Origin: Halomonas sp.
GTDB lineage: Bacteria; Pseudomonadota; Gammaproteobacteria; Pseudomonadales; Halomonadaceae
Length of the DNA stretch: 55,761 bases
NCBI RefSeq assembly: GCF_017515565.1
Contig: NZ_JAFWFN010000028.1
Location: 1 to 55,761 of the forward strand
Direction: 5' to 3'
The notes beneath the pieces were generated by a model, which was not told where the DNA came from, ran no database searches, and saw nothing but the letters and a program-made list of their open reading frames with translations. Shown here piece by piece: positions 1 through 55,761 of the stretch. Positions within the stretch are counted from its first letter, which is position 1, and each line of letters begins with the position of its first letter. The position numbers and the translations under genes are program-made.

Positions 1-42
1 AAGTCATGCGTTTAGTCTGCATGGAAGCTCACCTTACAACAA

Positions 43-75
43 ACGAAAGCGCCGCCTACGGGTAGGTAGGCGGCG
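43..75 (-). terminator. Rho-independent terminator of ugpB
   Basis: A perfect 9-bp stem (GCCGCCTAC at 51-59 with GTAGGCGGC at 66-74, six-base loop) lies 16 bases past the ugpB stop codon. On the minus strand it is followed by a T-rich stretch. It separates ugpB from whatever lies to the left of the window. Confidence 0.8.
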
Positions 76-89
76 AAGAGGTTACTAGC

Positions 90-1415
90 TTATTGGTTGG
101 CGGCTTCGAAATCGCGGAGCAGCGCGTTACCGCGTTCGACAACATCGTCAGCAGCCTGCTGCCCATCTTTGCGACCACTCATGACGGCTTCCATCCCCTC
201 GGAGATGATGTCGCGAATCTGCACAAAGTTACCAAAGCGCAGGCCCATGGAGTTTTCTGTGGGCTCGTTGAGGGTCATTTGCTTGATAGAGGTGTCGGCA
301 CCTGGGTTTTCGTCGTAATACCCCTGTTCCTCGCTTAAATCCCAGGCCGCTTGAGTAATCGGCAGATAGCCGGTGCGCTGATGCCAATCGGCTTGCACTT
401 CAGGTTGGGAGAGGTAGTCAAAGAAAGCGGCAACGGCCTCATACTCTTCGTCATCATGGCCCTGCATGGCCCACAGCGTAGCGCCGCCGATGATTGAGTT
501 CTGCGGTGCGCCGTCAATATCATCGTAGTAAGGCAACATGCCAAAACCAACTTCAAAGTCGGCATTAGCGGCAATGTCAGCACGAGAAGCGGAGGAGCCA
601 AAGAACATCGCGCAGTCACTGGCGTAGAACATAGGCAACGCGTCGTCACCAGAACCAGGGCCGCCCCAGCGGTAAAGCCCATCTTCTTGCCAGGCTTTCA
701 AGTTGTCCCAGTGGCGGGCGACGTGTTCGTTATTGAAATTCAGCTCTGTTTCTATGCCGCCAAAGCCATTCTCCAGCGTGCCCAGCGGTAAGTTATGCAT
801 GGCTGAGAAGTTTTCCAGCATGACCCAACTAGGCCAAGAGGAGGTAAAGCCACAGCGCGCGGCGCCTGACGCTTGTATTTGCGCTGAGAACGCTTCCATC
901 TCTTGCCAGGTCTGTGGCGGCTGTTCAGGGTCTAGGCCCGCTTCCTCAAACACGTCGCGGTTGTAATACATGATGGGCGTTGAGGAGTTAAACGGGAAGG
1001 AAAGCATGTTGCCTTCGGTATCGGTGTAGTAGCCGACCACTGCAGGCAGGAAGGCATCATTATCAAACGCCCGGCCGTGATCTTCCATTAATTGGTAAAC
1101 AGGGTAGACCGCGCCTGCGGCATTCATCATGGTGCCGGTGCCGACTTCAAATACTTGTAAAATATGCGGTTGCTCCCCGGCACGGAAAGCGGCAATGGCA
1201 CCGGTCATGGTCTCCGTGTAGTTACCCCGGTAGCTGGGGTTAACACGGTACTCATCCTGAGAGGCGTTGAAGTCTTCCGTAATGCCTTCAAGAATTTCGC
1301 CAAGTTGGCCGCCCATGGCGTGCCACCAGCTAACTTCAGTAGCGGCGTGAGCTGACAGGCTAAGGCCAGCAGTAGCCACACCGACGGCAAGCGCGCGTAG
1401 TTTAAAACGAGACAT
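90..1415 (-). CDS. ugpB: sn-glycerol-3-phosphate ABC transporter, periplasmic binding protein UgpB
   Basis: Periplasmic solute-binding protein that delivers sn-glycerol-3-phosphate and glycerophosphodiesters to the UgpAEC importer, providing phosphate and carbon. The protein follows E. coli UgpB closely throughout, for example GNYTETMTGAIAAFRAGEQP, QVFEVGTGTMM, PFNSSTPIMYYN, DPEQPPQTW, IIGGATLWAMQG and WHQRTGYLPIT. I place the start at 1415 (441 aa). There an AAGGAG lies five bases upstream of ATG, and a clean signal peptide (MSRFKLRALAV...SAHA) begins. A longer frame opening at 1481 has no ribosome site. No other ugp gene is visible; the gene ends in its own terminator. Phased Pho-box-like repeats at 1501-1540 suggest induction under phosphate starvation, as known for E. 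coli ugp. Confidence 0.95.
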   Translation of the reverse strand: MSRFKLRALAVGVATAGLSLSAHAATEVSWWHAMGGQLGEILEGITEDFNASQDEYRVNPSYRGNYTETMTGAIAAFRAGEQPHILQVFEVGTGTMMNAAGAVYPVYQLMEDHGRAFDNDAFLPAVVGYYTDTEGNMLSFPFNSSTPIMYYNRDVFEEAGLDPEQPPQTWQEMEAFSAQIQASGAARCGFTSSWPSWVMLENFSAMHNLPLGTLENGFGGIETELNFNNEHVARHWDNLKAWQEDGLYRWGGPGSGDDALPMFYASDCAMFFGSSASRADIAANADFEVGFGMLPYYDDIDGAPQNSIIGGATLWAMQGHDDEEYEAVAAFFDYLSQPEVQADWHQRTGYLPITQAAWDLSEEQGYYDENPGADTSIKQMTLNEPTENSMGLRFGNFVQIRDIISEGMEAVMSGRKDGQQAADDVVERGNALLRDFEAANQ

Positions 1416-1500
1416 AACAACTCCTTGTAGGCCTGTTTCAAGCAGGCTGTGCAATGCGTTTTTTGGATTCATTGGTTGCACTGAACAGTAAGAAGTGTAG

Positions 1501-1540
1501 ATGACGTTTTAGTGAATGCACGATGAACTTGACGTGACAG
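1501..1540 (-). promoter_or_regulatory. candidate PhoB box upstream of ugpB
   Basis: Read on the minus strand there are four 7-base units at exact 11-base spacing: CTGTCAC (1534-1540), AGTTCAT (1523-1529), CATTCAC (1512-1518) and ACGTCAT (1501-1507). Each carries TCA at the same place. Known Pho boxes are tandem CTGTCAT-like 7-mers separated by 4 bases. The block ends 86 bases before the ugpB start, and ugp is a classic PhoB target. argE reads away from the other side. Confidence 0.65.
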
Positions 1541-1616
1541 TCAAGATGCTGGGTTGAATAGGAAAAGCACCAGGGCGGTGCTAGGGTGAGAGTAATAAGT
1601 TAACCAAGAGAGCCGT

Positions 1617-2786
1617 ATGACAGACGCGACTACGTTACTGGCGAAGCTGGTGTCGTTCGACACGACCTCCAGCGAATCCAACTTGGCCCTGATTGAGTTT
1701 GTTGAGCGCTACTTGGCGGACAACGGTGTTACCTCAGAACGGGTAATGAGCCCCTGTGGGCAAAAAGCCAATCTTATTGCTCGTATAGGGCCACAGGCGC
1801 CAGGCGGTGTAATGCTTTCTGGGCATACCGATGTGGTGCCGGTGGCTGGCCAACCCTGGTCAAGCGACCCCTTTACCCTGCGCGATGGAGAAGACGGTCG
1901 GCTTTACGGCCGTGGCACCTGTGATATGAAGGGCTTTATTGCCTGTGCGTTAGCGATGGTGCCCACGTGGGTAAAGGCATCGCTTAAGCAGCCGATCTAT
2001 TTTGGGTTTTCTTACGATGAGGAGATAGGCTGCGTGGGCGCGCCAAGTCTTATCAAGCGCTTTTATGAGGAGTACTCCACCACCGCCCATGTGATTGTGG
2101 GCGAGCCGACCAGCATGCAGCCAGTGGTGGCGCAAAAGGGCGCTACCAACCTGCGTACCACGGTGATTGGCCGCGAAGCCCACAGCAGCCAAGTTAATCA
2201 GGGTACCTCGGCAATTCATGTGGCCGCGCGACTGGTTACCTTTATTGAAGACACCATGGCGGCGCTAGTGGCAGAGGGGCGGGTCGACGAGGCGTTTAAT
2301 GTGCCCCACTCCAGCCTTCACGTGGGGAAAATAAAGGGCGGCACGGCCATCAATATCATGGCGCGAGAGTGTCAGTTCGAATGGGAAATTCGTCACTTAC
2401 CCACGGATACTTTTGACGAGATCTACACACGTTTTGAGGCCTATTGCGCGCAGCTAATCGCGGAGCTACAGGCGAAAGGCAAGCACGTTGAGGTGACTAC
2501 CGAGCCGCTTAATGTGACGGTGCCAGGGCTTGCTGACCGGGATAATGATCGGGTGTTACGCCTCGCTAAAGATCACTTGCCCGCTGCCTGTTGCCACCAT
2601 GCGGTGGCTTATGCAACAGAAGCAGGGCAGTTCCAGGGGCAGGGCTTGCAGACGATTATTCTAGGACCTGGCAGTATCACCCAGGCACATCAGCCTGATG
2701 AGTACATTGAGTTAACCCAGCTAAACGCGTGCTCCGCGTTTATGCAGCGCTTAGGCGAGGCGTTAGAAACGCCGTTTTCAGGATGA
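1617..2786 (+). CDS. argE: acetylornithine deacetylase ArgE
   Basis: Cytoplasmic M20-family metallopeptidase that hydrolyses N2-acetyl-L-ornithine to ornithine and acetate in arginine biosynthesis. The 389-aa protein has the usual family length. Metal-site motifs are seen in order: SGHTDVVPV (His ligand and the catalytic Asp two residues on), GRGTCDMKGF (bridging Asp), YDEEIGC (general-base Glu and ligand Glu), a VGEPT ligand motif, and a C-terminal GPGSITQAHQPDE carrying the last His. The start ATG follows an AGAGAG-like ribosome site. Monocistronic: a terminator follows and ugpB is divergent. A related M20 deacylase such as succinyl-diaminopimelate desuccinylase is possible, but the residues around the active site fit ArgE better. 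Confidence 0.92.
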   Translation: MTDATTLLAKLVSFDTTSSESNLALIEFVERYLADNGVTSERVMSPCGQKANLIARIGPQAPGGVMLSGHTDVVPVAGQPWSSDPFTLRDGEDGRLYGRGTCDMKGFIACALAMVPTWVKASLKQPIYFGFSYDEEIGCVGAPSLIKRFYEEYSTTAHVIVGEPTSMQPVVAQKGATNLRTTVIGREAHSSQVNQGTSAIHVAARLVTFIEDTMAALVAEGRVDEAFNVPHSSLHVGKIKGGTAINIMARECQFEWEIRHLPTDTFDEIYTRFEAYCAQLIAELQAKGKHVEVTTEPLNVTVPGLADRDNDRVLRLAKDHLPAACCHHAVAYATEAGQFQGQGLQTIILGPGSITQAHQPDEYIELTQLNACSAFMQRLGEALETPFSG

Positions 2787-2810
2787 GGGCTAGGTGAAAA
2801 ACGTCCAATA

Positions 2811-2864
2811 AAAAACACCCGCCAACTATTAACAAATGCTGTTAACAACGGGCGGGTGCTTTTC
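2811..2864. terminator. bidirectional terminator between argE and the 2885-3196 gene
   Basis: An 8-bp stem CACCCGCC (2816-2823) / GGCGGGTG (2851-2858) is flanked by an A-run on the left and TTTT on the right. It can terminate both argE and the convergent small gene. An inner GTTAAC-type pairing extends the hairpin. Confidence 0.8.
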
Positions 2865-2884
2865 TAAGACATTACTCTACTGCG

Positions 2885-3196
2885 TTAAAGCTGAGGTTGC
2901 TCTTCGTAAAGCTCTGCTTTTACGTGGCGCATCACATCTTCACAGGCCTGTTGGCGGGCCAGCTGGGTTAGCAGCCGCTGGGTCACTTCAAACCCTTTCC
3001 CTAAACAGGTATCAACTTCGTCTTGGCTAACGTGTGGAGAGACGTTGCAGTCGATCTTCACTGTGCGTCCGCCGCCTTCAAGACGGTCGGCAAACGCTCT
3101 TAGCCGCCACGCGATTCGCTCTTTCCAGTTTGCTGATTCTACCGCGCCTTCGTTTACGCTAAACGTGCACTGCCATTCCGGTTTATAAACCTTCAT
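2885..3196 (-). CDS. conserved hypothetical protein (103 aa)
   Basis: Not recognised. The 103-residue soluble protein has no signal peptide or membrane segment. It starts MKVYKPEWQCTF, has an Arg-rich helix-like central part (WKERIAWRLRAFADRLEGGG) and two cysteines in its second half. Coding is supported by a strong ribosome site (GGAGG seven bases before ATG), a dedicated terminator and codon use like its neighbours. It stands alone, divergent from the ychJ-like gene. No function proposed. Confidence 0.7.
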   Translation of the reverse strand: MKVYKPEWQCTFSVNEGAVESANWKERIAWRLRAFADRLEGGGRTVKIDCNVSPHVSQDEVDTCLGKGFEVTQRLLTQLARQQACEDVMRHVKAELYEEQPQL

Positions 3197-3374
3197 AGGA
3201 GAACCTCCACTGCGTTTGGAAAGAATGATTGGCCGTGTTGCGTACTCCGTCTGTCTAGTGATGTTGCTTTGTTACTATACCCACTCTAGGGCGGCACCGA
3301 TACACCTACACTTAGGTGATATCAAAACAAATTATCCACTGCGCCCATACTCTGTACACGCTAGAGCCACCGTT

Positions 3375-3836
3375 ATGACTCAATTAACCGCCGATAGTTG
3401 CCCTTGTGGCAGTAATACTCAGTTACAAGGGTGTTGCCAGCCCTATCTTCAAGGTGCTGACGCGCCCACGCCAGAAGCGCTTATGCGTTCACGTTACACA
3501 GCCTTTGCGTTGAATAAACCGGATTATCTATTAAACACCTGGTACGCCACCACGCGGCCAGCACACTTGCCGCCAGACCCGGATACCCAGTGGAAGTCGC
3601 TGGTTATTGTGGCTGCGCCCCCGCCGAGTAACAGCACGGGCAGCGTGCATTTTCGGGCCTATTTTCGTGAGCCAGGCGGTTGGCATGTGCTAGAGGAGAT
3701 CTCGCGTTTTCGCTTTAAAGAGGGGCGCTGGTGGTATGTAGATGGCGATCCTAGGGTTGAGCGGCTAAAGCCTCGTCGAAATGAGCGGTGCTTATGTGGT
3801 AGCAAGCGTAAATTAAAGGTATGTTGCGGTGAGTAG
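3375..3836 (+). CDS. ychJ: YchJ-family SEC-C domain protein
   Basis: Small UPF0225/YchJ-type protein with zinc-binding Cys clusters at both ends: CPCGSNTQLQGCC near residue 7 and CLCGSKRKLKVCCG at the C-terminus, the SEC-C signature. The family motif LMRSRYTAFAL is present. I choose the ATG at 3375 (153 aa), which matches the 152-aa E. coli YchJ and starts just before the first CPCGS. The frame stays open back to 3216, but that extension resembles nothing in the family. The biochemical role is unknown; SEC-C motifs mediate protein contacts in SecA. It lies 32 bases before the Bug-family gene. Confidence 0.88.
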   Translation: MTQLTADSCPCGSNTQLQGCCQPYLQGADAPTPEALMRSRYTAFALNKPDYLLNTWYATTRPAHLPPDPDTQWKSLVIVAAPPPSNSTGSVHFRAYFREPGGWHVLEEISRFRFKEGRWWYVDGDPRVERLKPRRNERCLCGSKRKLKVCCGE

Positions 3837-3868
3837 CTAACGCTAAGCAGGATGAGGCATTCCAAGCA

Positions 3869-4954
3869 ATGAGCCAGCAGCGAGCACTATCCGTCCATCA
3901 ACCATTATCTGTGTGCCAACACTGGGTAGGGTATTTCTACTGGCGTTGGTTAACGCTGTTACATGGGTTTGGCGTGATCGGATTTGGCGTGACCGGGTTC
4001 GCCGTGATTTGTTCAGGGGTGATGGGGCTAAGTGTAAGCGCGCCATTACTAGCCGATGAGCCTTATCCCTCTGCTGGGGTTACCTTAGTTGTGCCCTATG
4101 GCGAGGGTGGAGCAACGGATGTGCTTTTTCGCGCTGTAGCCGCTCAGGCCCAAGAGTACCTTGAGGCCCCCATCACCACCGTTAACATGCCAGGGGGTGG
4201 CGCTATTTTGGGTTCTCAGTTCGTCAAGGGAAGCGCCCCCGATGGCTACACGTTATTAGGTAGCCACCAAACCATAGACCTTTCCTACCTCGCGGGAGTA
4301 ACAGGGTACTCGCACCAAGCGTTTGCGCCTGTGGCACTACTCACTCGAACGGTGAACATCCCCGCTACCCGTGCCGGGCAGCCTGTGACGGGCGCCAGCG
4401 ATATTAAAACCTTGGTTAACCAGGAGCCCAAGCCGTTGCTGTTTGGCGTTATACCTAACTCAACAGACCACTTTTTTTGGCTGCACTTTTTTGCCGAGGA
4501 AGGTATCTCAGCAGCGGATGTCCAGTTTGTGCACTATCCAGACACCAGCGCCCAAGTCGAGGCATTGTTGGGCGGGGAGCTGGATTTTGCCATGCTCAAT
4601 CTTCCTTCTGCGGGCACGCTGTTTAGCGCTGGCGCATTAGTGCCCCTTGGCGTTGCTAGCGAAAGCCGCCTAGCTGCTTTGCCTCATGTGCCCACGCTGC
4701 ACGAGCAGGGAATTGCTTTGGTAAACACCACTGACCGTGGATTGTTCGCCCCGCTTAATACGCCGCCAGAACGGTTGGCGGTACTGGCTAAGGTATTTGA
4801 GCAAGCGTTGGTAGAACCTGCGCTGATTCAAACGCTAGAGAAAGAGCATGGCTCTTTCGTTGATTTTAAAGCGTTAGATGCCTACGTTCGTTACTTAGAA
4901 GAGCAGTATCAGCTACTGCAAACTCTTGCCGGCGCAATAAAGTTTGAGCGCTAG
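3869..4954 (+). CDS. orphan Bug/TctC-family periplasmic substrate-binding protein
   Basis: Tripartite tricarboxylate transporter receptor (Bug/TctC) family. After a long hydrophobic leader the mature part begins near DEPYPSAGVTLVVPYGEGGATD. It shows the family landmarks: the VVPYGEGG loop, NMPGGGAILGS, SAPDGYTLL, a domain-2 region QVEALLGGELDF, and a C-terminal LNTPPERLAVLAK. The leader is unusually long and holds a GFGVxGFxV near-repeat, so the true start may be downstream of 3869. No TctA or TctB membrane genes are nearby. It is followed after 27 bases by a membrane GGDEF-EAL sensor. Some Bug proteins act as co-sensors for membrane sensors, and I infer that role here. Confidence 0.85.
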   Translation: MSQQRALSVHQPLSVCQHWVGYFYWRWLTLLHGFGVIGFGVTGFAVICSGVMGLSVSAPLLADEPYPSAGVTLVVPYGEGGATDVLFRAVAAQAQEYLEAPITTVNMPGGGAILGSQFVKGSAPDGYTLLGSHQTIDLSYLAGVTGYSHQAFAPVALLTRTVNIPATRAGQPVTGASDIKTLVNQEPKPLLFGVIPNSTDHFFWLHFFAEEGISAADVQFVHYPDTSAQVEALLGGELDFAMLNLPSAGTLFSAGALVPLGVASESRLAALPHVPTLHEQGIALVNTTDRGLFAPLNTPPERLAVLAKVFEQALVEPALIQTLEKEHGSFVDFKALDAYVRYLEEQYQLLQTLAGAIKFER

Positions 4955-4981
4955 CCGCGTGTAAATAATGCAGAGGAGCTA

Positions 4982-7900
4982 GTGCGTTTCATGCCATTAA
5001 ATACGCGAGACTTAGCAGCACAAACGCTGTTGTTAATGGCGACGACGACGCTACTGTTGATGGGTAGTGCAGGGTTGCTAGGGTGGATGACGGTTCCTGG
5101 TATCCTATCTGGACCGATGTTGGTGCCCGACGCCTCGGCTATTACCGTACTCATTGGTAGTGCCCTTTTCGCTACGCTCTTTCACTGTCACAAAGTAAGG
5201 GTTGTTAGCGCTGCGCTGTTAACCATGCTGCTGCTTTATACCCTGCTGCACAACCAGCTTGAAGGATATGTGGGCGCTTCCCTACTCACGGGGGGGCAGC
5301 GCATTACATCGTTATCTGCCGCAGTGCTCCTGCTGATTAATCTCTGCTTTTGGTTAGACATTGCCCGTCCTCGTAGCCGTGTTGTTTGGCGCACGGTGGG
5401 GCTGGGCTTATGGCTGTTTGGTGGTGTTGTCATCGTGTTGATGTGGCAAGCAAGCGCTGCCTATCGTCCGCTTTTTAGCTCGTCACCTATTGCGACGCTA
5501 GTGTTTGTTTTTCTGTCAGGCACTGCGCTGTTAGTAGCGGGCTGGCGTGAGCGCACTGAACGCTTAAACCCGGGTAAACAAACGGTTGCAGTGGCGCTTG
5601 GGGGCGTGGTGATCAGCTGTTTAACATGGTTGTTTTTAAGTATGGGTCAGCGCAACGATATCACGCAGCAGGCGGGATACTTGCTAGATAGTGTTCAACT
5701 CAATGCTGAGCAGGTTATGACCGCGCAGCTGCAGCTAATGCAGCGCATGGCCAACCGTTTGGATGTACTGCCTGCTGACCAAGGGTTGGCATTACATGAG
5801 AGTGATACGCAGCGCTATTTTCGTGATACGGCAAGCTTACAGGCAATTATTTTAGTCAATGCCCAGGGGGATGCTATTTGGTCACAAGGGCGTCGCGACG
5901 GCAGCGACGCCTGGTTACTTGAGCAGCTTGGCCAGCCCGTGGTTCAGGAGTGGTTGAGCATCCCCTTTAACCGCCCCCGCTTGTTTCAACCCGACGAGGC
6001 TCAGCGCAGCTTAGTTATCATGGCGATCCCTGTCGCTAGCCGTGAACAGCAACTGCTAGCATCCTTTGATTTACGCACGCTATTAAGCAATGAGCTGCGG
6101 CTCGGCCTGGGGCCTTTCCAAGTAGGGATTAACCGCGGTACTGAGACGCTGATGGTGCTTCATCCCGCTGGTTTTAGCGCTAACGAGACCATGGCCCCGG
6201 CACAGGCACTGGCAGCACGCCATATCGGGCTACCCGGTGGGATAAATGTAACGCTCTATGCTTATCCTGGCGCGCACCATAATTGGCACATGATTGGTGT
6301 CATGCCGGTAGGGGTTGCCCTAGGCGGGTTATTGCTTGGCTGGTTACTGGCGTTTAGCGTGGGGGTAGTGATTGTTAGCACTGGTCGAACCAAAGAGCTC
6401 TCGGTGGCGCGGGAGTCGTTAGAGCAGAGTGAACAGCACTACCGCTCCTTGTTTATACACCACCCAGATGCAGTGTTTTCGTTAAATGGTGAGGGGAAAT
6501 TTGTTACGGCGAATGAGAGCTGTGGCGTTATTACGGGCTACACCAACACTGAAATTATGGGTCAGCACTTTACGCAATTCATTAATGCCGATGATTTTGC
6601 GCGTGTGGGGGAGTACTTTCAGCATGTCGTGGTAGGCAATAGTGCCCGCTTTGAACTCACCATTCAGGACCGTTATGGGCGAACTCATCTGCTGGATCTG
6701 GTTGCCTTGCCTATTAGTATTAATGGCAATTTTGTCGGCGTACATTGCCTAGCCCAAGACGTTACCTTAAGCCGTGAACAGCAAACCCGCTTGCGCACCC
6801 TGGAGCGTAGCGTTGAGGCGAGCGTGAACGGGGTGCTCATTGCCGATGCCAGCTTGCCTGATACACCGATTGTGTATGCCAATAAGGCATTTACGGCGAT
6901 GACCGGCTACTCCCAGGAAGACGTTATTGGGCACAACTGCCGCTTTTTGCAGGGGCCGGATAGCGACCCTGAGGTTGTTGCACAGCTAAGGCGCGGTATC
7001 CAAGAGCAGCGCGAAGTCCACGTTACGATATGCAACTATCGGCAGGACGGCACCCCGTTTTGGAATGATTTATATATAGCGCCTGTGCGAGATCAAGAAG
7101 GGCAGGTAACGCACTTCGTTGGCATTCAGCACGATATTTCCCAGCAGAAAGCCTCCGAAGCGCGGTTGGCCTATTACGCTAATCATGACGACCTCACGCG
7201 GCTACCAAACCGTATGCTGTTTGAGAAAACACTATGTACTCAGTTTGCGCTAGCCAAGACTCATGAGCAGCGTATTGCCGTGCTGTTTGTTGATTTGGAT
7301 GATTTCAAACCGATTAACGACAGCCTGGGCCATGCGGTTGGCGATCGGGTGCTGTTTGAAGTGGCACAGCGCTTACGCGATGCGCTACGCCAAGAAGATA
7401 CCGTAGCACGCTTGGGCGGCGATGAATTTGTACTGCTGCTGACAAATACGCCCCACGAAGCCCAAGTAGAAGAAGTGGTTGAGCGTTTATTGCCCGCTTT
7501 GGCAAAGCCCTACTGCATCGATGGGCGCGAGCTTCATTTAAGTGCCAGCGTGGGCATCGCCATGAGCCAACCAGACACGCCTCAACCGCAAACGCTGATT
7601 CAGCAAGCCGATATCGCTATGTACCGGGCCAAGCAGCAGGGACGCAATGCCTACGCCTGGTTTCACCACAATGGCAACGATATCGCCAGCGAACGGGTCA
7701 CGCTGCGCAATGACCTGCAAGAAGCTATTGAACGCCAAGCGTTTGAACTCTATTACCAACCCATCTTTAGCCGCGATGGTCAGATAGCCAGTGTCGAGGC
7801 CTTACTGCGCTGGCCTCACCCTACCCAGGGCTATATCTCCCCCGATCGATTCATCCCGCTGGCAGAAGCGACAGGGCAAATTATGCCGATTAGCGAGTGG

Positions 7901-8479
7901 GTGCTTAACCGTGCCTGCACGGATATGCAGCAGTTAAACGACAAAGGACTAGGAGCAAAATGCGTAGCTGTTAATTTGTCTCCCCTGCAGTTTCATCGCG
8001 CTAGTTTTCTGGAAACACTGAGCGCAACGCTAATGAATACGGGGATGCCGCCAGCACAGCTAACGCTAGAACTGACAGAAGGCATTCTGATGGATAACAC
8101 GGCCAATGCTATTGATATTCTGCACTCTGTGCGCAGTATGGGGATTAAAGTCTCAATTGATGACTTTGGTACCGGCTTTTCAAGCTTGAGCTACTTAAAG
8201 CATTTGCCGATTAGTACCGTTAAAATTGATCGCAGTTTTATTAATGAGTTAACCCATAGCGATGATGATGCCGCTATCGTGCAAGGGATTCTTTCCATGG
8301 CTCACCACCTGGGGTTAAAAGTGGTGGCCGAAGGCGTCGAAACCAATGAGCAGCATCAACGGCTACTCACTTACCAGTGCGATTTTTTCCAGGGTTTTGG
8401 TTTGGCGAGGCCGATGCCGCTATCGGAGCTGGAGCAATTAATGACTGCTCAGGCACTTTCTTCATCTCTCATGCCTTAG
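4982..8479 (+). CDS. membrane LOV-domain GGDEF-EAL cyclic-di-GMP protein
   Basis: A 1165-aa bifunctional c-di-GMP enzyme candidate. Order: about seven N-terminal membrane helices (residues ~10-225), a periplasmic-type region (~230-430), another helix (~440-465), PAS (~475-600), LOV (~605-720), GGDEF (~735-890) and EAL (~905-1155). The LOV domain has the flavin-adduct motif NCRFLQ with Cys653 plus NYRQDGTPFWND and GIQHDIS, so blue-light sensing is plausible. GGDEF (812-816) is intact with an RxxD inhibitory site (RQED, 803-806). EAL (939-941), TEG, DDFGTG and AEGVET motifs are intact. The start is either GTG 4982 (GAGGAG three bases away) or ATG 4991. Net activity cannot be read from sequence. 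Confidence 0.93.
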   Translation: MRFMPLNTRDLAAQTLLLMATTTLLLMGSAGLLGWMTVPGILSGPMLVPDASAITVLIGSALFATLFHCHKVRVVSAALLTMLLLYTLLHNQLEGYVGASLLTGGQRITSLSAAVLLLINLCFWLDIARPRSRVVWRTVGLGLWLFGGVVIVLMWQASAAYRPLFSSSPIATLVFVFLSGTALLVAGWRERTERLNPGKQTVAVALGGVVISCLTWLFLSMGQRNDITQQAGYLLDSVQLNAEQVMTAQLQLMQRMANRLDVLPADQGLALHESDTQRYFRDTASLQAIILVNAQGDAIWSQGRRDGSDAWLLEQLGQPVVQEWLSIPFNRPRLFQPDEAQRSLVIMAIPVASREQQLLASFDLRTLLSNELRLGLGPFQVGINRGTETLMVLHPAGFSANETMAPAQALAARHIGLPGGINVTLYAYPGAHHNWHMIGVMPVGVALGGLLLGWLLAFSVGVVIVSTGRTKELSVARESLEQSEQHYRSLFIHHPDAVFSLNGEGKFVTANESCGVITGYTNTEIMGQHFTQFINADDFARVGEYFQHVVVGNSARFELTIQDRYGRTHLLDLVALPISINGNFVGVHCLAQDVTLSREQQTRLRTLERSVEASVNGVLIADASLPDTPIVYANKAFTAMTGYSQEDVIGHNCRFLQGPDSDPEVVAQLRRGIQEQREVHVTICNYRQDGTPFWNDLYIAPVRDQEGQVTHFVGIQHDISQQKASEARLAYYANHDDLTRLPNRMLFEKTLCTQFALAKTHEQRIAVLFVDLDDFKPINDSLGHAVGDRVLFEVAQRLRDALRQEDTVARLGGDEFVLLLTNTPHEAQVEEVVERLLPALAKPYCIDGRELHLSASVGIAMSQPDTPQPQTLIQQADIAMYRAKQQGRNAYAWFHHNGNDIASERVTLRNDLQEAIERQAFELYYQPIFSRDGQIASVEALLRWPHPTQGYISPDRFIPLAEATGQIMPISEWVLNRACTDMQQLNDKGLGAKCVAVNLSPLQFHRASFLETLSATLMNTGMPPAQLTLELTEGILMDNTANAIDILHSVRSMGIKVSIDDFGTGFSSLSYLKHLPISTVKIDRSFINELTHSDDDAAIVQGILSMAHHLGLKVVAEGVETNEQHQRLLTYQCDFFQGFGLARPMPLSELEQLMTAQALSSSLMP

Positions 8480-8488
8480 CGAGGCGAT

Positions 8489-8773
8489 ATGGTATCGGCG
8501 GCACACTCAGCGGCAGCGGCCCAGTGGTATCTCTATTTGCTGGAGTGCCAGCGCGGCACCTATGCAGGGATTACCAATAATCTTGCCAAGCGTTACCACG
8601 CCCACTGCAGTGGAAAAGGTGCACGCTACACCCGGGCTAACCCGCCGATAGCCCTGCTAGGCGCGCAGCCCTTTGCTGACCGTGCCGCCGCCAGCCGGGC
8701 GGAGTACCAATTGAAACAGCAATCGCCTTCTCAAAAACGCCAATGGGCTGCCCGCTGGCCTTACTCCCTATGA
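8489..8773 (+). CDS. GIY-YIG nuclease-superfamily protein (YhbQ/UPF0213 type)
   Basis: A 94-aa single-domain GIY-YIG protein of the small YhbQ-like class. Motifs are WYLYLLEC followed by GTYAGITNNLAKRYHAH (the catalytic Tyr/Arg region), then GARYT and a final EYQLKQQSPSQKRQW helix containing the conserved Glu. E. coli YhbQ of this size has been reported to have DNase activity; activity here is inferred. ATG follows GAGGCGAT. It begins nine bases after the GGDEF-EAL gene, and its stop codon lies directly at the ribosome site of the deacetylase gene, so the three may be co-transcribed. Confidence 0.88.
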   Translation: MVSAAHSAAAAQWYLYLLECQRGTYAGITNNLAKRYHAHCSGKGARYTRANPPIALLGAQPFADRAAASRAEYQLKQQSPSQKRQWAARWPYSL

Positions 8774-8785
8774 ATGAGGAACCGC

Positions 8786-9820
8786 ATGCTGACATTTTTC
8801 TCTGAAGACAGCCGCCGGCGGCAAGCGCGAAGCGAGCTACATGACGGCGCGATAGTGACGCCGTTTGAATGCCCCGAACGTATAGATTTAGTGCTTAGCG
8901 CACTGCGCAAGGCAGCCTTTGAGGTGCGCGCCCCCAGTGATTACGGGCTTGCACCGGTGCTTGCGGTGCATGATGCAGACTACATCGCGTTTTTGGAAAA
9001 CTGCTGGCAGGCCTGGCAAGCCGCCGGGCATGAAGGGGAAGCCATTCCTAATATTTGGCCAGCGCGTACCCTGCGGAGCGACAAAATCCCCCGTTCGGTC
9101 AGTGGCCAGCTAGGCTATTATGCCCTGGCGGCGGAAACCTCCATTACTGAAGGTACGTTTGCCGCCGCCATGGCGAGCAAAGATACTGCCTTGGGCGCCG
9201 TCGACCATACCCTAGCAACGGGCGAGCCAAGCTTTGGCCTGTGCCGCCCGCCCGGTCACCACGCGGCCTATGATCAATTTGGTGGCTACTGCTTTTTCAA
9301 TAACGCCGCGATAGCCGCCCAACGGGCGCTGAGTGCCGGTAAGCGCCGGGTCGCGGTGCTGGATGTCGACTTCCACCACGGTAACGGTACCCAACACATT
9401 TTCTATCATCGTGACGACGTGCTGTTTTTATCGCTGCACGGCGACCCAGAGGTAACCTTTCCCTACTACTCTGGCTACGCTGATGAAACCGGCGAAGGCT
9501 CGGGAGAAGGCTATAATGTTAACTACCCGCTGCCGCCGGGTACCTCGGTAGCGACGTGGATGGCTACCTTGGAACAGGCGCTTGAGCGTATTCATCAGGC
9601 CGAATGCGAGCTTATTGTGATATCGCTTGGAGTGGATATATTTGAAGACGACCCTATTAGTGCCTTTACCTTTCAACACGATGACTTTATTGCCCTGGGT
9701 AAGCGCCTAGCTGAGGCCGGTCTCCCTTGCGTGTTTTTAATGGAAGGGGGCTATGCCGTTGAACAGATCGGTGTCAATGTGGTGAATGTCTTGCAAGGTT
9801 TTGAGCAGGGGCGGGGTTAG
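8786..9820 (+). CDS. histone-deacetylase-family / acetylpolyamine amidohydrolase
   Basis: Zinc-dependent deacetylase of the HDAC/AcuC/AphA superfamily. Seen in order: PPGHHA (tandem catalytic His), GGYCFFNNAAIAA, DVDFHHGNGTQ (Asp and His zinc ligands), LHGDPEVTFPYYSG, and SLGVDIFEDDP (second zinc Asp). The last two stretches are characteristic of acetylpolyamine amidohydrolase-like members. The likely reaction is removal of acetyl groups from polyamines or lysine-like amines in the cytoplasm; the real substrate is unknown. ATG at 8786 lies five bases after TGAGGA (344 aa), better than the ATG at 8774 that overlaps that ribosome site. Confidence 0.9.
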   Translation: MLTFFSEDSRRRQARSELHDGAIVTPFECPERIDLVLSALRKAAFEVRAPSDYGLAPVLAVHDADYIAFLENCWQAWQAAGHEGEAIPNIWPARTLRSDKIPRSVSGQLGYYALAAETSITEGTFAAAMASKDTALGAVDHTLATGEPSFGLCRPPGHHAAYDQFGGYCFFNNAAIAAQRALSAGKRRVAVLDVDFHHGNGTQHIFYHRDDVLFLSLHGDPEVTFPYYSGYADETGEGSGEGYNVNYPLPPGTSVATWMATLEQALERIHQAECELIVISLGVDIFEDDPISAFTFQHDDFIALGKRLAEAGLPCVFLMEGGYAVEQIGVNVVNVLQGFEQGRG

Positions 9821-9920
9821 CCGCGCGATGAGAAGATGACAGTTATCCCAAAATCGGGCAGTCTAATGACCTTTTAGTAAGCGTTAGTGACACAGTTAAC
9901 CGTTTAACATGGAGTGGAGT

Positions 9921-10292
9921 GTGGCAGTTTACGGCGGTATTCAGGCACATGAAGTAGAGCGCTGGTTAAATGCGTTAACCAACGCGGCCTATGATCGACG
10001 CTGCCCACTTTCCAAAGTGCACGGCGGTAACGCCCGTGCTCGTACCGCCCGCCAAGACCTCTTGCACTTGGCCCATGCCTTTCGTAGCGGCGAGTATAGC
10101 CGTGAGCAGCTTGCCGACGGTTTAGGCCGCTGGTGCCAGCACTATTTAAGTGAAGCGGAATGGTATGTATTGGTGGGTAGCCATAAACCCTCGGTCTTCA
10201 AATCCTCTTCTAGCGCAGAAGCCCCGGCCCCCGATCAGCATCCAGATGACGAAGACGCGCTGGACGTGCTCTATCAACACCGGGTGGGTTAA
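9921..10292 (+). CDS. conserved hypothetical protein (123 aa)
   Basis: Not recognised. A soluble, mostly helical protein with a conserved-looking N-terminal half (YGGIQAHEVERWLNAL, RQDLLHLAHAFRSGEYS) and an acidic, Pro/Ser-rich C-terminal tail (SSSSAEAPAPDQHPDDEDA). GTG at 9921 has GGAG six bases upstream. The in-frame ATG at 9909 lacks a ribosome site, so I prefer the GTG. It sits 32 bases before the FAN1-like gene, in the same direction, and may be part of that unit. Function unknown. Confidence 0.65.
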   Translation: MAVYGGIQAHEVERWLNALTNAAYDRRCPLSKVHGGNARARTARQDLLHLAHAFRSGEYSREQLADGLGRWCQHYLSEAEWYVLVGSHKPSVFKSSSSAEAPAPDQHPDDEDALDVLYQHRVG

Positions 10293-10324
10293 CCTGCTCC
10301 ATCAAGCACTGTTACAATGGATAG

Positions 10325-12067
10325 ATGAACAGTGCCTCTGTCGTATCAGCGACCGCCTCCCTAGATGACCCTTTCTATTACCTGACGAACTTTCGTTATG
10401 TATTGGCGTGGGTAGAAGCCCGCCACCACGATCTATTAAGTGCTTCCGAGCGTGACGCTATTGGTCATTTTGAGACGCTGCCCCAAGCCTCCCAGGCGCT
10501 ATTGGTGCGCATGGTGATGCGTAAAGGCGAACTGTTTCGCCTGGACAAACTGGTGTATGCGGAAATCGGTGATGCCGAGCAGGCCTTGGGGCCATTGGTA
10601 GCGCTTGGTTGGGTAGACAGCGCACCGCAGTTAAGCAGCCGCGAGCTATTTCGCCTCTTGCGGCTGAGTGAGCTGCGTCAGGCGCTGGCAGGTGAAATTA
10701 CCAGCGCAGGCCTGGCGCGCAACAGCACTAAAGGTGCGCTTCAAACGGTATTGGAAGCGTCGCTGCAGGCGCCCGCCCCCCTTCAAAAATGGTGGCCAAC
10801 GGCGACGACGCAGATTGTGCGGCTAACGGTAATGGCGCTTTGCGACCGACTACGGCTGATGTTTTTCGGCAACCTACGCCAGGACTGGGCAGAATTCGTG
10901 CTGACGGAACTGGGCCTACAGCGCTTTGAGCAGGTGCCGCTTACCGCAGAGTCGCGCGCCTTCCAAAGCCGCGATGAAGTGACCACTTACTTAACCCTTC
11001 ACCGCTTGCGCGAACGCTTGGACGACGGCGAGCCGCCCCAGACGCTTTCCACACAGGTGCCACCTGCTTCCAGCAACCGTTGGTTAGCCTCTCGGCGGGC
11101 GCGGCTATTGCTTGCCATTGGCCGCGAGGCCGAGCGCGGCGGCGACGCAGCGTTAGCTTTAACACTTTACGCCGATGCCAATAACAGCGATGCGCGTATT
11201 CGCAGATTGCGCGTGTTAGAGCGTCTGGGCCGTTATTCAGATGCTTATGAGCTCACAATCAGCGCGCTGGACGCGCAGCCAAATGAAGGCGAAATCCAAG
11301 CCCTGATGCGGCTGTTACCGCGCTTGGCACGCAAATTATCCCAACAGGTTGAGGGCTTGGCACGGTCTGATCAACAAGTTGCCCAAGCGCCTACCTATGT
11401 GCTTCATTTACCTGGCCCTCAGCCGGTAGAGCGCGCTGTTGCTGACTACATGGCGACCCCTAACGCGCCGGTGTATTACGTTGAAAATAGCCTGCTGACG
11501 GGGCTGTTTGGTTTGCTGCTCTGGCCCGCCATTTTTAAACCGCTGCCAGGCGCGTTTTTTCACCCGTTTCACAGCGGGCCAGCGGATTTGTACCGGGAAG
11601 ATTTTGTTTGTCAGCGGCAAGCCGATATCGACGCCTGCCTGGCCCAGTTGGATGACGGCCGCTATCAGGAAACGATCCTTCGCACGTGGCACGCCAAACA
11701 GGGCATCGCATCGCCCTTTGTCCACTGGGGGATCGTTAGTGAAGCGCTACTAACGCTTGCTCTCAGGTGTTTGCCACCTGCCCATTTACGTGCCTGCTTT
11801 ACGCGGCTGCTCGATGACCTTAAGCACAATCGTGCGGGCTTGCCTGACCTGATTCAGTTGATGCCGGATGCACTCCCCGGCGAGCCACGCTACAAAATGA
11901 TAGAAGTGAAAGGCCCGGGGGATCGCCTGCAAGATAACCAACGCCGTTGGATCGACTTTTTTTGCCGCCATGGCATGCCCATTGAGGTGTGCCATGTACG
12001 CTGGCAGCCAGAATCTGAAGTAGAAGGGGCTGAACCAGAAGGGCCTAAACTAGAAGGAGCCGAATGA
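10325..12067 (+). CDS. FAN1-like VRR-NUC structure-specific nuclease
   Basis: A 580-aa bacterial homologue of FAN1, the nuclease that cuts 5' flaps and acts on interstrand crosslinks. The C-terminal VRR-NUC domain carries a PD-(D/E)XK core: GLPDLIQL, then EVKGPGDRLQDNQRRW with catalytic Glu and Lys and the conserved Gln. The N-terminal part (DPFYYLTNFRYVLAWV; RKGELFRLDKLVY) matches the SAP-like and TPR-like arrangement of bacterial FAN1, and a TPR-like stretch (ALTLYADANNSDARIRRLRVLERLGRYSDAY) is visible near residues 280-320. It overlaps the next gene by four bases (ATGA), so translation is coupled to a Fe-S helicase. Role in DNA repair inferred from family. Confidence 0.9.
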   Translation: MNSASVVSATASLDDPFYYLTNFRYVLAWVEARHHDLLSASERDAIGHFETLPQASQALLVRMVMRKGELFRLDKLVYAEIGDAEQALGPLVALGWVDSAPQLSSRELFRLLRLSELRQALAGEITSAGLARNSTKGALQTVLEASLQAPAPLQKWWPTATTQIVRLTVMALCDRLRLMFFGNLRQDWAEFVLTELGLQRFEQVPLTAESRAFQSRDEVTTYLTLHRLRERLDDGEPPQTLSTQVPPASSNRWLASRRARLLLAIGREAERGGDAALALTLYADANNSDARIRRLRVLERLGRYSDAYELTISALDAQPNEGEIQALMRLLPRLARKLSQQVEGLARSDQQVAQAPTYVLHLPGPQPVERAVADYMATPNAPVYYVENSLLTGLFGLLLWPAIFKPLPGAFFHPFHSGPADLYREDFVCQRQADIDACLAQLDDGRYQETILRTWHAKQGIASPFVHWGIVSEALLTLALRCLPPAHLRACFTRLLDDLKHNRAGLPDLIQLMPDALPGEPRYKMIEVKGPGDRLQDNQRRWIDFFCRHGMPIEVCHVRWQPESEVEGAEPEGPKLEGAE

Positions 12068-14370
12068 GTCGCTACCGGGTAGCGGTGCGCACGCTGTGCG
12101 ATTTCACCGCACGGGAGGGCGACCTTGACCACCGCTTTACGCCAGCCCCCAGCGCTCAGGAAGGCATCGAAGGGCATGTGCTAGTGGCTAGCCGCCGGGG
12201 CGAGAATTACCTGGCCGAACTGCCGCTTTCCGGTGAGTATCAGGGGCTTCGCGTGACGGGCCGCGCCGACGGCTTTGATCCCAACGCTAACCGTTTGGAA
12301 GAGGTCAAAACCTACCGTGGCAATCTAGATCGCATGGCCGCCAATCAGCGCGCGTTGCACTGGGCACAGGTGAAGATATACGGCGCGCTGCTATGTGCTG
12401 AGCGCCGCCTTGAGCGGGTCACGCTGGTGTTAGTTTATCTGGAAATTACCAGCGGTCAGGAAACGCTGCTTACCCAAGAGGCTAGCGCAACCGACTTGCA
12501 GGCGTTTTTTACCGATCAGTGCCAGCGCTTTTTGGCCTGGGCGGAGCAGGAGTCGGCCCATCGCCAGCGGCGGGACGAGTGGCTGGCTAGGCTCACGTTT
12601 CCCTACCCGGATTTTCGCGCTGGTCAGCGGGCGCTGGCGGAAGATGTCTACAAAGCGGCCAGCACCGGGCGGTGCCTACTGGCCCAGGCCCCTACCGGCA
12701 TTGGCAAAACCCTTGGTACGCTGTTTCCAATGCTCTCAGCAATGCCCCGTCAGCAGTTGGATAGGGTGGCCTTTCTGACCATGAAAACCCCAGGCCGCCG
12801 CTTGGCGCTGGATGCGCTGGCGCGTCTTTTTACATCCACTTCATCTACATCCAGCCCATCTACACCCAGCCCCTCTACACCCTCGGTGCCGCTGCGGGTG
12901 TTGGAGCTGGTGGCCAGGCAAAAAGCCTGCGCATACCCAGGCACCGCCTGCCAAGGCGACGCTTGCCCGTTGGCAGCAGGTTTTTATGACCGTTTGCCTG
13001 CCGCCCGCCACGCTGCGGTGGCACGTCGCTGGCTTGATCGCGATGGGCTGCGTGAGGTGGCGCTTGCCCACACTGTGTGCCCGTATTATCTAGGCCAAGA
13101 GCTAGCCCGCTGGGCCGACGTGGTGGTGGGCGATGTGAATCACTGGTTTGATAGTCATGCGTTGCTGCATGGATTGGCCCATGCCAACGACTGGCGGGTA
13201 GGTCTGTTGGTAGATGAAGCGCACAACTTAGTTGAACGAGCGCGGGGCATGTATAGCGCCGAGCTTTCCCAGCAGCGCTTGAGCCGCCTGCGTCGCCGTT
13301 CACCTGCCGCGCTTGCTAAACCGCTAGCCCGGGTAGGTAGGCAGTGGCAGGCGCTAATGAAGGAAGTGGCCACTGGTGCAGCGGCGACACAGCGTTACCA
13401 TTTGCTTGATGCGTTGCCCAATAAGCTGGTGGGTGCGCTGCAAACGCTGGCTGGCGCGATCACCGATTATTTGGTTGAGCACCCCGCCTCCGCAAGCGTT
13501 GAGCTTCAAGAGCTGCTGTTTGAAGCGTTGGCCTTCTGCCGTTTGGCGGAGCAGTTTGGTGATCACTCACTGTGCGATCTTGCCAGTTATGGCCGAGGCG
13601 ACGCGGTACTTGGGCTGCGCAATGTCATCCCGGCGGATTTTCTAGCGTCGCGCTTCAAGGCGGCCCAAAGCGCTGTGCTGTTTTCAGCCACGCTGACCCC
13701 GTTTCACTACTACCGCGATTTACTAGGGTTACCGGAAAATAGCGTGTGGCGGGAAGTGGCCTCACCGTTTGCCGCCCGTCAGTTGGACGTGCGTATTCGG
13801 GCCGATATTTCCACGCGCTATCATCACCGTGAGACCTCTGTGGCGCCTATTGTGCAAGCCCTGGCCGACCAGTATCAGCGTCAACCTGGCCACTATCTGG
13901 CGTTTTTTAGTAGTTTTGTTTACCTGGAGCAGGTGATGGCACAGTTTCAGTACGCACACCCCGCCGTGCCGATATTTGCCCAAACCCGGGGTATGCAGGA
14001 AGCCGAACGCGACGCATTTCTGGCGCGCTTTACCCCAGGTGGTAAAGGGATCGGATTTGCAGTGCTAGGCGGGGCCTTCGCTGAAGGGATCGACCTTCCT
14101 GGCGAGCGCTTAATCGGTGCGTTTATTGCCACCTTAGGCCTGCCACCGTTTAACGACTTTAACGAAGCGCTGAAAGCGCGCATGAACACGCGTTTCGGCC
14201 AGGGCGACGATTACACTTACCGGATACCTGGCATGATCAAAGTAGTGCAAGCCGCCGGAAGGGTGATTCGCAGCCCCGAGGATGAAGGGGTTGTGGTATT
14301 AATGGACGACCGTTTTGCCCAGACCAAGGTGCGCGCATTGCTGCCACGCTGGTGGGGGCTAGCGCCCTAG
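12064..14370 (+). CDS. DinG/Rad3-type Fe-S DNA helicase with N-terminal PD-(D/E)XK nuclease domain
   Basis: A 768-aa XPD/DinG-superfamily helicase. The N-terminal ~170 residues look like a PD-(D/E)XK nuclease: GRADGF with Asp69, then Glu80-Val-Lys82 (EVKTY). Helicase motifs: Walker A QAPTGIGKT (Lys215), DEAH at 384-387, motif III-like FSATLTP, GAFAEGIDLPG, and QAAGRVIR (motif VI). Four cysteines (289, 296, 301, 339) are spaced as the 4Fe-4S cluster ligands between motifs Ia and II. A Thr/Ser/Pro low-complexity insert (residues ~257-277; DNA 12833-12890) precedes the cluster and may vary in length between strains. Overlaps the FAN1-like gene; its 3' end overlaps the convergent methyltransferase gene by four bases. 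Confidence 0.92.
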   Translation: MSRYRVAVRTLCDFTAREGDLDHRFTPAPSAQEGIEGHVLVASRRGENYLAELPLSGEYQGLRVTGRADGFDPNANRLEEVKTYRGNLDRMAANQRALHWAQVKIYGALLCAERRLERVTLVLVYLEITSGQETLLTQEASATDLQAFFTDQCQRFLAWAEQESAHRQRRDEWLARLTFPYPDFRAGQRALAEDVYKAASTGRCLLAQAPTGIGKTLGTLFPMLSAMPRQQLDRVAFLTMKTPGRRLALDALARLFTSTSSTSSPSTPSPSTPSVPLRVLELVARQKACAYPGTACQGDACPLAAGFYDRLPAARHAAVARRWLDRDGLREVALAHTVCPYYLGQELARWADVVVGDVNHWFDSHALLHGLAHANDWRVGLLVDEAHNLVERARGMYSAELSQQRLSRLRRRSPAALAKPLARVGRQWQALMKEVATGAAATQRYHLLDALPNKLVGALQTLAGAITDYLVEHPASASVELQELLFEALAFCRLAEQFGDHSLCDLASYGRGDAVLGLRNVIPADFLASRFKAAQSAVLFSATLTPFHYYRDLLGLPENSVWREVASPFAARQLDVRIRADISTRYHHRETSVAPIVQALADQYQRQPGHYLAFFSSFVYLEQVMAQFQYAHPAVPIFAQTRGMQEAERDAFLARFTPGGKGIGFAVLGGAFAEGIDLPGERLIGAFIATLGLPPFNDFNEALKARMNTRFGQGDDYTYRIPGMIKVVQAAGRVIRSPEDEGVVVLMDDRFAQTKVRALLPRWWGLAP

Positions 14371-15275
14371 GGGGTTGTCAGCGTGTACCCGGCATTTTTT
14401 AAGCGTGTGGCGATGGCCGCAATATGGGCAGGGCCAACCTCGCAGCAGCCGCCGACCACCGTTGCTCCTTGTTTCACCCACTTTAGCGCGTAATCAGCAT
14501 ACGCCTGTGGGCCAAGATCCTCTCGCGCCGCTAATGTATCCACGGTTCCTCCTGGCTGAAGCGCGGCAATAGAGGTAAACCCGTTGGCAAAGCCACCAAA
14601 GGGGATGTTGGCGGCTGCAAGCACGTCCATTGCCGTGGTAATGGCTTCGGGTACGGAGCAATTCACGAGTATTTTCTCAGCGCCTGCGGCCATTGTCGCC
14701 TCTGCCGCCTCAGCAAGAAGCTCGCCAGATCGCAGGCGTGTCCCATCACTGTCATCGACGGTAAACGCTGTCCATACCCGTGTGTTGCGCTCAGCCGCTG
14801 CAAGAGTGGCAGCCCGAGCTTCGCGTATGAGTGACATGGTTTCACAAATAAAGAGATCTACACCTGCTTGGGCATCCACTAACAGGCGGTAGCTGTCTAG
14901 GCAGGTGGTGTCATCAGGCACTACCTCATGATGGTAGCTTGCCACCAGGGGCGGCAGGCAGCCAGCAATGCTTGCGGCGCGGCCACTCTCTTCCCGCGCC
15001 TGTCGGGCAGCGGCAAGCGCTGCCCCATGTAGCGTTGCAAATAGTGCTGGGTCGCCATCCCGCGCTAGCCGTTGAGGGGTGGCGCTGTAGTTATTGAGCG
15101 TGATGATCTCTGCCCCGGCCTCAATAAAGTCGCGGTGAGCTGAGATAACAAGATGTGGCTCATCGAGCATGACCTGTGCCGACCACAGAGGCGAGGCCGG
15201 GTAGCTGCTACGTCTGCGTAGTTCCTGGCCCATGCCGCCATCGAGCAGGATTACAGAAGGTGTTGAGTCGGTCAT
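14367..15275 (-). CDS. homocysteine S-methyltransferase family protein
   Basis: A 302-aa zinc-dependent homocysteine S-methyltransferase (MmuM/BHMT fold). Motifs: LLDGGMGQELRRR at the N-terminus, NNYSATPQRL, LVNCSVPEA (first zinc Cys) and GGCCEVGPAHI (paired zinc Cys). The family moves a methyl group from S-methylmethionine, betaine or similar donors to homocysteine to make methionine. Betaine is plausible in a halophile, but the donor cannot be told from sequence. ATG is preceded by AAGGAAG. Single gene, convergent with the helicase. Confidence 0.9.
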   Translation of the reverse strand: MTDSTPSVILLDGGMGQELRRRSSYPASPLWSAQVMLDEPHLVISAHRDFIEAGAEIITLNNYSATPQRLARDGDPALFATLHGAALAAARQAREESGRAASIAGCLPPLVASYHHEVVPDDTTCLDSYRLLVDAQAGVDLFICETMSLIREARAATLAAAERNTRVWTAFTVDDSDGTRLRSGELLAEAAEATMAAGAEKILVNCSVPEAITTAMDVLAAANIPFGGFANGFTSIAALQPGGTVDTLAAREDLGPQAYADYALKWVKQGATVVGGCCEVGPAHIAAIATRLKNAGYTLTTP

Positions 15276-15327
15276 GGTGTCGCTTCCTTGTGTATTATCA
15301 CAACGTTGGCTATTGATGAGTTGGGGC

Positions 15328-17046
15328 TTAAGGCCAGCTTAAGTCCACGGCAATCGGGTCATGATCTGAAGAGCGAAAGGGATCGAGCTGGATATAAGCG
15401 TGTGCAGTGTCCGGCCCGTCATAACCAAGAAAACGGGGTTCATCTGCGTTGATCTGCCACGTTTGCGTCTGGGTCACGGATTCAGCCAGTTCGGGGCTTG
15501 CCAACGCATGATCAAGGTAGCCTGATTCACCACGGAAGACATAGCTATAGCGGTGCTCAGGCGGCAGGTCGCGAGCGAGTAGATCGACCATGCCTGCATG
15601 AACCAGGGTGCGGATCGGGTCTTCGGCGCCGTAGGCATTAAGATCGCCGATCAGCAGTAAGCGTTGATGTCCGGCAGTGTCGGCAAGGTGTGCCAGAAAG
15701 TCATTCATGGCCTGCGCCTGCGCTACCCGGCGCTGGTTCCAGCAGCCTTGGCCGCGGTCGATGTCGCCTCGAGAGGGGCAGCGGGACTTGGCCTTGAAGT
15801 GAGCAGTCACTACTCCGAAAGACGGGCCGCCCGCCGTGTCTTGGAAGAAGGCCGCCAACGGTGGCCGATCGTGGGAGGCGTTAAGATCAGCATGCAGGTC
15901 ACTTAGGGCCTCCACACGGTCTGGCCGGTAGATTAATGCCACCTTGATGGCATCAGACCCACGGCTTGCGCTACCTCCGACGGCCTGATAGCGGATGCCT
16001 GTGCGCTGGCTTAGTTGCTCGATCAGGTCGGAAAGAGCGGCCGGATTATTTTCGACTTCGACTAGCGCAAGAATATCAGCCTGAAGGCCGGAGACCGCAG
16101 CGGCCAGCTTGGCTCTCTGACGTTCCAGCTCATCGCTGTTGGCAGCTCCCCGCTCCCCTAGGGTGGTGAAATAATTCTCTACGTTGAAGGTCGCCACTCG
16201 CAGCTGATCACCCGGAGCGGGCAGCGGCTGTGGGCGCGGGTTGGCATCCTCAAAGCGTGGTTCCTCGGTTGGATGCAGGCGATAGGCGCCAAAGGCTTGC
16301 GTGAGAATCCCGGTCAGCCCCTCAATGGTGCTACCCACCCGGCGGCTGCCGTTGCCATCCAGATAGGGGATGGGGCTTGGGAATGTACGGTAGCTGCCAT
16401 CGTCCAGCTGCAAAATAGCCCCCTCCTCAGCCGCTTTCGCCGCCGTATTCGTCGGCCGGAACAGACGGTCTGCGGCCAGCTTCAACGTGCCGTAGCGAGC
16501 CAGCTCATAGTTGCCGGTTACGGTCAGGGTCTGCGGAAACGCCACCAGCAGGTCTTTCAGCCGGTGCAGCTGATCCTCGTCAAGTGGCCAGGTGGCTTCT
16601 ATAGGCTCAGGCAATTGATGGTTGGCGCAGGTCTCGATCTGCGCGACCCGTTGGAGCTGAATCCGGTCGCGGAACCTGCCAGCCTCTGCGTGGAGCTGCA
16701 GATGCTGCCCAGGGGTGATCCGTTCAGCCTCCCTCGGTGTAACCCCAGGCATATAGACGAACACGCCCGCAGGACCTGGGTCAGTGAATTGCTGAAGATA
16801 GAAGCCGTTGAGGTTGTCTCTGCCGAGGAACACGCCGGCCACAATGCCATCGACGACGACGTCACTGCCCTCGGGGAGCGCAGGTTGTTGGCTGTCGCCC
16901 TTGATACTGACTATGTCGGTGGTGGAGGGAAGTGGACAACTGGCGACCGCTGGCGCGGCCAGCAGCAAAGCTAATAGCGCTATCCAAGTGGCAAGTGAGG
17001 CGCGAAGGCGGCCACTTCTGCGAGTCAGTAAATGAAGAACTTTCAT
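15328..17046 (-). CDS. secreted ExeM/NucH-family extracellular endonuclease
   Basis: A 572-aa exported nuclease. The signal peptide is MKVLHLLTRRSGRLRASLAT...LLLAAPAVAS. Next comes an OB-fold-like region (~40-140), a middle domain (~150-275), and a C-terminal endonuclease/exonuclease/phosphatase domain: RVATFNVENYF, DILALVEVENN (metal Glu), GVVTAHFKAKS, LLLIGDLNAYG, SSDHDPIAVD (catalytic Asp-His). This is the ExeM/NucH arrangement, used for degrading extracellular DNA as a nutrient (including phosphate) or in biofilms. ATG 17046 has GGAG seven bases upstream, preferred over 17058. Direct repeats at 17148-17174 lie upstream; no clear Pho box was found. Confidence 0.9.
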   Translation of the reverse strand: MKVLHLLTRRSGRLRASLATWIALLALLLAAPAVASCPLPSTTDIVSIKGDSQQPALPEGSDVVVDGIVAGVFLGRDNLNGFYLQQFTDPGPAGVFVYMPGVTPREAERITPGQHLQLHAEAGRFRDRIQLQRVAQIETCANHQLPEPIEATWPLDEDQLHRLKDLLVAFPQTLTVTGNYELARYGTLKLAADRLFRPTNTAAKAAEEGAILQLDDGSYRTFPSPIPYLDGNGSRRVGSTIEGLTGILTQAFGAYRLHPTEEPRFEDANPRPQPLPAPGDQLRVATFNVENYFTTLGERGAANSDELERQRAKLAAAVSGLQADILALVEVENNPAALSDLIEQLSQRTGIRYQAVGGSASRGSDAIKVALIYRPDRVEALSDLHADLNASHDRPPLAAFFQDTAGGPSFGVVTAHFKAKSRCPSRGDIDRGQGCWNQRRVAQAQAMNDFLAHLADTAGHQRLLLIGDLNAYGAEDPIRTLVHAGMVDLLARDLPPEHRYSYVFRGESGYLDHALASPELAESVTQTQTWQINADEPRFLGYDGPDTAHAYIQLDPFRSSDHDPIAVDLSWP

Positions 17047-17147
17047 GACACGCTCCAAAATGTAGAGGAATGGCCAATCGTTTGCAGGCTTGACGGAGTA
17101 GGCCGACAGCTTACATTACCTGTAGCAGCTTGTTAGCTGTTATCTAT

Positions 17148-17174
17148 TTGTCACCTAGCGCCTTGTCACCTAGC
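17148..17174. repeat. 15-bp-period direct repeat upstream of the exeM-like gene
   Basis: TTGTCACCTAGC occurs at 17148-17159 and again at 17163-17174. The pair sits about 100 bases upstream of the secreted nuclease start and just beside the tRNA terminator. It resembles Pho-box cores but has the wrong period (15, not 11, bases). Function unknown. Confidence 0.5.
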
Positions 17175-17190
17175 AGTGCGCCACCCCAAC

Positions 17191-17230
17191 AAAAAACGGC
17201 CACTAGCTGATTTAGCTAAGTGGCCGTTTT
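17191..17230 (-). terminator. terminator of the tRNA-Pro gene (bidirectional shape)
   Basis: A strong stem CGGCCACT-AGCT (17197-17208) / AGCT-AAGTGGCCG (17214-17226) with one bulge is flanked by AAAAAA and TTTT. It lies 13 bases beyond the 3' CCA end of the tRNA on the minus strand. Confidence 0.85.
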
Positions 17231-17242
17231 TAATAGAATTCT

Positions 17243-17319
17243 TGGTCGGAATAGCAGGATTCGAACCTACGACCTCTGCCTCCCGAAGGCAGCGCTCTAC
17301 CAAGCTGAGCTATATTCCG
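17243..17319 (-). tRNA. tRNA-Pro (anticodon CGG)
   Basis: A 77-nt cloverleaf on the minus strand. Acceptor stem CGGAATA / TATTCCG, discriminator A, encoded CCA. D-arm AGCTCAGCTTGGTAGAGC. Anticodon stem CTGCC/GGCAG around loop TTCGGGA, giving anticodon CGG. T-arm GTTCGAATC. Resembles the proK class. A sigma-70 promoter lies upstream and a terminator downstream, so it is a single-gene unit. Confidence 0.96.
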
Positions 17320-17363
17320 AATGTTGCTTAAACAGTGCTGAGCAGCGCTTAACAACGGAGCGA

Positions 17364-17392
17364 ATCATACGCAGGCGAAGGGCTTTTTTCAA
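17364..17392 (-). promoter_or_regulatory. sigma-70 promoter of tRNA-Pro
   Basis: On the minus strand, TTGAAA (17387-17392), a 17-base spacer and TATGAT (17364-17369) are followed by a GC-rich discriminator. Transcription would start about 35 bases before the mature 5' end of the tRNA. Confidence 0.75.
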
Positions 17393-17431
17393 GCCTCTTT
17401 TTACGTGCTCCGTTGCTTTGTTGCGCGGACT

Positions 17432-18436
17432 TTATGCTTTGCGATCAACCGCTAAGCGTGCGATGTTTGCCATGCTATCGCGGTAGGGACTGGGGGGCAG
17501 GGCGTCCAGTTCGGCCAGGGCTTTATCGGCCATCTCAACGGCGCGTGCACGGGTATATTCCAGCGCGCCTGTAGCGTTGATGATCTCAAGCACTTCGTTG
17601 AGCTGTTCAAGCCCACCCTGGCGAATCACCTGACGGATCAGCTTAGCCTGTTCCGGCGTGCCGCGTTCCATGGCGTGAATGAGTGGCAGGGTAGGTTTGC
17701 CTTCTGCCAAGTCGTCGCCGACGTTTTTGCCCATGGCTTCGGCATCGCCTTGGTAATCCAGAAGGTCGTCGATTAGCTGGAAGGCGAGGCCTAGGTAACG
17801 GCCGTAATACTGCAGAGCGCGCTCTTGCTCAGGGGTAGCGTCGGCAAGTACGGCGCCGCTGTGGGAGGCGGCTTCAAACAGCATGGCGGTTTTACCTTGA
17901 ATAGTTTCAAAGTAGTCCGCTTCTGAAATGCTGGGGTTGCCGATGTTAGTCAGTTGCAGCACTTCCCCTTCGGCGATAATGCAGGTGGCGCTGGAAAGAA
18001 TCGCCATGATGCGCATGGAACCTACGTCCACCATCATTTGAAATGAGCGCGAATAAAGGAAGTCGCCTACCAGTACCGAAGGCGCATTACCCCAGGCATC
18101 GTTGGCGGTTTTTTTGCCACGCCGCATGTGTGACTCATCCACCACGTCATCGTGCAGCAACGTTGAGGTGTGCATAAATTCAATCAGCGTGGCCAGGGTG
18201 ATGTGTTTGTCGCCTTTATAGTCCAGTGACCGGGCAGCCAGCAGCACGAGTAGGGGGCGCAGGCGTTTGCCGCCGCTTTCAATAATATATTGGCCGATGG
18301 TTTCGACCAGCGGTACCTTGGAATTCAACTGCGCGACAATGGTGCGGTTTACGGCGTCAAAGTCGTCGGCCACCACGGCGTGCAGCGGTGAAGGCGTTGG
18401 GCTGGCAGGCGGGGTTTTGGAGACGTTGGCTGTCAT
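17432..18436 (-). CDS. ispB: octaprenyl diphosphate synthase IspB
   Basis: A 334-aa all-trans polyprenyl diphosphate synthase that builds the ubiquinone side chain by condensing isopentenyl diphosphate onto allylic diphosphates. Both Asp-rich motifs are present: LLHDDVVDESHMRRG and LAFQLIDDLLDYQGD, with GGKRLRPLL and GKTAMLFEAA between or before them. It is divergent from rplU, the usual gammaproteobacterial arrangement. A short Thr/Pro/Ser-rich N-terminal extension precedes the catalytic fold. Confidence 0.95.
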   Translation of the reverse strand: MTANVSKTPPASPTPSPLHAVVADDFDAVNRTIVAQLNSKVPLVETIGQYIIESGGKRLRPLLVLLAARSLDYKGDKHITLATLIEFMHTSTLLHDDVVDESHMRRGKKTANDAWGNAPSVLVGDFLYSRSFQMMVDVGSMRIMAILSSATCIIAEGEVLQLTNIGNPSISEADYFETIQGKTAMLFEAASHSGAVLADATPEQERALQYYGRYLGLAFQLIDDLLDYQGDAEAMGKNVGDDLAEGKPTLPLIHAMERGTPEQAKLIRQVIRQGGLEQLNEVLEIINATGALEYTRARAVEMADKALAELDALPPSPYRDSMANIARLAVDRKA

Positions 18437-18554
18437 GGGTTCCGTTCATCGCGGGGGTAAGGTAGTTGGAGTCATGCTATGGGGCTGGTTGTTAGGCGTC
18501 AAGGTAGAGGTAAGCGCCCATGGTGTGATGTCTAATTGACAATGCCCTGTAGTC

Positions 18555-18583
18555 TTGTGGTAGACAACGATAGTCGCTATAAT
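18555..18583 (+). promoter_or_regulatory. sigma-70 promoter of rplU-rpmA
   Basis: TTGTGG (18555-18560), a 17-base spacer, and a perfect TATAAT (18578-18583). The resulting leader of about 130 bases before rplU contains no ORF I would support and may carry autoregulation. Confidence 0.8.
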
Positions 18584-18721
18584 TCGCGACCCACTCATCA
18601 TGCTCCCTGTCAGATGGCTGCCAAAAGGGGCGCCACTCGCAGCAGGTCGATAAGAGCGGAAGGCGATGAGCGTTGGTTACGCGGGGCGTAATCGGCATTA
18701 ACGACAAGTCCGGAGAGCGAC

Positions 18722-19033
18722 ATGTACGCAGTTATTAAAAGCGGTGGCAAACAGTACCGCGTTCAAGAAGGTCAAACCCTCAAGCTCGAAAAAATCGAAG
18801 TCGCTACCGGCGAAACGATTGAGTTTGATGAAGTGCTGCTGGTTGCAGACGGCGAAGACGTAAACATTGGCGCGCCCTTCATCGGCGGTGCCAAAGTTTC
18901 TGCTGAGATCGTTTCCCACGGCCGTGGCGATAAAGTGACGATCATCAAGTTCCGTCGCCGTAAGCACAGCATGAAGCGTCAGGGCCACCGTCAGTGGTTC
19001 ACTGAAGTCAAAATTACCGGAATTTCTGCGTAA
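18722..19033 (+). CDS. rplU: 50S ribosomal protein L21
   Basis: A 103-aa ribosomal protein bL21, of standard length, starting [18 protein letters not shown] and containing the signature [22 protein letters not shown]. It binds 23S rRNA in the large subunit. Ribosome site GGAGAG lies five bases before ATG. First gene of rplU-rpmA; a strong promoter and long leader precede it. Confidence 0.99.
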
Positions 19034-19063
19034 GCAGTCGATTTCCTTTAGGAGGATTTTGCA

Positions 19064-19321
19064 ATGGCACATAAAAAGGCAGCCGGCTCCACGCGCAACG
19101 GTCGCGATTCCGAGTCCAAACGCTTAGGTGTGAAACTCTTCGGTGGCCAAGCGGCAACGGCGGGTAACATCATCGTTCGTCAGCGTGGCACACGTTTCCA
19201 CGCAGGCACTGGCGTTGGCTTAGGCCGTGATCACACGCTGTTCGCTCTGAACGACGGCTTCGTGAAGTTCGAGACCAAAGGTCCGAACAACCGTAAATTC
19301 GTTAGCATCGTTTCTGCCTAA
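19064..19321 (+). CDS. rpmA: 50S ribosomal protein L27
   Basis: An 85-aa bL27: [20 protein letters not shown], then [15 protein letters not shown] and GRDHTLFAL. Its flexible N-terminus reaches the peptidyl-transferase centre. AGGAGG ribosome site. It is separated from rplU by 30 bases and followed by a terminator that probably splits it from obgE in part. Confidence 0.99.
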
Positions 19322-19356
19322 GCAACTCTCGTTGCGCAGAACGAAGATGACGAAAT

Positions 19357-19384
19357 AAAAGCCCCGCCATGGCGGGGCTTTTTT
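19357..19384 (+). terminator. Rho-independent terminator after rpmA
   Basis: The GC-rich palindrome GCCCCGCCATGGCGGGGC (19361-19378) is flanked by AAAA and TTTTTT. It lies about 40 bases after rpmA and 79 bases before obgE, so obgE-proB needs read-through or its own promoter. Confidence 0.88.
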
Positions 19385-19435
19385 GTCTTTTCGATCCCTT
19401 TTGTCCGTTATCAACGGGCGGGATATTGCAGTTAG

Positions 19436-20653
<1,218 letters not shown>

Positions 20654-20716
20654 CCGGCCCTCGGTCGAATGGGAAGCGTCAGCAGGGTTAGCGGAATGGC
20701 TTGGGAGAGTCGCGAC

Positions 20717-21856
20717 GTGGAAAGCAATGAGCAGTTGCCCGGCCGTGAGGCGTTAAGCAGCGCCCGCCGGGTGGTGGTGAAAATTGGTAGCGCGCTGCTC
20801 ACCAACGATGGCCGTGGCTTGGATGAGGCGGCCATTGGTGGTTGGGTCGACCAGATTGCTACGCTGCATCAGCAGGGCAAAGAGGTCGTGCTGGTATCCT
20901 CGGGGGCCGTGGCGGCCGGCATGGTGCGTTTGGGGTGGCAGGCGCGCCCCAGTGCTGTTCATGAACTTCAGGCGGCCGCAGCGGTAGGTCAGAATGGTCT
21001 TACCCAGTGCTACGAGCAGCATTTTGCTCGCCACGGCATGCTCACTGCGCAGATACTGCTCACCCACGATGACCTTTCCAACCGCAAGCGCTACCTCAAT
21101 GCGTTGTCGGCGCTGCGCACTTTGGTTGGGATGCGCGTGGTGCCGGTCATCAACGAAAACGATACCGTAGTTACCGACGAGATTCGCTTTGGCGATAACG
21201 ACACCCTCGGTGCGCTGGTCGCCAACCTGTTAGAAGCAGACGCTTTACTGCTGCTCACCGATCAGGAAGGGCTGTTTGACGCCGACCCTCGCCACGACCC
21301 CAATGCTCAGATGATTGCCGAAGGCCGCGCTGACGACCCGCGGTTAGCCGCTGTGGCAGGCAGTGGTGGGGCCTTGGGGCGCGGTGGTATGAGCACCAAA
21401 ATACGCGCGGCACAGCTCGCTGCTCGTTCTGGCGCAGTTACGGTGATTGCCAGTGGTCGCCAGCCAGACGTTATTTCTCGCGTCATGGCAGGCGAAGCGC
21501 TGGGAACCTTGTTGCGGCCTGACCAGGCACCCATCGCCGCCCGCAAGCGCTGGCTGGCGGGGCAATTGCAGGTGAGGGGCACCTTGGTGCTAGATGCCGG
21601 GGCCGTGAATGTACTACGTGGCAAAGGCTCTAGCCTTCTGGCGGTGGGCGTGCGCGAAGTGCAGGGCAGCTTTAAGCGCGGTGATATGGTGCTGTGTGTG
21701 GATGAGCAGGGCGTGCGCGTGGCCAAAGGGTTGGTCAACTACGGCGCTGAGGAAGCCCGCCAGTTAGCGGGCCAGCCAAGCCACCAGATTGAAGCAATCC
21801 TGGGGTACGTGGAAGCTCACGAGTTGATCCACCGCGATAACTTAGTCGTTGTTTAA
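20717..21856 (+). CDS. proB: glutamate 5-kinase ProB
   Basis: Phosphorylates glutamate in the first step of proline biosynthesis. Amino-acid-kinase domain: [55 protein letters not shown]-terminal PUA domain (from about [21 protein letters not shown]) makes up the last ~100 residues. GTG at 20717 has GGGAGAG seven bases upstream, giving 379 aa, near the 367 aa of E. coli ProB. The frame stays open to ATG 20669, which I consider less likely. Follows obgE as in many gammaproteobacteria; proA is not adjacent. Confidence 0.94.
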
Positions 21857-21887
21857 CAGCAGGGTAATTGTTTAACGAGGTGATTGT

Positions 21888-22892
21888 TTAATCCCGAGCG
21901 CGGGGCGGGAGCGGCACTTGGCGTGGCCAGTCATTGGGTACAATGATAAGGCGCTCCACTGGTTGCGCCTCTGTTCCTGTTGCTGTCTCTGCTTCTGGGT
22001 CGTAAAGCATCACCTGCTGTGGCCCGTAGCGCTCAATCAGTGGCTTCACGATGGCCATTTCCTCGTTGGCTGGCTGAAACGCCGCTTTAGGTGGCGGGGC
22101 CAACCAGTGGGGTTTCTCCAACCACGCCATGTGTAGTGACTCACTTCTTTGGGCTGCAAGCGCTGGCCAATCTTTTAAATAACACCACTTACCGCGTCGA
22201 TGATTGGCCGTTGCCCCGATGGGCGGCGGCATTGCCGTGTGGCAAGGGTAAAAAAGCACGCCGGGCATCGCTAGGCGCTGGGTGAGCTGGCCGTTAAGCG
22301 GCGGGGTGGGGCCTACGTCTCTTGGCGCTAGCCATTGGGTGATAAGTGCCTGCGCGACGGCGGTACTCGAAATGGGCAGCTGATGGTGGCGCAGATGGCT
22401 GCATTTCAGCGCTAGGCTGTCTAGCCCGCCAGGGCCAATCCAGCGGCTTTGGCTGGTGACATCTCCTGGCCCTTCGGGTAGCCCTAGGTAAAACTTAATG
22501 GCCACTTCCAAATGCACGGGTGCGGTGTTGTCTCGCGTTCGATAGAGCATGTCCAGTTCGCCCAGCGTATTGCGCCGCTGCGTAATGCGCAGGTTCTTGG
22601 CCAAAAGCCGGGTAGAGGGGGCGTTATCTAACAGCAGGTGCCAAAGCTGTTCGTGGTAGTGGCCCATGCGGGTGGCTAATCTGCCGTCTAGCGCGCTCAG
22701 CTTAAGTGTAAGCTGCGCTAACCAGGCGTCTACGTTTTCCGTCAAACCAAGCTCTTGCCGCGTTGGTCTGCCGCCACAGGGGATGGGCGGCGGTAACTCA
22801 ACGACGTCCGGCGTGGCGATTAGCCAAGTTAAGTCGCGGGCTGCTTGAGAGCTAAGGTGTGTGGGGTAGTGCTCGCTGGGCACGTTGCTCAT
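21888..22892 (-). CDS. DUF1853 family protein
   Basis: A 334-aa cytoplasmic protein matching DUF1853 by its conserved core: ARDLTWLIATPDVV near the start, LARNL-like LLAKNLRITQ, LGELDMLYRTRD, HLEVAIKFYLGL and WIGPGGLDSLALKCSHLRHHQL. The D-x(n)-E-x-A-x-K pattern (GELDML ... LEVAIKF) looks like a restriction-fold nuclease core, which is my inference. Start chosen at ATG 22892; the frame is open to 22946. It lies after a tiny membrane protein gene and the ferric-reductase-like gene. No function is established. Confidence 0.82.
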   Translation of the reverse strand: MSNVPSEHYPTHLSSQAARDLTWLIATPDVVELPPPIPCGGRPTRQELGLTENVDAWLAQLTLKLSALDGRLATRMGHYHEQLWHLLLDNAPSTRLLAKNLRITQRRNTLGELDMLYRTRDNTAPVHLEVAIKFYLGLPEGPGDVTSQSRWIGPGGLDSLALKCSHLRHHQLPISSTAVAQALITQWLAPRDVGPTPPLNGQLTQRLAMPGVLFYPCHTAMPPPIGATANHRRGKWCYLKDWPALAAQRSESLHMAWLEKPHWLAPPPKAAFQPANEEMAIVKPLIERYGPQQVMLYDPEAETATGTEAQPVERLIIVPNDWPRQVPLPPRARD

Positions 22893-22914
22893 TATCACAG
22901 AAGGCACTCGTGAA

Positions 22915-23004
22915 TCATTGCACGGCGTACGCTGCCAGGAGCACAACGGCTACTAAGAGCGCCAGCACTAGCCCTCCTGCGTATCTTGCGTAGTTATGCA
23001 GCAT
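22915..23004 (-). CDS. small single-pass membrane protein (29 aa)
   Basis: A 29-codon ORF not reported by ordinary gene finders because of its size. It starts MLHNYARYAGG, continues with a single hydrophobic helix (LVLALLVAVVLLAAYA) and ends AVQ. GGGAG, with five T's before the ATG, overlaps the stop codon of the upstream ferric-reductase-like gene, and the start is nine bases beyond that stop, so translational coupling is likely. It could be a small subunit of the heme/flavin membrane oxidoreductase, as CydX is for cytochrome bd. That is inference from position only. Confidence 0.6.
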   Translation of the reverse strand: MLHNYARYAGGLVLALLVAVVLLAAYAVQ

Positions 23005-23013
23005 AAAAACTCC

Positions 23014-24330
23014 CTAAACGATGTCAAAACGGTCGGAGAAAATATTGGTGGGGGCGATACCCTGGGCAATTAAGCCCTTTTCAGCGCTATCCATCATCGG
23101 GTCCGGGCCGCAAATAAAGTAGTCACGCTTCCCATCATCCTGGGGTAAACAGCGGGCCAGAAGATCTTGGTCAACGTAGCCCTCTTCCCCTTCCCAGCCC
23201 TCCTGGGGGTCTGAAATAACGTGAATCAGCGTTAAGTTAAGTTGTTGAGCTAATTCGTCCAGGTTGTCACGGAAGGTGGCTTCTTGCCAGGTGGGGTTGG
23301 CATAAATCAGCCAAATCGGTTGGCGGTCTTGCTGGTCGCGAAAGGTGTAGAGCATGCTCATAAACGGGGTAATGCCAATCCCCCCTGCAATCATCACCAG
23401 CCCCGAGGAATTGTTGGGGCGAGGGATGAAAGCGCCAAACGGACCCTCAATAAACGCAGGTGTATTGGCGGTTACCTTGGGTAGTTGTCGGGTAAAGTCG
23501 CCCAGGCGTTTAGCGCTGAAGGTTATACGACCACTGCTGGCAGCGCTTGATGAGAGCGAAAAAGGGTGTTGCTGAAGCGACCATGGGGTATCGCCCAGGG
23601 TAATCCAGAAGAATTGCCCCGGTTGGAAAGTGAAGCGGTGAGGGCCTGCGGGTTCAAGCGTCAGGGTGGTGGTATCGCCGCGCTCAAGCTTTGTGTCCAC
23701 CACGCGCCAGGGGCGACGGCGCATACGCCATGGCCTTAATAAGCGGGTTTCGAGTATCAAGCACGCAGGAGTCAGAATAAGCAGCGCCAGACCCGTCGAG
23801 GTAACCAAGCCCTCAGTGTAGCGCTGGGCCATTATGGCGTGGCCAAGCCCCCCAAAAACGATAAACAGCGCTAAGCCGCCATGGAGTAGGCGCCACCACT
23901 CATACGGTAGCCCAAAACGTTTTCGCCAAAGCGAACTAATAATCAGCACAATGCTGGCACCTAGTAGCGCCATCAGGGTTAGGGCGCGCAGGGTTTCTTC
24001 TCGTGGGTCAAGAAAGTGAATCAGCGAAGGGTGGGCAATAAAAAGTGCAACGGGGTGGGCAATAACCAGGAAAAGCGCCCCAATACCGATCTGGCGATGA
24101 AACTGGAGTACGTTATCAAAACCGATCTCATGGGCAAACCAAGCGTGTCGGCCCGATATTAACGCCTGCAGTGCCATGATGCTTAGGGCTAGCGCGCCAA
24201 GCAAAACCGCCGCTTCACCAAGCCAACTGCGAGGTGTTGGTGGTGAGAGCAACAGCCAGCCTATCGGCAGCAGGGCAAGTAAACTGTACAGGCTTCCCCA
24301 AGCTAGGGCGCTACGTGTTATTGGGCTCAC
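23014..24330 (-). CDS. ferric-reductase-like transmembrane flavocytochrome
   Basis: A membrane oxidoreductase of the ferric reductase/NADPH oxidase superfamily. About six helices at residues ~5-200 carry candidate heme histidines (FHRQIGIG, VIAHPVAL, LLHGGLAL, GGLGHAI). A FAD domain follows (PGQFFWITL; QQHPFSLSS), then an NAD(P) domain (IAGGIGITPFMSML; YFICGPDPMM; C-terminal FSDRFDIV). It should move electrons from cytoplasmic NAD(P)H across the membrane; the acceptor is unknown. GTG at 24330 has AGGGAG six bases upstream (438 aa). ATG 24348 would include that ribosome site and is less likely. Confidence 0.88.
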   Translation of the reverse strand: MSPITRSALAWGSLYSLLALLPIGWLLLSPPTPRSWLGEAAVLLGALALSIMALQALISGRHAWFAHEIGFDNVLQFHRQIGIGALFLVIAHPVALFIAHPSLIHFLDPREETLRALTLMALLGASIVLIISSLWRKRFGLPYEWWRLLHGGLALFIVFGGLGHAIMAQRYTEGLVTSTGLALLILTPACLILETRLLRPWRMRRRPWRVVDTKLERGDTTTLTLEPAGPHRFTFQPGQFFWITLGDTPWSLQQHPFSLSSSAASSGRITFSAKRLGDFTRQLPKVTANTPAFIEGPFGAFIPRPNNSSGLVMIAGGIGITPFMSMLYTFRDQQDRQPIWLIYANPTWQEATFRDNLDELAQQLNLTLIHVISDPQEGWEGEEGYVDQDLLARCLPQDDGKRDYFICGPDPMMDSAEKGLIAQGIAPTNIFSDRFDIV

Positions 24331-24491
24331 TATGTTCTCCCTGGGCATCCGTGCGAATAGCCTAAGTGTGAGAAAAAGCTGGGATTTCGCAAGTTAAAAA
24401 GCGTGTGCATTTACCAAGCTGCTACGCTTACACAGTGCTAGGTCCCTTATGAGCAGGCGCTGACGCCTATCAAGCAGAAGGAGAGTGCTAC

Positions 24492-25847
24492 ATGGCCAAT
24501 GCGAAAGCGAAAAAACATAAAACAAAGCAGCAAGCATCCAAAACACGTAAACCGCAAGCTGAAAAGAAGACGCTGCAAGCCCTGACCCCTGAAACAGGCG
24601 CGGCGCTGTTTGAAGATGCCCGCTCGCGGCTGGAGGCGGTATTTGAAGCGTTGGATATTCACCCGGATGCCCAGGCACGGTTGATGCAGCCGAGCCTATC
24701 GTTGCAGGTAAGTGTGCCAATCCGCATGGATGACGGGAGCCTGAAGGCCTTCCCCGCTTGGCGGGTTCAGTACGATACCAGCTTAGGGCCAGCCAAAGGT
24801 GGCGTGCGTTTCCATACGGACGTTAATCAGCACGAAGTCACCACGTTAAGTTTCTGGATGGCGGTGAAGTGCGCGGTGGTTAGCTTACCTTATGGCGGCG
24901 GGAAAGGTGGCGTACAGGTAGATGCCAAGGCCCTCTCCTCCCTTGAGCGAGAGCGGTTGGCACGGGGCTATATTCGTGCCATTGCCGATATTATGGGGCC
25001 AGACCGAGATATTCCCGCCCCGGATGTGAATACCGATGCTACGGTAATGGGCTGGATGATTGATGAGTATGAACATATTGTGCGTGCCCAAGCGCCTGCC
25101 GCTATTACCGGTAAGCCGCTGTCTCTAGGGGGCTCCCCGGGTCGGGTAGCGGCCACCGGGCGCGGCGCGTTAAAAGTGCTGGATTTGTGGGCCGAGCGCG
25201 AAGAGCGCAAGCCAGAAGAGACCACCGTTGCCGTGCAGGGATTTGGCAATGCTGCTTATCATTTTGCCCGACTAGCCAGTGAGCGGGGTTATAAAATTGT
25301 GGCGGTATCGGACTCAAGCGGCGCTATTTACAGCGCGGACGGGCTTGATGTTGACGCTGCGAAGCAGGACAAAGACAAGCACGGTTCGTTATCCAAGAGT
25401 AAGCAGGGCAAATCACTGGCAGGCGATAAACTGTTGTCGCTTGAGGTGGATGTGTTGGCGTTAGCGGCACTAGAGAACCAAATTCACTGCGATAATGTTG
25501 ACGATGTGCAGGCGGGGGCGATTCTTGAAATTGCTAACGGGCCGTTAACCAGCGATGCCGATAATGCATTAGCCAAGCGCGAAATACCGGTGCTACCTGA
25601 TGTCTTGGCTAATACTGGCGGCGTCATTGTTAGCTATTTTGAGTGGCTGCAGAACCGCGCTGGCGAAAAATGGCTAGAAGAAGACGTCAATCAGCGGCTA
25701 GATAGCCTGCTGGGAGTGCAGGCAGAAAGCGTATTGGCACGGGCAGAGAAAGAGAAAGTCACCTATCGCCAAGCCGCCTACCGCCAGGGAATAGAGCGCA
25801 TCGCTGAAGCCATCATGGCACGAGGAAATTGCCAGGATTACCGTTAA
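24492..25847 (+). CDS. Glu/Leu/Phe/Val dehydrogenase family, probable glutamate dehydrogenase
   Basis: A 451-aa oxidative deaminase. The N-terminal ~28 residues are a Lys-rich extension (KAKKHKTKQQASKTRK). The catalytic domain shows GPAKGGVRFH, PYGGGKGGV (catalytic Lys) and DIPAPDVNT; the Rossmann part shows VQGFGNAAYHFARL and, at the end, LPDVLANTGGVIVSYFEW. The family interconverts glutamate and 2-oxoglutarate plus ammonia. Size and motifs fit the hexameric NAD-type enzymes. AGGAG ribosome site. A GC hairpin follows at 25869-25892. Confidence 0.92.
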   Translation: MANAKAKKHKTKQQASKTRKPQAEKKTLQALTPETGAALFEDARSRLEAVFEALDIHPDAQARLMQPSLSLQVSVPIRMDDGSLKAFPAWRVQYDTSLGPAKGGVRFHTDVNQHEVTTLSFWMAVKCAVVSLPYGGGKGGVQVDAKALSSLERERLARGYIRAIADIMGPDRDIPAPDVNTDATVMGWMIDEYEHIVRAQAPAAITGKPLSLGGSPGRVAATGRGALKVLDLWAEREERKPEETTVAVQGFGNAAYHFARLASERGYKIVAVSDSSGAIYSADGLDVDAAKQDKDKHGSLSKSKQGKSLAGDKLLSLEVDVLALAALENQIHCDNVDDVQAGAILEIANGPLTSDADNALAKREIPVLPDVLANTGGVIVSYFEWLQNRAGEKWLEEDVNQRLDSLLGVQAESVLARAEKEKVTYRQAAYRQGIERIAEAIMARGNCQDYR

Positions 25848-25868
25848 CTAAAGGCAGTATAAAAAGAG

Positions 25869-25892
25869 TAGCGGGCCCAATGGGGGCCCGCT
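25869..25892 (+). terminator. hairpin after the glutamate dehydrogenase gene
   Basis: TAGCGGGCCC and GGGCCCGCTA form a perfect stem around a small loop 21 bases after the stop. There is no T-run, so it may act as an RNA 3' stabiliser or a weak terminator. Confidence 0.5.
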
Positions 25893-25938
25893 AAGTGTTC
25901 GCAGTGTGGTGCCATGAATCGCGATCAATAGCGCTTGG

Positions 25939-25956
25939 TTGTCACACTGGTGTCAT
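25939..25956 (+). promoter_or_regulatory. candidate PhoB box upstream of the EAL-CBS-GGDEF gene
   Basis: TTGTCAC (25939-25945) and GTGTCAT (25950-25956) are spaced exactly 11 bases apart with ACTG between, the geometry of a Pho box. The same GTCATGCAG string ends the phnD array. It lies 124 bases before the ATG of the c-di-GMP gene. No convincing -10 could be fixed. Confidence 0.55.
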
Positions 25957-25990
25957 GCAGATATCGCAACCTTGCTGCCCAAGTAGCCTC

Positions 25991-26034
25991 CCGGTATTTC
26001 TCTAGTGACTTACCGGTATTTTTCTGTGGCTTAT
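25991..26034 (+). repeat. 22-bp imperfect direct repeat upstream of the EAL-CBS-GGDEF gene
   Basis: CCGGTATTTCTCTAGTGACT (25991 on) recurs as CCGGTATTTTTCTGTGGCTT (26013 on), a period of 22 bases or two helical turns. It lies between the candidate Pho box and the coding region and could be a regulator site. Confidence 0.55.
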
Positions 26035-26079
26035 TAAAAAACTATAGGGATAACAGCCTTTAAATGGGGCAGCAAATAT

Positions 26080-27828
26080 ATGACCGCACAAGAAGCGCAG
26101 TGGCTGAATAACATTATCGCGGCAGAAGCGCTGCAGGTGCTTTTTCAGCCAATCGTAGATGCCAATCAACAGGCAATTTATGGCTATGAGGCGCTCATCC
26201 GTGGCCCCAAAACGTCGCCGCTGCATTCGCCCTTACGCCTGTTTGATGTTGCCACCCAAGCCGGGTTGCTCGTTGAACTGGATATACTCTGTCGACGCTT
26301 AGCGATTCATCGTTTTGCCGAACTTGAATTGCCCGGGTTGCTGTTTCTCAACGTGATGCCGCTGACGATTGTCGAGCGTGACTTTCGTGAAGGGTTAACA
26401 CTTGGCTTTATCCAGGAGGTGGGGCTTCCCGCCGAGCGGGTGGTGATTGAACTCACCGAACACGTGCCCATTCACGATTACGACCTAATGCGCCAAGCCG
26501 TCGCCCGCTACCGTGATATGGGGTTTCAGGTGGCATTAGACGATTTGGGTGCAGGTCACTCTAGCCTGCGCCATTGGTCGGAGTTGCGGCCTGATTTCGT
26601 TAAACTAGACCGCCACTTTATCTCCGGCATTGACCAAGAGCCTGCCAAGCGTGAGTTCCTTCGTTCGATTCTAGATGTGGCGCGCAGCTTGGATTGCCAG
26701 TTAATTGCTGAGGGAATCGAAACCGCCGCCGAACACCTCTGCTTGTGGGAATTGGATCGCGGTTTGGCACTGCTACAAGGGTTTTATTTTGCCCGGCCTA
26801 GCCCAGATCCGCCGATGCAGCTACATATGCTGCTACCTGCGGCCACCCAGTTAAAAAGTACGGCGGGTCGTACCGCACACTCCATTTTGCGCACGGTTAA
26901 CCCCGTCGCGCCCAGCTGTGTGGTGCCGGAGCTTGCCGAGCGTTTTCGCGAGCACCCCAACCTACGCTGTGTCGCCGTGGTTAAAGAGGGTGTTCCCGTC
27001 GCTGTTGTGCGTCGCAATGCGTTCTTAACGCTGTTTACCAATCCCTACTGTCACGCTTTGTATGCTAAGCGCTGCGTGCTGGATGTGGGCGACGCAAAAA
27101 TGTTAGTGGCCCCTGCAGAGCTGTCACTGGAAGCGCTGAGCCAACAGCTTACCGACAGTCAAGATATTGAGCTTGAAGACTTTGTGATCGTGGATAACAA
27201 CGGCCACTATCTTGGCATGGGTAATATTGTTGATCTACTACGCGAGATAACCGCCATCCAAGTGCGTCAGGCCCGCCATGCAAACCCGCTGACGGGGTTG
27301 CCGGGCAATATTCTTATCAACGAAACCTTGGTCGCGTATCTGGATAAGAGCGAAGGGTTCGCAGCCGCCTACGTGGATTTAGATAATTTCAAAGCGTTTA
27401 ACGATGCTTATGGCTACGCCCGCGGTGACCACGTGATTATTTCGCTGTCGCGCTTGCTGCAGGGCCAGGTGGAGAGTGCCGGTGGGTTTATCGGCCATAT
27501 TGGCGGTGACGATTTTATGATGCTGCTGCCCCTTGAGCACTGGGAGGGTGTTTGCCAGCAAATTCTGCGCTCCTTTGAAGTCATGGCACCGGGATTTTAT
27601 GAAGAGGGGGATCGGCAGCAGGGTGGTATCACTATTGAAAGCCGCCAAGGTGCTACGGCGTTCTTTCCCTTTGTTAGCGTGTCGATTGCGGTTAAACCCA
27701 TTACCGACCCCAGCACCTGCAAGGTACTGGACATTGCCGCTCAACTTTCCGAGCTAAAACATCAGGCGAAAAAAATAGTGGGTAACAGTCTCTTTATAGA
27801 TCGACGGAACTTACGCGTGCTGCCTTAG
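26080..27828 (+). CDS. EAL-CBS-GGDEF cyclic-di-GMP protein
   Basis: A 582-aa soluble protein with the order EAL (~10-250), paired CBS domains (~280-395) and GGDEF-like (~405-570). The EAL domain has EALIRG (EAL 37-39), ELTEH, DDLGAG, KLDRHF and AEGIET, so phosphodiesterase activity is likely. The C-terminal domain reads GGDDF (475-479) instead of GGDEF, with LDNFKAFND upstream; it may be weakly active or a GTP-binding module. CBS pairs usually bind adenosyl nucleotides. No membrane or signal segment. A Pho-box-like element lies upstream, and the phosphonate transporter operon follows in the same direction after 118 bases. Confidence 0.92.
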   Translation: MTAQEAQWLNNIIAAEALQVLFQPIVDANQQAIYGYEALIRGPKTSPLHSPLRLFDVATQAGLLVELDILCRRLAIHRFAELELPGLLFLNVMPLTIVERDFREGLTLGFIQEVGLPAERVVIELTEHVPIHDYDLMRQAVARYRDMGFQVALDDLGAGHSSLRHWSELRPDFVKLDRHFISGIDQEPAKREFLRSILDVARSLDCQLIAEGIETAAEHLCLWELDRGLALLQGFYFARPSPDPPMQLHMLLPAATQLKSTAGRTAHSILRTVNPVAPSCVVPELAERFREHPNLRCVAVVKEGVPVAVVRRNAFLTLFTNPYCHALYAKRCVLDVGDAKMLVAPAELSLEALSQQLTDSQDIELEDFVIVDNNGHYLGMGNIVDLLREITAIQVRQARHANPLTGLPGNILINETLVAYLDKSEGFAAAYVDLDNFKAFNDAYGYARGDHVIISLSRLLQGQVESAGGFIGHIGGDDFMMLLPLEHWEGVCQQILRSFEVMAPGFYEEGDRQQGGITIESRQGATAFFPFVSVSIAVKPITDPSTCKVLDIAAQLSELKHQAKKIVGNSLFIDRRNLRVLP

Positions 27829-27835
27829 CCGAGGG

Positions 27836-27897
27836 GTGTCACTTGGCTGTCATTGAGACGTCACTAGGTTGTCACGGGAGTGACCCGCTGCTGTCAT
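27836..27897 (+). promoter_or_regulatory. multi-site candidate PhoB box array of the phn operon
   Basis: Five 7-mers fit one 11-base register: GTGTCAC (27836), CTGTCAT (27847), ACGTCAC (27858), TTGTCAC (27869) and CTGTCAT (27891). Only the slot at 27880 departs (GTGACCC). This is an unusually long Pho-box array. It ends 49 bases before phnD and starts eight bases after the upstream gene. Confidence 0.8.
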
Positions 27898-27946
27898 GCA
27901 GGCTTGGCAGGATAGCGTCATCTTTGAACAGCCATTTAGGTGATGT

Positions 27947-28924
27947 ATGCACTCTCCCACGCTTTCTAACTCGCTTTCCCGCACATTGATTAGCGCTGCT
28001 GTTGCTGGCGCGTTTGCGCTGGCAGCGGTTAACGCCTCCGCCGATCTCTCTTCGCGCTACGTAGACAACGATGGCGATATGGTCGCCGATGCACCGACTG
28101 ACGAGTCTCAGTGGGTCGACCCGAACACCTTGGTCTTTGCCTACACGCCGGTTGAAGATCCTGCTGTTTATGCGGATGTATGGTCTGGCTTTCTGGATCA
28201 TCTAAGCGAAGCAACCGGTAAGCGTGTGCAGTTCTTCCCCGTGCAGTCAAACGCTGCCCAGCAGGAAGCGCTGCGTGCAGGCCGCCTGCATGTGGCGGGC
28301 TTCAACACCGGCGGTGTGCCGGTGGCTGTTAACTGTGGTGGCTTCCGTCCCTTTGCCATTATGGCGAGTGAAGATGGCAGCTACGGCTATGAGATGGAGA
28401 TTATTACCTATCCCGGTAGCGGTATTGAGTCCGTTGAGGACCTTGAGGGTCGCCAGCTGGCGTTTACCTCAGAAACCTCTAACTCTGGTTTCCGTGCGCC
28501 CTCTGCGCTGCTGCGCTCTGAGTATGGGTTAGAAGCCGATAGCGATTACAAGACCGCGTTCTCCGGCTCTCACGATAACTCTGTGCTAGGTGTGGTGAAT
28601 AAAGATTACGATGCTGCCGCCATTGCTAACTCGGTGGCTACTCGGATGATCTCTCGCGGTGTGGTAAGCGAAGGCGATTACGAGATTATCTATACCTCCG
28701 AAACGTTCCCCACCACGGCTTATGGCGTTGCCCACAATCTAAAGCCTGAGCTTGCCCAGCAAATTCAAGACGCATTCTTCAGCTACGACTGGGAAGGCAC
28801 CGCCCTTGAGGCTGAGTTTGCCAATTCCGGTGAAGCGCAGTTTATCCCGATCACCTATGAAGAGCATTGGTCTGTGATTCGCACCATTGCTGAAGCCAAC
28901 GGTGTGACTTACGACTGCGATTAA
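27947..28924 (+). CDS. phnD: phosphonate/phosphite ABC transporter substrate-binding protein PhnD
   Basis: A 325-aa periplasmic binding protein with signal peptide (cut near NASA-DLSS) followed by a PhnD-type fold: LVFAYTPVEDPAVYADVWSG, ATGKRVQFFPVQSNAAQ, LHVAGFNTGG, LEGRQLAFTSETSNSGF, and the hinge-region VNKDYDAAAIANSV. It captures phosphonates or phosphite and feeds PhnC-PhnE-PhnE. A Pho-box array lies upstream, and a perfect hairpin separates it from phnC, a common way to keep the binding protein more abundant than the membrane parts. The precise ligand (phosphonate, phosphite, organophosphate) is not decidable here. Confidence 0.92.
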   Translation: MHSPTLSNSLSRTLISAAVAGAFALAAVNASADLSSRYVDNDGDMVADAPTDESQWVDPNTLVFAYTPVEDPAVYADVWSGFLDHLSEATGKRVQFFPVQSNAAQQEALRAGRLHVAGFNTGGVPVAVNCGGFRPFAIMASEDGSYGYEMEIITYPGSGIESVEDLEGRQLAFTSETSNSGFRAPSALLRSEYGLEADSDYKTAFSGSHDNSVLGVVNKDYDAAAIANSVATRMISRGVVSEGDYEIIYTSETFPTTAYGVAHNLKPELAQQIQDAFFSYDWEGTALEAEFANSGEAQFIPITYEEHWSVIRTIAEANGVTYDCD

Positions 28925-28949
28925 CCCTTTGGCAGCTGTGCAACCCCAT

Positions 28950-28975
28950 CGGCCAGAAGGGCAACCTTCTGGCCG
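28950..28975 (+). terminator. intercistronic hairpin between phnD and phnC
   Basis: A perfect 11-bp stem CGGCCAGAAGG / CCTTCTGGCCG around GCAA, with no T-run. Probably an mRNA-stabilising or partial-termination element that favours phnD expression. Confidence 0.65.
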
Positions 28976-29001
28976 AACCGTTATGAAGATGAGGTAAACC
29001 C

Positions 29002-29868
29002 ATGTTGACACTTACCGGCGTTGGCAAACGTTACCCAACTGGGGATCGTGCGCTTACTGATATCGAACTGGCGCTTCCCAAAGGTCAGGTCATGGCGCTG
29101 ATTGGGCCGTCTGGGGCGGGTAAAAGCACCCTGATTCGCTGTGTTAATCGCTTGGTGGAGCCCACCCAAGGCAGCATTCGGTTGGAAGATATCGAGCTGA
29201 CGAAGCTATCAGGCAATCGTCTGCGCCACGCGCGTCGCTCCATGGGGATGATCTTCCAGGAATACGCCTTGGTGGATCGCTTAACCGTGATGGAGAACGT
29301 GCTCTCCGGTCAGCTAGGCTATGTTGGATTCTGGCGTAGCTTTTTGCGCCGTTACCCTCAGGAAGCCGTGACCGAGGCGTTTCGGCTACTTGAACGGGTT
29401 GGCCTTCCCCATGCCATCGACAAGCGCGCCGATGCGCTCTCTGGCGGCCAGCGCCAGCGGGTTGGAATAGCCCGTGCGCTGTTACAAAGCCCCAAGCTAC
29501 TGCTGGTCGATGAGCCCACCGCGAGCCTTGACCCGAAAACCTCTCGGCAAATCATGCGACTGATTCGTGAGCTGTGCGCCGAGCGTGAGCTGGCTGCGAT
29601 TATCAACATTCATGATGTGGCGCTGGCGAAGCAGTTTGCCGACCGTATTGTGGGGTTGCGGGCAGGTGAGATCGTTTTTGACGGCAAGCCCAGCGAGCTA
29701 ACCAGCGAGATTCTTACCACGATATACGGTGAAGAGGACTGGGATACCTCGCCCGAGTCTGCTGAGAGTGATGATGTCCAAGCGGTGGGCGATACGTACA
29801 CTCGCCAATCCTATGCTGCCCACACGCAGCGGCCGTTGGCCAGTGTCGCCAGCGGAGGCGCGCTATGA
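29002..29868 (+). CDS. phnC: phosphonate ABC transporter ATP-binding protein PhnC
   Basis: A 288-aa ABC ATPase: Walker [11 protein letters not shown]-loop [15 protein letters not shown], signature [15 protein letters not shown], Walker [13 protein letters not shown] and switch NIHDVALA. The Q-loop sequence and length match PhnC. A ~35-residue acidic tail ([15 protein letters not shown]) extends past the core. GAGG ribosome site. The last four bases overlap the start of the first phnE gene (ATGA). Confidence 0.94.
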
Positions 29869-30692
29869 GCGGTGTTGATACGCTGGCGCGTCAACAGGCG
29901 GCACGCCAAGGCCACTGGCGGCGGCTACCGCTGATTGATAATCCACGTATGCGCTGGGGGTTAGTGCTGGGTGGCGTCGTGTACCTGGTACTTGCACTAG
30001 CGTCTGTCGAAGTAAACTGGGCGCGTGTGGCGGAAGGTTCTGGGCGCGCACTGAATTTTCTCGGGGCATTTTTGCAGCCCGACTTTGTTAGTCGCCAAAA
30101 CGACATTATGGCGGGTCTGCTGGAAAGCCTAACCATGACGTTAACCTCTACGGTGATTGGCGTGTTGTTGGCGATTCCCGTGGGGTTGGGGGCGGCGCGC
30201 AATATCTCGCCATTGCCCATCTACGCAGTATGCCGCGCCATTATTGCCGTCTCGCGCACCTTCCAGGAAATTATCATCGCGATTCTGTTTGTGGTGATGT
30301 TCGGCTTTGGGCCGTTTGCCGGGATGCTGACCTTGGCGTTTGCCACCATTGGCTTTATGGCCAAGCTGCTGGCAGAAGATATTGAAGACCTCGACTGGCG
30401 GCAGGTAGAAGCCGTGCGCGCCACCGGGGCGAGCTGGTGGCAAACCATGAACCACGCCATTCAACCCCAGGTGATGCCGCGCTTAATTGGCCTGTCTATG
30501 TACCGGCTGGATATCAACTTTCGTGAGTCATCGGTGATTGGCATTGTCGGGGCGGGCGGAATCGGCGCTACCCTCAATACCTCACTCAGCCGTTACGAGT
30601 ACGGTACCTCCGCCGCCATCTTGTTAATTATCATCGCGATTGTACTGATGAGCGAGTACGCCTCCAGCTACGTTCGCCGCTGGACGCAGTAA
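29865..30692 (+). CDS. phnE: phosphonate ABC transporter permease PhnE (first copy)
   Basis: A 275-aa inner-membrane permease with about six helices and the BPD-transport signature. The EAA-type loop reads [50 protein letters not shown] and [13 protein letters not shown] are typical of PhnE. It should pair with the second PhnE as a heterodimer around PhnC. Translationally coupled to phnC. Confidence 0.93.
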
Positions 30693-30724
30693 CCCCACGC
30701 CGCTTGTCTTTAAGAGGAAACGTT

Positions 30725-31540
30725 ATGCCAGTTTCAACCACTCCCCAGGGGGCGCCGCTGTGGCAGCGGCGCACTACCCGCGCCCAGTGGCTTCAGTACG
30801 CCGCCTGGCTTGTCGGCATCAGTCTATTTCTGCTGTGCTGGAAAGTGATTTCTGATAACACCATGTGGGTGTTTGTCGAAGATGCGGGCCGCCAAGGCAG
30901 CGACTTGATCAGCCGCATGATGCCGCCGCGTTGGGAGTACGCCAGCGTGCTATGGAAGCCCATGTGGGATACGCTGAACATCGCCACGTTAGGCACCGTG
31001 CTCGGCATTGCCATGGCGTTTCCCGTGGCATTTTTAGCCGCACGCAATACCACGCCGCACCCGCTGGTGCGCAGCCTAGCGCTCACCATTATTGTCTCAT
31101 CGCGCTCTATTAACTCGCTGATTTGGGCCATGCTGCTGGTCACGATTCTTGGCCCTGGGGTATTGGCGGGCATTATCGCTATTGCGCTGCGCTCGATTGG
31201 TTTTGTGGGCAAGCTGCTGTATGAAGCCATTGAAGAGATTCACCCCACCCCCGTTGAAGCGATTAGCGCCACCGGCGCCAGCCGTCTGCAGGTGATGAAT
31301 TACGGCGTGCTGCCCCAGGTTATGCCTGCTTTCGCGGGTATCAGCGTGTATCGCTGGGACATCAATATCCGTGAGTCTACAGTGCTAGGCCTGGTTGGCG
31401 CTGGCGGTATCGGCTTGCAGCTTAACGCTTCGATTAACAGCCTCGCCTGGAACCAGGTTAGCGTTATCTTTGTGATGATTTTTGCCACGGTATTGGTCTC
31501 AGAGTGGGTCTCTGCTCGCGTGCGCCACGCCATTATCTAG
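30725..31540 (+). CDS. phnE: phosphonate ABC transporter permease PhnE (second copy)
   Basis: A 271-aa permease, paralogous to the preceding gene. It shows ATLGTVLGIAMAFPVAFLAARNT, the EAA loop VEAISATGASRLQVMNYGVL, and LGLVGAGGIGLQLN. ATG 30725 lies after AAGAGGAAACGTT, so I use it rather than the GTG-initiated frame at 30704. Two unequal PhnE subunits are common in phosphonate and phosphite importers. Confidence 0.93.
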   Translation: MPVSTTPQGAPLWQRRTTRAQWLQYAAWLVGISLFLLCWKVISDNTMWVFVEDAGRQGSDLISRMMPPRWEYASVLWKPMWDTLNIATLGTVLGIAMAFPVAFLAARNTTPHPLVRSLALTIIVSSRSINSLIWAMLLVTILGPGVLAGIIAIALRSIGFVGKLLYEAIEEIHPTPVEAISATGASRLQVMNYGVLPQVMPAFAGISVYRWDINIRESTVLGLVGAGGIGLQLNASINSLAWNQVSVIFVMIFATVLVSEWVSARVRHAII

Positions 31541-31566
31541 CCATACAGCCAGGGTAAGGAGCGATC

Positions 31567-32196
31567 ATGCGCTTTCCAAATGCCAACATCACGACCATCG
31601 ATATTATGCGCCATGGCGAGCCAGTAGGCGGGCGCATGTTGCGTGGTAGTACCGACCATCCGCTCAGCGAAGCCGGTTGGCAGCAAGTGAGTGATGCCGT
31701 GATGCGTCATCGTGTGGATGGGCAGCTGCCGTACGATGCAGTGATCAGCTCACCGCTGCTGCGCTGTCGTGAATTTGCGCGGTGGCTAGGTGAAGAGTTC
31801 GACCTGCCGGTTCAGGTTGAGGATGATCTGGCTGAGCTTCACCTGGGGCGCTGGGAGGGCAAAACCCATGCCCAGGTGTTTGCCGAAGAGGGTAGCGAGC
31901 AGATGAGCGCATTTTGGCACAACCCCTCCCAAGCGGCTCCACCCGAAGGGGAAACACTGGACGCATTGGATGCTCGGGTTAGTGACGTTTGGCGGCGACT
32001 GTTGGTAAACCCACCAGGCAAGCATGTACTGGTGGTAGCCCACCTGTTCGTATGTAACGCGTTGCTGCGTCAAGTGCTGGAACAGCCGCTTTGCAATGGC
32101 TTAGTGATGGATTTGCCCTATGCCGCGATGAGCCGACTGCGCCATGAGCGTCATGCACTGGGAGAAACGACCTTTGTTGAGTGGATTGGGCGTTAA
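31567..32196 (+). CDS. histidine phosphatase family protein in the phn operon
   Basis: A 209-aa cytoplasmic histidine (phosphoglycerate-mutase-type) phosphatase: DIMRHGEPVGG (phospho-accepting His), LRGSTDHPLSEAGW, SSPLLRCREFARWL, ELHLGRWEGKT (general acid) and VVAHLFVCNALLR (second His). It resembles alpha-ribazole phosphatase (CobC) members. AAGGAG precedes ATG by seven bases, and only 26 bases separate it from phnE, so it belongs to the Pho-box operon. It may release phosphate from an imported organophosphate; that is inferred from context. Confidence 0.88.
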   Translation: MRFPNANITTIDIMRHGEPVGGRMLRGSTDHPLSEAGWQQVSDAVMRHRVDGQLPYDAVISSPLLRCREFARWLGEEFDLPVQVEDDLAELHLGRWEGKTHAQVFAEEGSEQMSAFWHNPSQAAPPEGETLDALDARVSDVWRRLLVNPPGKHVLVVAHLFVCNALLRQVLEQPLCNGLVMDLPYAAMSRLRHERHALGETTFVEWIGR

Positions 32197-32341
32197 ATAA
32201 ACCGCGCCATGAAACAGTAGCGAGTCATCAGCGCTTAGGCCATGATAAAACGATTGCTAACATGCCGCGCTGGAGCGTTTTATGCCGTTTCCCTGTGTGC
32301 TTTCTATGTGCTCTGTGCCGCCGATTCGCGTGTGGCCGTTG

Positions 32342-32812
32342 ATGCCTTTGCAGCGCTTGCTCACGCTGTTTGCCCTGTTGCTAATAGCCGGGTGTGCCAG
32401 CAAAGAGGTTGCCCCGCCATCTGCACCTAGTGCTCAAGCGGGGATCTCCATGGAGCGCGCGCTGATTCTTTCCCATGCCCAAAAAGCCATTGGTACGCCG
32501 TACCGTTTTGGCGGCAGCTCTCCAGAGGGTCTGGACTGCTCGGGCTTAGTTGAAATGACCTACCGCGCAGCGGGTATTCGTGTGCCCCGTACCGCCCATG
32601 ATCAATTCCGAGCACTACCTGCTGTTGATACCCCTCGTCCTGGGGATCTGCTGTTTTTTGGCAGTGGCGCAAAAGCCACGCATGTCGGGATTTATCGCGG
32701 TAACCGGCAGATGATTCACGCCCCTGGCAGCGGTCGGTCAGTGGTCAGCGTGCCCTTGGATATTGATTATTGGGAGCAGCGCTTTTTAGGTGCGGCAGGG
32801 GCTGCGCCTTAA
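32342..32812 (+). CDS. NlpC/P60 family lipoprotein (peptidoglycan endopeptidase)
   Basis: A 156-aa exported lipoprotein with signal MPLQRLLTLFALLLIAGC (lipobox LIAGC). The NlpC/P60 catalytic Cys is in GLDCSGLVEM, the His in ATHVGIYRGN and a third polar residue in MIHAPGSGRS. The family cuts stem peptides of peptidoglycan, as Spr/MepS and NlpC do. The frame is open back to 32282, but the lipoprotein signal supports 32342. A decayed copy of its last ~75 bases lies at 34331-34406, beyond the porin gene. Confidence 0.9.
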   Translation: MPLQRLLTLFALLLIAGCASKEVAPPSAPSAQAGISMERALILSHAQKAIGTPYRFGGSSPEGLDCSGLVEMTYRAAGIRVPRTAHDQFRALPAVDTPRPGDLLFFGSGAKATHVGIYRGNRQMIHAPGSGRSVVSVPLDIDYWEQRFLGAAGAAP

Positions 32813-32856
32813 CGGTTTAGGCGAGCGTCAAAGCACAGGTGTTCGCGTGTGATATG

Positions 32857-32880
32857 AAAAAGCCCCGAGTGTATCGGGGC
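32857..32880 (-). terminator. terminator of the porin gene
   Basis: GCCCCGA (32862-32868) / TCGGGGC (32874-32880) with a five-base loop. On the minus strand it is followed by TTTTT, 74 bases after the porin stop codon. Confidence 0.8.
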
Positions 32881-32953
32881 AATAAGATCGAGTAAGTATT
32901 ACGAGTGCTGGATGCCTACGTTTAGGTAATGCTGTCGCATCGCCCAAAGGATG

Positions 32954-34090
32954 TTAGAAGTTGTATTGCACCATCCCTTGCAGGCGCACGGCATCGCCGT
33001 CGCGACCATCTTGTACTTCACGGGTATGGTAGCCAACCTCTACGCCATAGGTGACGTTGCGCACTGGTGACCAAATATAGTTGAGGAAATACCCTTCGTA
33101 AGTATCATTTGATGCAGCGCTAAGTGCGCCGTCGGCAACGGCATCATCTAAATCTACCGTGGCGATACCATACGCGAAGTTTACGTTGCCAGGCCCCGCC
33201 GCAACGCTGATACCTGCGGTGCCGCCAGTACCTGTGATGCTTTGTACGTTGCCATTGCTATCTACGTAACCAGCGGGGCCAGGAGAAATATATTGGTAGC
33301 CGCCCACGCCATCACCGTGGGTAATAGAGCCACGCAGCATTACGCCATCGGTAACCGCAGTACTGGCTTCTAAATTGATCCCCCAGCCTGTTGTGCCTTC
33401 ATCACTATCATTAAGTGCGCTGTAATATTCGATACGGCGTAGAAGCGCAGAGGCTGCATAATTAACGTCGCCAACACCGCCCTGGTAACGAAGTGTTAGG
33501 TCGGGAAGGCTATTTTTAAGCTCATCGTCACTGTCAGGAAGTTGCCCACCAAGGTTGCCCCCTAAGCTGCCGGAGTCTTCAAGCGCCACGGAGAAACCAT
33601 CGACAGTGTAGCGAAGCTGTGCCTGACGACCCACGTTGGCTTGGCCGGGCTGGCCATTAAAGTCAACCGTTGGGGTCATGCCCAAAAAGCCACCAAAGTT
33701 GGTAGACGTTTGACCCGCCAGGAGGCCATCCCACTCCCCATAAGCATGACGAAGACGGAAGTTGTTGTTTGGGCCGTAGAAGTCACCTTCCAGCATAGTG
33801 CGTAGCGTGCTTCCACCTACGGGTGTGGAGGTAATAAAACCTAGGCGGCTTTGGAAAGCGTGGGCGTCAAAGTGGCCATCAGAGCCGTCTACACCATCAA
33901 GACGAATATTTTGACGGCCAACGGCATTGCTGAGTTTCGCATCAACATCGTAAATCATGTCGAGCTTGGCATACCCATAGAGGTTTAGCGTCGTGTCTCC
34001 TGCTTGTAATTCCACAGCCTGGGAGGCACTTGAAATCGCGATAGCTAAGGCAGATACACTAAGAATTGCAGTTGTTTTTTTAATGGTCAC
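32954..34090 (-). CDS. outer-membrane porin (DcaP-like)
   Basis: A 378-aa beta-barrel porin. The signal peptide ends near ASQA-VELQAG. The mature protein starts LNLYGYAKLDMIYD and ends in the barrel signal VQYNF with C-terminal Phe. The pattern of alternating strands with acidic loops, and AYGEWDGLLAGQTSTNFGGF, recalls the DcaP family of trimeric porins for dicarboxylates. The acidic composition suits a halophile. Substrate unknown. It is inserted, in opposite direction, between the NlpC/P60 gene and a decayed copy of that gene's 3' end. Confidence 0.85.
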   Translation of the reverse strand: MTIKKTTAILSVSALAIAISSASQAVELQAGDTTLNLYGYAKLDMIYDVDAKLSNAVGRQNIRLDGVDGSDGHFDAHAFQSRLGFITSTPVGGSTLRTMLEGDFYGPNNNFRLRHAYGEWDGLLAGQTSTNFGGFLGMTPTVDFNGQPGQANVGRQAQLRYTVDGFSVALEDSGSLGGNLGGQLPDSDDELKNSLPDLTLRYQGGVGDVNYAASALLRRIEYYSALNDSDEGTTGWGINLEASTAVTDGVMLRGSITHGDGVGGYQYISPGPAGYVDSNGNVQSITGTGGTAGISVAAGPGNVNFAYGIATVDLDDAVADGALSAASNDTYEGYFLNYIWSPVRNVTYGVEVGYHTREVQDGRDGDAVRLQGMVQYNF

Positions 34091-34601
34091 GTAGTGATTC
34101 CTTGTTACTACTGACGCCCTGATTTTAGGCGTTCGTTATTGGAGATTTTTATCATTGCATGTAAGTACATATCTCATCATAAAGATGTAAGCAATATCGT
34201 ACTTGGCGTAAGAAATTATCGATCGTAAGCGCTGAAAACAACTATGAAATGGTTTTTTTAGACGAAAGAATAAGGCGGGGTGTGGAACTTTATCTCAATG
34301 TTCAGGTGGCGCCATTAGTAACAAAAGGTGCGGTGGTCAGCGTGCGAGCCCCTGGATATCGACTACTGTGAACAACTTTTTTAGGTGCGGCAGGGGCTGC
34401 GCCTTAGGCTAGTATCATCGGCGTAGGGGTGGTTTTTGCATGTTTCTTGACCCTTGTCGCGTTGACTAATCGCTGTTTCATGTAAAACATAGTGTTTATG
34501 TGTGGTGGTAGTATGGCTAAATGTAATCAAACCTATGCTGAGTTAGATGAGGAGAACACTGGTGCACGTGTCAGTCTCTGAGTCTGCTTAAGGAGCTGGC
34601 A
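34091..34601. other. 511-bp intergenic region with porin promoter side and gene remnant
   Basis: This stretch holds the upstream region of the porin, with a palindrome ATGTA-AG-TACAT at 34159-34170 that could be an operator. It also has an AT-rich block, the remnant of an NlpC/P60 3' end (34331-34406), and the leader of the PAS-GGDEF-EAL gene with a TTGACT at 34462 but no convincing -10. I see no intact gene. Confidence 0.6.
34331..34406 (+). pseudogene. decayed duplicate of the 3' end of the NlpC/P60 gene
   Basis: GGTGCGGCAGGGGCTGCGCC and flanking bases are identical to the end of the gene at 32342-32812. Upstream, GTGGTCAGCGTG and a GGATAT..GA.TA.TG pattern also match with scattered changes and a small insertion. 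About 75 bases align with 32739-32812. The catalytic part is absent, so it is a non-functional remnant of a duplication or insertion event. Confidence 0.8.
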
Positions 34602-36413
34602 TTGCCTCTGCAAACTACTCATGATGCTCCTGGACTGGATAGCGCTACCGCAAGTTCGATAACCACTAGGCCGATAACTACTGGGTCAACGATCCTAATG
34701 TCGAAGACCACTCCCGGTGCACCGCTTCTTCGCGCTGAGTCAGCGTTTATTTTTGCCAACGAAGCCATCATTATTACCGATGCCAACGGCTGTGTGGCGG
34801 ACGTTAATCCTGCGTTTTGTGAACTCACCGGCTTAAGTCTTGAAGAGGTCTACGGTCAATCCTTAGAGGCGTTTAGCATTTTATCCCTCGACGACAGCCG
34901 GACCACGCGCTTCATGCGTGATGAGCAGCAGCTTCGGGATCGCAGTAAATGCCAAGTGAGTTACCGCAGCCACGATGGTCAGTTTTACCCTGGCATGATG
35001 TCGATAAATCGCGTGCGTAACGCGCAGGGGCAGGTCGATCACCATGTCGTTGTCCTTGCTGACCTTTCCGCCATCCCTGCCCACGCGCGTCACCTGAAAC
35101 GTGAGGTCTTTTTTGATGCGCTGACCGGGTTGCCTAACCTTCAGCTACTCACCCAGTTGATTCAGGAGTCGATCCAGCATGCGGAAGCCAAACAACTACC
35201 GCTGGCAATATGTTCGCTGGATATCGACCATTTTCAGACGGTTAACGAGCAGCTAGGCTCCCATGTCGGGGATAGTTTACTTTCCACCTTTGCACAGCGT
35301 ATTAGCCACCTGCTGTTTGGCGATGACGTGTTGGCGCGGGTGGGAGGCGATGAGTTTGTGCTGCTACTGCACCACAGCGATGATGAGCACTTTTTTGAAA
35401 AGCTGCTGGCCACTATCCGAAAACCGCTGGTGATTGATGGACAAAGCATCTATCTCACCGCAAGTTTGGGCATTACGCGCTACCCGAATGACCATGCCCA
35501 GGGCGATGTTCTGCTGCGCCATGCTCACCAAGCCATGTACCGAGCAAAGCAGCGGGGCCGGGATACCTACCACTTTTTCGACCCCACCCAAGATCGTCTG
35601 TTGCAAGTGCGTCATGAGCAGCGTCAGCGCTTTATGGATGCCCTAAGCCACAACGAGTTGCGGCTTTTTTATCAGCCCCAGGTGGATATGGCCAGTGGGC
35701 GAGTGGTGGGCGTGGAAGCGTTGATTCGATGGCAGCACCCTGATGAGGGGCTGCTCTCGCCGGCCCAGTTTTTGCCCATTATTGATGCCACGCCGCTAGA
35801 GGTCGACCTTGGGGAGTGGGTGATTGAGCAGGCGCTACAACAGCTGACCGAATGGCAAAAAGCCGGTATTGCGCTGCCTATCAACGTGAACATCAGCCCT
35901 GCCCACCTGTTGGGGAAAGGGTTCAGTGAGCGGCTTGCCGAACTGCTAGCAAGTTACCCAACGGTTGCGCCTGTCATGCTTAAGCTCGAAGTGCTTGAGA
36001 GCGCTGCCATGCACGATATTCAGGCAGCGCTAAAAAATATGGCACGTTGCCAAGCCTTAGGAGTAGGGTTTGCTATCGATGATTTTGGTACCGGTTTCTC
36101 GTCGTTAACGCACTTGCGCCAGTTGCCCGTTAATCTGATCAAAATCGATCAGAGCTTTGTGCGCGATATGCTGAGCGACCAAGACGATATGGCGATCGTG
36201 GAAAGCGTGATCTACATGGCCAACCGCTTTAAGCGGCCTATGTTAGCCGAAGGTGTTGAAACCCTGGCCCATGCGAAAGCGTTAATGGCATTGGGCTGTG
36301 AGCTGGCCCAGGGCTATGGCATTGCTCGCCCTATGCCCCCGTGTGAAATGCCAGCTTGGCTGGAGGGGTGGCCGCAGCGCAGTGATTGGCACTCTTTAGC
36401 AACGCGGCAATAA
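34602..36413 (+). CDS. PAS-GGDEF-EAL cyclic-di-GMP protein
   Basis: A 603-aa soluble protein: a disordered Thr/Ser-rich start (~1-40), PAS (~45-165), GGDEF (~175-330) and EAL (~345-590). GGDEF is intact (248-252, RVGGDEFVLLL) but the RxxD inhibitory site is missing (FGDD at 239-242). EAL has EALIRW (372-374), NVNISP, EVLES in place of the usual ELTES, DDFGTGFSSL, KIDQSF and AEGVET. Both activities are possible. The start is TTG 34602, six bases after AAGGAG. The first in-frame ATG, 96 bases on, has no ribosome site. Confidence 0.92.
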   Translation: MPLQTTHDAPGLDSATASSITTRPITTGSTILMSKTTPGAPLLRAESAFIFANEAIIITDANGCVADVNPAFCELTGLSLEEVYGQSLEAFSILSLDDSRTTRFMRDEQQLRDRSKCQVSYRSHDGQFYPGMMSINRVRNAQGQVDHHVVVLADLSAIPAHARHLKREVFFDALTGLPNLQLLTQLIQESIQHAEAKQLPLAICSLDIDHFQTVNEQLGSHVGDSLLSTFAQRISHLLFGDDVLARVGGDEFVLLLHHSDDEHFFEKLLATIRKPLVIDGQSIYLTASLGITRYPNDHAQGDVLLRHAHQAMYRAKQRGRDTYHFFDPTQDRLLQVRHEQRQRFMDALSHNELRLFYQPQVDMASGRVVGVEALIRWQHPDEGLLSPAQFLPIIDATPLEVDLGEWVIEQALQQLTEWQKAGIALPINVNISPAHLLGKGFSERLAELLASYPTVAPVMLKLEVLESAAMHDIQAALKNMARCQALGVGFAIDDFGTGFSSLTHLRQLPVNLIKIDQSFVRDMLSDQDDMAIVESVIYMANRFKRPMLAEGVETLAHAKALMALGCELAQGYGIARPMPPCEMPAWLEGWPQRSDWHSLATRQ

Positions 36414-36473
36414 GGATATGGCAACGCTTCAACGCCGCCAGGTTTATAAGGGATTTAACCTGGGCGGCTCGAT

Positions 36474-37058
36474 TCAGGCGGCTTGCTCCGGTGGGCTGGT
36501 GGCCGCTCCAGCGTTACGTGCCTGATTCATTTGACTCTGCTCTAAGGCCGCTTCCAGCTTAGCTTCCAGCAGGTATTGTCGCGCTTGGGCAGCGACCTGA
36601 TAATCTTTAGGTGAGGGGTCGGCAGGCGCTAAGGCCGCGGCGATCACCGTTTGCATTTTTTCCACCGTCGCTTGTGGGTCGCCAGGAACCGGGCCGTAGT
36701 CAATGGGTACTTCGCCGGCAACCGCGTAGCGCTTGCCATCAGGGCCTACCTCATACTCGTAGGAGGCGCCGCCGGTATAGGGGCCGCCCGCTATCTGGTG
36801 GGCCATTTCATGCTGGCGCACCGCCCGGTCAGTCTGCTTTAGCTGCTCTAAATACTGGATTTCCTCAGGCGCTAGCGGGGTGCCGTCCGCCCGGGTAGGG
36901 CCTGTTACTTCACTAGCGTGCTGATCATCATCTTCGCTCACCTGCGTAGCATCGTCGGTTTGAGCGCGGCGCTGTGCTTCTTCGGCGATAGCGGGCGACG
37001 CTGAGGTGCTGACCGCTATGGGCGAAGCAATAAACGCACTCATTAAAGAGAGTTCCAT
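36474..37058 (-). CDS. putative metalloprotease, CJM1_0395/SprA-related family
   Basis: A 194-aa protein with a HEMAH zinc-protease motif in VRQHEMAHQIAGGPYTGGASYEYEVGPDG and the following YAVAGEVPIDYGPVPGDP, which together define the SprA-related family. Upstream is a charged, presumably disordered region (EEAQRRAQTDDATQ), and the C-terminal part is helical, Ala/Gln-rich. There is no clear classical signal peptide. Substrate unknown. Confidence 0.85.
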   Translation of the reverse strand: MELSLMSAFIASPIAVSTSASPAIAEEAQRRAQTDDATQVSEDDDQHASEVTGPTRADGTPLAPEEIQYLEQLKQTDRAVRQHEMAHQIAGGPYTGGASYEYEVGPDGKRYAVAGEVPIDYGPVPGDPQATVEKMQTVIAAALAPADPSPKDYQVAAQARQYLLEAKLEAALEQSQMNQARNAGAATSPPEQAA

Positions 37059-37181
37059 AAGCAGTTACCGGCGTATAAGTGGTTACAGATAGTATTGAGT
37101 ATCAGCGAGCCAGCCCTGGTACGCAAATATGGCGTTCTGTTTTCCTTGGCATTCGCCTGCTTTGGGAGTCGCCAGCGGGCG

Positions 37182-37237
37182 TAAGTGCTGTCTCTTAAGT
37201 ACTTCTCTTAAGTACTGTCTCGTAAGTGCTGTCCTCT
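37182..37237. repeat. tandem ~14-bp repeats
   Basis: Four imperfect copies of TAAGTRCTGTCTCT run head to tail at 37182, 37196, 37209 and 37223. A degraded fifth (TTAGTACCGCTCTA) follows and a partial AAGTGCTAC at 37270. They lie in the promoter region of the DUF2835 gene; copies include the palindrome AAGTACTT. Confidence 0.7.
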
Positions 37238-37295
37238 TTAGTACCGCTCTATTATTATCTTCTCAATATTAAGTGCTACTTTTTTAAGAGTGTTT

Positions 37296-37523
37296 ATGCC
37301 TGCCATTGATGTGGTTATCCATCTCTCCGAGAGTGAATGCCTAGCGCACTATGAAGGTCGCTACGCCAATGTGCGTACCCGTAGCGTGGATGGCCGCTGG
37401 GTGGTTTTTCCTGCCGAAGCGCTGCGCCGCGTTGTGACCAGAGAGGGGGTTCAGGGTATTTTTCGGCTTGAGTTTTCTGATCAGGGCCGCTTTGTTAGCA
37501 TCCAGCCGCTCTCAAGGCGTTGA
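37296..37523 (+). CDS. DUF2835 family protein
   Basis: A 75-aa protein of the DUF2835 family. It shows the usual short layout: an initial strand (VVIHLSESECLAHYEGRYANV), the conserved RSVDGRWVVFPAEALRRVVTREGVQGIF and a final FRLEFSDQGRFVSIQPL. Function unknown. ATG 37296 is preceded by AAGAG at five bases, better than the overlapping GTG 37290. Tandem repeats lie directly upstream. Confidence 0.85.
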   Translation: MPAIDVVIHLSESECLAHYEGRYANVRTRSVDGRWVVFPAEALRRVVTREGVQGIFRLEFSDQGRFVSIQPLSRR

Positions 37524-37564
37524 GCGCTTGATCAGTGCTCACATGGCATCAACATTGCATGTAT

Positions 37565-37579
37565 ACTTGCAGTGCAAGT
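37565..37579. promoter_or_regulatory. 15-bp palindrome upstream of the ABM-domain gene
   Basis: ACTTGCA-G-TGCAAGT is a perfect inverted repeat overlapping a TATACT that could be a -10 element (37562-37567). The arrangement looks like a repressor operator for the gene starting at 37653; the regulator is not identified. Confidence 0.5.
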
Positions 37580-37652
37580 AACGGGCTTACCCGCCCACTA
37601 GTAAACAGCCTGCTTACCCGGCAACGGCTGTAGCGTCTTTAGGAGATATACC

Positions 37653-38231
37653 ATGTCTGCCTCACCTGTCACCTTAATGGTGGCCCGCCGCGTGGCGAAT
37701 GGCCGCTATCAAGATTTTAACCGTTGGTTAAATGAAGGTCGTGAACTAGCGGCTGACTTTCCGGGATACCTGGGGTCAGGCGTATTGGCACCGCCAAAAG
37801 ATGACGACGAGTATCAAATTATTTTTCGCTTTAGCAGCAGCGACACGCTAAACGCCTGGGAGCACTCCGCTTCACGCCACGCCTGGCTTGCCCGTGGAAA
37901 AGACCTGTATGAGGCCCCTCATGAGCATCGCGCGACGGGTCTTGATGCTTGGTTTCAGGTTAACCCAGGGGTTACGCCACCGCGCTGGAAACAAGCAGTG
38001 GCCGTTTGGTTAGCGTTTTTCCCTGTTTCCCTAATGTTTCAGTGGCTACTTGGGGGCGCCATCGCGGATTGGGCGTTAGTTCCCCGGGTAGTTGTCAGCA
38101 CGCTAATGCTTACCCCGGTTATGGTGTTTGTTTTTATACCGCTTTCGATGCGTTTATTAGCCCCCTGGTTGCAGGGTAAGTGGTCGTTGGTTGACCTTTT
38201 AGCGAAGTGGCGGCATGGGCAAAAAGTATAG
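37653..38231 (+). CDS. antibiotic biosynthesis monooxygenase (ABM)-domain membrane protein
   Basis: A 192-aa protein: an ABM-type ferredoxin-like domain at residues ~5-100 (VTLMVARRVANGRYQDFNRW, FPGYLGSGVLAPP, IFRFSSSDTLNAWEHSASRHAWL) joined to two membrane helices (~117-140 and ~148-172) and a basic C-terminal end. This fused form occurs in many proteobacteria; the reaction is unknown. Strong ribosome site (TAGGAGATAT before ATG). A perfect palindrome upstream suggests control by a local repressor. Confidence 0.85.
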   Translation: MSASPVTLMVARRVANGRYQDFNRWLNEGRELAADFPGYLGSGVLAPPKDDDEYQIIFRFSSSDTLNAWEHSASRHAWLARGKDLYEAPHEHRATGLDAWFQVNPGVTPPRWKQAVAVWLAFFPVSLMFQWLLGGAIADWALVPRVVVSTLMLTPVMVFVFIPLSMRLLAPWLQGKWSLVDLLAKWRHGQKV

Positions 38232-38393
38232 GCTAGTAGGTAGGGTAAGTAGCCAATAGTAGTGCTCTATTTGCACTAACATCGTGCAATTAATTACTTT
38301 TGGTTAAAAAAGTAAGCTTTGCTTACTACTTCCATGGGGTTCAACGCTGCGAGAGTGCTACGCTGTATAAGCTTGCAGTAAAAGGATAGCTGG

Positions 38394-38412
38394 CGCTGGC
38401 TCTTTGCCAGCG
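38394..38412 (+). other. hairpin in the leader of the GST gene
   Basis: CGCTGGC (38394-38400), loop TCTTT, GCCAGCG (38406-38412), 25 bases before the GST start codon. A second perfect stem, AGTAAGC-TTT-GCTTACT, lies at 38311-38327. Their role is unknown. Confidence 0.45.
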
Positions 38413-38437
38413 TGACCAGTCGCCCCATGGAGTGTTT

Positions 38438-39109
38438 ATGATTCACGTTCATCACCTGGAAAAGTCCCGTTCCCACCGAATCTTATGGCTCCTTGAATTA
38501 CTAGGTGTTGAGTACGAAATTCAGATTTATCAGCGTGATAGTAAAACGCAACTGGCGCCAGATGCGCTGAAAAAAATCCACCCGCTAGGTAAGTCTCCCG
38601 TTATTACCGATGGCGAATTAACCGTCGCTGAGTCTGGCGCTATTATTGATTACCTTGTCAGTCGTTATGGTGAAGGGCGCCTGCAGCCAGCGGAGGCTGA
38701 GATTAACGACTGGGTAGATTATCGCTACTGGTTACACTATGCCGAAGGCTCATTGATGCCCCTGTTGGTGATGGGCCTGGTGTTTAATCAAATCCCCAAA
38801 CAGTCGCCATGGTTCATTAAGCCCCTGGCTAAAGGAATTAGTTCGACCGTGCGCCAGCGTTTTATTCAGCCACAAATGAAACTGCATTTAGACGTTATCA
38901 ATAAGCACCTGGGTTCAAAGGGAAGCTTCGCCGGAAGTTGGCCAAGTGGGGCTGACGTACAAATGAGTTTTCCGCTTCAAGCCGTGGCGGCTACCCAGTC
39001 ACTGGAAAAATACCCGCACATTGCCGCGTTTGTAGCGCGTATCGAAAATGATGCTGCTTGGCAGCGAGTAGTCGTGCGGGCAGGCCCGCTCACCATGCCC
39101 GGTGAGTAG
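38438..39109 (+). CDS. glutathione S-transferase
   Basis: A 223-aa cytoplasmic GST. The N-terminal thioredoxin-like part (IHVHHLEKSRSHRILWLLELLGVEYEI; HPLGKSPVITDGELTVAESGAIIDYLVSRYG) has the cis-Pro (SPVI) and ESGAI glutathione-binding motif. The C-terminal domain is all helical (WVDYRYWLHYAEGSLMPLL). ATG 38438 is five bases after GGAG; GTG at 38432 overlaps this site. Separated by five bases from the next gene, so possibly co-transcribed with the c-di-GMP sensor. Confidence 0.92.
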   Translation: MIHVHHLEKSRSHRILWLLELLGVEYEIQIYQRDSKTQLAPDALKKIHPLGKSPVITDGELTVAESGAIIDYLVSRYGEGRLQPAEAEINDWVDYRYWLHYAEGSLMPLLVMGLVFNQIPKQSPWFIKPLAKGISSTVRQRFIQPQMKLHLDVINKHLGSKGSFAGSWPSGADVQMSFPLQAVAATQSLEKYPHIAAFVARIENDAAWQRVVVRAGPLTMPGE

Positions 39110-39114
39110 GACCG

Positions 39115-41706
39115 ATGATCTCGCTCGCGCGAAAACCACTCGGCGTCCGCTTTTCGCCCTTCCGCTGGTTCACCGGCGTTATGCTGGTAGGCATGTGGCT
39201 ATGGGCCCCTTCAACCTTGGCGAGTGAAGCTCTCCTTGTTGGGGTCTACCACAATCCGCCGAAGTTATTTGCTGATAACCAAGGTCAGCTGCGCGGTGTA
39301 CTGGGTGAGCTGCTAGAAGCGATTGCTGAAGAGGAGCAGTGGCATTTAGAGAGCCTTAGCTGTGAATTTTCATACTGCCTAACACTGCTAGAGCGGGGCG
39401 AGATTGACCTGCTGCCTGATGTCGCTTGGAGTGAAGAGCGCGCCCAGCGCTTTGCTTTCCATAACGAACCGGTGCTGCATAGCTGGTCACAGCTCTACCA
39501 GCGTGAAGATATGAACGTTGAGGCGATCCTGGATCTGGCCCAAATGCGCGTGGCGGTAGTTGAAGATGCTATACAACAACGTTATTTAGCCGCCGTTACC
39601 GAGCGCTTTAATGTGCCGGTAACGTGGGTGTTGGTTAACGATCTTTCAAAAGGCTTCGAGGCCGTTGCTGGCGGCGAGGCTGATCTTGTGGCGTCCAATC
39701 ATCTGTATGGTGACTGGCGCGCTCAAGAGTATGGCCTGCGGGAAACGCCGGTTATTTTCCAACCGACACGGCTATTTTACGCCGCCTCTCATCAGCTCTC
39801 CAGTGACGTATTGGATCGCATAGATTCAGTGCTGAGAGACTGGAAGCAGGATAGTAATTCTGTCTATTTTGATACATTACGTGCTTGGCGCGTTTCCACT
39901 CCGCCTTCCCCTTTGGTACCAACCTGGCTGTGGTGGGGGGTTGGCCTGCTTACGCTTTTCCTGGTGTTGGCTTTAGGCTGCAATGTGCTGCTAAAGCGTC
40001 GGGTAGTGGCTAACCGTGAGCAGCTCGTTACCCATGAAGCGCTATTGGCGACTATTCTGGATAGCGTCGATGCGCATATTTATATCAAGTCACCCTCCTT
40101 GAAGTACCGCTTCGTTAACCGGCAAATTAGCGAGCTGTTTGGCTTGCCTGCTGAGAAAATTATTGGCCAGTGCGACGAGGCTTTTTTTGATGCAGCAAGC
40201 GCCGCAGAAATGCATCAAGTTGACCGTCAGGTATTAGCGTCGGGCAAAAAAACGACGCTGGAAGAGCACAGCTTGCTCAAGGGTGAAGAGCGAGTGCGTA
40301 CTTTCTTATCCATAAAAATGCCTCTTGTGATGCGCAAAGGGGAGGCGCCTTGCTTATGCGGTATTTCAACCGAGCTCACGGAATACCTGGAGATGCAGTC
40401 GCGCACCCATCATTTGGCCTTTTATGATGCTTTGACGGGGTTGCCAAATCGGCGCCTCTTGATGGATTCATTAGCGTTAGTGACTGAGCAAGAGGATGAC
40501 GTGTCGACGTTCAGTGCAGTGCTGATTATTGACCTTGATAACTTCCGGCTGATCAATGATATCCAGGGTCATGAGAGCGGCGATCAGCTGTTGATTAACG
40601 TTGCGGTGCAACTGCAGGAGTCGCTTTATAAAGCCATCCAGGAAGCGACCGTCGCGCGGGTAAGTAGCGATGAGTTTGTCGTGCTGTTAAATGCGCTGGG
40701 CGAACAACCAGAGATGGCTGCGGTGAGCGCTGAGCGCGTCGCGTGCCAACTGCTTGAAGCTGTTTCCCAACTGCACAATGACCGGGCGCTGCCGGTTAGT
40801 GCAAGCATTGGTATTACGCTATTTAAAGGGACAGAGCACAGTATGAATAGCGTATTACAGCAGGCGGATATAGCGCTTCAACAGGCCAAAGCAGCGGGCG
40901 GCAATAAGCTCTGTTTCTTTAATCGGGATATGCAAACCAACGTACTGGAACGCGCCAGTTTAGAAGGTGATCTGCATCAAGCGTTGGCGCGGAACGAGTT
41001 GGCGCTTCACTATCAGGTGCAGGTGGACCACCGCAGCGTGACGGTCGGGGTAGAAGCGCTGCTTCGCTGGCACCATCCGCAGCGCGGCTGGGTATCTCCC
41101 GCTACCTTTATCCCTTTGGCCGAAGAGAATGGCTTAATTGTGCCGATTGGCTACTGGGTACTTAAATCTGCCTGCGAGCAACTGGCTAAGTGGGCCGCCC
41201 AGCCCGCCTATTCATCGTTGTCGATTTCGGTCAATGTCAGCTCGGTGCAATTTCAACAGCCCGAGTTTGTGCGGGATTTAGAGGGGCTGTTAGCTGAGAC
41301 TCAGGCGCCGCCAAACCGTTTGGTACTGGAAGTAACCGAGAGCCTGCTAATGCGGGAGCCGACCAGGGTGCGCAACACCATGCTTAAACTGCGTGCTCAG
41401 GGCATACGCTTTGCGCTGGATGACTTTGGCACGGGCTACTCGTCGTTGAGTTACTTAAAGCGCTTGCCACTTGATGAACTCAAAATCGACCAGTCGTTTA
41501 TTCGTGAGCTGCTGACCGACAAAACCGATGCTGCGATTGTCGATACGACAATTCTGCTAGCAGCAAGCCTGGGGTTAACCGTGGTGGCTGAAGGGGTCGA
41601 GAAGAAAGAGCAGTTGGAATGGCTGCGGGGGCATGGGTGTTACCGCTACCAGGGGTACCTGCTGGGCAGGCCAACGCCAATCGAGTATTTATTTGAAGCT
41701 TACTAA
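39115..41706 (+). CDS. periplasmic-binding-domain PAS-GGDEF-EAL sensor, probable c-di-GMP phosphodiesterase
   Basis: An 863-aa inner-membrane protein. A signal/anchor (~15-37) is followed by a family-3 solute-binding domain in the periplasm (~40-260; VGVYHNPPKLFADNQGQLRGV, GEIDLLPDVAWSEERAQRF), one helix (~267-292), PAS (~305-430), GGDEF-like (~440-600) and EAL (~615-860). The cyclase site is degenerate (SSDEF, 517-521). The EAL half is complete: EALLRW (647-649), NVSSVQF, EVTESLL, DDFGTGYSSL, KIDQSF, AEGVEK. It therefore probably degrades c-di-GMP when its periplasmic domain binds an amino-acid-like ligand. The signal molecule is unknown. Confidence 0.92.
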   Translation: MISLARKPLGVRFSPFRWFTGVMLVGMWLWAPSTLASEALLVGVYHNPPKLFADNQGQLRGVLGELLEAIAEEEQWHLESLSCEFSYCLTLLERGEIDLLPDVAWSEERAQRFAFHNEPVLHSWSQLYQREDMNVEAILDLAQMRVAVVEDAIQQRYLAAVTERFNVPVTWVLVNDLSKGFEAVAGGEADLVASNHLYGDWRAQEYGLRETPVIFQPTRLFYAASHQLSSDVLDRIDSVLRDWKQDSNSVYFDTLRAWRVSTPPSPLVPTWLWWGVGLLTLFLVLALGCNVLLKRRVVANREQLVTHEALLATILDSVDAHIYIKSPSLKYRFVNRQISELFGLPAEKIIGQCDEAFFDAASAAEMHQVDRQVLASGKKTTLEEHSLLKGEERVRTFLSIKMPLVMRKGEAPCLCGISTELTEYLEMQSRTHHLAFYDALTGLPNRRLLMDSLALVTEQEDDVSTFSAVLIIDLDNFRLINDIQGHESGDQLLINVAVQLQESLYKAIQEATVARVSSDEFVVLLNALGEQPEMAAVSAERVACQLLEAVSQLHNDRALPVSASIGITLFKGTEHSMNSVLQQADIALQQAKAAGGNKLCFFNRDMQTNVLERASLEGDLHQALARNELALHYQVQVDHRSVTVGVEALLRWHHPQRGWVSPATFIPLAEENGLIVPIGYWVLKSACEQLAKWAAQPAYSSLSISVNVSSVQFQQPEFVRDLEGLLAETQAPPNRLVLEVTESLLMREPTRVRNTMLKLRAQGIRFALDDFGTGYSSLSYLKRLPLDELKIDQSFIRELLTDKTDAAIVDTTILLAASLGLTVVAEGVEKKEQLEWLRGHGCYRYQGYLLGRPTPIEYLFEAY

Positions 41707-41755
41707 AAAGCCCGCGTAGCGCTTGTGGGCGCTTGACGCGGGCATTAGGTTTTAT
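41705..41755. terminator. bidirectional terminator between the EAL sensor and nhaD
   Basis: GCCCGCG (41710-41716) pairs with CGCGGGC (41737-41743), with an inner AGCGC/GCGCT stem. AAAAA lies to the left and a T-rich end (TTAGGTTTTA) to the right. It serves both convergent genes. Confidence 0.78.
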
Positions 41756-41767
41756 GGTGGTTATTTA

Positions 41768-43246
41768 TTAATTAAAGACAGTAAAGCTGTCGGCGTTAAG
41801 CCACAGATGCACGATGATACTGGCGACGTAACCGAAAAAAATAACCGGTGCCCATCGTAGGTGGCCCATAAAGGTGTAAGCGCCGCGGGCTTGGCCCATA
41901 ACGGCCACTCCTGCTGCTGAGCCAATAGAGAGTAAGCTGCCGCCTACGCCTGCGGTTAACGTGATCAATAGCCAGTGGCCGTGGGACATTTCTGGCTGCA
42001 TGGTGAGTACGGCAAACATCACCGGTATGTTATCCACCACCGCCGATACGATCCCCAGCACAATATTTGCCCAGGTAGCGTTCCAACCTGTGTAAAGCGC
42101 TTCGGAAAGCAGCCCAAGGTAGCCCATGAAGCCAAGGCCACCCACGCACATCACCACCCCGTAGAAGAACAGCAGTGTGTCCCACTCGGCCCGCGCCACG
42201 CGGTTAAACACATCAAACGGCACTACGCTGCCTAGCTGCTCAAGCTTTTTGTTGTCTCCGCGGCGGCTATAGCGTTCACGCTTGCGCTCCAGCGAGCGGG
42301 GTAGCGTGCGGCGCAAGTAATAGCCAAAGAACTGCAGATAGCCAAGCCCAGTCATCATGCCGAGTACCGGCGGGAGATGCAGCAGCGTATGGCACAACAC
42401 AGCGGTGGTAATCGTCAGCAGGAAAAGCGCGATAATGCGCCGTGCGCCGCGCTTTAGCCATACATCCTCATAAACGCTGCTGGGTTTCTGATCCTTGATA
42501 AAGATGCTCATGATGACGGCTGGAATCAGGAAGTTAACCAAAGAGGGCAGGAACAGGATGAAAAATTCCTGAAACTGAATAAGCCCCGCTTGCCAGACCA
42601 TCAGCGTGGTGATATCGCCGAATGGGCTAAAGGCCCCGCCGGCATTGACGGCCACCACAACGTTAATACAGGCGAGATTAATAAAGCGCTTATCACCTTC
42701 AGCAACTTTGGTGATGACAGCGCACATGAGTAGCGCCGTGGTTAGGTTATCGGCAATGGGAGATAGCACAAAGGCGAGGCCACCCGTTAGCCAGAACAGC
42801 TGGCGGTAGCTAAAGCCTTTACGCAGCATCCATGAGCGCAGCGCATCGAATACCCGGCGCTCTTCCATGGCGTTGATATAGGTCATTGCGACTAGCAGGA
42901 ACAGCATTAGCTCGGTGAACTCCAAAAGGGTTACACGGAACGCGTGTTCTGACGTTTCCGACATACCATTTTGGACGTACACCCAGCCAATGAGTCCCCA
43001 AATGATACCGGCCGCCACCAGCACAGGCTTGGACTTGCGCATGTGGATTTTCTCTTCAGCCATGACTAACGCGTAGGCCAAAACGAAAACTGCTACTGCA
43101 AAGAAGCCGATAACAGACGTGGTTAAATCAATGTCTCCGGTGACGGCAAAAGCCGCAGGGCTTATACCGAGTAGTAAAGCTGCAAACAGAAAAAGCCAGC
43201 GACGAGAAACTCGCGGCTGGCTGGGGTCTTGCTGCAACATCAACAT
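41768..43246 (-). CDS. nhaD: Na+/H+ antiporter NhaD
   Basis: A 492-aa inner-membrane antiporter of the NhaD/ArsB-like ion transporter superfamily with about 12 helices. Conserved elements include FTELMLFLLVAMTYINAMEERRVFDAL, SPIADNLTTALLM, NAGGAFSPFGDITTLMVWQ and DNIPVMFAVLTM. NhaD exports Na+ (and Li+) in exchange for protons and is typical of halophilic and alkaliphilic bacteria such as Vibrio and Halomonas. A 21-base perfect palindrome at 43309-43329 lies about 63 bases upstream. Monocistronic. Confidence 0.95.
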   Translation of the reverse strand: MLMLQQDPSQPRVSRRWLFLFAALLLGISPAAFAVTGDIDLTTSVIGFFAVAVFVLAYALVMAEEKIHMRKSKPVLVAAGIIWGLIGWVYVQNGMSETSEHAFRVTLLEFTELMLFLLVAMTYINAMEERRVFDALRSWMLRKGFSYRQLFWLTGGLAFVLSPIADNLTTALLMCAVITKVAEGDKRFINLACINVVVAVNAGGAFSPFGDITTLMVWQAGLIQFQEFFILFLPSLVNFLIPAVIMSIFIKDQKPSSVYEDVWLKRGARRIIALFLLTITTAVLCHTLLHLPPVLGMMTGLGYLQFFGYYLRRTLPRSLERKRERYSRRGDNKKLEQLGSVVPFDVFNRVARAEWDTLLFFYGVVMCVGGLGFMGYLGLLSEALYTGWNATWANIVLGIVSAVVDNIPVMFAVLTMQPEMSHGHWLLITLTAGVGGSLLSIGSAAGVAVMGQARGAYTFMGHLRWAPVIFFGYVASIIVHLWLNADSFTVFN

Positions 43247-43308
43247 GATGGGTTTTATCCTAATAAAGATTAGAAGGGGAGGGGGTTAATCGCGGCTAGT
43301 TTATCAAT

Positions 43309-43329
43309 CCGTATTGCATTGCAATACGG
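43309..43329. promoter_or_regulatory. perfect palindrome upstream of nhaD
   Basis: CCGTATTGC-ATT-GCAATACGG: two 9-base arms, three-base centre, in an otherwise AT-rich intergenic region. Either an operator for an unidentified regulator of nhaD or a stem in its 5' leader. Confidence 0.6.
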
Positions 43330-43465
43330 AATAAAAACGAATGAAAACCGCTAATAAGGCAGGTATTACGTCTTTTTTTAGAAACTAATTATTTTGCTAA
43401 TGAAAAACATAAGATTTTGTTGAAATAGCTATCGCTGTTATTGCCCGCTACTAGCTACCTACCTA

Positions 43466-44434
43466 CTAATTACGGCGACTATACTCATGCTCTCTGTGAA
43501 GCAGCGCATCCAGTTCATTGCATATGAAGCGTGGCTCGATCCACTGGGCGAGATGTGCGTTGACATAGTGAAGAAAGCGCTGGGCAGACTGTGGGAGCCG
43601 CTGGTCATTGCGGACAATCATCTGCCAGTGGCTTTCAATGGGTAAGCCTTCTACCGGAAGAATTGATATCTCGGGATGCTCGCTGGGCAGCACATGCTCT
43701 GATAACACCGCGACTCCCATACGCGCCGCCACGCCAACGCGAATCGCTTCATTGCTGGCCATTTGCAGGGTTTTTTTCATGGTTAGCCCATGCTCTTGTA
43801 GCCAGCTTTCTAACAGCATGCGCGTGGCTGACCCCGGTTCGCGGAGCAATAAGCGCTCATTGAGCAGCTGCTCCATGGTAATCGATGAGTGCTGTGTAAG
43901 AGGGTGGCCAGCGGCAGCGATGGCCACCAGCGGGTTGCGCATAAAGCGTGCTGCCACGGCATGGGCAAGAGCAGGCGGATGGCTAAATACATAAAGGTCG
44001 TCTTCTTGGCGCTCAAAGCGTGCCAACACTTGGCGGCGGTTGCCAATATGTACCGTTACGTCCACGTCAGGAAACGCCTGGCTAAACGGCCCAAGTAAGC
44101 GCGGCAACACATATTGGGCGGTATTCACCAGGGCAATGCTAAAGCGGCCCTTGCTGCCTTGCTGAAACTCACTGAGCTGATCTGCAAAGTCATCAAAACG
44201 GCCTAATACATCCCGGCTCGCTTGATAAAGCGCCTGCCCGGTGGCTGTCATGGTAAGCCCTTGTAGATGGTGCTCCAGTAATGGGCTACCAACTGCCTCG
44301 CTTAGCCGCTTTAGCTGTTGGGATACCGTTGGCTGGGTGAGGTGCAGCTGTCTTGCGGCTTCGCTGATCGATCCACAGCGCACGACGGTGACATAGACCT
44401 GAAGCAATCTAAATGTCAGGTGGCGAATGTTCAT
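43466..44434 (-). CDS. LysR-family regulator (CbbR/CmpR-like)
   Basis: A 322-aa LysR regulator: winged HTH GSISEAARQLHLTQPTVSQQLKRL at residues ~20-43, then a periplasmic-binding-like effector domain (~95-300). The effector region (RFSIALVNTAQYVLPRLLGPF, HIGNRRQVLARFERQEDDL) resembles CbbR/CmpR/CysB-like carbon-metabolism regulators. It is divergently transcribed from an SbtA-type bicarbonate transporter, which it very likely controls. The C-terminal ~25 residues (REHEYSRRN) extend beyond the usual end. Confidence 0.92.
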   Translation of the reverse strand: MNIRHLTFRLLQVYVTVVRCGSISEAARQLHLTQPTVSQQLKRLSEAVGSPLLEHHLQGLTMTATGQALYQASRDVLGRFDDFADQLSEFQQGSKGRFSIALVNTAQYVLPRLLGPFSQAFPDVDVTVHIGNRRQVLARFERQEDDLYVFSHPPALAHAVAARFMRNPLVAIAAAGHPLTQHSSITMEQLLNERLLLREPGSATRMLLESWLQEHGLTMKKTLQMASNEAIRVGVAARMGVAVLSEHVLPSEHPEISILPVEGLPIESHWQMIVRNDQRLPQSAQRFLHYVNAHLAQWIEPRFICNELDALLHREHEYSRRN

Positions 44435-44478
44435 TGCTTTAGGCTCTCCTGAAGTACCCTTTCGTTACGCCAGCTAGT

Positions 44479-44494
44479 ATAGATGATTATCTAT
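44479..44494. promoter_or_regulatory. candidate LysR operator between regulator and sbtA-like gene
   Basis: ATAGAT-GATT-ATCTAT is an interrupted palindrome in the 142-base divergent intergenic region. Its dyad fits the T-N11-A rule for LysR sites. It is closer to the regulator start (45 bases) than to the transporter (82 bases). Confidence 0.5.
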
Positions 44495-44576
44495 GGCTAT
44501 CTTTCAAGTTATTATTAGTTGTCACCCGTAAATCCCCGCAAAATGCAGCCTCTTTTAACCCTGCGGAGCGTCGGCG

Positions 44577-45518
44577 ATGCCAGATATTGTGGTGATGTTT
44601 TTCTTACTGGGGCTTATAGCAGGGGCGGTGAAGTCAGACCTGCAGGTACCCAAAGCCACCTACGACACGTTAAGCCTACTGTTAATGCTGACCATCGGCT
44701 TAAAGGGCGGTATGGCGCTGCACGGGAATATTCATTGGGGGTTGGTGCCCGAGCTATTAGGCGTTGCGCTACTCTCTGCTTTAACGCCACTGCTGCTAAT
44801 GCCGGTGCTGCGCCGTTGGGTACGCCTTTCCCCGGCGGATAGCGCTAGTATCGCCGCCCACTATGGCTCGGTCAGTGCGGGTACGTTTGCGGTGGCACTG
44901 GCCTATGTGGAGGCGCGGCAGTTGGCCGTAGGCAGTGAAGTCACACTCTATTTAGTGGCCATGGAGCTGCCTGCAATTATGGTGGCTATCGCGCTATTTA
45001 GGCGCTATCAAGGCGCAGCGGTGAAAGAGAGTACTCGTAAGCTCTGGCATGAGACGCTTACCAACCGAGGCGTGATTTTGCTGGCAGGCGGTGTGGTCAT
45101 TGGAACGCTCTACGGGCCCTTTCAAGGGGAAGAAGTCACTGCGCTGTTCACTGGGGCGTTCAAAGGGGTGTTGGCGCTGTTCTTATTGGAAATGGGGTTA
45201 ACCGCTGCACAAACCTTGCGGCCAATGCCCTGGCATCATTGGCGCTTGGTAACTTTCGCCCTAATCACACCGCTGCTGCTATCCATGTTGGGCATTCTCA
45301 TGGGTACGGCATTGGGGCTTCCGGTCGGTTCGGTGGTCATTCTGGCGGCACTTGCCGCAAGCGCCTCCTATATTGCTGCTCCCGCTGCGATGCGCGCTGC
45401 CATTCCCCAGGCCAATATCGGCCTAGCGATGCTTGCCTCACTGGGGATTACCTTTCCGCTCAATGTGATGCTGGGCATACCGCTTTACCATATGCTTATC
45501 GAATTATGGTTGAGTTAG
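44577..45518 (+). CDS. SbtA-type sodium-dependent bicarbonate transporter
   Basis: A 313-aa inner-membrane protein with about ten helices belonging to the SbtA family of Na+-dependent bicarbonate permeases. Motifs include FLLGLIAGAVKSDLQVP, LLLMLTIGLKGG, AAHYGSVSAGTFAVA, FLLEMGLTAAQTL and AAPAAMRAAIPQANIGLAM. It would import bicarbonate for anaplerotic carboxylation. No SbtB-like PII gene is adjacent. GGAG lies eight bases before ATG. Paired with the divergent LysR gene. Confidence 0.92.
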   Translation: MPDIVVMFFLLGLIAGAVKSDLQVPKATYDTLSLLLMLTIGLKGGMALHGNIHWGLVPELLGVALLSALTPLLLMPVLRRWVRLSPADSASIAAHYGSVSAGTFAVALAYVEARQLAVGSEVTLYLVAMELPAIMVAIALFRRYQGAAVKESTRKLWHETLTNRGVILLAGGVVIGTLYGPFQGEEVTALFTGAFKGVLALFLLEMGLTAAQTLRPMPWHHWRLVTFALITPLLLSMLGILMGTALGLPVGSVVILAALAASASYIAAPAAMRAAIPQANIGLAMLASLGITFPLNVMLGIPLYHMLIELWLS

Positions 45519-45615
45519 TGTCCGGTAAGTTAGTCGTTGCTGAGTCGGTCGCTGGGAGGTGCTCGTCGGTATCCTCAATTGACAGCGCCCGTCTCAGCAC
45601 CTAGGGTAGCGGCTG

Positions 45616-45709
45616 TCCTAGGGGAGCCTGCACTGGCTGAGACTCCACCGCCATTTGGCGTTGGTAACCCTTAGAACCTGATCCGGGTCATGCCGGCGAA
45701 GGGAAGGAT
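45616..45709 (+). ncRNA. TPP riboswitch (THI element) of the symporter gene
   Basis: The conserved aptamer is clear: GGGGAGCC, CTGGCTGAGA, a variable P3a hairpin (CGCCATTTGGCG), AACCCTTAGAACCTGATC, then GGGTCATGCCGGCGAAGGGA. P1 is closed by TCCT (45616-45619) / AGGA (45705-45708). It binds thiamin pyrophosphate and should switch off the downstream transporter when TPP is plentiful. Confidence 0.96.
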
Positions 45710-45726
45710 GTAGCCTAACAATACAC

Positions 45727-45792
45727 CCTCTTTGCCTTCGCCTGCCTGCTGTGCTCTCAACTGCACGCCCGGTCTAACAACAGGCAAAGAGG
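45727..45792 (+). promoter_or_regulatory. Shine-Dalgarno-sequestering hairpin, expression platform of the first TPP riboswitch
   Basis: CCTCTTTGCCT (45727-45737) is fully complementary to AGGCAAAGAGG (45782-45792), and the latter contains the ribosome site of the symporter gene (ATG 45803). Without a T-run this implies translational control, the usual mode for proteobacterial TPP riboswitches. Confidence 0.8.
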
Positions 45793-45802
45793 ACCCGCTT
45801 TC

Positions 45803-47248
45803 ATGATGCTTGACCCTATCTGGACTGGCCTGTGGCTGTCGCTATGTGCCGTTGCGCTGGCTGTGCCAGGCCTGCTTTATGCCCGCCGCCATCGCGATAA
45901 TCTTGAAGACTACATCATCGCCCGCAATAGCCAGAATACCCGTGCCACGGTGCTAACACTGGTGGCCACCACGCTGGGCACCTGGATACTGTTTGGCCCT
46001 GCCCAGGCCGCTACCTGGGGTGGCATTGGTGCCGTGCTAGGCTATGCGTTTGGTTCGATGGTACCCAGGCTAGTGATGATTCCCCTTGGTCGACGCATGC
46101 GTGAGTTGATCCCCGAAGGCCATGGCTTGACGGAGTTCGTTATCCACCGTTATGGCCGTACCATGTACGCCTTCACGCTTGTGATTATGCTGTTTTACCT
46201 CTTCATTTTGTTGGCCGCTGGGCTCACCGCTGTTGCCCGCATGGTGGGGCTGCTGGCCCCTATTCCGCTGTGGGTAACCGCCAGTGTGGTGATGGTCGCC
46301 ACGTTGATTTATACCTTTTACGGCGGCCTGCGCGCGTCCATTTACACGGATAAGCTACAGATGGTGGTGATTATGCCCCTGCTAGGGCTGCTGCTGGTGT
46401 TTGGCTGGCAAGCTGCCGGTGGCGTTGCGCCTACGTTGGCAGGGCTTGCCGAGAGTGCGCCACAGCTGCTGCAGGTGAGTGATATAGGCGGTATACGCGC
46501 AGGGTTAACGTTCTTTCTTGCCGTAGCGCTTACCGGGCTCTTTTACCAAGGTACATGGCAGCGCATTTATGCAGCGAAAGATACCAAGGTGCTGCGCCGT
46601 GGCTTCTGGATTAGCGGTGTGTGTAGCTTCATCGTGGTGGCGTTGATGGGCCTATTTGGGTTGGCCTTTGTAGGGCTGGGGCTTGAAGGTGACGGCTCTG
46701 TGGCGCTGTTTAGCGTGCTATTGGCGGATGTCCCGTTATGGTTCGCTTTAGCGCTGGTGCCGTTGGGTCTTGCTTTGGTGATGAGCAGTGCCGACTCTAC
46801 GATTAGCGCAACGTCGAGCATTATTGCCGTGGATATGGGGCGGTTACTCCCCAACGCCAGCAGTGCATCATTGATGAGCATGTCACGCTGGTTGATTGTA
46901 TTGGCCGCCATCCCCGTTACCTGGGTCGCCTCCCAGGGGTACAGCGTGCTTTATCTGTTTTTGCTCGCTGATTTGCTCTGCTCGGCCGCTGCATTCCCGG
47001 TGTTTTTTGGGCTGTTCTATCGCCGTTACACGGGCCTTAACGCGGTCATCAGTACCGCGCTGGGGCTGGTGGCGGGTTTGGCAATGTTCCCCGCACCAGG
47101 AGGCAGTACGGCAACCTTATTGGAGTCTTTCCTACTAGCGGCACTGGTGCCTGTGGTGGTGTCGTTGCTGCTCTTACGTGTACTGCCTTCTCGTGAAGCG
47201 TATGACTTTAGCCTGTTACACACGGCAGTGCGCCGCTTTAAAGGGTGA
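45803..47248 (+). CDS. sodium:solute symporter under TPP control, probable thiamin-precursor transporter
   Basis: A 481-aa SSS-family symporter with about 13 helices. It contains LEDYIIARNSQN after the first helix, GPAQAATWGGIGAVLGYAFG, the family motif region FYGGLRASIYTDKLQM, GLFYQGTWQRIYAAKD and VMSSADSTISATSSIIAVD (sodium site serines). The TPP riboswitch points to a thiamin-related substrate. SSS symporters with THI elements have been called ThiV and proposed to carry the pyrimidine precursor HMP. Whether this carries HMP, thiazole or thiamin is inferred only. Convergent with the SDR/monooxygenase unit. Confidence 0.9.
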   Translation: MMLDPIWTGLWLSLCAVALAVPGLLYARRHRDNLEDYIIARNSQNTRATVLTLVATTLGTWILFGPAQAATWGGIGAVLGYAFGSMVPRLVMIPLGRRMRELIPEGHGLTEFVIHRYGRTMYAFTLVIMLFYLFILLAAGLTAVARMVGLLAPIPLWVTASVVMVATLIYTFYGGLRASIYTDKLQMVVIMPLLGLLLVFGWQAAGGVAPTLAGLAESAPQLLQVSDIGGIRAGLTFFLAVALTGLFYQGTWQRIYAAKDTKVLRRGFWISGVCSFIVVALMGLFGLAFVGLGLEGDGSVALFSVLLADVPLWFALALVPLGLALVMSSADSTISATSSIIAVDMGRLLPNASSASLMSMSRWLIVLAAIPVTWVASQGYSVLYLFLLADLLCSAAAFPVFFGLFYRRYTGLNAVISTALGLVAGLAMFPAPGGSTATLLESFLLAALVPVVVSLLLLRVLPSREAYDFSLLHTAVRRFKG

Positions 47249-47249
47249 G

Positions 47250-47322
47250 CGCCCGGCAGCCGACTTAACGCGTGATAATACGGCCGCCCGGTACTGGTTA
47301 CGCTGCCGGGCGTGGCAGCCCC
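47250..47322. repeat. 11-bp inverted repeat spanning the convergent gene ends
   Basis: CGCCCGGCAGC (47250-47260) and GCTGCCGGGCG (47312-47322) flank 51 bases, starting right after the symporter stop and reaching into the 3' end of the monooxygenase gene. It may form an mRNA 3'-end stem for either transcript. There is no T-run. Confidence 0.5.
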
Positions 47323-48590
47323 AAATGGTCTCGCAACGTGCTACCCGTGTACTCGCGCCGGAATAGGCCGCGAGCCTGCAGCAGCGGGACTACCTGGTCG
47401 ATAAAGTCGTCGATACTACCCGGCAGCGTCGGCGGCATCAGGTTAAAGCCGTCGGCACCACCTCTCTCTACCCAGCGCTGCATTTCATCAGCAATCTGTT
47501 CTGGCGTACCTACCATGGTGCAGTGGCCGCCGCCGGCGGCCAGCCTGCCTAATAGTTGCCGTAACGTGGGTGTTTCGCTTTCAATAATGCGCAAAATGGT
47601 GGCATAGCGTCCTTTAGGCCCAGCAAAAGCCTCCAGTGGTGGCAGTTCTGGTAACGGTGCATCCAGCTCCCAGTGGCGGCAATCCTGACCGATAAATTGG
47701 CTTAACTGGTGAAGTGAATCTTCGGTGGGTAAACGCTCATCCAATTCACGTTGTTTGGCTTTTGCAGCCGCCTCGGTAGAAGCTACATAAGTGACCAACC
47801 CAGGCATAATCGCCACTGGCGCTCGGCCAGCCGCCCGCACGCGGGCTTGAATGTCTTGGTAGTAGGCTTGCGCTGAAGGGAGGTCGTACGCCACCGCGTA
47901 AATCGCTTCTGCATAATGCGCTGCCAAGTTGCGTCCCGGTTCAGAAGCACCCGCTTGGAACAGCACGGGATGCCCCTGAGGAGGTCGCGGCACGGTTAGC
48001 GGGCCATCCACCAGAAAATGTTCGCCATGATGGGCAATAGGCCGCACTTTGCTGGGGTCGGCAAAGAACCCCTGACGGTCGTAGCGCAGCGCATCATCCG
48101 CCCATGAATCCCATAGCGCTAACACCGTTTGTACAAACTCTTCGGCACGGGCGTAGCGCATCTGCTGAGGAGGCATGGCCTCCCAGCCATGGTTGCGCGC
48201 TTCGCTATCAAACATCGAGGTGACTAAGTTCCACCCCATTCGGCCGTTAGAAATATGGTCTAACGAAGCGAGCATTCGCGCCGCATGAAAAGGGCTGAAG
48301 AACGTGCTGGATATCGTCGAGATCAGGCCGATGTGTTCGGTGGCGCGCGCCATAGCGGATAGCGCCGTCAACGGTTCTAAAAACCACTGCGGCCCTCCGC
48401 CAACGTTGCCTGCGGCATGGCCATCGGCAAAAAAGACGGCGTCTAATTTTCCGCGTTCAGCGGTGCGTGCCAACGACTCATAATAGCGAATGTCGCCCAT
48501 GCGCTCGGCAGAAGAGCCTGGCTCGCGCCAAGCCGCCTTGTGGTGCCCGCAGCCCATGATAAAAAGATTGAGATGCATCGGTGTGGTCAT
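47298..48590 (-). CDS. LLM-class FMN-dependent monooxygenase (NtaA/SnaA/DszA type) in a TPP-controlled operon
   Basis: A 430-aa bacterial-luciferase-like monooxygenase of the NtaA/SnaA/DszA/MoxC group. Landmarks: FFADGHAAGNVGGG, GRMGWNLVTSMFDSEARNHG, a long DRQGFFADPSKVRPIAHHGEHF insertion typical of this group, HPVLFQAGASEPGRNLAA and the C-terminal MVGTPEQIADEMQRWVERGG. It uses FMNH2 (from a separate reductase) and O2 to oxidise or cleave C-S, C-N or aromatic substrates. Its ATG overlaps the SDR stop codon (TAATG), so it is coupled to it and under the same TPP riboswitch. The substrate is unknown; a sulfur-containing thiazole or damaged thiamin is a reasonable hypothesis. Confidence 0.9.
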   Translation of the reverse strand: MTTPMHLNLFIMGCGHHKAAWREPGSSAERMGDIRYYESLARTAERGKLDAVFFADGHAAGNVGGGPQWFLEPLTALSAMARATEHIGLISTISSTFFSPFHAARMLASLDHISNGRMGWNLVTSMFDSEARNHGWEAMPPQQMRYARAEEFVQTVLALWDSWADDALRYDRQGFFADPSKVRPIAHHGEHFLVDGPLTVPRPPQGHPVLFQAGASEPGRNLAAHYAEAIYAVAYDLPSAQAYYQDIQARVRAAGRAPVAIMPGLVTYVASTEAAAKAKQRELDERLPTEDSLHQLSQFIGQDCRHWELDAPLPELPPLEAFAGPKGRYATILRIIESETPTLRQLLGRLAAGGGHCTMVGTPEQIADEMQRWVERGGADGFNLMPPTLPGSIDDFIDQVVPLLQARGLFRREYTGSTLRDHLGLPRPAA

Positions 48591-49372
48591 TAGTTCTTAA
48601 CCAGGCCGCCATCGACCACCAAGTTTTGGCCGGTGACAGCCCGACTCCAAGGCGATGCGAAAAACAGCGCTGCATCCGCAAACTCTTCAGGGGTAGTGAC
48701 GCGGCGCAGTGGGGTGTTGGCAGCGATGAGGTCGAACACCGCTTCAGGCGTAGCCGCTGAGGCATCGGTGGTGCGCAGCAGCCCGCCCGAGAGCATGTTC
48801 ACCGTAATGCCGTCAGGCCCCAGGTCGTTGGAAAGCGTGCGGGTGAGCGATAGCAGCGCCGCCTTGGCAGCGGTGTAATCGTGGTAAGGCACGACCGGAT
48901 TTTGAAAGAGGTTAGTGCCAATATTGATAATCCGCCCAGTACCCTGTTCGCGCATGCCGGGTAGCGCCGCTTGAATGGTGTTGAGCGCGCCACGTGCCAC
49001 GCCCTGCAGCTGCTGGTCGAGGTTTTCCCAGGTGAGTGTGTCTGGGGTTGGGCGGGCGTCGCCGTTAAACGAAAAATCCGGCAGGGCGTTGTTAATCAGC
49101 GTGGTAACCGGCATGCCAAAATGTGCTTGCGCGGTGGTGAACATCGCCTTCACGGCCTCTGGGTCACGCACGTCGGCTTGTATCGCTAGCGCGCGCTCAG
49201 GGGCGTGTGCCGCTAGGGCTTTCGCCGCGTCAGCGCTGTTTAAGTAGTTCACGATAACCCGCGCGCCCTGGGCTAAAAACGCGTGCGCCAGGCACGCGCC
49301 TAGGCCACGGCTAGCGCCGGTGATCAACACAAGTTGCTGGGAAAGCGGGAGTGCGGTGGGTGTTGTTGGCAT
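48590..49372 (-). CDS. SDR-family oxidoreductase directly behind a TPP riboswitch
   Basis: A 260-aa short-chain dehydrogenase. Cofactor motif TGASRGLG, LINNAL, active-site YTAAK, C-terminal TGQNLVVDGG. It is close to FabG-like classical SDRs. At the position of the catalytic Ser (13 residues before Tyr) I count a Thr (NIGTN), an unusual but possibly functional replacement. NADP preference is suggested by the Arg in the glycine loop. ATG 49372 follows AGGGA; the frame opening at 49417 runs into the riboswitch region and is rejected. First gene of the two-gene unit with the flavin monooxygenase. Confidence 0.9.
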   Translation of the reverse strand: MPTTPTALPLSQQLVLITGASRGLGACLAHAFLAQGARVIVNYLNSADAAKALAAHAPERALAIQADVRDPEAVKAMFTTAQAHFGMPVTTLINNALPDFSFNGDARPTPDTLTWENLDQQLQGVARGALNTIQAALPGMREQGTGRIINIGTNLFQNPVVPYHDYTAAKAALLSLTRTLSNDLGPDGITVNMLSGGLLRTTDASAATPEAVFDLIAANTPLRRVTTPEEFADAALFFASPWSRAVTGQNLVVDGGLVKN

Positions 49373-49382
49373 TATGGTATTT

Positions 49383-49401
49383 CCCTCGTAAAGGGCGAGG
49401 G
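49383..49401 (-). promoter_or_regulatory. Shine-Dalgarno hairpin of the second TPP riboswitch
   Basis: On the minus strand CCCTCG-CCCTTTA-CGAGGG forms a stem that contains the ribosome site of the SDR gene. Also CCGGTAT (minus strand at 49406-49412) can pair with ATACCGG in the aptamer 3' arm (49446-49452), a plausible switch between bound and free states. Confidence 0.7.
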
Positions 49402-49433
49402 ATGCATACCGGCCCATTGCAGGGCATTAGTGT

Positions 49434-49515
49434 GACATCCCTTCGCCGGTATGAACTGGATCAGGTTCAGCGGGTCTTATCTCAGCCCTGGCGTAACGCC
49501 AGGACACCCCGTGTC
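49434..49515 (-). ncRNA. TPP riboswitch (THI element) of the SDR-monooxygenase operon
   Basis: On the minus strand: CACGGGGTGTCC, then AGGGCTGAGATAAGACCC, GCTGAACCTGATCC and CATACCGGCGAAGGGATG. These are the conserved blocks of the TPP aptamer in order, closed by GACA/TGTC. It lies 62 bases before the SDR start and should repress the unit when TPP is high. Confidence 0.96.
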
Positions 49516-49651
49516 GTTTGTTGAATGTATCCTAACTGATAATCTTGCTCGATTCATACCACAGGGCCAAAACCAATGGCCAACCCCGAGCTTTCGAATC
49601 GTGCTGAGGGTTAGCGTATCCTTGGATCGGCAGTATCAAATCCGCTAGTGC

Positions 49652-51370
49652 CTAAAAGGCTTCCCACTCTGGCTCCGCCTCTGCTGCTTTGCGTTGGCGG
49701 TTAACGCGGGGCGCGAGGGTAGCCGTTGGCGCAGGGAAGGCAGGGGCGTTGGCCGTGGCCAAAGTGCGCGGTATTGCTGTGCCCGATGTTAGCCCCGTCG
49801 CGTTGTTATCGCCCATGCGAAATGCGCTAACCGTGTCTGCCAGGAGATCCGCCTGGGACTTCAGCGCCGATGCAGCAGCTGCCGACTGCTCCACCAGGCT
49901 GGCATTTTGCTGAGTGACCTGATCCATTTGGCTAACAGCAACGCTGACTTGCTCCACCGCCTGGGACTGCTCCTCTGACGCGGCATTGATATCTGCCATC
50001 AGCTCGGAAACCTGCCGCACACTGCCAACCACCTGCTCCATGGCTTCGCCTGCCTGCTGAACTAATGTGCTCCCGTCTTTGACCAGCTCACCATCGAGGG
50101 TGACCAGCGTCTGGATCTCCTTGGCGGCTGTGGCGCAGCGCTGGGCAAGGTTGCGAACTTCGCTGGCGACCACGGCAAAGCCGCGCCCTTGCTCTCCTGC
50201 CCGGGCGGCCTCCACTGAGGCGTTCAACGCCAGTATGTTGGTTTGGAAAGCGATGCTGTCGATGACCGAAATAATGCTGCCGATCTTCGCTGCACTCTCT
50301 TCAAGCTCATGCATCTTGCCCATGGCCTGGGCTGTCTTTTCGCCACCGTTATCGGCCAGCTGACGAGCGCTGCGCACAAGTTCGTTTGCCTGGCGGGTGT
50401 TGTCGGCGTTCTGCTTCACCGTCGCGGCAACCTGCTCCATGCTAGTGGCAGTTTCCTGAAGGCTAGCGGCCTGTTCTTCCGTACGCTGAGAGAGGTCGTG
50501 ATTGCCCGAGGAAATTTCGCCGGAGGCGGTATGGATTGCTTGAGCTGAGTGCTGAATCCGCGCTACTAGCTCACGCTGCTGAATCTGTGTTTCGCTCAGC
50601 GATTCAAGGGCAAGACCTATTTCATCCCGGCGTTCGATCTCAATATGGTTATTCAGATTGCCGGCGGCAATCGCTTTAAAATAGCCAATCATACGATCTA
50701 GAGGGCGGGTAATGGCGCGAATCAGCATCCAGCCGCCCAGGCTGCCAATGATCAGCGCCAGGATGATCATCGTAGCTGTCAGATAGCGCATAAAATCAAA
50801 CGTCGACTCTGCCGAGGCGTACTCGGCGCGTGCAACTTCGCCTTGCAGGTCAATTAAATTGTGCAGCGTCTGGTTGGCGGAAATGAAAGCAGGACGAACT
50901 ACCTCAACCATATGAGTTGTCGCGCGATCAATATTGCCAGCCTCGTAAAAAGCGATGGCTGGCGCCATGCCTTGCTGGAAGAAGTTGCGGCGCTGGTTGG
51001 TGTAGCGCTCGGCCAATTCAGCTTCGCGAGGGGTCAAAAAGGTCGTCATATAGGTTGACCAAAGCCGATCAATCGTCTCAACGTTGGCGGCTACGCTATC
51101 TAGGTAAGGCTGGCGGTTAGCCTGGTTGGCTGCATCCCCGAGGGTAGGCGCATGGGTGAGGCTGATTTGGTTAAGTTCGATGATGCTGTCACGCATTAAC
51201 TCATCAATACGGGTGAGCTGTTGTACGGGCACCAGCCGATCTTCATAAATGCTTTCTATGGCGCCGTCCATGGCAGTCATGCCACGTATGCCGAGGCTGC
51301 CAACAACGGCAATGAGGGCGATCAAAAAGGCGATCAATAAGATCAGGCGAGCTTTGATAGTAAGGGACAT
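49652..51370 (-). CDS. methyl-accepting chemotaxis protein
   Basis: A 572-aa transmembrane chemoreceptor. TM1 ~7-30, a periplasmic four-helix-bundle sensor ~31-190 ([21 protein letters not shown]), TM2 ~192-214, HAMP ~215-267 ([20 protein letters not shown]), then a long signalling coiled coil. The hairpin tip [32 protein letters not shown] is present, quoted here in part: [12 protein letters not shown] and [12 protein letters not shown]. The C-terminal EWEAF resembles the NWETF pentapeptide that tethers CheR/CheB. The last ~50 residues before it are a flexible Ala/Pro linker. AGGAAG ribosome site. Ligand unknown. Confidence 0.94.
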
Positions 51371-51747
51371 CCAAACTTCCTAGGAGTGAGGGAGTAGTTA
51401 ACGGCTTGCTGCAAGCGCCAGGGGAAGGCGGGCAGTGTTGCTCGCTTTTTTGTCGTAACCAGTCGGTGTGTATTTATTGTTTAAGTATTTTATTCTTTTT
51501 TATTCTATCGTTATTTTTTAAATACCTATCGCTATATTCTTCTATGGGCGTTGATGCTTTTAACTATCTTGGTGTGCGGTGCGTTGTCGCCGCGCAATCG
51601 AAGCGGCACATAGAGGCGTGAATCAACGCAGTGGGGCTGCGTTAAAACAGTGCCGACAGTGCTTAGCTTATTAGGCGCAATATGGTGCGGCAGGGAGGGT
51701 TGTCAAACAAAAAAAGCACCCATAGGTGCTTGATTTGTATAGTAAGG
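51371..51747. other. intergenic region between the chemoreceptor and ssrA
   Basis: Between the chemoreceptor start and the tmRNA 3' end there is an AT-rich block (51470-51545) that probably holds the chemoreceptor promoter, though no convincing sigma-28 match was found. The ssrA terminator is at its right end. I see no gene. Confidence 0.5.
51707..51730 (-). terminator. terminator of ssrA
   Basis: AGCACC-CATA-GGTGCT stem (51715-51730) followed on the minus strand by seven T's, 17 bases past the tmRNA 3' end. Confidence 0.88.
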
Positions 51748-52128
51748 TGGTGGAGGCGGCGGGAATTGAACCCGCGTCCGCCAGCACTCGCCTATTGGCT
51801 CTACATGCTTAGATTCCGTCATTTGTTTTAACGCGACTGACTCCGACGGTCAGGATTCAGCAACGCGAGCCTTCTAAAGTTTAACGGCTGGAGAGAAGAC
51901 ACCACCAACCGCGGTCCTATCAGCTTTAGCTCGTATCCCCTCAGTGATGAATAGGCACATCACTTTGGGGCCAGACAAGAAGCTAACAGTGTTTAAGCTG
52001 CTAGCGCGCCTTGAGCGTAGTTTTCGTCATTTGCGACTATTTGATTGTGATGTGGGATTTACGAGATACATCACGCTCTCGGCATGCACCGCAAGGGTTG
52101 TCACCGGCGTCGAAACCATGTCGCCCCC
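51748..52128 (-). ncRNA. ssrA: transfer-messenger RNA (tmRNA)
   Basis: A 381-nt tmRNA rescuing stalled ribosomes. The 5' end GGGGGCGACATGGTTTCGACG pairs, as GGGGGCG, with 3' CGCCTCC before ACCA. The T-arm reads GCGGGTTCAATTCCCGC. The tag frame (52034 down to 51993) opens with the GCA resume codon and encodes ANDENYAQGALAA followed by TAA. This tag is three residues longer than the E. coli tag ANDENYALAA. smpB, its protein partner, lies immediately upstream on the same strand. Confidence 0.97.
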
Positions 52129-52143
52129 TTATTACAGGTGAAC

Positions 52144-52172
52144 ATTCTAACGTGCTCACGGCTAATTGACCA
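52144..52172 (-). promoter_or_regulatory. promoter of ssrA
   Basis: On the minus strand TGGTCA (52167-52172), 17 bases, TAGAAT (52144-52149), giving a start shortly before the mature 5' end. The -35 falls at the very start of this 45-base gap, touching the end of smpB. Confidence 0.6.
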
Positions 52173-52173
52173 G

Positions 52174-52665
52174 TTAAGCCTTGTTATGTTCCCGCATGAT
52201 TCGTCCTTTTTGGCGGCTCCAGTCGCGATCTTTTTCAGTGGCGCGCTTGTCATGCAGCTGTTTACCCGTCACCAGCGCCAGCTCACATTTTACTTTATTG
52301 CGTTTCCAATAAAGCTTGAGCGGCACACAGGTATGGCCTTTGTCCTGGGTGATCGAAAAGATTTTGGCGATCTCTTTACGATGTAGCAGCAGTTTTCGCG
52401 TACGCGTGGGGTCGGCAATTTCATGGGTACTTGCCGTATTAAGCGGCATGATATGGCTACCCAGCAAAAATGCCTCGCCGTTGCGTACCAGAATATAGGT
52501 ATCGGTAAGCTGTGCTTTACCGGCGCGTAAACTTTTCACTTCCCAGCCAGCGAGCACCAAGCCTGCTTCAAGTACCTCGTTGATATGGTACTCAAACCGC
52601 GCCTTCTTGTTCTGGGCAATCACGCTGCTGCTGGGGCCCTTACTGTTACCTTTCTTAGTGGCCAT
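52174..52665 (-). CDS. smpB: SsrA-binding protein SmpB
   Basis: A 163-aa tmRNA partner that positions it in the ribosomal A site. Typical features: [32 protein letters not shown], quoted in part here as KARFEYHI and [14 protein letters not shown], then [16 protein letters not shown], a G..K..LALV region, and the basic C-terminal tail [13 protein letters not shown] that folds in the mRNA channel. Located directly upstream of ssrA in the same orientation. Confidence 0.97.
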
Positions 52666-52791
52666 GGAACCTCATCGTTGATCTGTCGGTAGCGCCCCCA
52701 TTCGTTATAGGGGGAGGCGTGATACCATTCAAGGTCTGAAAAATGTTTCCCATGATACGCTTTGGGCACTGTGAAGTCAGCGGAGAGGTCA

Positions 52792-53226
52792 ATGCCAACC
52801 GTTAATCGTACCGCCTTGGTGCGGCACACCCCCCAGCAAATGTTCGATTTAGTCAATGATTTCGAACGCTATCCCGAATTTTTGCCGGGGTGTCGCCGCG
52901 CGCGCTTGCTTGAGCGCGATGCTATTCACTTAATCGGCGAAATGACCCTAGGGCGCGCCGGTGTTGAACAAACTATTACCACCCGTAACGATCTCTTTGA
53001 GCCCGAGCGGATAGAAATGTCGCTAGTGAAAGGCCCCTTCAAGCGGCTCACAGGCCGCTGGCTGTTTATCCCCATGGGGGAGGATGCCTGCAAGGTTAGC
53101 CTAGAAATGGATTTTGAGTTTAGCAATCGGCTGCTAGGCATGGCGTTTGGCAAACTCTTCCAGCAAATTGCCGGACAGCTCGTAGACGCCTTCACCAAGC
53201 GTGCTGACGAGCTGTATGGACGCTGA
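52792..53226 (+). CDS. ratA: RatA/START-domain ubiquinone-binding protein
   Basis: A 144-aa member of the RatA/Coq10 SRPBCC family. MPTVNRTALVRHTPQQMFDL, YPEFLPGCRRARLLER, GPFKRLTGRWLFIP and FGKLFQQIAGQLVDAFTKRA match the family. Coq10 relatives bind ubiquinone; in E. coli the protein has also been called a ribosome association toxin. ATG 52792 lies after GGAGAGG; an upstream in-frame ATG at 52762 is less likely. Divergent from smpB and overlapping rnfH, the standard gammaproteobacterial order. Confidence 0.94.
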   Translation: MPTVNRTALVRHTPQQMFDLVNDFERYPEFLPGCRRARLLERDAIHLIGEMTLGRAGVEQTITTRNDLFEPERIEMSLVKGPFKRLTGRWLFIPMGEDACKVSLEMDFEFSNRLLGMAFGKLFQQIAGQLVDAFTKRADELYGR

Positions 53227-53527
53227 TGCGATTACCGTAGAGGTCGCCTTTGGGTTGCCTCATAAGCAGCGCTTAGTGGCCGTTAGGGTGCCTCAGGGCA
53301 CAACGGCACGCCAGGCAGTGGCAGTAGCCGATTTGCCAAGCTTGTTTCCTGAACTGCCTAGCAACACCTTTGACCAAGCGCCGCTGGGTATTTTTGGCAA
53401 AGCGCTGCGTCAGCCTGAAAAAGAAGTCCTGCGCGCGGGCGACCGTGTTGAGGTTTACCGCCCGCTGCAGGTTGACCCCAAAGCCGCAAGGCTTGAGCGC
53501 GCAAAGCGCCAAGCCAAGGGCCAGTAA
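53216..53527 (+). CDS. rnfH: RnfH family protein
   Basis: A 103-aa ubiquitin-fold (beta-grasp) protein: ITVEVAFGLPHKQRLVAVRVPQG..TARQAV, quoted in part as ITVEVAFGLPHKQ, then LGIFGKALRQPEKEVLRAGD and RVEVYRPLQVDPKAAR, the defining RnfH C-terminal motif. Function unknown. The ATG at 53216 lies inside the ratA 3' end (11-base overlap), implying coupled translation. Ends three bases from the convergent bamE gene. Confidence 0.92.
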   Translation: MDADAITVEVAFGLPHKQRLVAVRVPQGTTARQAVAVADLPSLFPELPSNTFDQAPLGIFGKALRQPEKEVLRAGDRVEVYRPLQVDPKAARLERAKRQAKGQ

Positions 53528-53530
53528 GTA

Positions 53531-54001
53531 TTACTCGGTCATAATCACCGGCTGCGGGTTGGGATCGTTCTCAGGGGTTGGTGCTTGCTGGGTAGGCGTG
53601 GGCAGCGCTTCTAACGGGTCAGCCCCTTCTACCGCCGGGCCTACGCCGCTATCGGAGCTGATTGGAAGATCGCCCGAGAAGTTGCCCTGCTGATCAATAT
53701 TGACCAAGCGCCCTGCGTTATCAAAGGTAAGGGTAACGCGGCGCTGCTCCACGCCGCTGTAGGCTTTGTCGAGGCGGTAAACGTAGTCCCACTGCTGTGA
53801 GTCGAAGGGCGCTTCTAACAGCGGACGACCCATTACGTAGGTTACCTGCTCCTGGGTCATCCCCGGTTGGAGCTGGCTAACCATCTCTTGGGTGACCAGG
53901 TTGCCCTGGGGAATGTCGCGCTTGTAAACGCCAACGTAGCTGCAGCCACTAACAACGGCTAGGGCAACGGAAAGGGTAATGATACGAGTCAATTTTTGCA
54001 T
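53531..54001 (-). CDS. bamE: outer membrane assembly lipoprotein BamE
   Basis: A 156-aa lipoprotein of the BAM complex that folds outer-membrane proteins. Signal MQKLTRIITLSVALAVVSGC with lipobox VSGC, then YKRDIPQGNLVTQEMVSQL, QPGMTQEQVTYVMGRPLL and DSQQWDYVYRL, the SmpA/OmlA core. The C-terminal ~40 residues are a Pro/Ala/Glu-rich extension (EALPTPTQQAPTPEND) longer than in E. coli. ATG 54001 fits the signal peptide. Divergent from fur. Confidence 0.95.
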   Translation of the reverse strand: MQKLTRIITLSVALAVVSGCSYVGVYKRDIPQGNLVTQEMVSQLQPGMTQEQVTYVMGRPLLEAPFDSQQWDYVYRLDKAYSGVEQRRVTLTFDNAGRLVNIDQQGNFSGDLPISSDSGVGPAVEGADPLEALPTPTQQAPTPENDPNPQPVIMTE

Positions 54002-54073
54002 TTGAGCCTGTTCTTCACTATCGTGGTTTCGGTCGATCATACCCGACCTAACCTGTTACTGCGAAGAGCAACC

Positions 54074-54526
54074 ATGGCCGATCAGAACCATGAACTGCGC
54101 AAAGCCGGGCTGAAAGTGACCCTGCCGCGCGTCAAGATCCTGCAGATTCTCGAAAATGCTTCGGGTCAACACCACCTTAGCGCAGAAGAAGTGTACAAAA
54201 CACTGATTGATGCGGGCGAGGATGTTGGTCTGGCAACCGTCTATCGCGTGCTGACTCAGTTTGAGTCGGCAGGTTTAGTGATTCGTCACAATTTTGACGG
54301 TGGCCATGCGGTATTCGAGATGACCCAAGAAGACCACCATGACCACATGGTGTGTCTGGAAAGCGGTGAAATCATCGAGTTTCTTGATGACATCATCGAG
54401 CGTCGCCAGCAAGAAATAGCGGAAGAGCACGGCTACGAGCTAGTAGACCACGCCCTTGTGTTGTATGTGCGCCCTCGTGGGTCGGACATTACGCGCCAAG
54501 ACAGTGGCCCTACGAATAAAAAATAG
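54074..54526 (+). CDS. fur: ferric uptake regulator Fur
   Basis: A 150-aa iron-responsive repressor. The HTH region shows LRKAGLKVTLPRVKIL, HHLSAEEVYKTL and VGLATVYRVLTQFESAGLV. Metal-site residues sit in HHDHMVCLESGEIIEF and in the C-terminal HALVLYVRP. The first CxxC is reduced to a single Cys (CLES) and there is no second pair, as in Pseudomonas-type Fur and unlike E. coli Fur. ATG 54074 after GAAGAG. Shares the usual bamE-fur divergent intergenic region. Confidence 0.96.
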   Translation: MADQNHELRKAGLKVTLPRVKILQILENASGQHHLSAEEVYKTLIDAGEDVGLATVYRVLTQFESAGLVIRHNFDGGHAVFEMTQEDHHDHMVCLESGEIIEFLDDIIERRQQEIAEEHGYELVDHALVLYVRPRGSDITRQDSGPTNKK

Positions 54527-54540
54527 CCGTTAATCGCGCT

Positions 54541-54596
54541 AAAAAAAGCCCCCTGGGAGTCAGTGAAATATCACTGTCGCCTTGGGGGCTTTTTTA
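54541..54596. terminator. bidirectional terminator between fur and the LysE-family gene
   Basis: AAGCCCCC (54546-54553) / GGGGGCTT (54584-54591) with an inner CAGTGA-AATA-TCACTG hairpin. It is flanked by seven A's and TTTTTT, so it serves both convergent genes. Confidence 0.88.
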
Positions 54597-54620
54597 TGTA
54601 TAGCATTTTTAAGTCTATTT

Positions 54621-55232
54621 TTAACGGATTGCGGTGGGGGCAAGTGAAAGCGCCACCAGCAACATAATGATACCAATTAGCGTATCGAAGATTCGCCATG
54701 CGCGAGGAGATTGCAGTTTGGGGCCAAGAAAGCGGCCAAACCCCGCCAGGGAGAAAAACCACAATAGCGAAGCAGAAGACGCCCCAACAACGAACGCGGT
54801 TGTATTGGCTTGCTGCACGCCGACACTGCCAATAAGCACAACGGTATCAAGGTATACGTGCGGATTTAAAAGCGAAATGGCGGCTGCTTGGCCCGCAATC
54901 TGCCAGCCGGTATGGGCGCCACGCTGTTGGCTGGTTAGCAAACCGCTGCTGCCCTGCCAGGCGCGCTTGAAGGCTTGCCCGCCTAGCCAGCACAGTAGCG
55001 CGATGCCTAGCCATGTCATGACCAGTATAAGTGTAGGTAGCCGCTGTTGAAGCGACTCAATGCTATAAACACCCAGCGTAATCAGGGTGGCATCGATACT
55101 GGCGCAAATGGCAGCCACTACCCAGGGGTACTCTCGGCGCATGCTTTTATTAAGCACCCAGGCGTTTTGGGCGCCAATGGCGACAATTAAACCGAGGGAA
55201 ATGCCAAAGCCCGTGAGTAGCGACGGTGTCAT
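54621..55232 (-). CDS. LysE/ArgO-family amino-acid exporter
   Basis: A 203-aa inner-membrane exporter with six helices: GFGISLGLIVAIGAQNAWVL at the start (the IGAQNA signature), FKRAWQGSSG in the central loop, and LLNPHVYLDTVVLIGSVG. These are hallmarks of the LysE/ArgO branch, exporting lysine or arginine. ATG 55232. No adjacent ArgP/LysG regulator is visible within the window. Confidence 0.92.
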   Translation of the reverse strand: MTPSLLTGFGISLGLIVAIGAQNAWVLNKSMRREYPWVVAAICASIDATLITLGVYSIESLQQRLPTLILVMTWLGIALLCWLGGQAFKRAWQGSSGLLTSQQRGAHTGWQIAGQAAAISLLNPHVYLDTVVLIGSVGVQQANTTAFVVGASSASLLWFFSLAGFGRFLGPKLQSPRAWRIFDTLIGIIMLLVALSLAPTAIR

Positions 55233-55700
55233 GCGCAGTGCCTCTAATGCTGATAAATGAGCCTTTTACAATAAGTGTGGGCTTATTTATTAATCTAACG
55301 AATAATATTTATGCTACATAAGCATTTCTTATGCTAAGAGCTATCTATAGTTTCGTCAGCGCAGTGTTTTTCCAGACCCCTAGTTAGCAGGCGTGTGAAT
55401 GTGGCTGTGAATGTGGCTGTGAATGTGGCTGTGGATAGAAGTGTGGATAAGCGTGTGGGTAGTAGGTGGGTATGCATGTGAAAAGGTGTGATTAGTTCTT
55501 GGCCTTTGTACGCAAAATGCCCGCATTGTCGACTTTTCGTACCCGCCATAATGCAAAGCACTTTTATTACGCTGCAAATTTGTGCAATGCGCTTTACCAA
55601 GCCGCGCGCAAAGCATCGCCCAGTCGGGCGGTGATACAAGCGCGCATCGCGTAGCGATGCCAGTGTTGATATTGCCACCAACCCCTGATATTTTTCCAGT
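55233..55700. other. intergenic region between the exporter and the TnpB-like gene
   Basis: The left part (55240-55350) is AT-rich and should contain the exporter promoter. A 12-bp tandem repeat follows at 55394-55429. A hairpin GCATCGC-GTA-GCGATGC at 55644-55660 precedes the TnpB-like gene and may be part of the left end of an IS200/IS605-type element. I see no supported gene here. Confidence 0.5.
55394..55429. repeat. 12-bp tandem repeat
   Basis: TGTGAATGTGGC is repeated three times without change (55394, 55406, 55418). Two degenerate units beginning TGTGGATA follow, to about 55453. No spacers, so it is a simple tandem repeat. Confidence 0.85.
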
Positions 55701-55761
55701 ATGACAAAGCGTGCCTACAAAGAACGGTTCTATCCCACCTCCGACCAGGCTGAACTGCTGG
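55701..55761 (+). CDS. TnpB-like transposon protein, N-terminal fragment cut by window edge
   Basis: The last 61 bases encode MTKRAYKERFYPTSDQAELL, matching the N-terminal helix-turn-helix start of IS200/IS605/IS1341 OrfB (TnpB) proteins, which typically read RAYKxRxYPTxxQxxLL. TnpB proteins are RNA-guided nucleases related to Cas12. Only the start is in the window, so completeness, a partner tnpA and the guide RNA cannot be judged. No strong ribosome site is seen. Confidence 0.75.
   Translation, partial: MTKRAYKERFYPTSDQAELL

Follow-up and report, generated by a model that had tools for sequence, protein, structure and literature searches.

A TPP-riboswitch-linked symporter and SDR-LLM enzyme pair in Halomonas with a probable role in thiamin pyrimidine acquisition

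A sodium/solute symporter family (SSS) gene and a two-gene operon for a short-chain oxidoreductase (SDR) and an LLM FMN-dependent monooxygenase lie behind two TPP riboswitches in the window, by which we mean the whole 55,761-nucleotide stretch of Halomonas sp. DNA analysed (contig NZ_JAFWFN010000028.1). Comparison of related loci and genomes makes it quite probable that this module serves acquisition of the thiamin pyrimidine. With somewhat lower confidence we favour, as the full explanation, a three-gene TPP-repressed module (SSS, SDR and LLM) dedicated to the pyrimidine half of thiamin.

The TPP aptamer in front of the SDR-LLM operon (49421–49521, minus strand) matched RF00059 with 67.5 bits (E = 3.6e-11, gathering score 54.3) and is complete (positions 1–105 of 105 of the covariance model). 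The preliminary description of this DNA had placed a TPP aptamer before these two genes but ended it at 49515 instead of 49521. Downstream of the aptamer, folding and coordinates locate a 7-bp hairpin (TCCCTCG/CGAGGGA, 49382–49402, minus strand), within which the Shine-Dalgarno sequence of ATG 49372 is buried; a hairpin masking the Shine-Dalgarno sequence had likewise been described. ATG 49372 is the likelier SDR start because the listed open reading frame start, 49417, sits upstream of the hairpin. A candidate 9-nt anti-sequestor (49405–49413, minus strand) is the perfect complement of the aptamer stretch 49445–49453, as judged by sequence and duplex folding, and may pair with it alternatively. 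As read from the sequence, the layout of this complementarity and the hairpin is that of a translational OFF switch.

The second riboswitch and the symporter gene had been overlooked in the preliminary inventory. The aptamer (45610–45721, plus strand) matched RF00059 with 73.7 bits (E = 1.1e-12), again over positions 1–105 of 105, and is followed by a hairpin (45727–45792, plus strand) whose 11-bp stem (45727–45737 with 45782–45792) buries the symporter Shine-Dalgarno sequence AAAGAGG. The conserved core of both leaders is GGCTGAGA. The SSS gene (45803–47248, plus strand; PF00474, 72.9 bits, cut-off 22.8), a conserved partner of the operon, converges on SDR-LLM, with 49 bp between its end and the LLM stop.

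The SDR (48590–49372, minus strand) is annotated as '3-oxoacyl-ACP reductase' and falls in the model of that name (NF006393/PRK08642; 438.5 bits against NF006393, cut-off 292). That name points to fatty acid synthesis, whereas the genome context implies thiamin, and by score the protein is not FabG (124.2 bits against the TIGR01830 3-oxoacyl-ACP reductase cut-off of 297.75). Its stop codon (48590–48592) and the LLM ATG, which begins from 48590, share one base in TAATG, in agreement with the translational coupling proposed earlier. Alignment to solved structures confirmed the suspected Thr in place of the catalytic Ser, and the same Thr was present in all 95 SDRs that 102 loci yielded (near-duplicates counted). 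The catalytic Asn position, 125, was occupied in these 95 proteins by Val, Ile, Thr, Ser or Cys and never by Asn, while the YxxxK residues Y166 and K170 were intact in all; of the classical SDR residues, Tyr and Lys are thus kept and Ser and Asn are not. Given two altered catalytic positions, the direction of the SDR reaction, and even its activity, is uncertain. The Arg of the TGxxRG motif and an Asn after strand 2, which we take to mark an NADPH-type enzyme, were also found in 95 of 95.

The LLM (47298–48590, minus strand), earlier described as NtaA/DszA-type, is a predicted FMN-dependent monooxygenase of the TIGR03860 NtaA/DmoA family (532.2 bits, cut-off 279.7) and covers the full profile (1–422 of 422). 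It scored below the equivalog cut-offs of RutA (62.9 vs 498.3 bits) and SfnG (84.3 vs 382.95 bits) and below those of SsuD (53.3 vs 510 and 52 vs 518.2 bits). A structure model (pLDDT 87.4) had BdsA as its best PDB match. Solved relatives include the NTA and EDTA monooxygenases, CmoJ, BdsA and riboflavin lyase; CmoJ and BdsA are described as working at C–S bonds. The others act at C–N or C–S bonds. NTA monooxygenase, BdsA, CmoJ, DmoA and EmoA share the TIGR03860 family and the fold with the window LLM at 35–39% identity, and to our knowledge none of them is riboswitch-controlled or thiamin-related. The TPP-linked LLMs formed one clade in the tree (55 rows, 100/99 support, branch length 1.32; one riboswitch-less member, G017, inside), separate from 12 more distant LLMs. 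The riboflavin lyase RcaE has the same fold and is an LLM that works on a vitamin; however, it is only 30–31% identical, and it degrades riboflavin whereas the context here points to salvage.

Locus conservation was assessed with the best 80 LLM relatives returned, from Proteobacteria and Actinomycetota. An SDR was adjacent to the LLM in 73 of these 80 loci and a riboswitch preceded the operon in 67; an SSS gene lay within the locus in 66, behind a riboswitch in 65, and at least one riboswitch, before the operon or the symporter, was present in all 80. The preliminary description had staked its case on the same pair recurring behind THI elements in other genomes, rather than occurring without them in nearly all relatives, and recurrence is what was found. 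A TPP riboswitch was present in 0 of 8 loci with more distant LLMs vs 80 of 80 with the close relatives, and the window's genome holds 5 RF00059-type riboswitches in its 3.75 Mb; a chance riboswitch was ruled out on these counts. The arrangement varied in 13 Achromobacter loci, where the riboswitch was on the SSS gene only. Six of these lacked an adjacent SDR; five of the six genomes encoded an SDR elsewhere, with no riboswitch in its 1.5-kb flanks, and no SDR match came from the sixth, which is an assembled metagenome. G017 (LLM 70% identical) has SDR-LLM without riboswitch or SSS, and keeps thiC. Its pair is near genes that read by eye as pdxT-pdxS. Beyond SDR, LLM and SSS no neighbour was broadly kept: the next cluster occurred in 25 of 91 loci and was taken, like those ranked after it, to reflect close kinship or chance frames, and flavin reductase was absent from the conserved neighbours of module loci.

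We then turn to genome distribution. Among 151 genomes of the window's family (13 carriers and 138 others), SDR and LLM occurred in exactly the same 13, and the module SSS in 12 of those and in no other (SDR and SSS counted at E 1e-70 to 1e-80). thiC was absent from 8 of 13 carriers vs 9 of 138 others (Fisher p = 4.2e-6; genus-stratified exact p = 0.0013). Over the 63 carriers examined, which include assemblies of unstated completeness among the named genomes, thiC was absent from 20 and kept in 43, and the module is therefore often an addition. thiG was present in all 63, and thiD in all 20 thiC-less carriers (18 above cut-off, 2 below). Since thiG is always kept while thiC is missing from 20 of the same 63, the pyrimidine rather than the thiazole side is indicated. 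Salvage for thiamin, as the preliminary description had suggested, is thus upheld by comparative genomics for the pyrimidine; its thiazole option is not. In two thiC-less carriers, G013 and G073, the module's two riboswitches were the only ones found, and the module SSS was the sole transporter seen behind a riboswitch in 5 of 6 thiC-less carriers whose riboswitches were examined; G099, also a thiC-less carrier, has a stand-alone SSS too. In Glaciibacter, where thiC is likewise absent, the neighbours of the TPP-controlled SDR-LLM pair are thiE (by eye), a thiO-like gene, thiG and a permease of PF09819, the family of YkoE, which is itself TPP-controlled. In all 9 thiC-less non-carriers some other transporter followed a riboswitch (in one case just under the gathering score), namely a stand-alone SSS in 7 genomes and an ABC system in 2, and SDR-LLM was absent. 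The most probable reading is thus that the module takes up some pyrimidine that is not HMP itself and turns it into HMP, a substrate and chemistry that we infer.

In the mechanism that we propose, both riboswitches would, going by their class, respond to low TPP by unmasking the ribosome-binding sites in front of the symporter gene and SDR-LLM. The symporter would import a pyrimidine compound not directly usable as HMP; this is probably the thiamin pyrimidine in degraded or modified form, its C5 methylene bearing a group X. The LLM, supplied with FMNH2 by a reductase encoded outside the module, may oxygenate the C5 methylene carbon and expel X to give the 5-formyl pyrimidine, a step modelled on the reactions of NTA monooxygenase, CmoJ and riboflavin lyase. 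The SDR, a predicted NADPH user, might then turn the aldehyde into HMP by reduction, for ThiD to phosphorylate and ThiE to couple to de novo thiazole. We hold this two-step chemistry tentatively, at a little under even chances. In thiC-less genomes the module would stand in for ThiC; in the window's organism, which keeps tenA-thiC, it would be an extra supply. An aerobic thiamin-pyrimidine route of SSS import, LLM cleavage and NADPH-dependent SDR reduction, sufficient to replace ThiC and moving horizontally between Proteobacteria and Actinomycetota, is a proposal of the same tentative standing; its C5-substituted pyrimidine would come from thiamin breakdown or be a sulfite adduct.

Microbes unable to make the thiamin pyrimidine are common. 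TenA (YlmB-TenA) feeds HMP to ThiD from thiamin breakdown products, and the module too would supply HMP to ThiD from such products. Unlike the module, TenA is a hydrolase without redox chemistry, and 8 of the 20 thiC-less carriers had no TENA_THI-4 match. A TENA_THI-4 protein was found in 42 of the 63 carriers (some matches weak), which speaks against aminopyrimidine being the only substrate. Two ways around missing pyrimidine synthesis are known: uptake of HMP (PMC11452348) and the hydrolase TenA, whose recycling of AmMP is discussed in PMC12236431. If the pyrimidine reading is true, the conserved redox module under TPP-riboswitch control would be a third, would imply an environmental thiamin-related compound that current assays may miss, and would give a new name to an SDR whose present annotation is that of a fatty-acid enzyme. 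The module genes could also serve as indicators when B1 needs are predicted from genomes, because thiC absence alone would label these organisms HMP auxotrophs. A literature search returned no description linking SDR-LLM to thiamin, an earlier listing in the 2002 THI-element survey being possible, and papers found under the gene name oarX were unrelated.

It might be asked whether the symporter is a plain HMP importer that alone replaces ThiC, with SDR-LLM doing other work under the same signal, such as removal of toxic pyrimidine analogues or oxidised thiamin. The SSS protein ThiV is presented in PMC11452348 as the likely HMP transporter of SAR11, an HMP auxotroph, behind a putative TPP riboswitch. 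The window SSS shares both features with ThiV, the likeness being one of family and riboswitch alone, and is a distant homologue (34% identity) of the stand-alone SSS of the thiC-less non-carriers. However, unlike ThiV it is accompanied by a redox pair. At E 1e-80 the module SSS never occurred without SDR-LLM in the 151 genomes, and in 14 of the best 80 loci SDR-LLM kept a riboswitch without an SSS in the fetched locus (one of them with the LLM alone, without SDR; 2 on contigs ending beside the operon). We regard a plain HMP importer as unlikely, though it is the best of the alternatives. Less likely still, SDR-LLM could start from some common metabolite that is no fragment of thiamin, such as a vitamin B6 compound, and build HMP in an O2-dependent bypass of ThiC. 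The frequent absence of thiC beside retained thiG and thiD, the surroundings of the G017 pair and the presence of pyridoxal 4-dehydrogenase among the four solved relatives of the SDR (E 1e-28) would suit such a bypass, but a dedicated importer accompanies the pair in 66 of the best 80 loci, pdx genes were noticed near the pair in just a single genome, and the SDR scored 133.4 bits, far under the 325-bit cut-off of the pyridoxal dehydrogenase family.

That the two genes serve the catabolism of sulfonates or aminopolycarboxylates and came to sit behind a THI element by chance is very improbable. Two 50% identical relatives, like G017, have no TPP riboswitch, and one of the two adjoins a gene that by eye resembles an ABC substrate-binding protein; however, among the loci examined the riboswitch link spans 63.6% to 87% identity and two phyla, with G017 and the 13 Achromobacter operons as exceptions, and this link weighs against ordinary catabolism of sulfonates or NTA. 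Work on, or repair of, the thiazole was rejected as equally improbable on the thiG and thiC counts above, although the pair of Glaciibacter adjoins thiazole genes.

The preliminary description had placed a TPP riboswitch before the SDR and LLM monooxygenase genes (47298–49515), which is borne out by an Rfam aptamer match on the minus strand (RF00059, 49421–49521, 67.5 bits; gathering score 54.3). A second TPP aptamer, absent from that description, was found on the plus strand (45610–45721, RF00059, 73.7 bits) directly in front of a sodium/solute symporter (SSS) gene (45803–47248, plus). The symporter and SDR-LLM units are convergent, with 49 bp between their stop codons, and the SDR and LLM genes overlap in TAATG. 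On the minus strand, 3' of the SDR-LLM aptamer, the hairpin TCCCTCG-CCCTTTA-CGAGGGA (49402–49382) holds the Shine-Dalgarno (SD) sequence of the ATG at 49372. Within the same leader, GCCGGTATG (49413–49405) is perfectly complementary to the intra-aptamer CATACCGGC (49453–49445), by which TPP-free RNA could pair the two and leave the SD of the SDR gene free. The symporter SD, AAAGAGG, is buried by an 11-bp stem (45727–45737 with 45782–45792, plus). The module is adjoined at 41768–45518 by a gene for an Sbt_1 bicarbonate-type transporter and a divergent gene for a CbbR-like LysR regulator, which scores under the cut-off of the CbbR model; a membrane protein gene lies further out.

Among 151 Halomonadaceae genomes, an LLM of at least 70% identity was present in 13 (carriers), and six others had LLMs of 39–44% only. 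The SDR (E 1e-70) was detected in exactly the same 13 genomes, and the SSS (E 1e-80) only in 12 of these. Within the family, SDR, LLM and SSS therefore behave like a single functional unit. Regions were compared for the 12 carriers besides the window and for eight loci that together contain 10 of the 11 more divergent LLMs. The layout [TPP]-SSS facing LLM-SDR-[TPP] was found in 12 of the 13 carriers, window included, and a TPP riboswitch in none of the eight distant loci. The exception, carrier G017, has SDR-LLM without a riboswitch (searched to E 10) or SSS in the 14-kb region, and no SSS genome-wide at E 1e-80. In its region (L041, 4173–11470) the pair adjoins genes for an AbrB-family and a NUDIX protein, and genes reading by eye as pdxT-pdxS and a MocR-type regulator lie ~2 kb beyond. 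Two other carriers differ between LLM and SSS: G146 has an IS110-type transposase-like gene there (L032:7735–8953), with the riboswitch retained on both units, and G013 an apparent degraded second SSS fragment (L034:7523–7855, by eye).

In a collection of named genomes, riboswitches at the best 80 of 343 LLM relatives (71–87% identity) were scored with a covariance model from 27 elements. In these best 80 of 343, a riboswitch preceded the operon at 67 loci, the SDR was adjacent to the LLM at 73, and SSS was present at 66 (65 with a riboswitch); every one of the 80 had a riboswitch in front of SDR-LLM, SSS or both. The 13 of these 80 lacking the operon riboswitch were all Achromobacter, each with a riboswitch on SSS. 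Six of the 13 had no adjacent SDR; in five of those genomes the SDR lies apart from LLM and SSS (L130–L133, L135), with no riboswitch found at those SDR loci, and in the sixth no SDR match was found at E 1e-60. At L130, the SDR follows a gene reading as a GntR/FadR-type regulator. Rfam itself confirmed the riboswitch in 9/9 submitted loci (eight Actinomycetota, one Marinomonas). LLMs of >60% identity were also found in five plasmid records, and the three plasmids examined (two Pseudochrobactrum, 69%; one Rhodococcus, 63.6%) all had SDR-LLM with a riboswitch; two LLM relatives at 50% identity had no TPP riboswitch. The Pseudochrobactrum regions (L152:1945–4955, L154:1836–4847) also contain, near SDR-LLM, a TPP-dependent enzyme annotated as acetolactate synthase and the binding protein of a TAXI-type TRAP transporter, which Pfam classes as NMT1-like in L152.

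In an LLM tree of 67 rows, rooted at the midpoint only and carrying a long-branch warning mostly for distant LLMs, the 54 TPP-linked rows and G017 formed one clade (100/99, branch 1.32). The TPP-link label requires two changes because G017 sits inside this clade. Halomonadaceae fall into two groups, with G017 apart, which suggests horizontal transfer.

We asked which half of thiamin the module serves. No thiC match was found in 17/151 family genomes; in two more, thiC was broken or partial and was scored as present. In G137, a genome without the module, thiC is fragmented, and internal TGA stops interrupt some of the fragments (C1:489100–490451). thiC was missing in 8/13 carriers vs 9/138 non-carriers (Fisher p = 4.2e-6), and stratification within three genera (g1, g19, g20; tallies counted by hand) gave 7 observed vs 2.5 expected (exact p = 0.0013). 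The eight thiC-less family carriers are listed at 99–100% completeness. Of 63 carriers (the 13 of the family and 50 from the 80 named loci), 43 have thiC, all 63 have thiG (every match E 1.3e-81 or better) and 42 have a TENA_THI-4 protein, in some cases at only ~E 1e-11. The 20 thiC-less carriers all had a thiD match, 18 above cut-off, and eight lacked TENA_THI-4. With thiC often missing and thiG and thiD kept, it is the pyrimidine half of thiamin that the carriers lack.

RF00059 was searched in six of the eight thiC-less family carriers and all nine thiC-less non-carriers. Carriers G013 and G073 had no TPP riboswitches besides the module's two. In each of the nine non-carriers, a riboswitch precedes a stand-alone transporter. 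In seven it is an SSS-type protein different from the module's: six are 69–93% identical to the seventh (L166), itself 34% identical to the module SSS over 455 positions. One copy (L192) was not matched by any Pfam model at E 1e-5; the G051 element scored 53.4 bits, just under gathering. The other two have an ABC system instead, its NMT1/THI5-like binding protein Pfam-confirmed in one (G107). In G039, a TENA_THI-4 gene follows the stand-alone SSS gene, and carrier G099 has both SSS types. So thiC lack is met by a transporter alone, or by the module's transporter plus two redox enzymes; most simply, this suggests a module substrate that differs from the pyrimidine HMP and requires conversion.

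The LLM belongs to TIGR03860 by profile score (532.2 bits), under the cut-offs of the RutA, SsuD and SfnG models, and its predicted structure (pLDDT 87.4) resembles BdsA, CmoJ, NTA monooxygenase, EmoA, DmoA and riboflavin lyase. Among these, NTA monooxygenase strips off an N-substituent by oxidation, CmoJ and BdsA attack C-S bonds, and the riboflavin lyase RcaE takes riboflavin as its substrate. By such chemistry, the LLM would convert a C5-CH2-X pyrimidine to the 5-formyl pyrimidine, which an NADPH-type SDR would take to HMP; candidates for X are an amine, a formamide, the thiazole itself or a sulfonate, the last arising when sulfite cleaves thiamin. We lean away from the amine as sole substrate, since TenA already handles it in many carriers. 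The SDR matches NF006393/PRK08642 (438.5 bits), named '3-oxoacyl-ACP reductase', and reached only 124.2 bits against FabG TIGR01830 (cut-off 297.75). In 95 SDRs obtained from 102 loci, which include near-duplicates (6/12 window-family loci equal named ones, e.g. Halomonas and Vreelandella records), Thr occupies the catalytic Ser position and Tyr and Lys are retained throughout; the Asn position holds Val (55), Ile (15), Thr (13), Ser (9) or Cys (3). The shared loci also underlie the assignment of the window's family to Halomonadaceae.

A search of openly accessible literature found no published link of these enzymes with thiamin. The main text of a TPP-regulon survey (PMC3766115) contains no 'monooxygenase', 'oxidoreductase' or 'thiV', and the accessible text of PMC2258182 neither 'monooxygenase' nor 'dehydrogenase'. 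ThiV is described as an HMP transporter in passages of PMC11452348 and PMC12637900, and a passage of PMC12236431 gives picomolar AmMP, HMP and cHET in seawater. Another TPP riboswitch (G000:C17:79094–79198, minus, 69.3 bits) lies ~70 nt upstream of a GAF-PAS-GGDEF protein gene (L003:2–1432), an unusual target that would couple vitamin B1 level to cyclic di-GMP.
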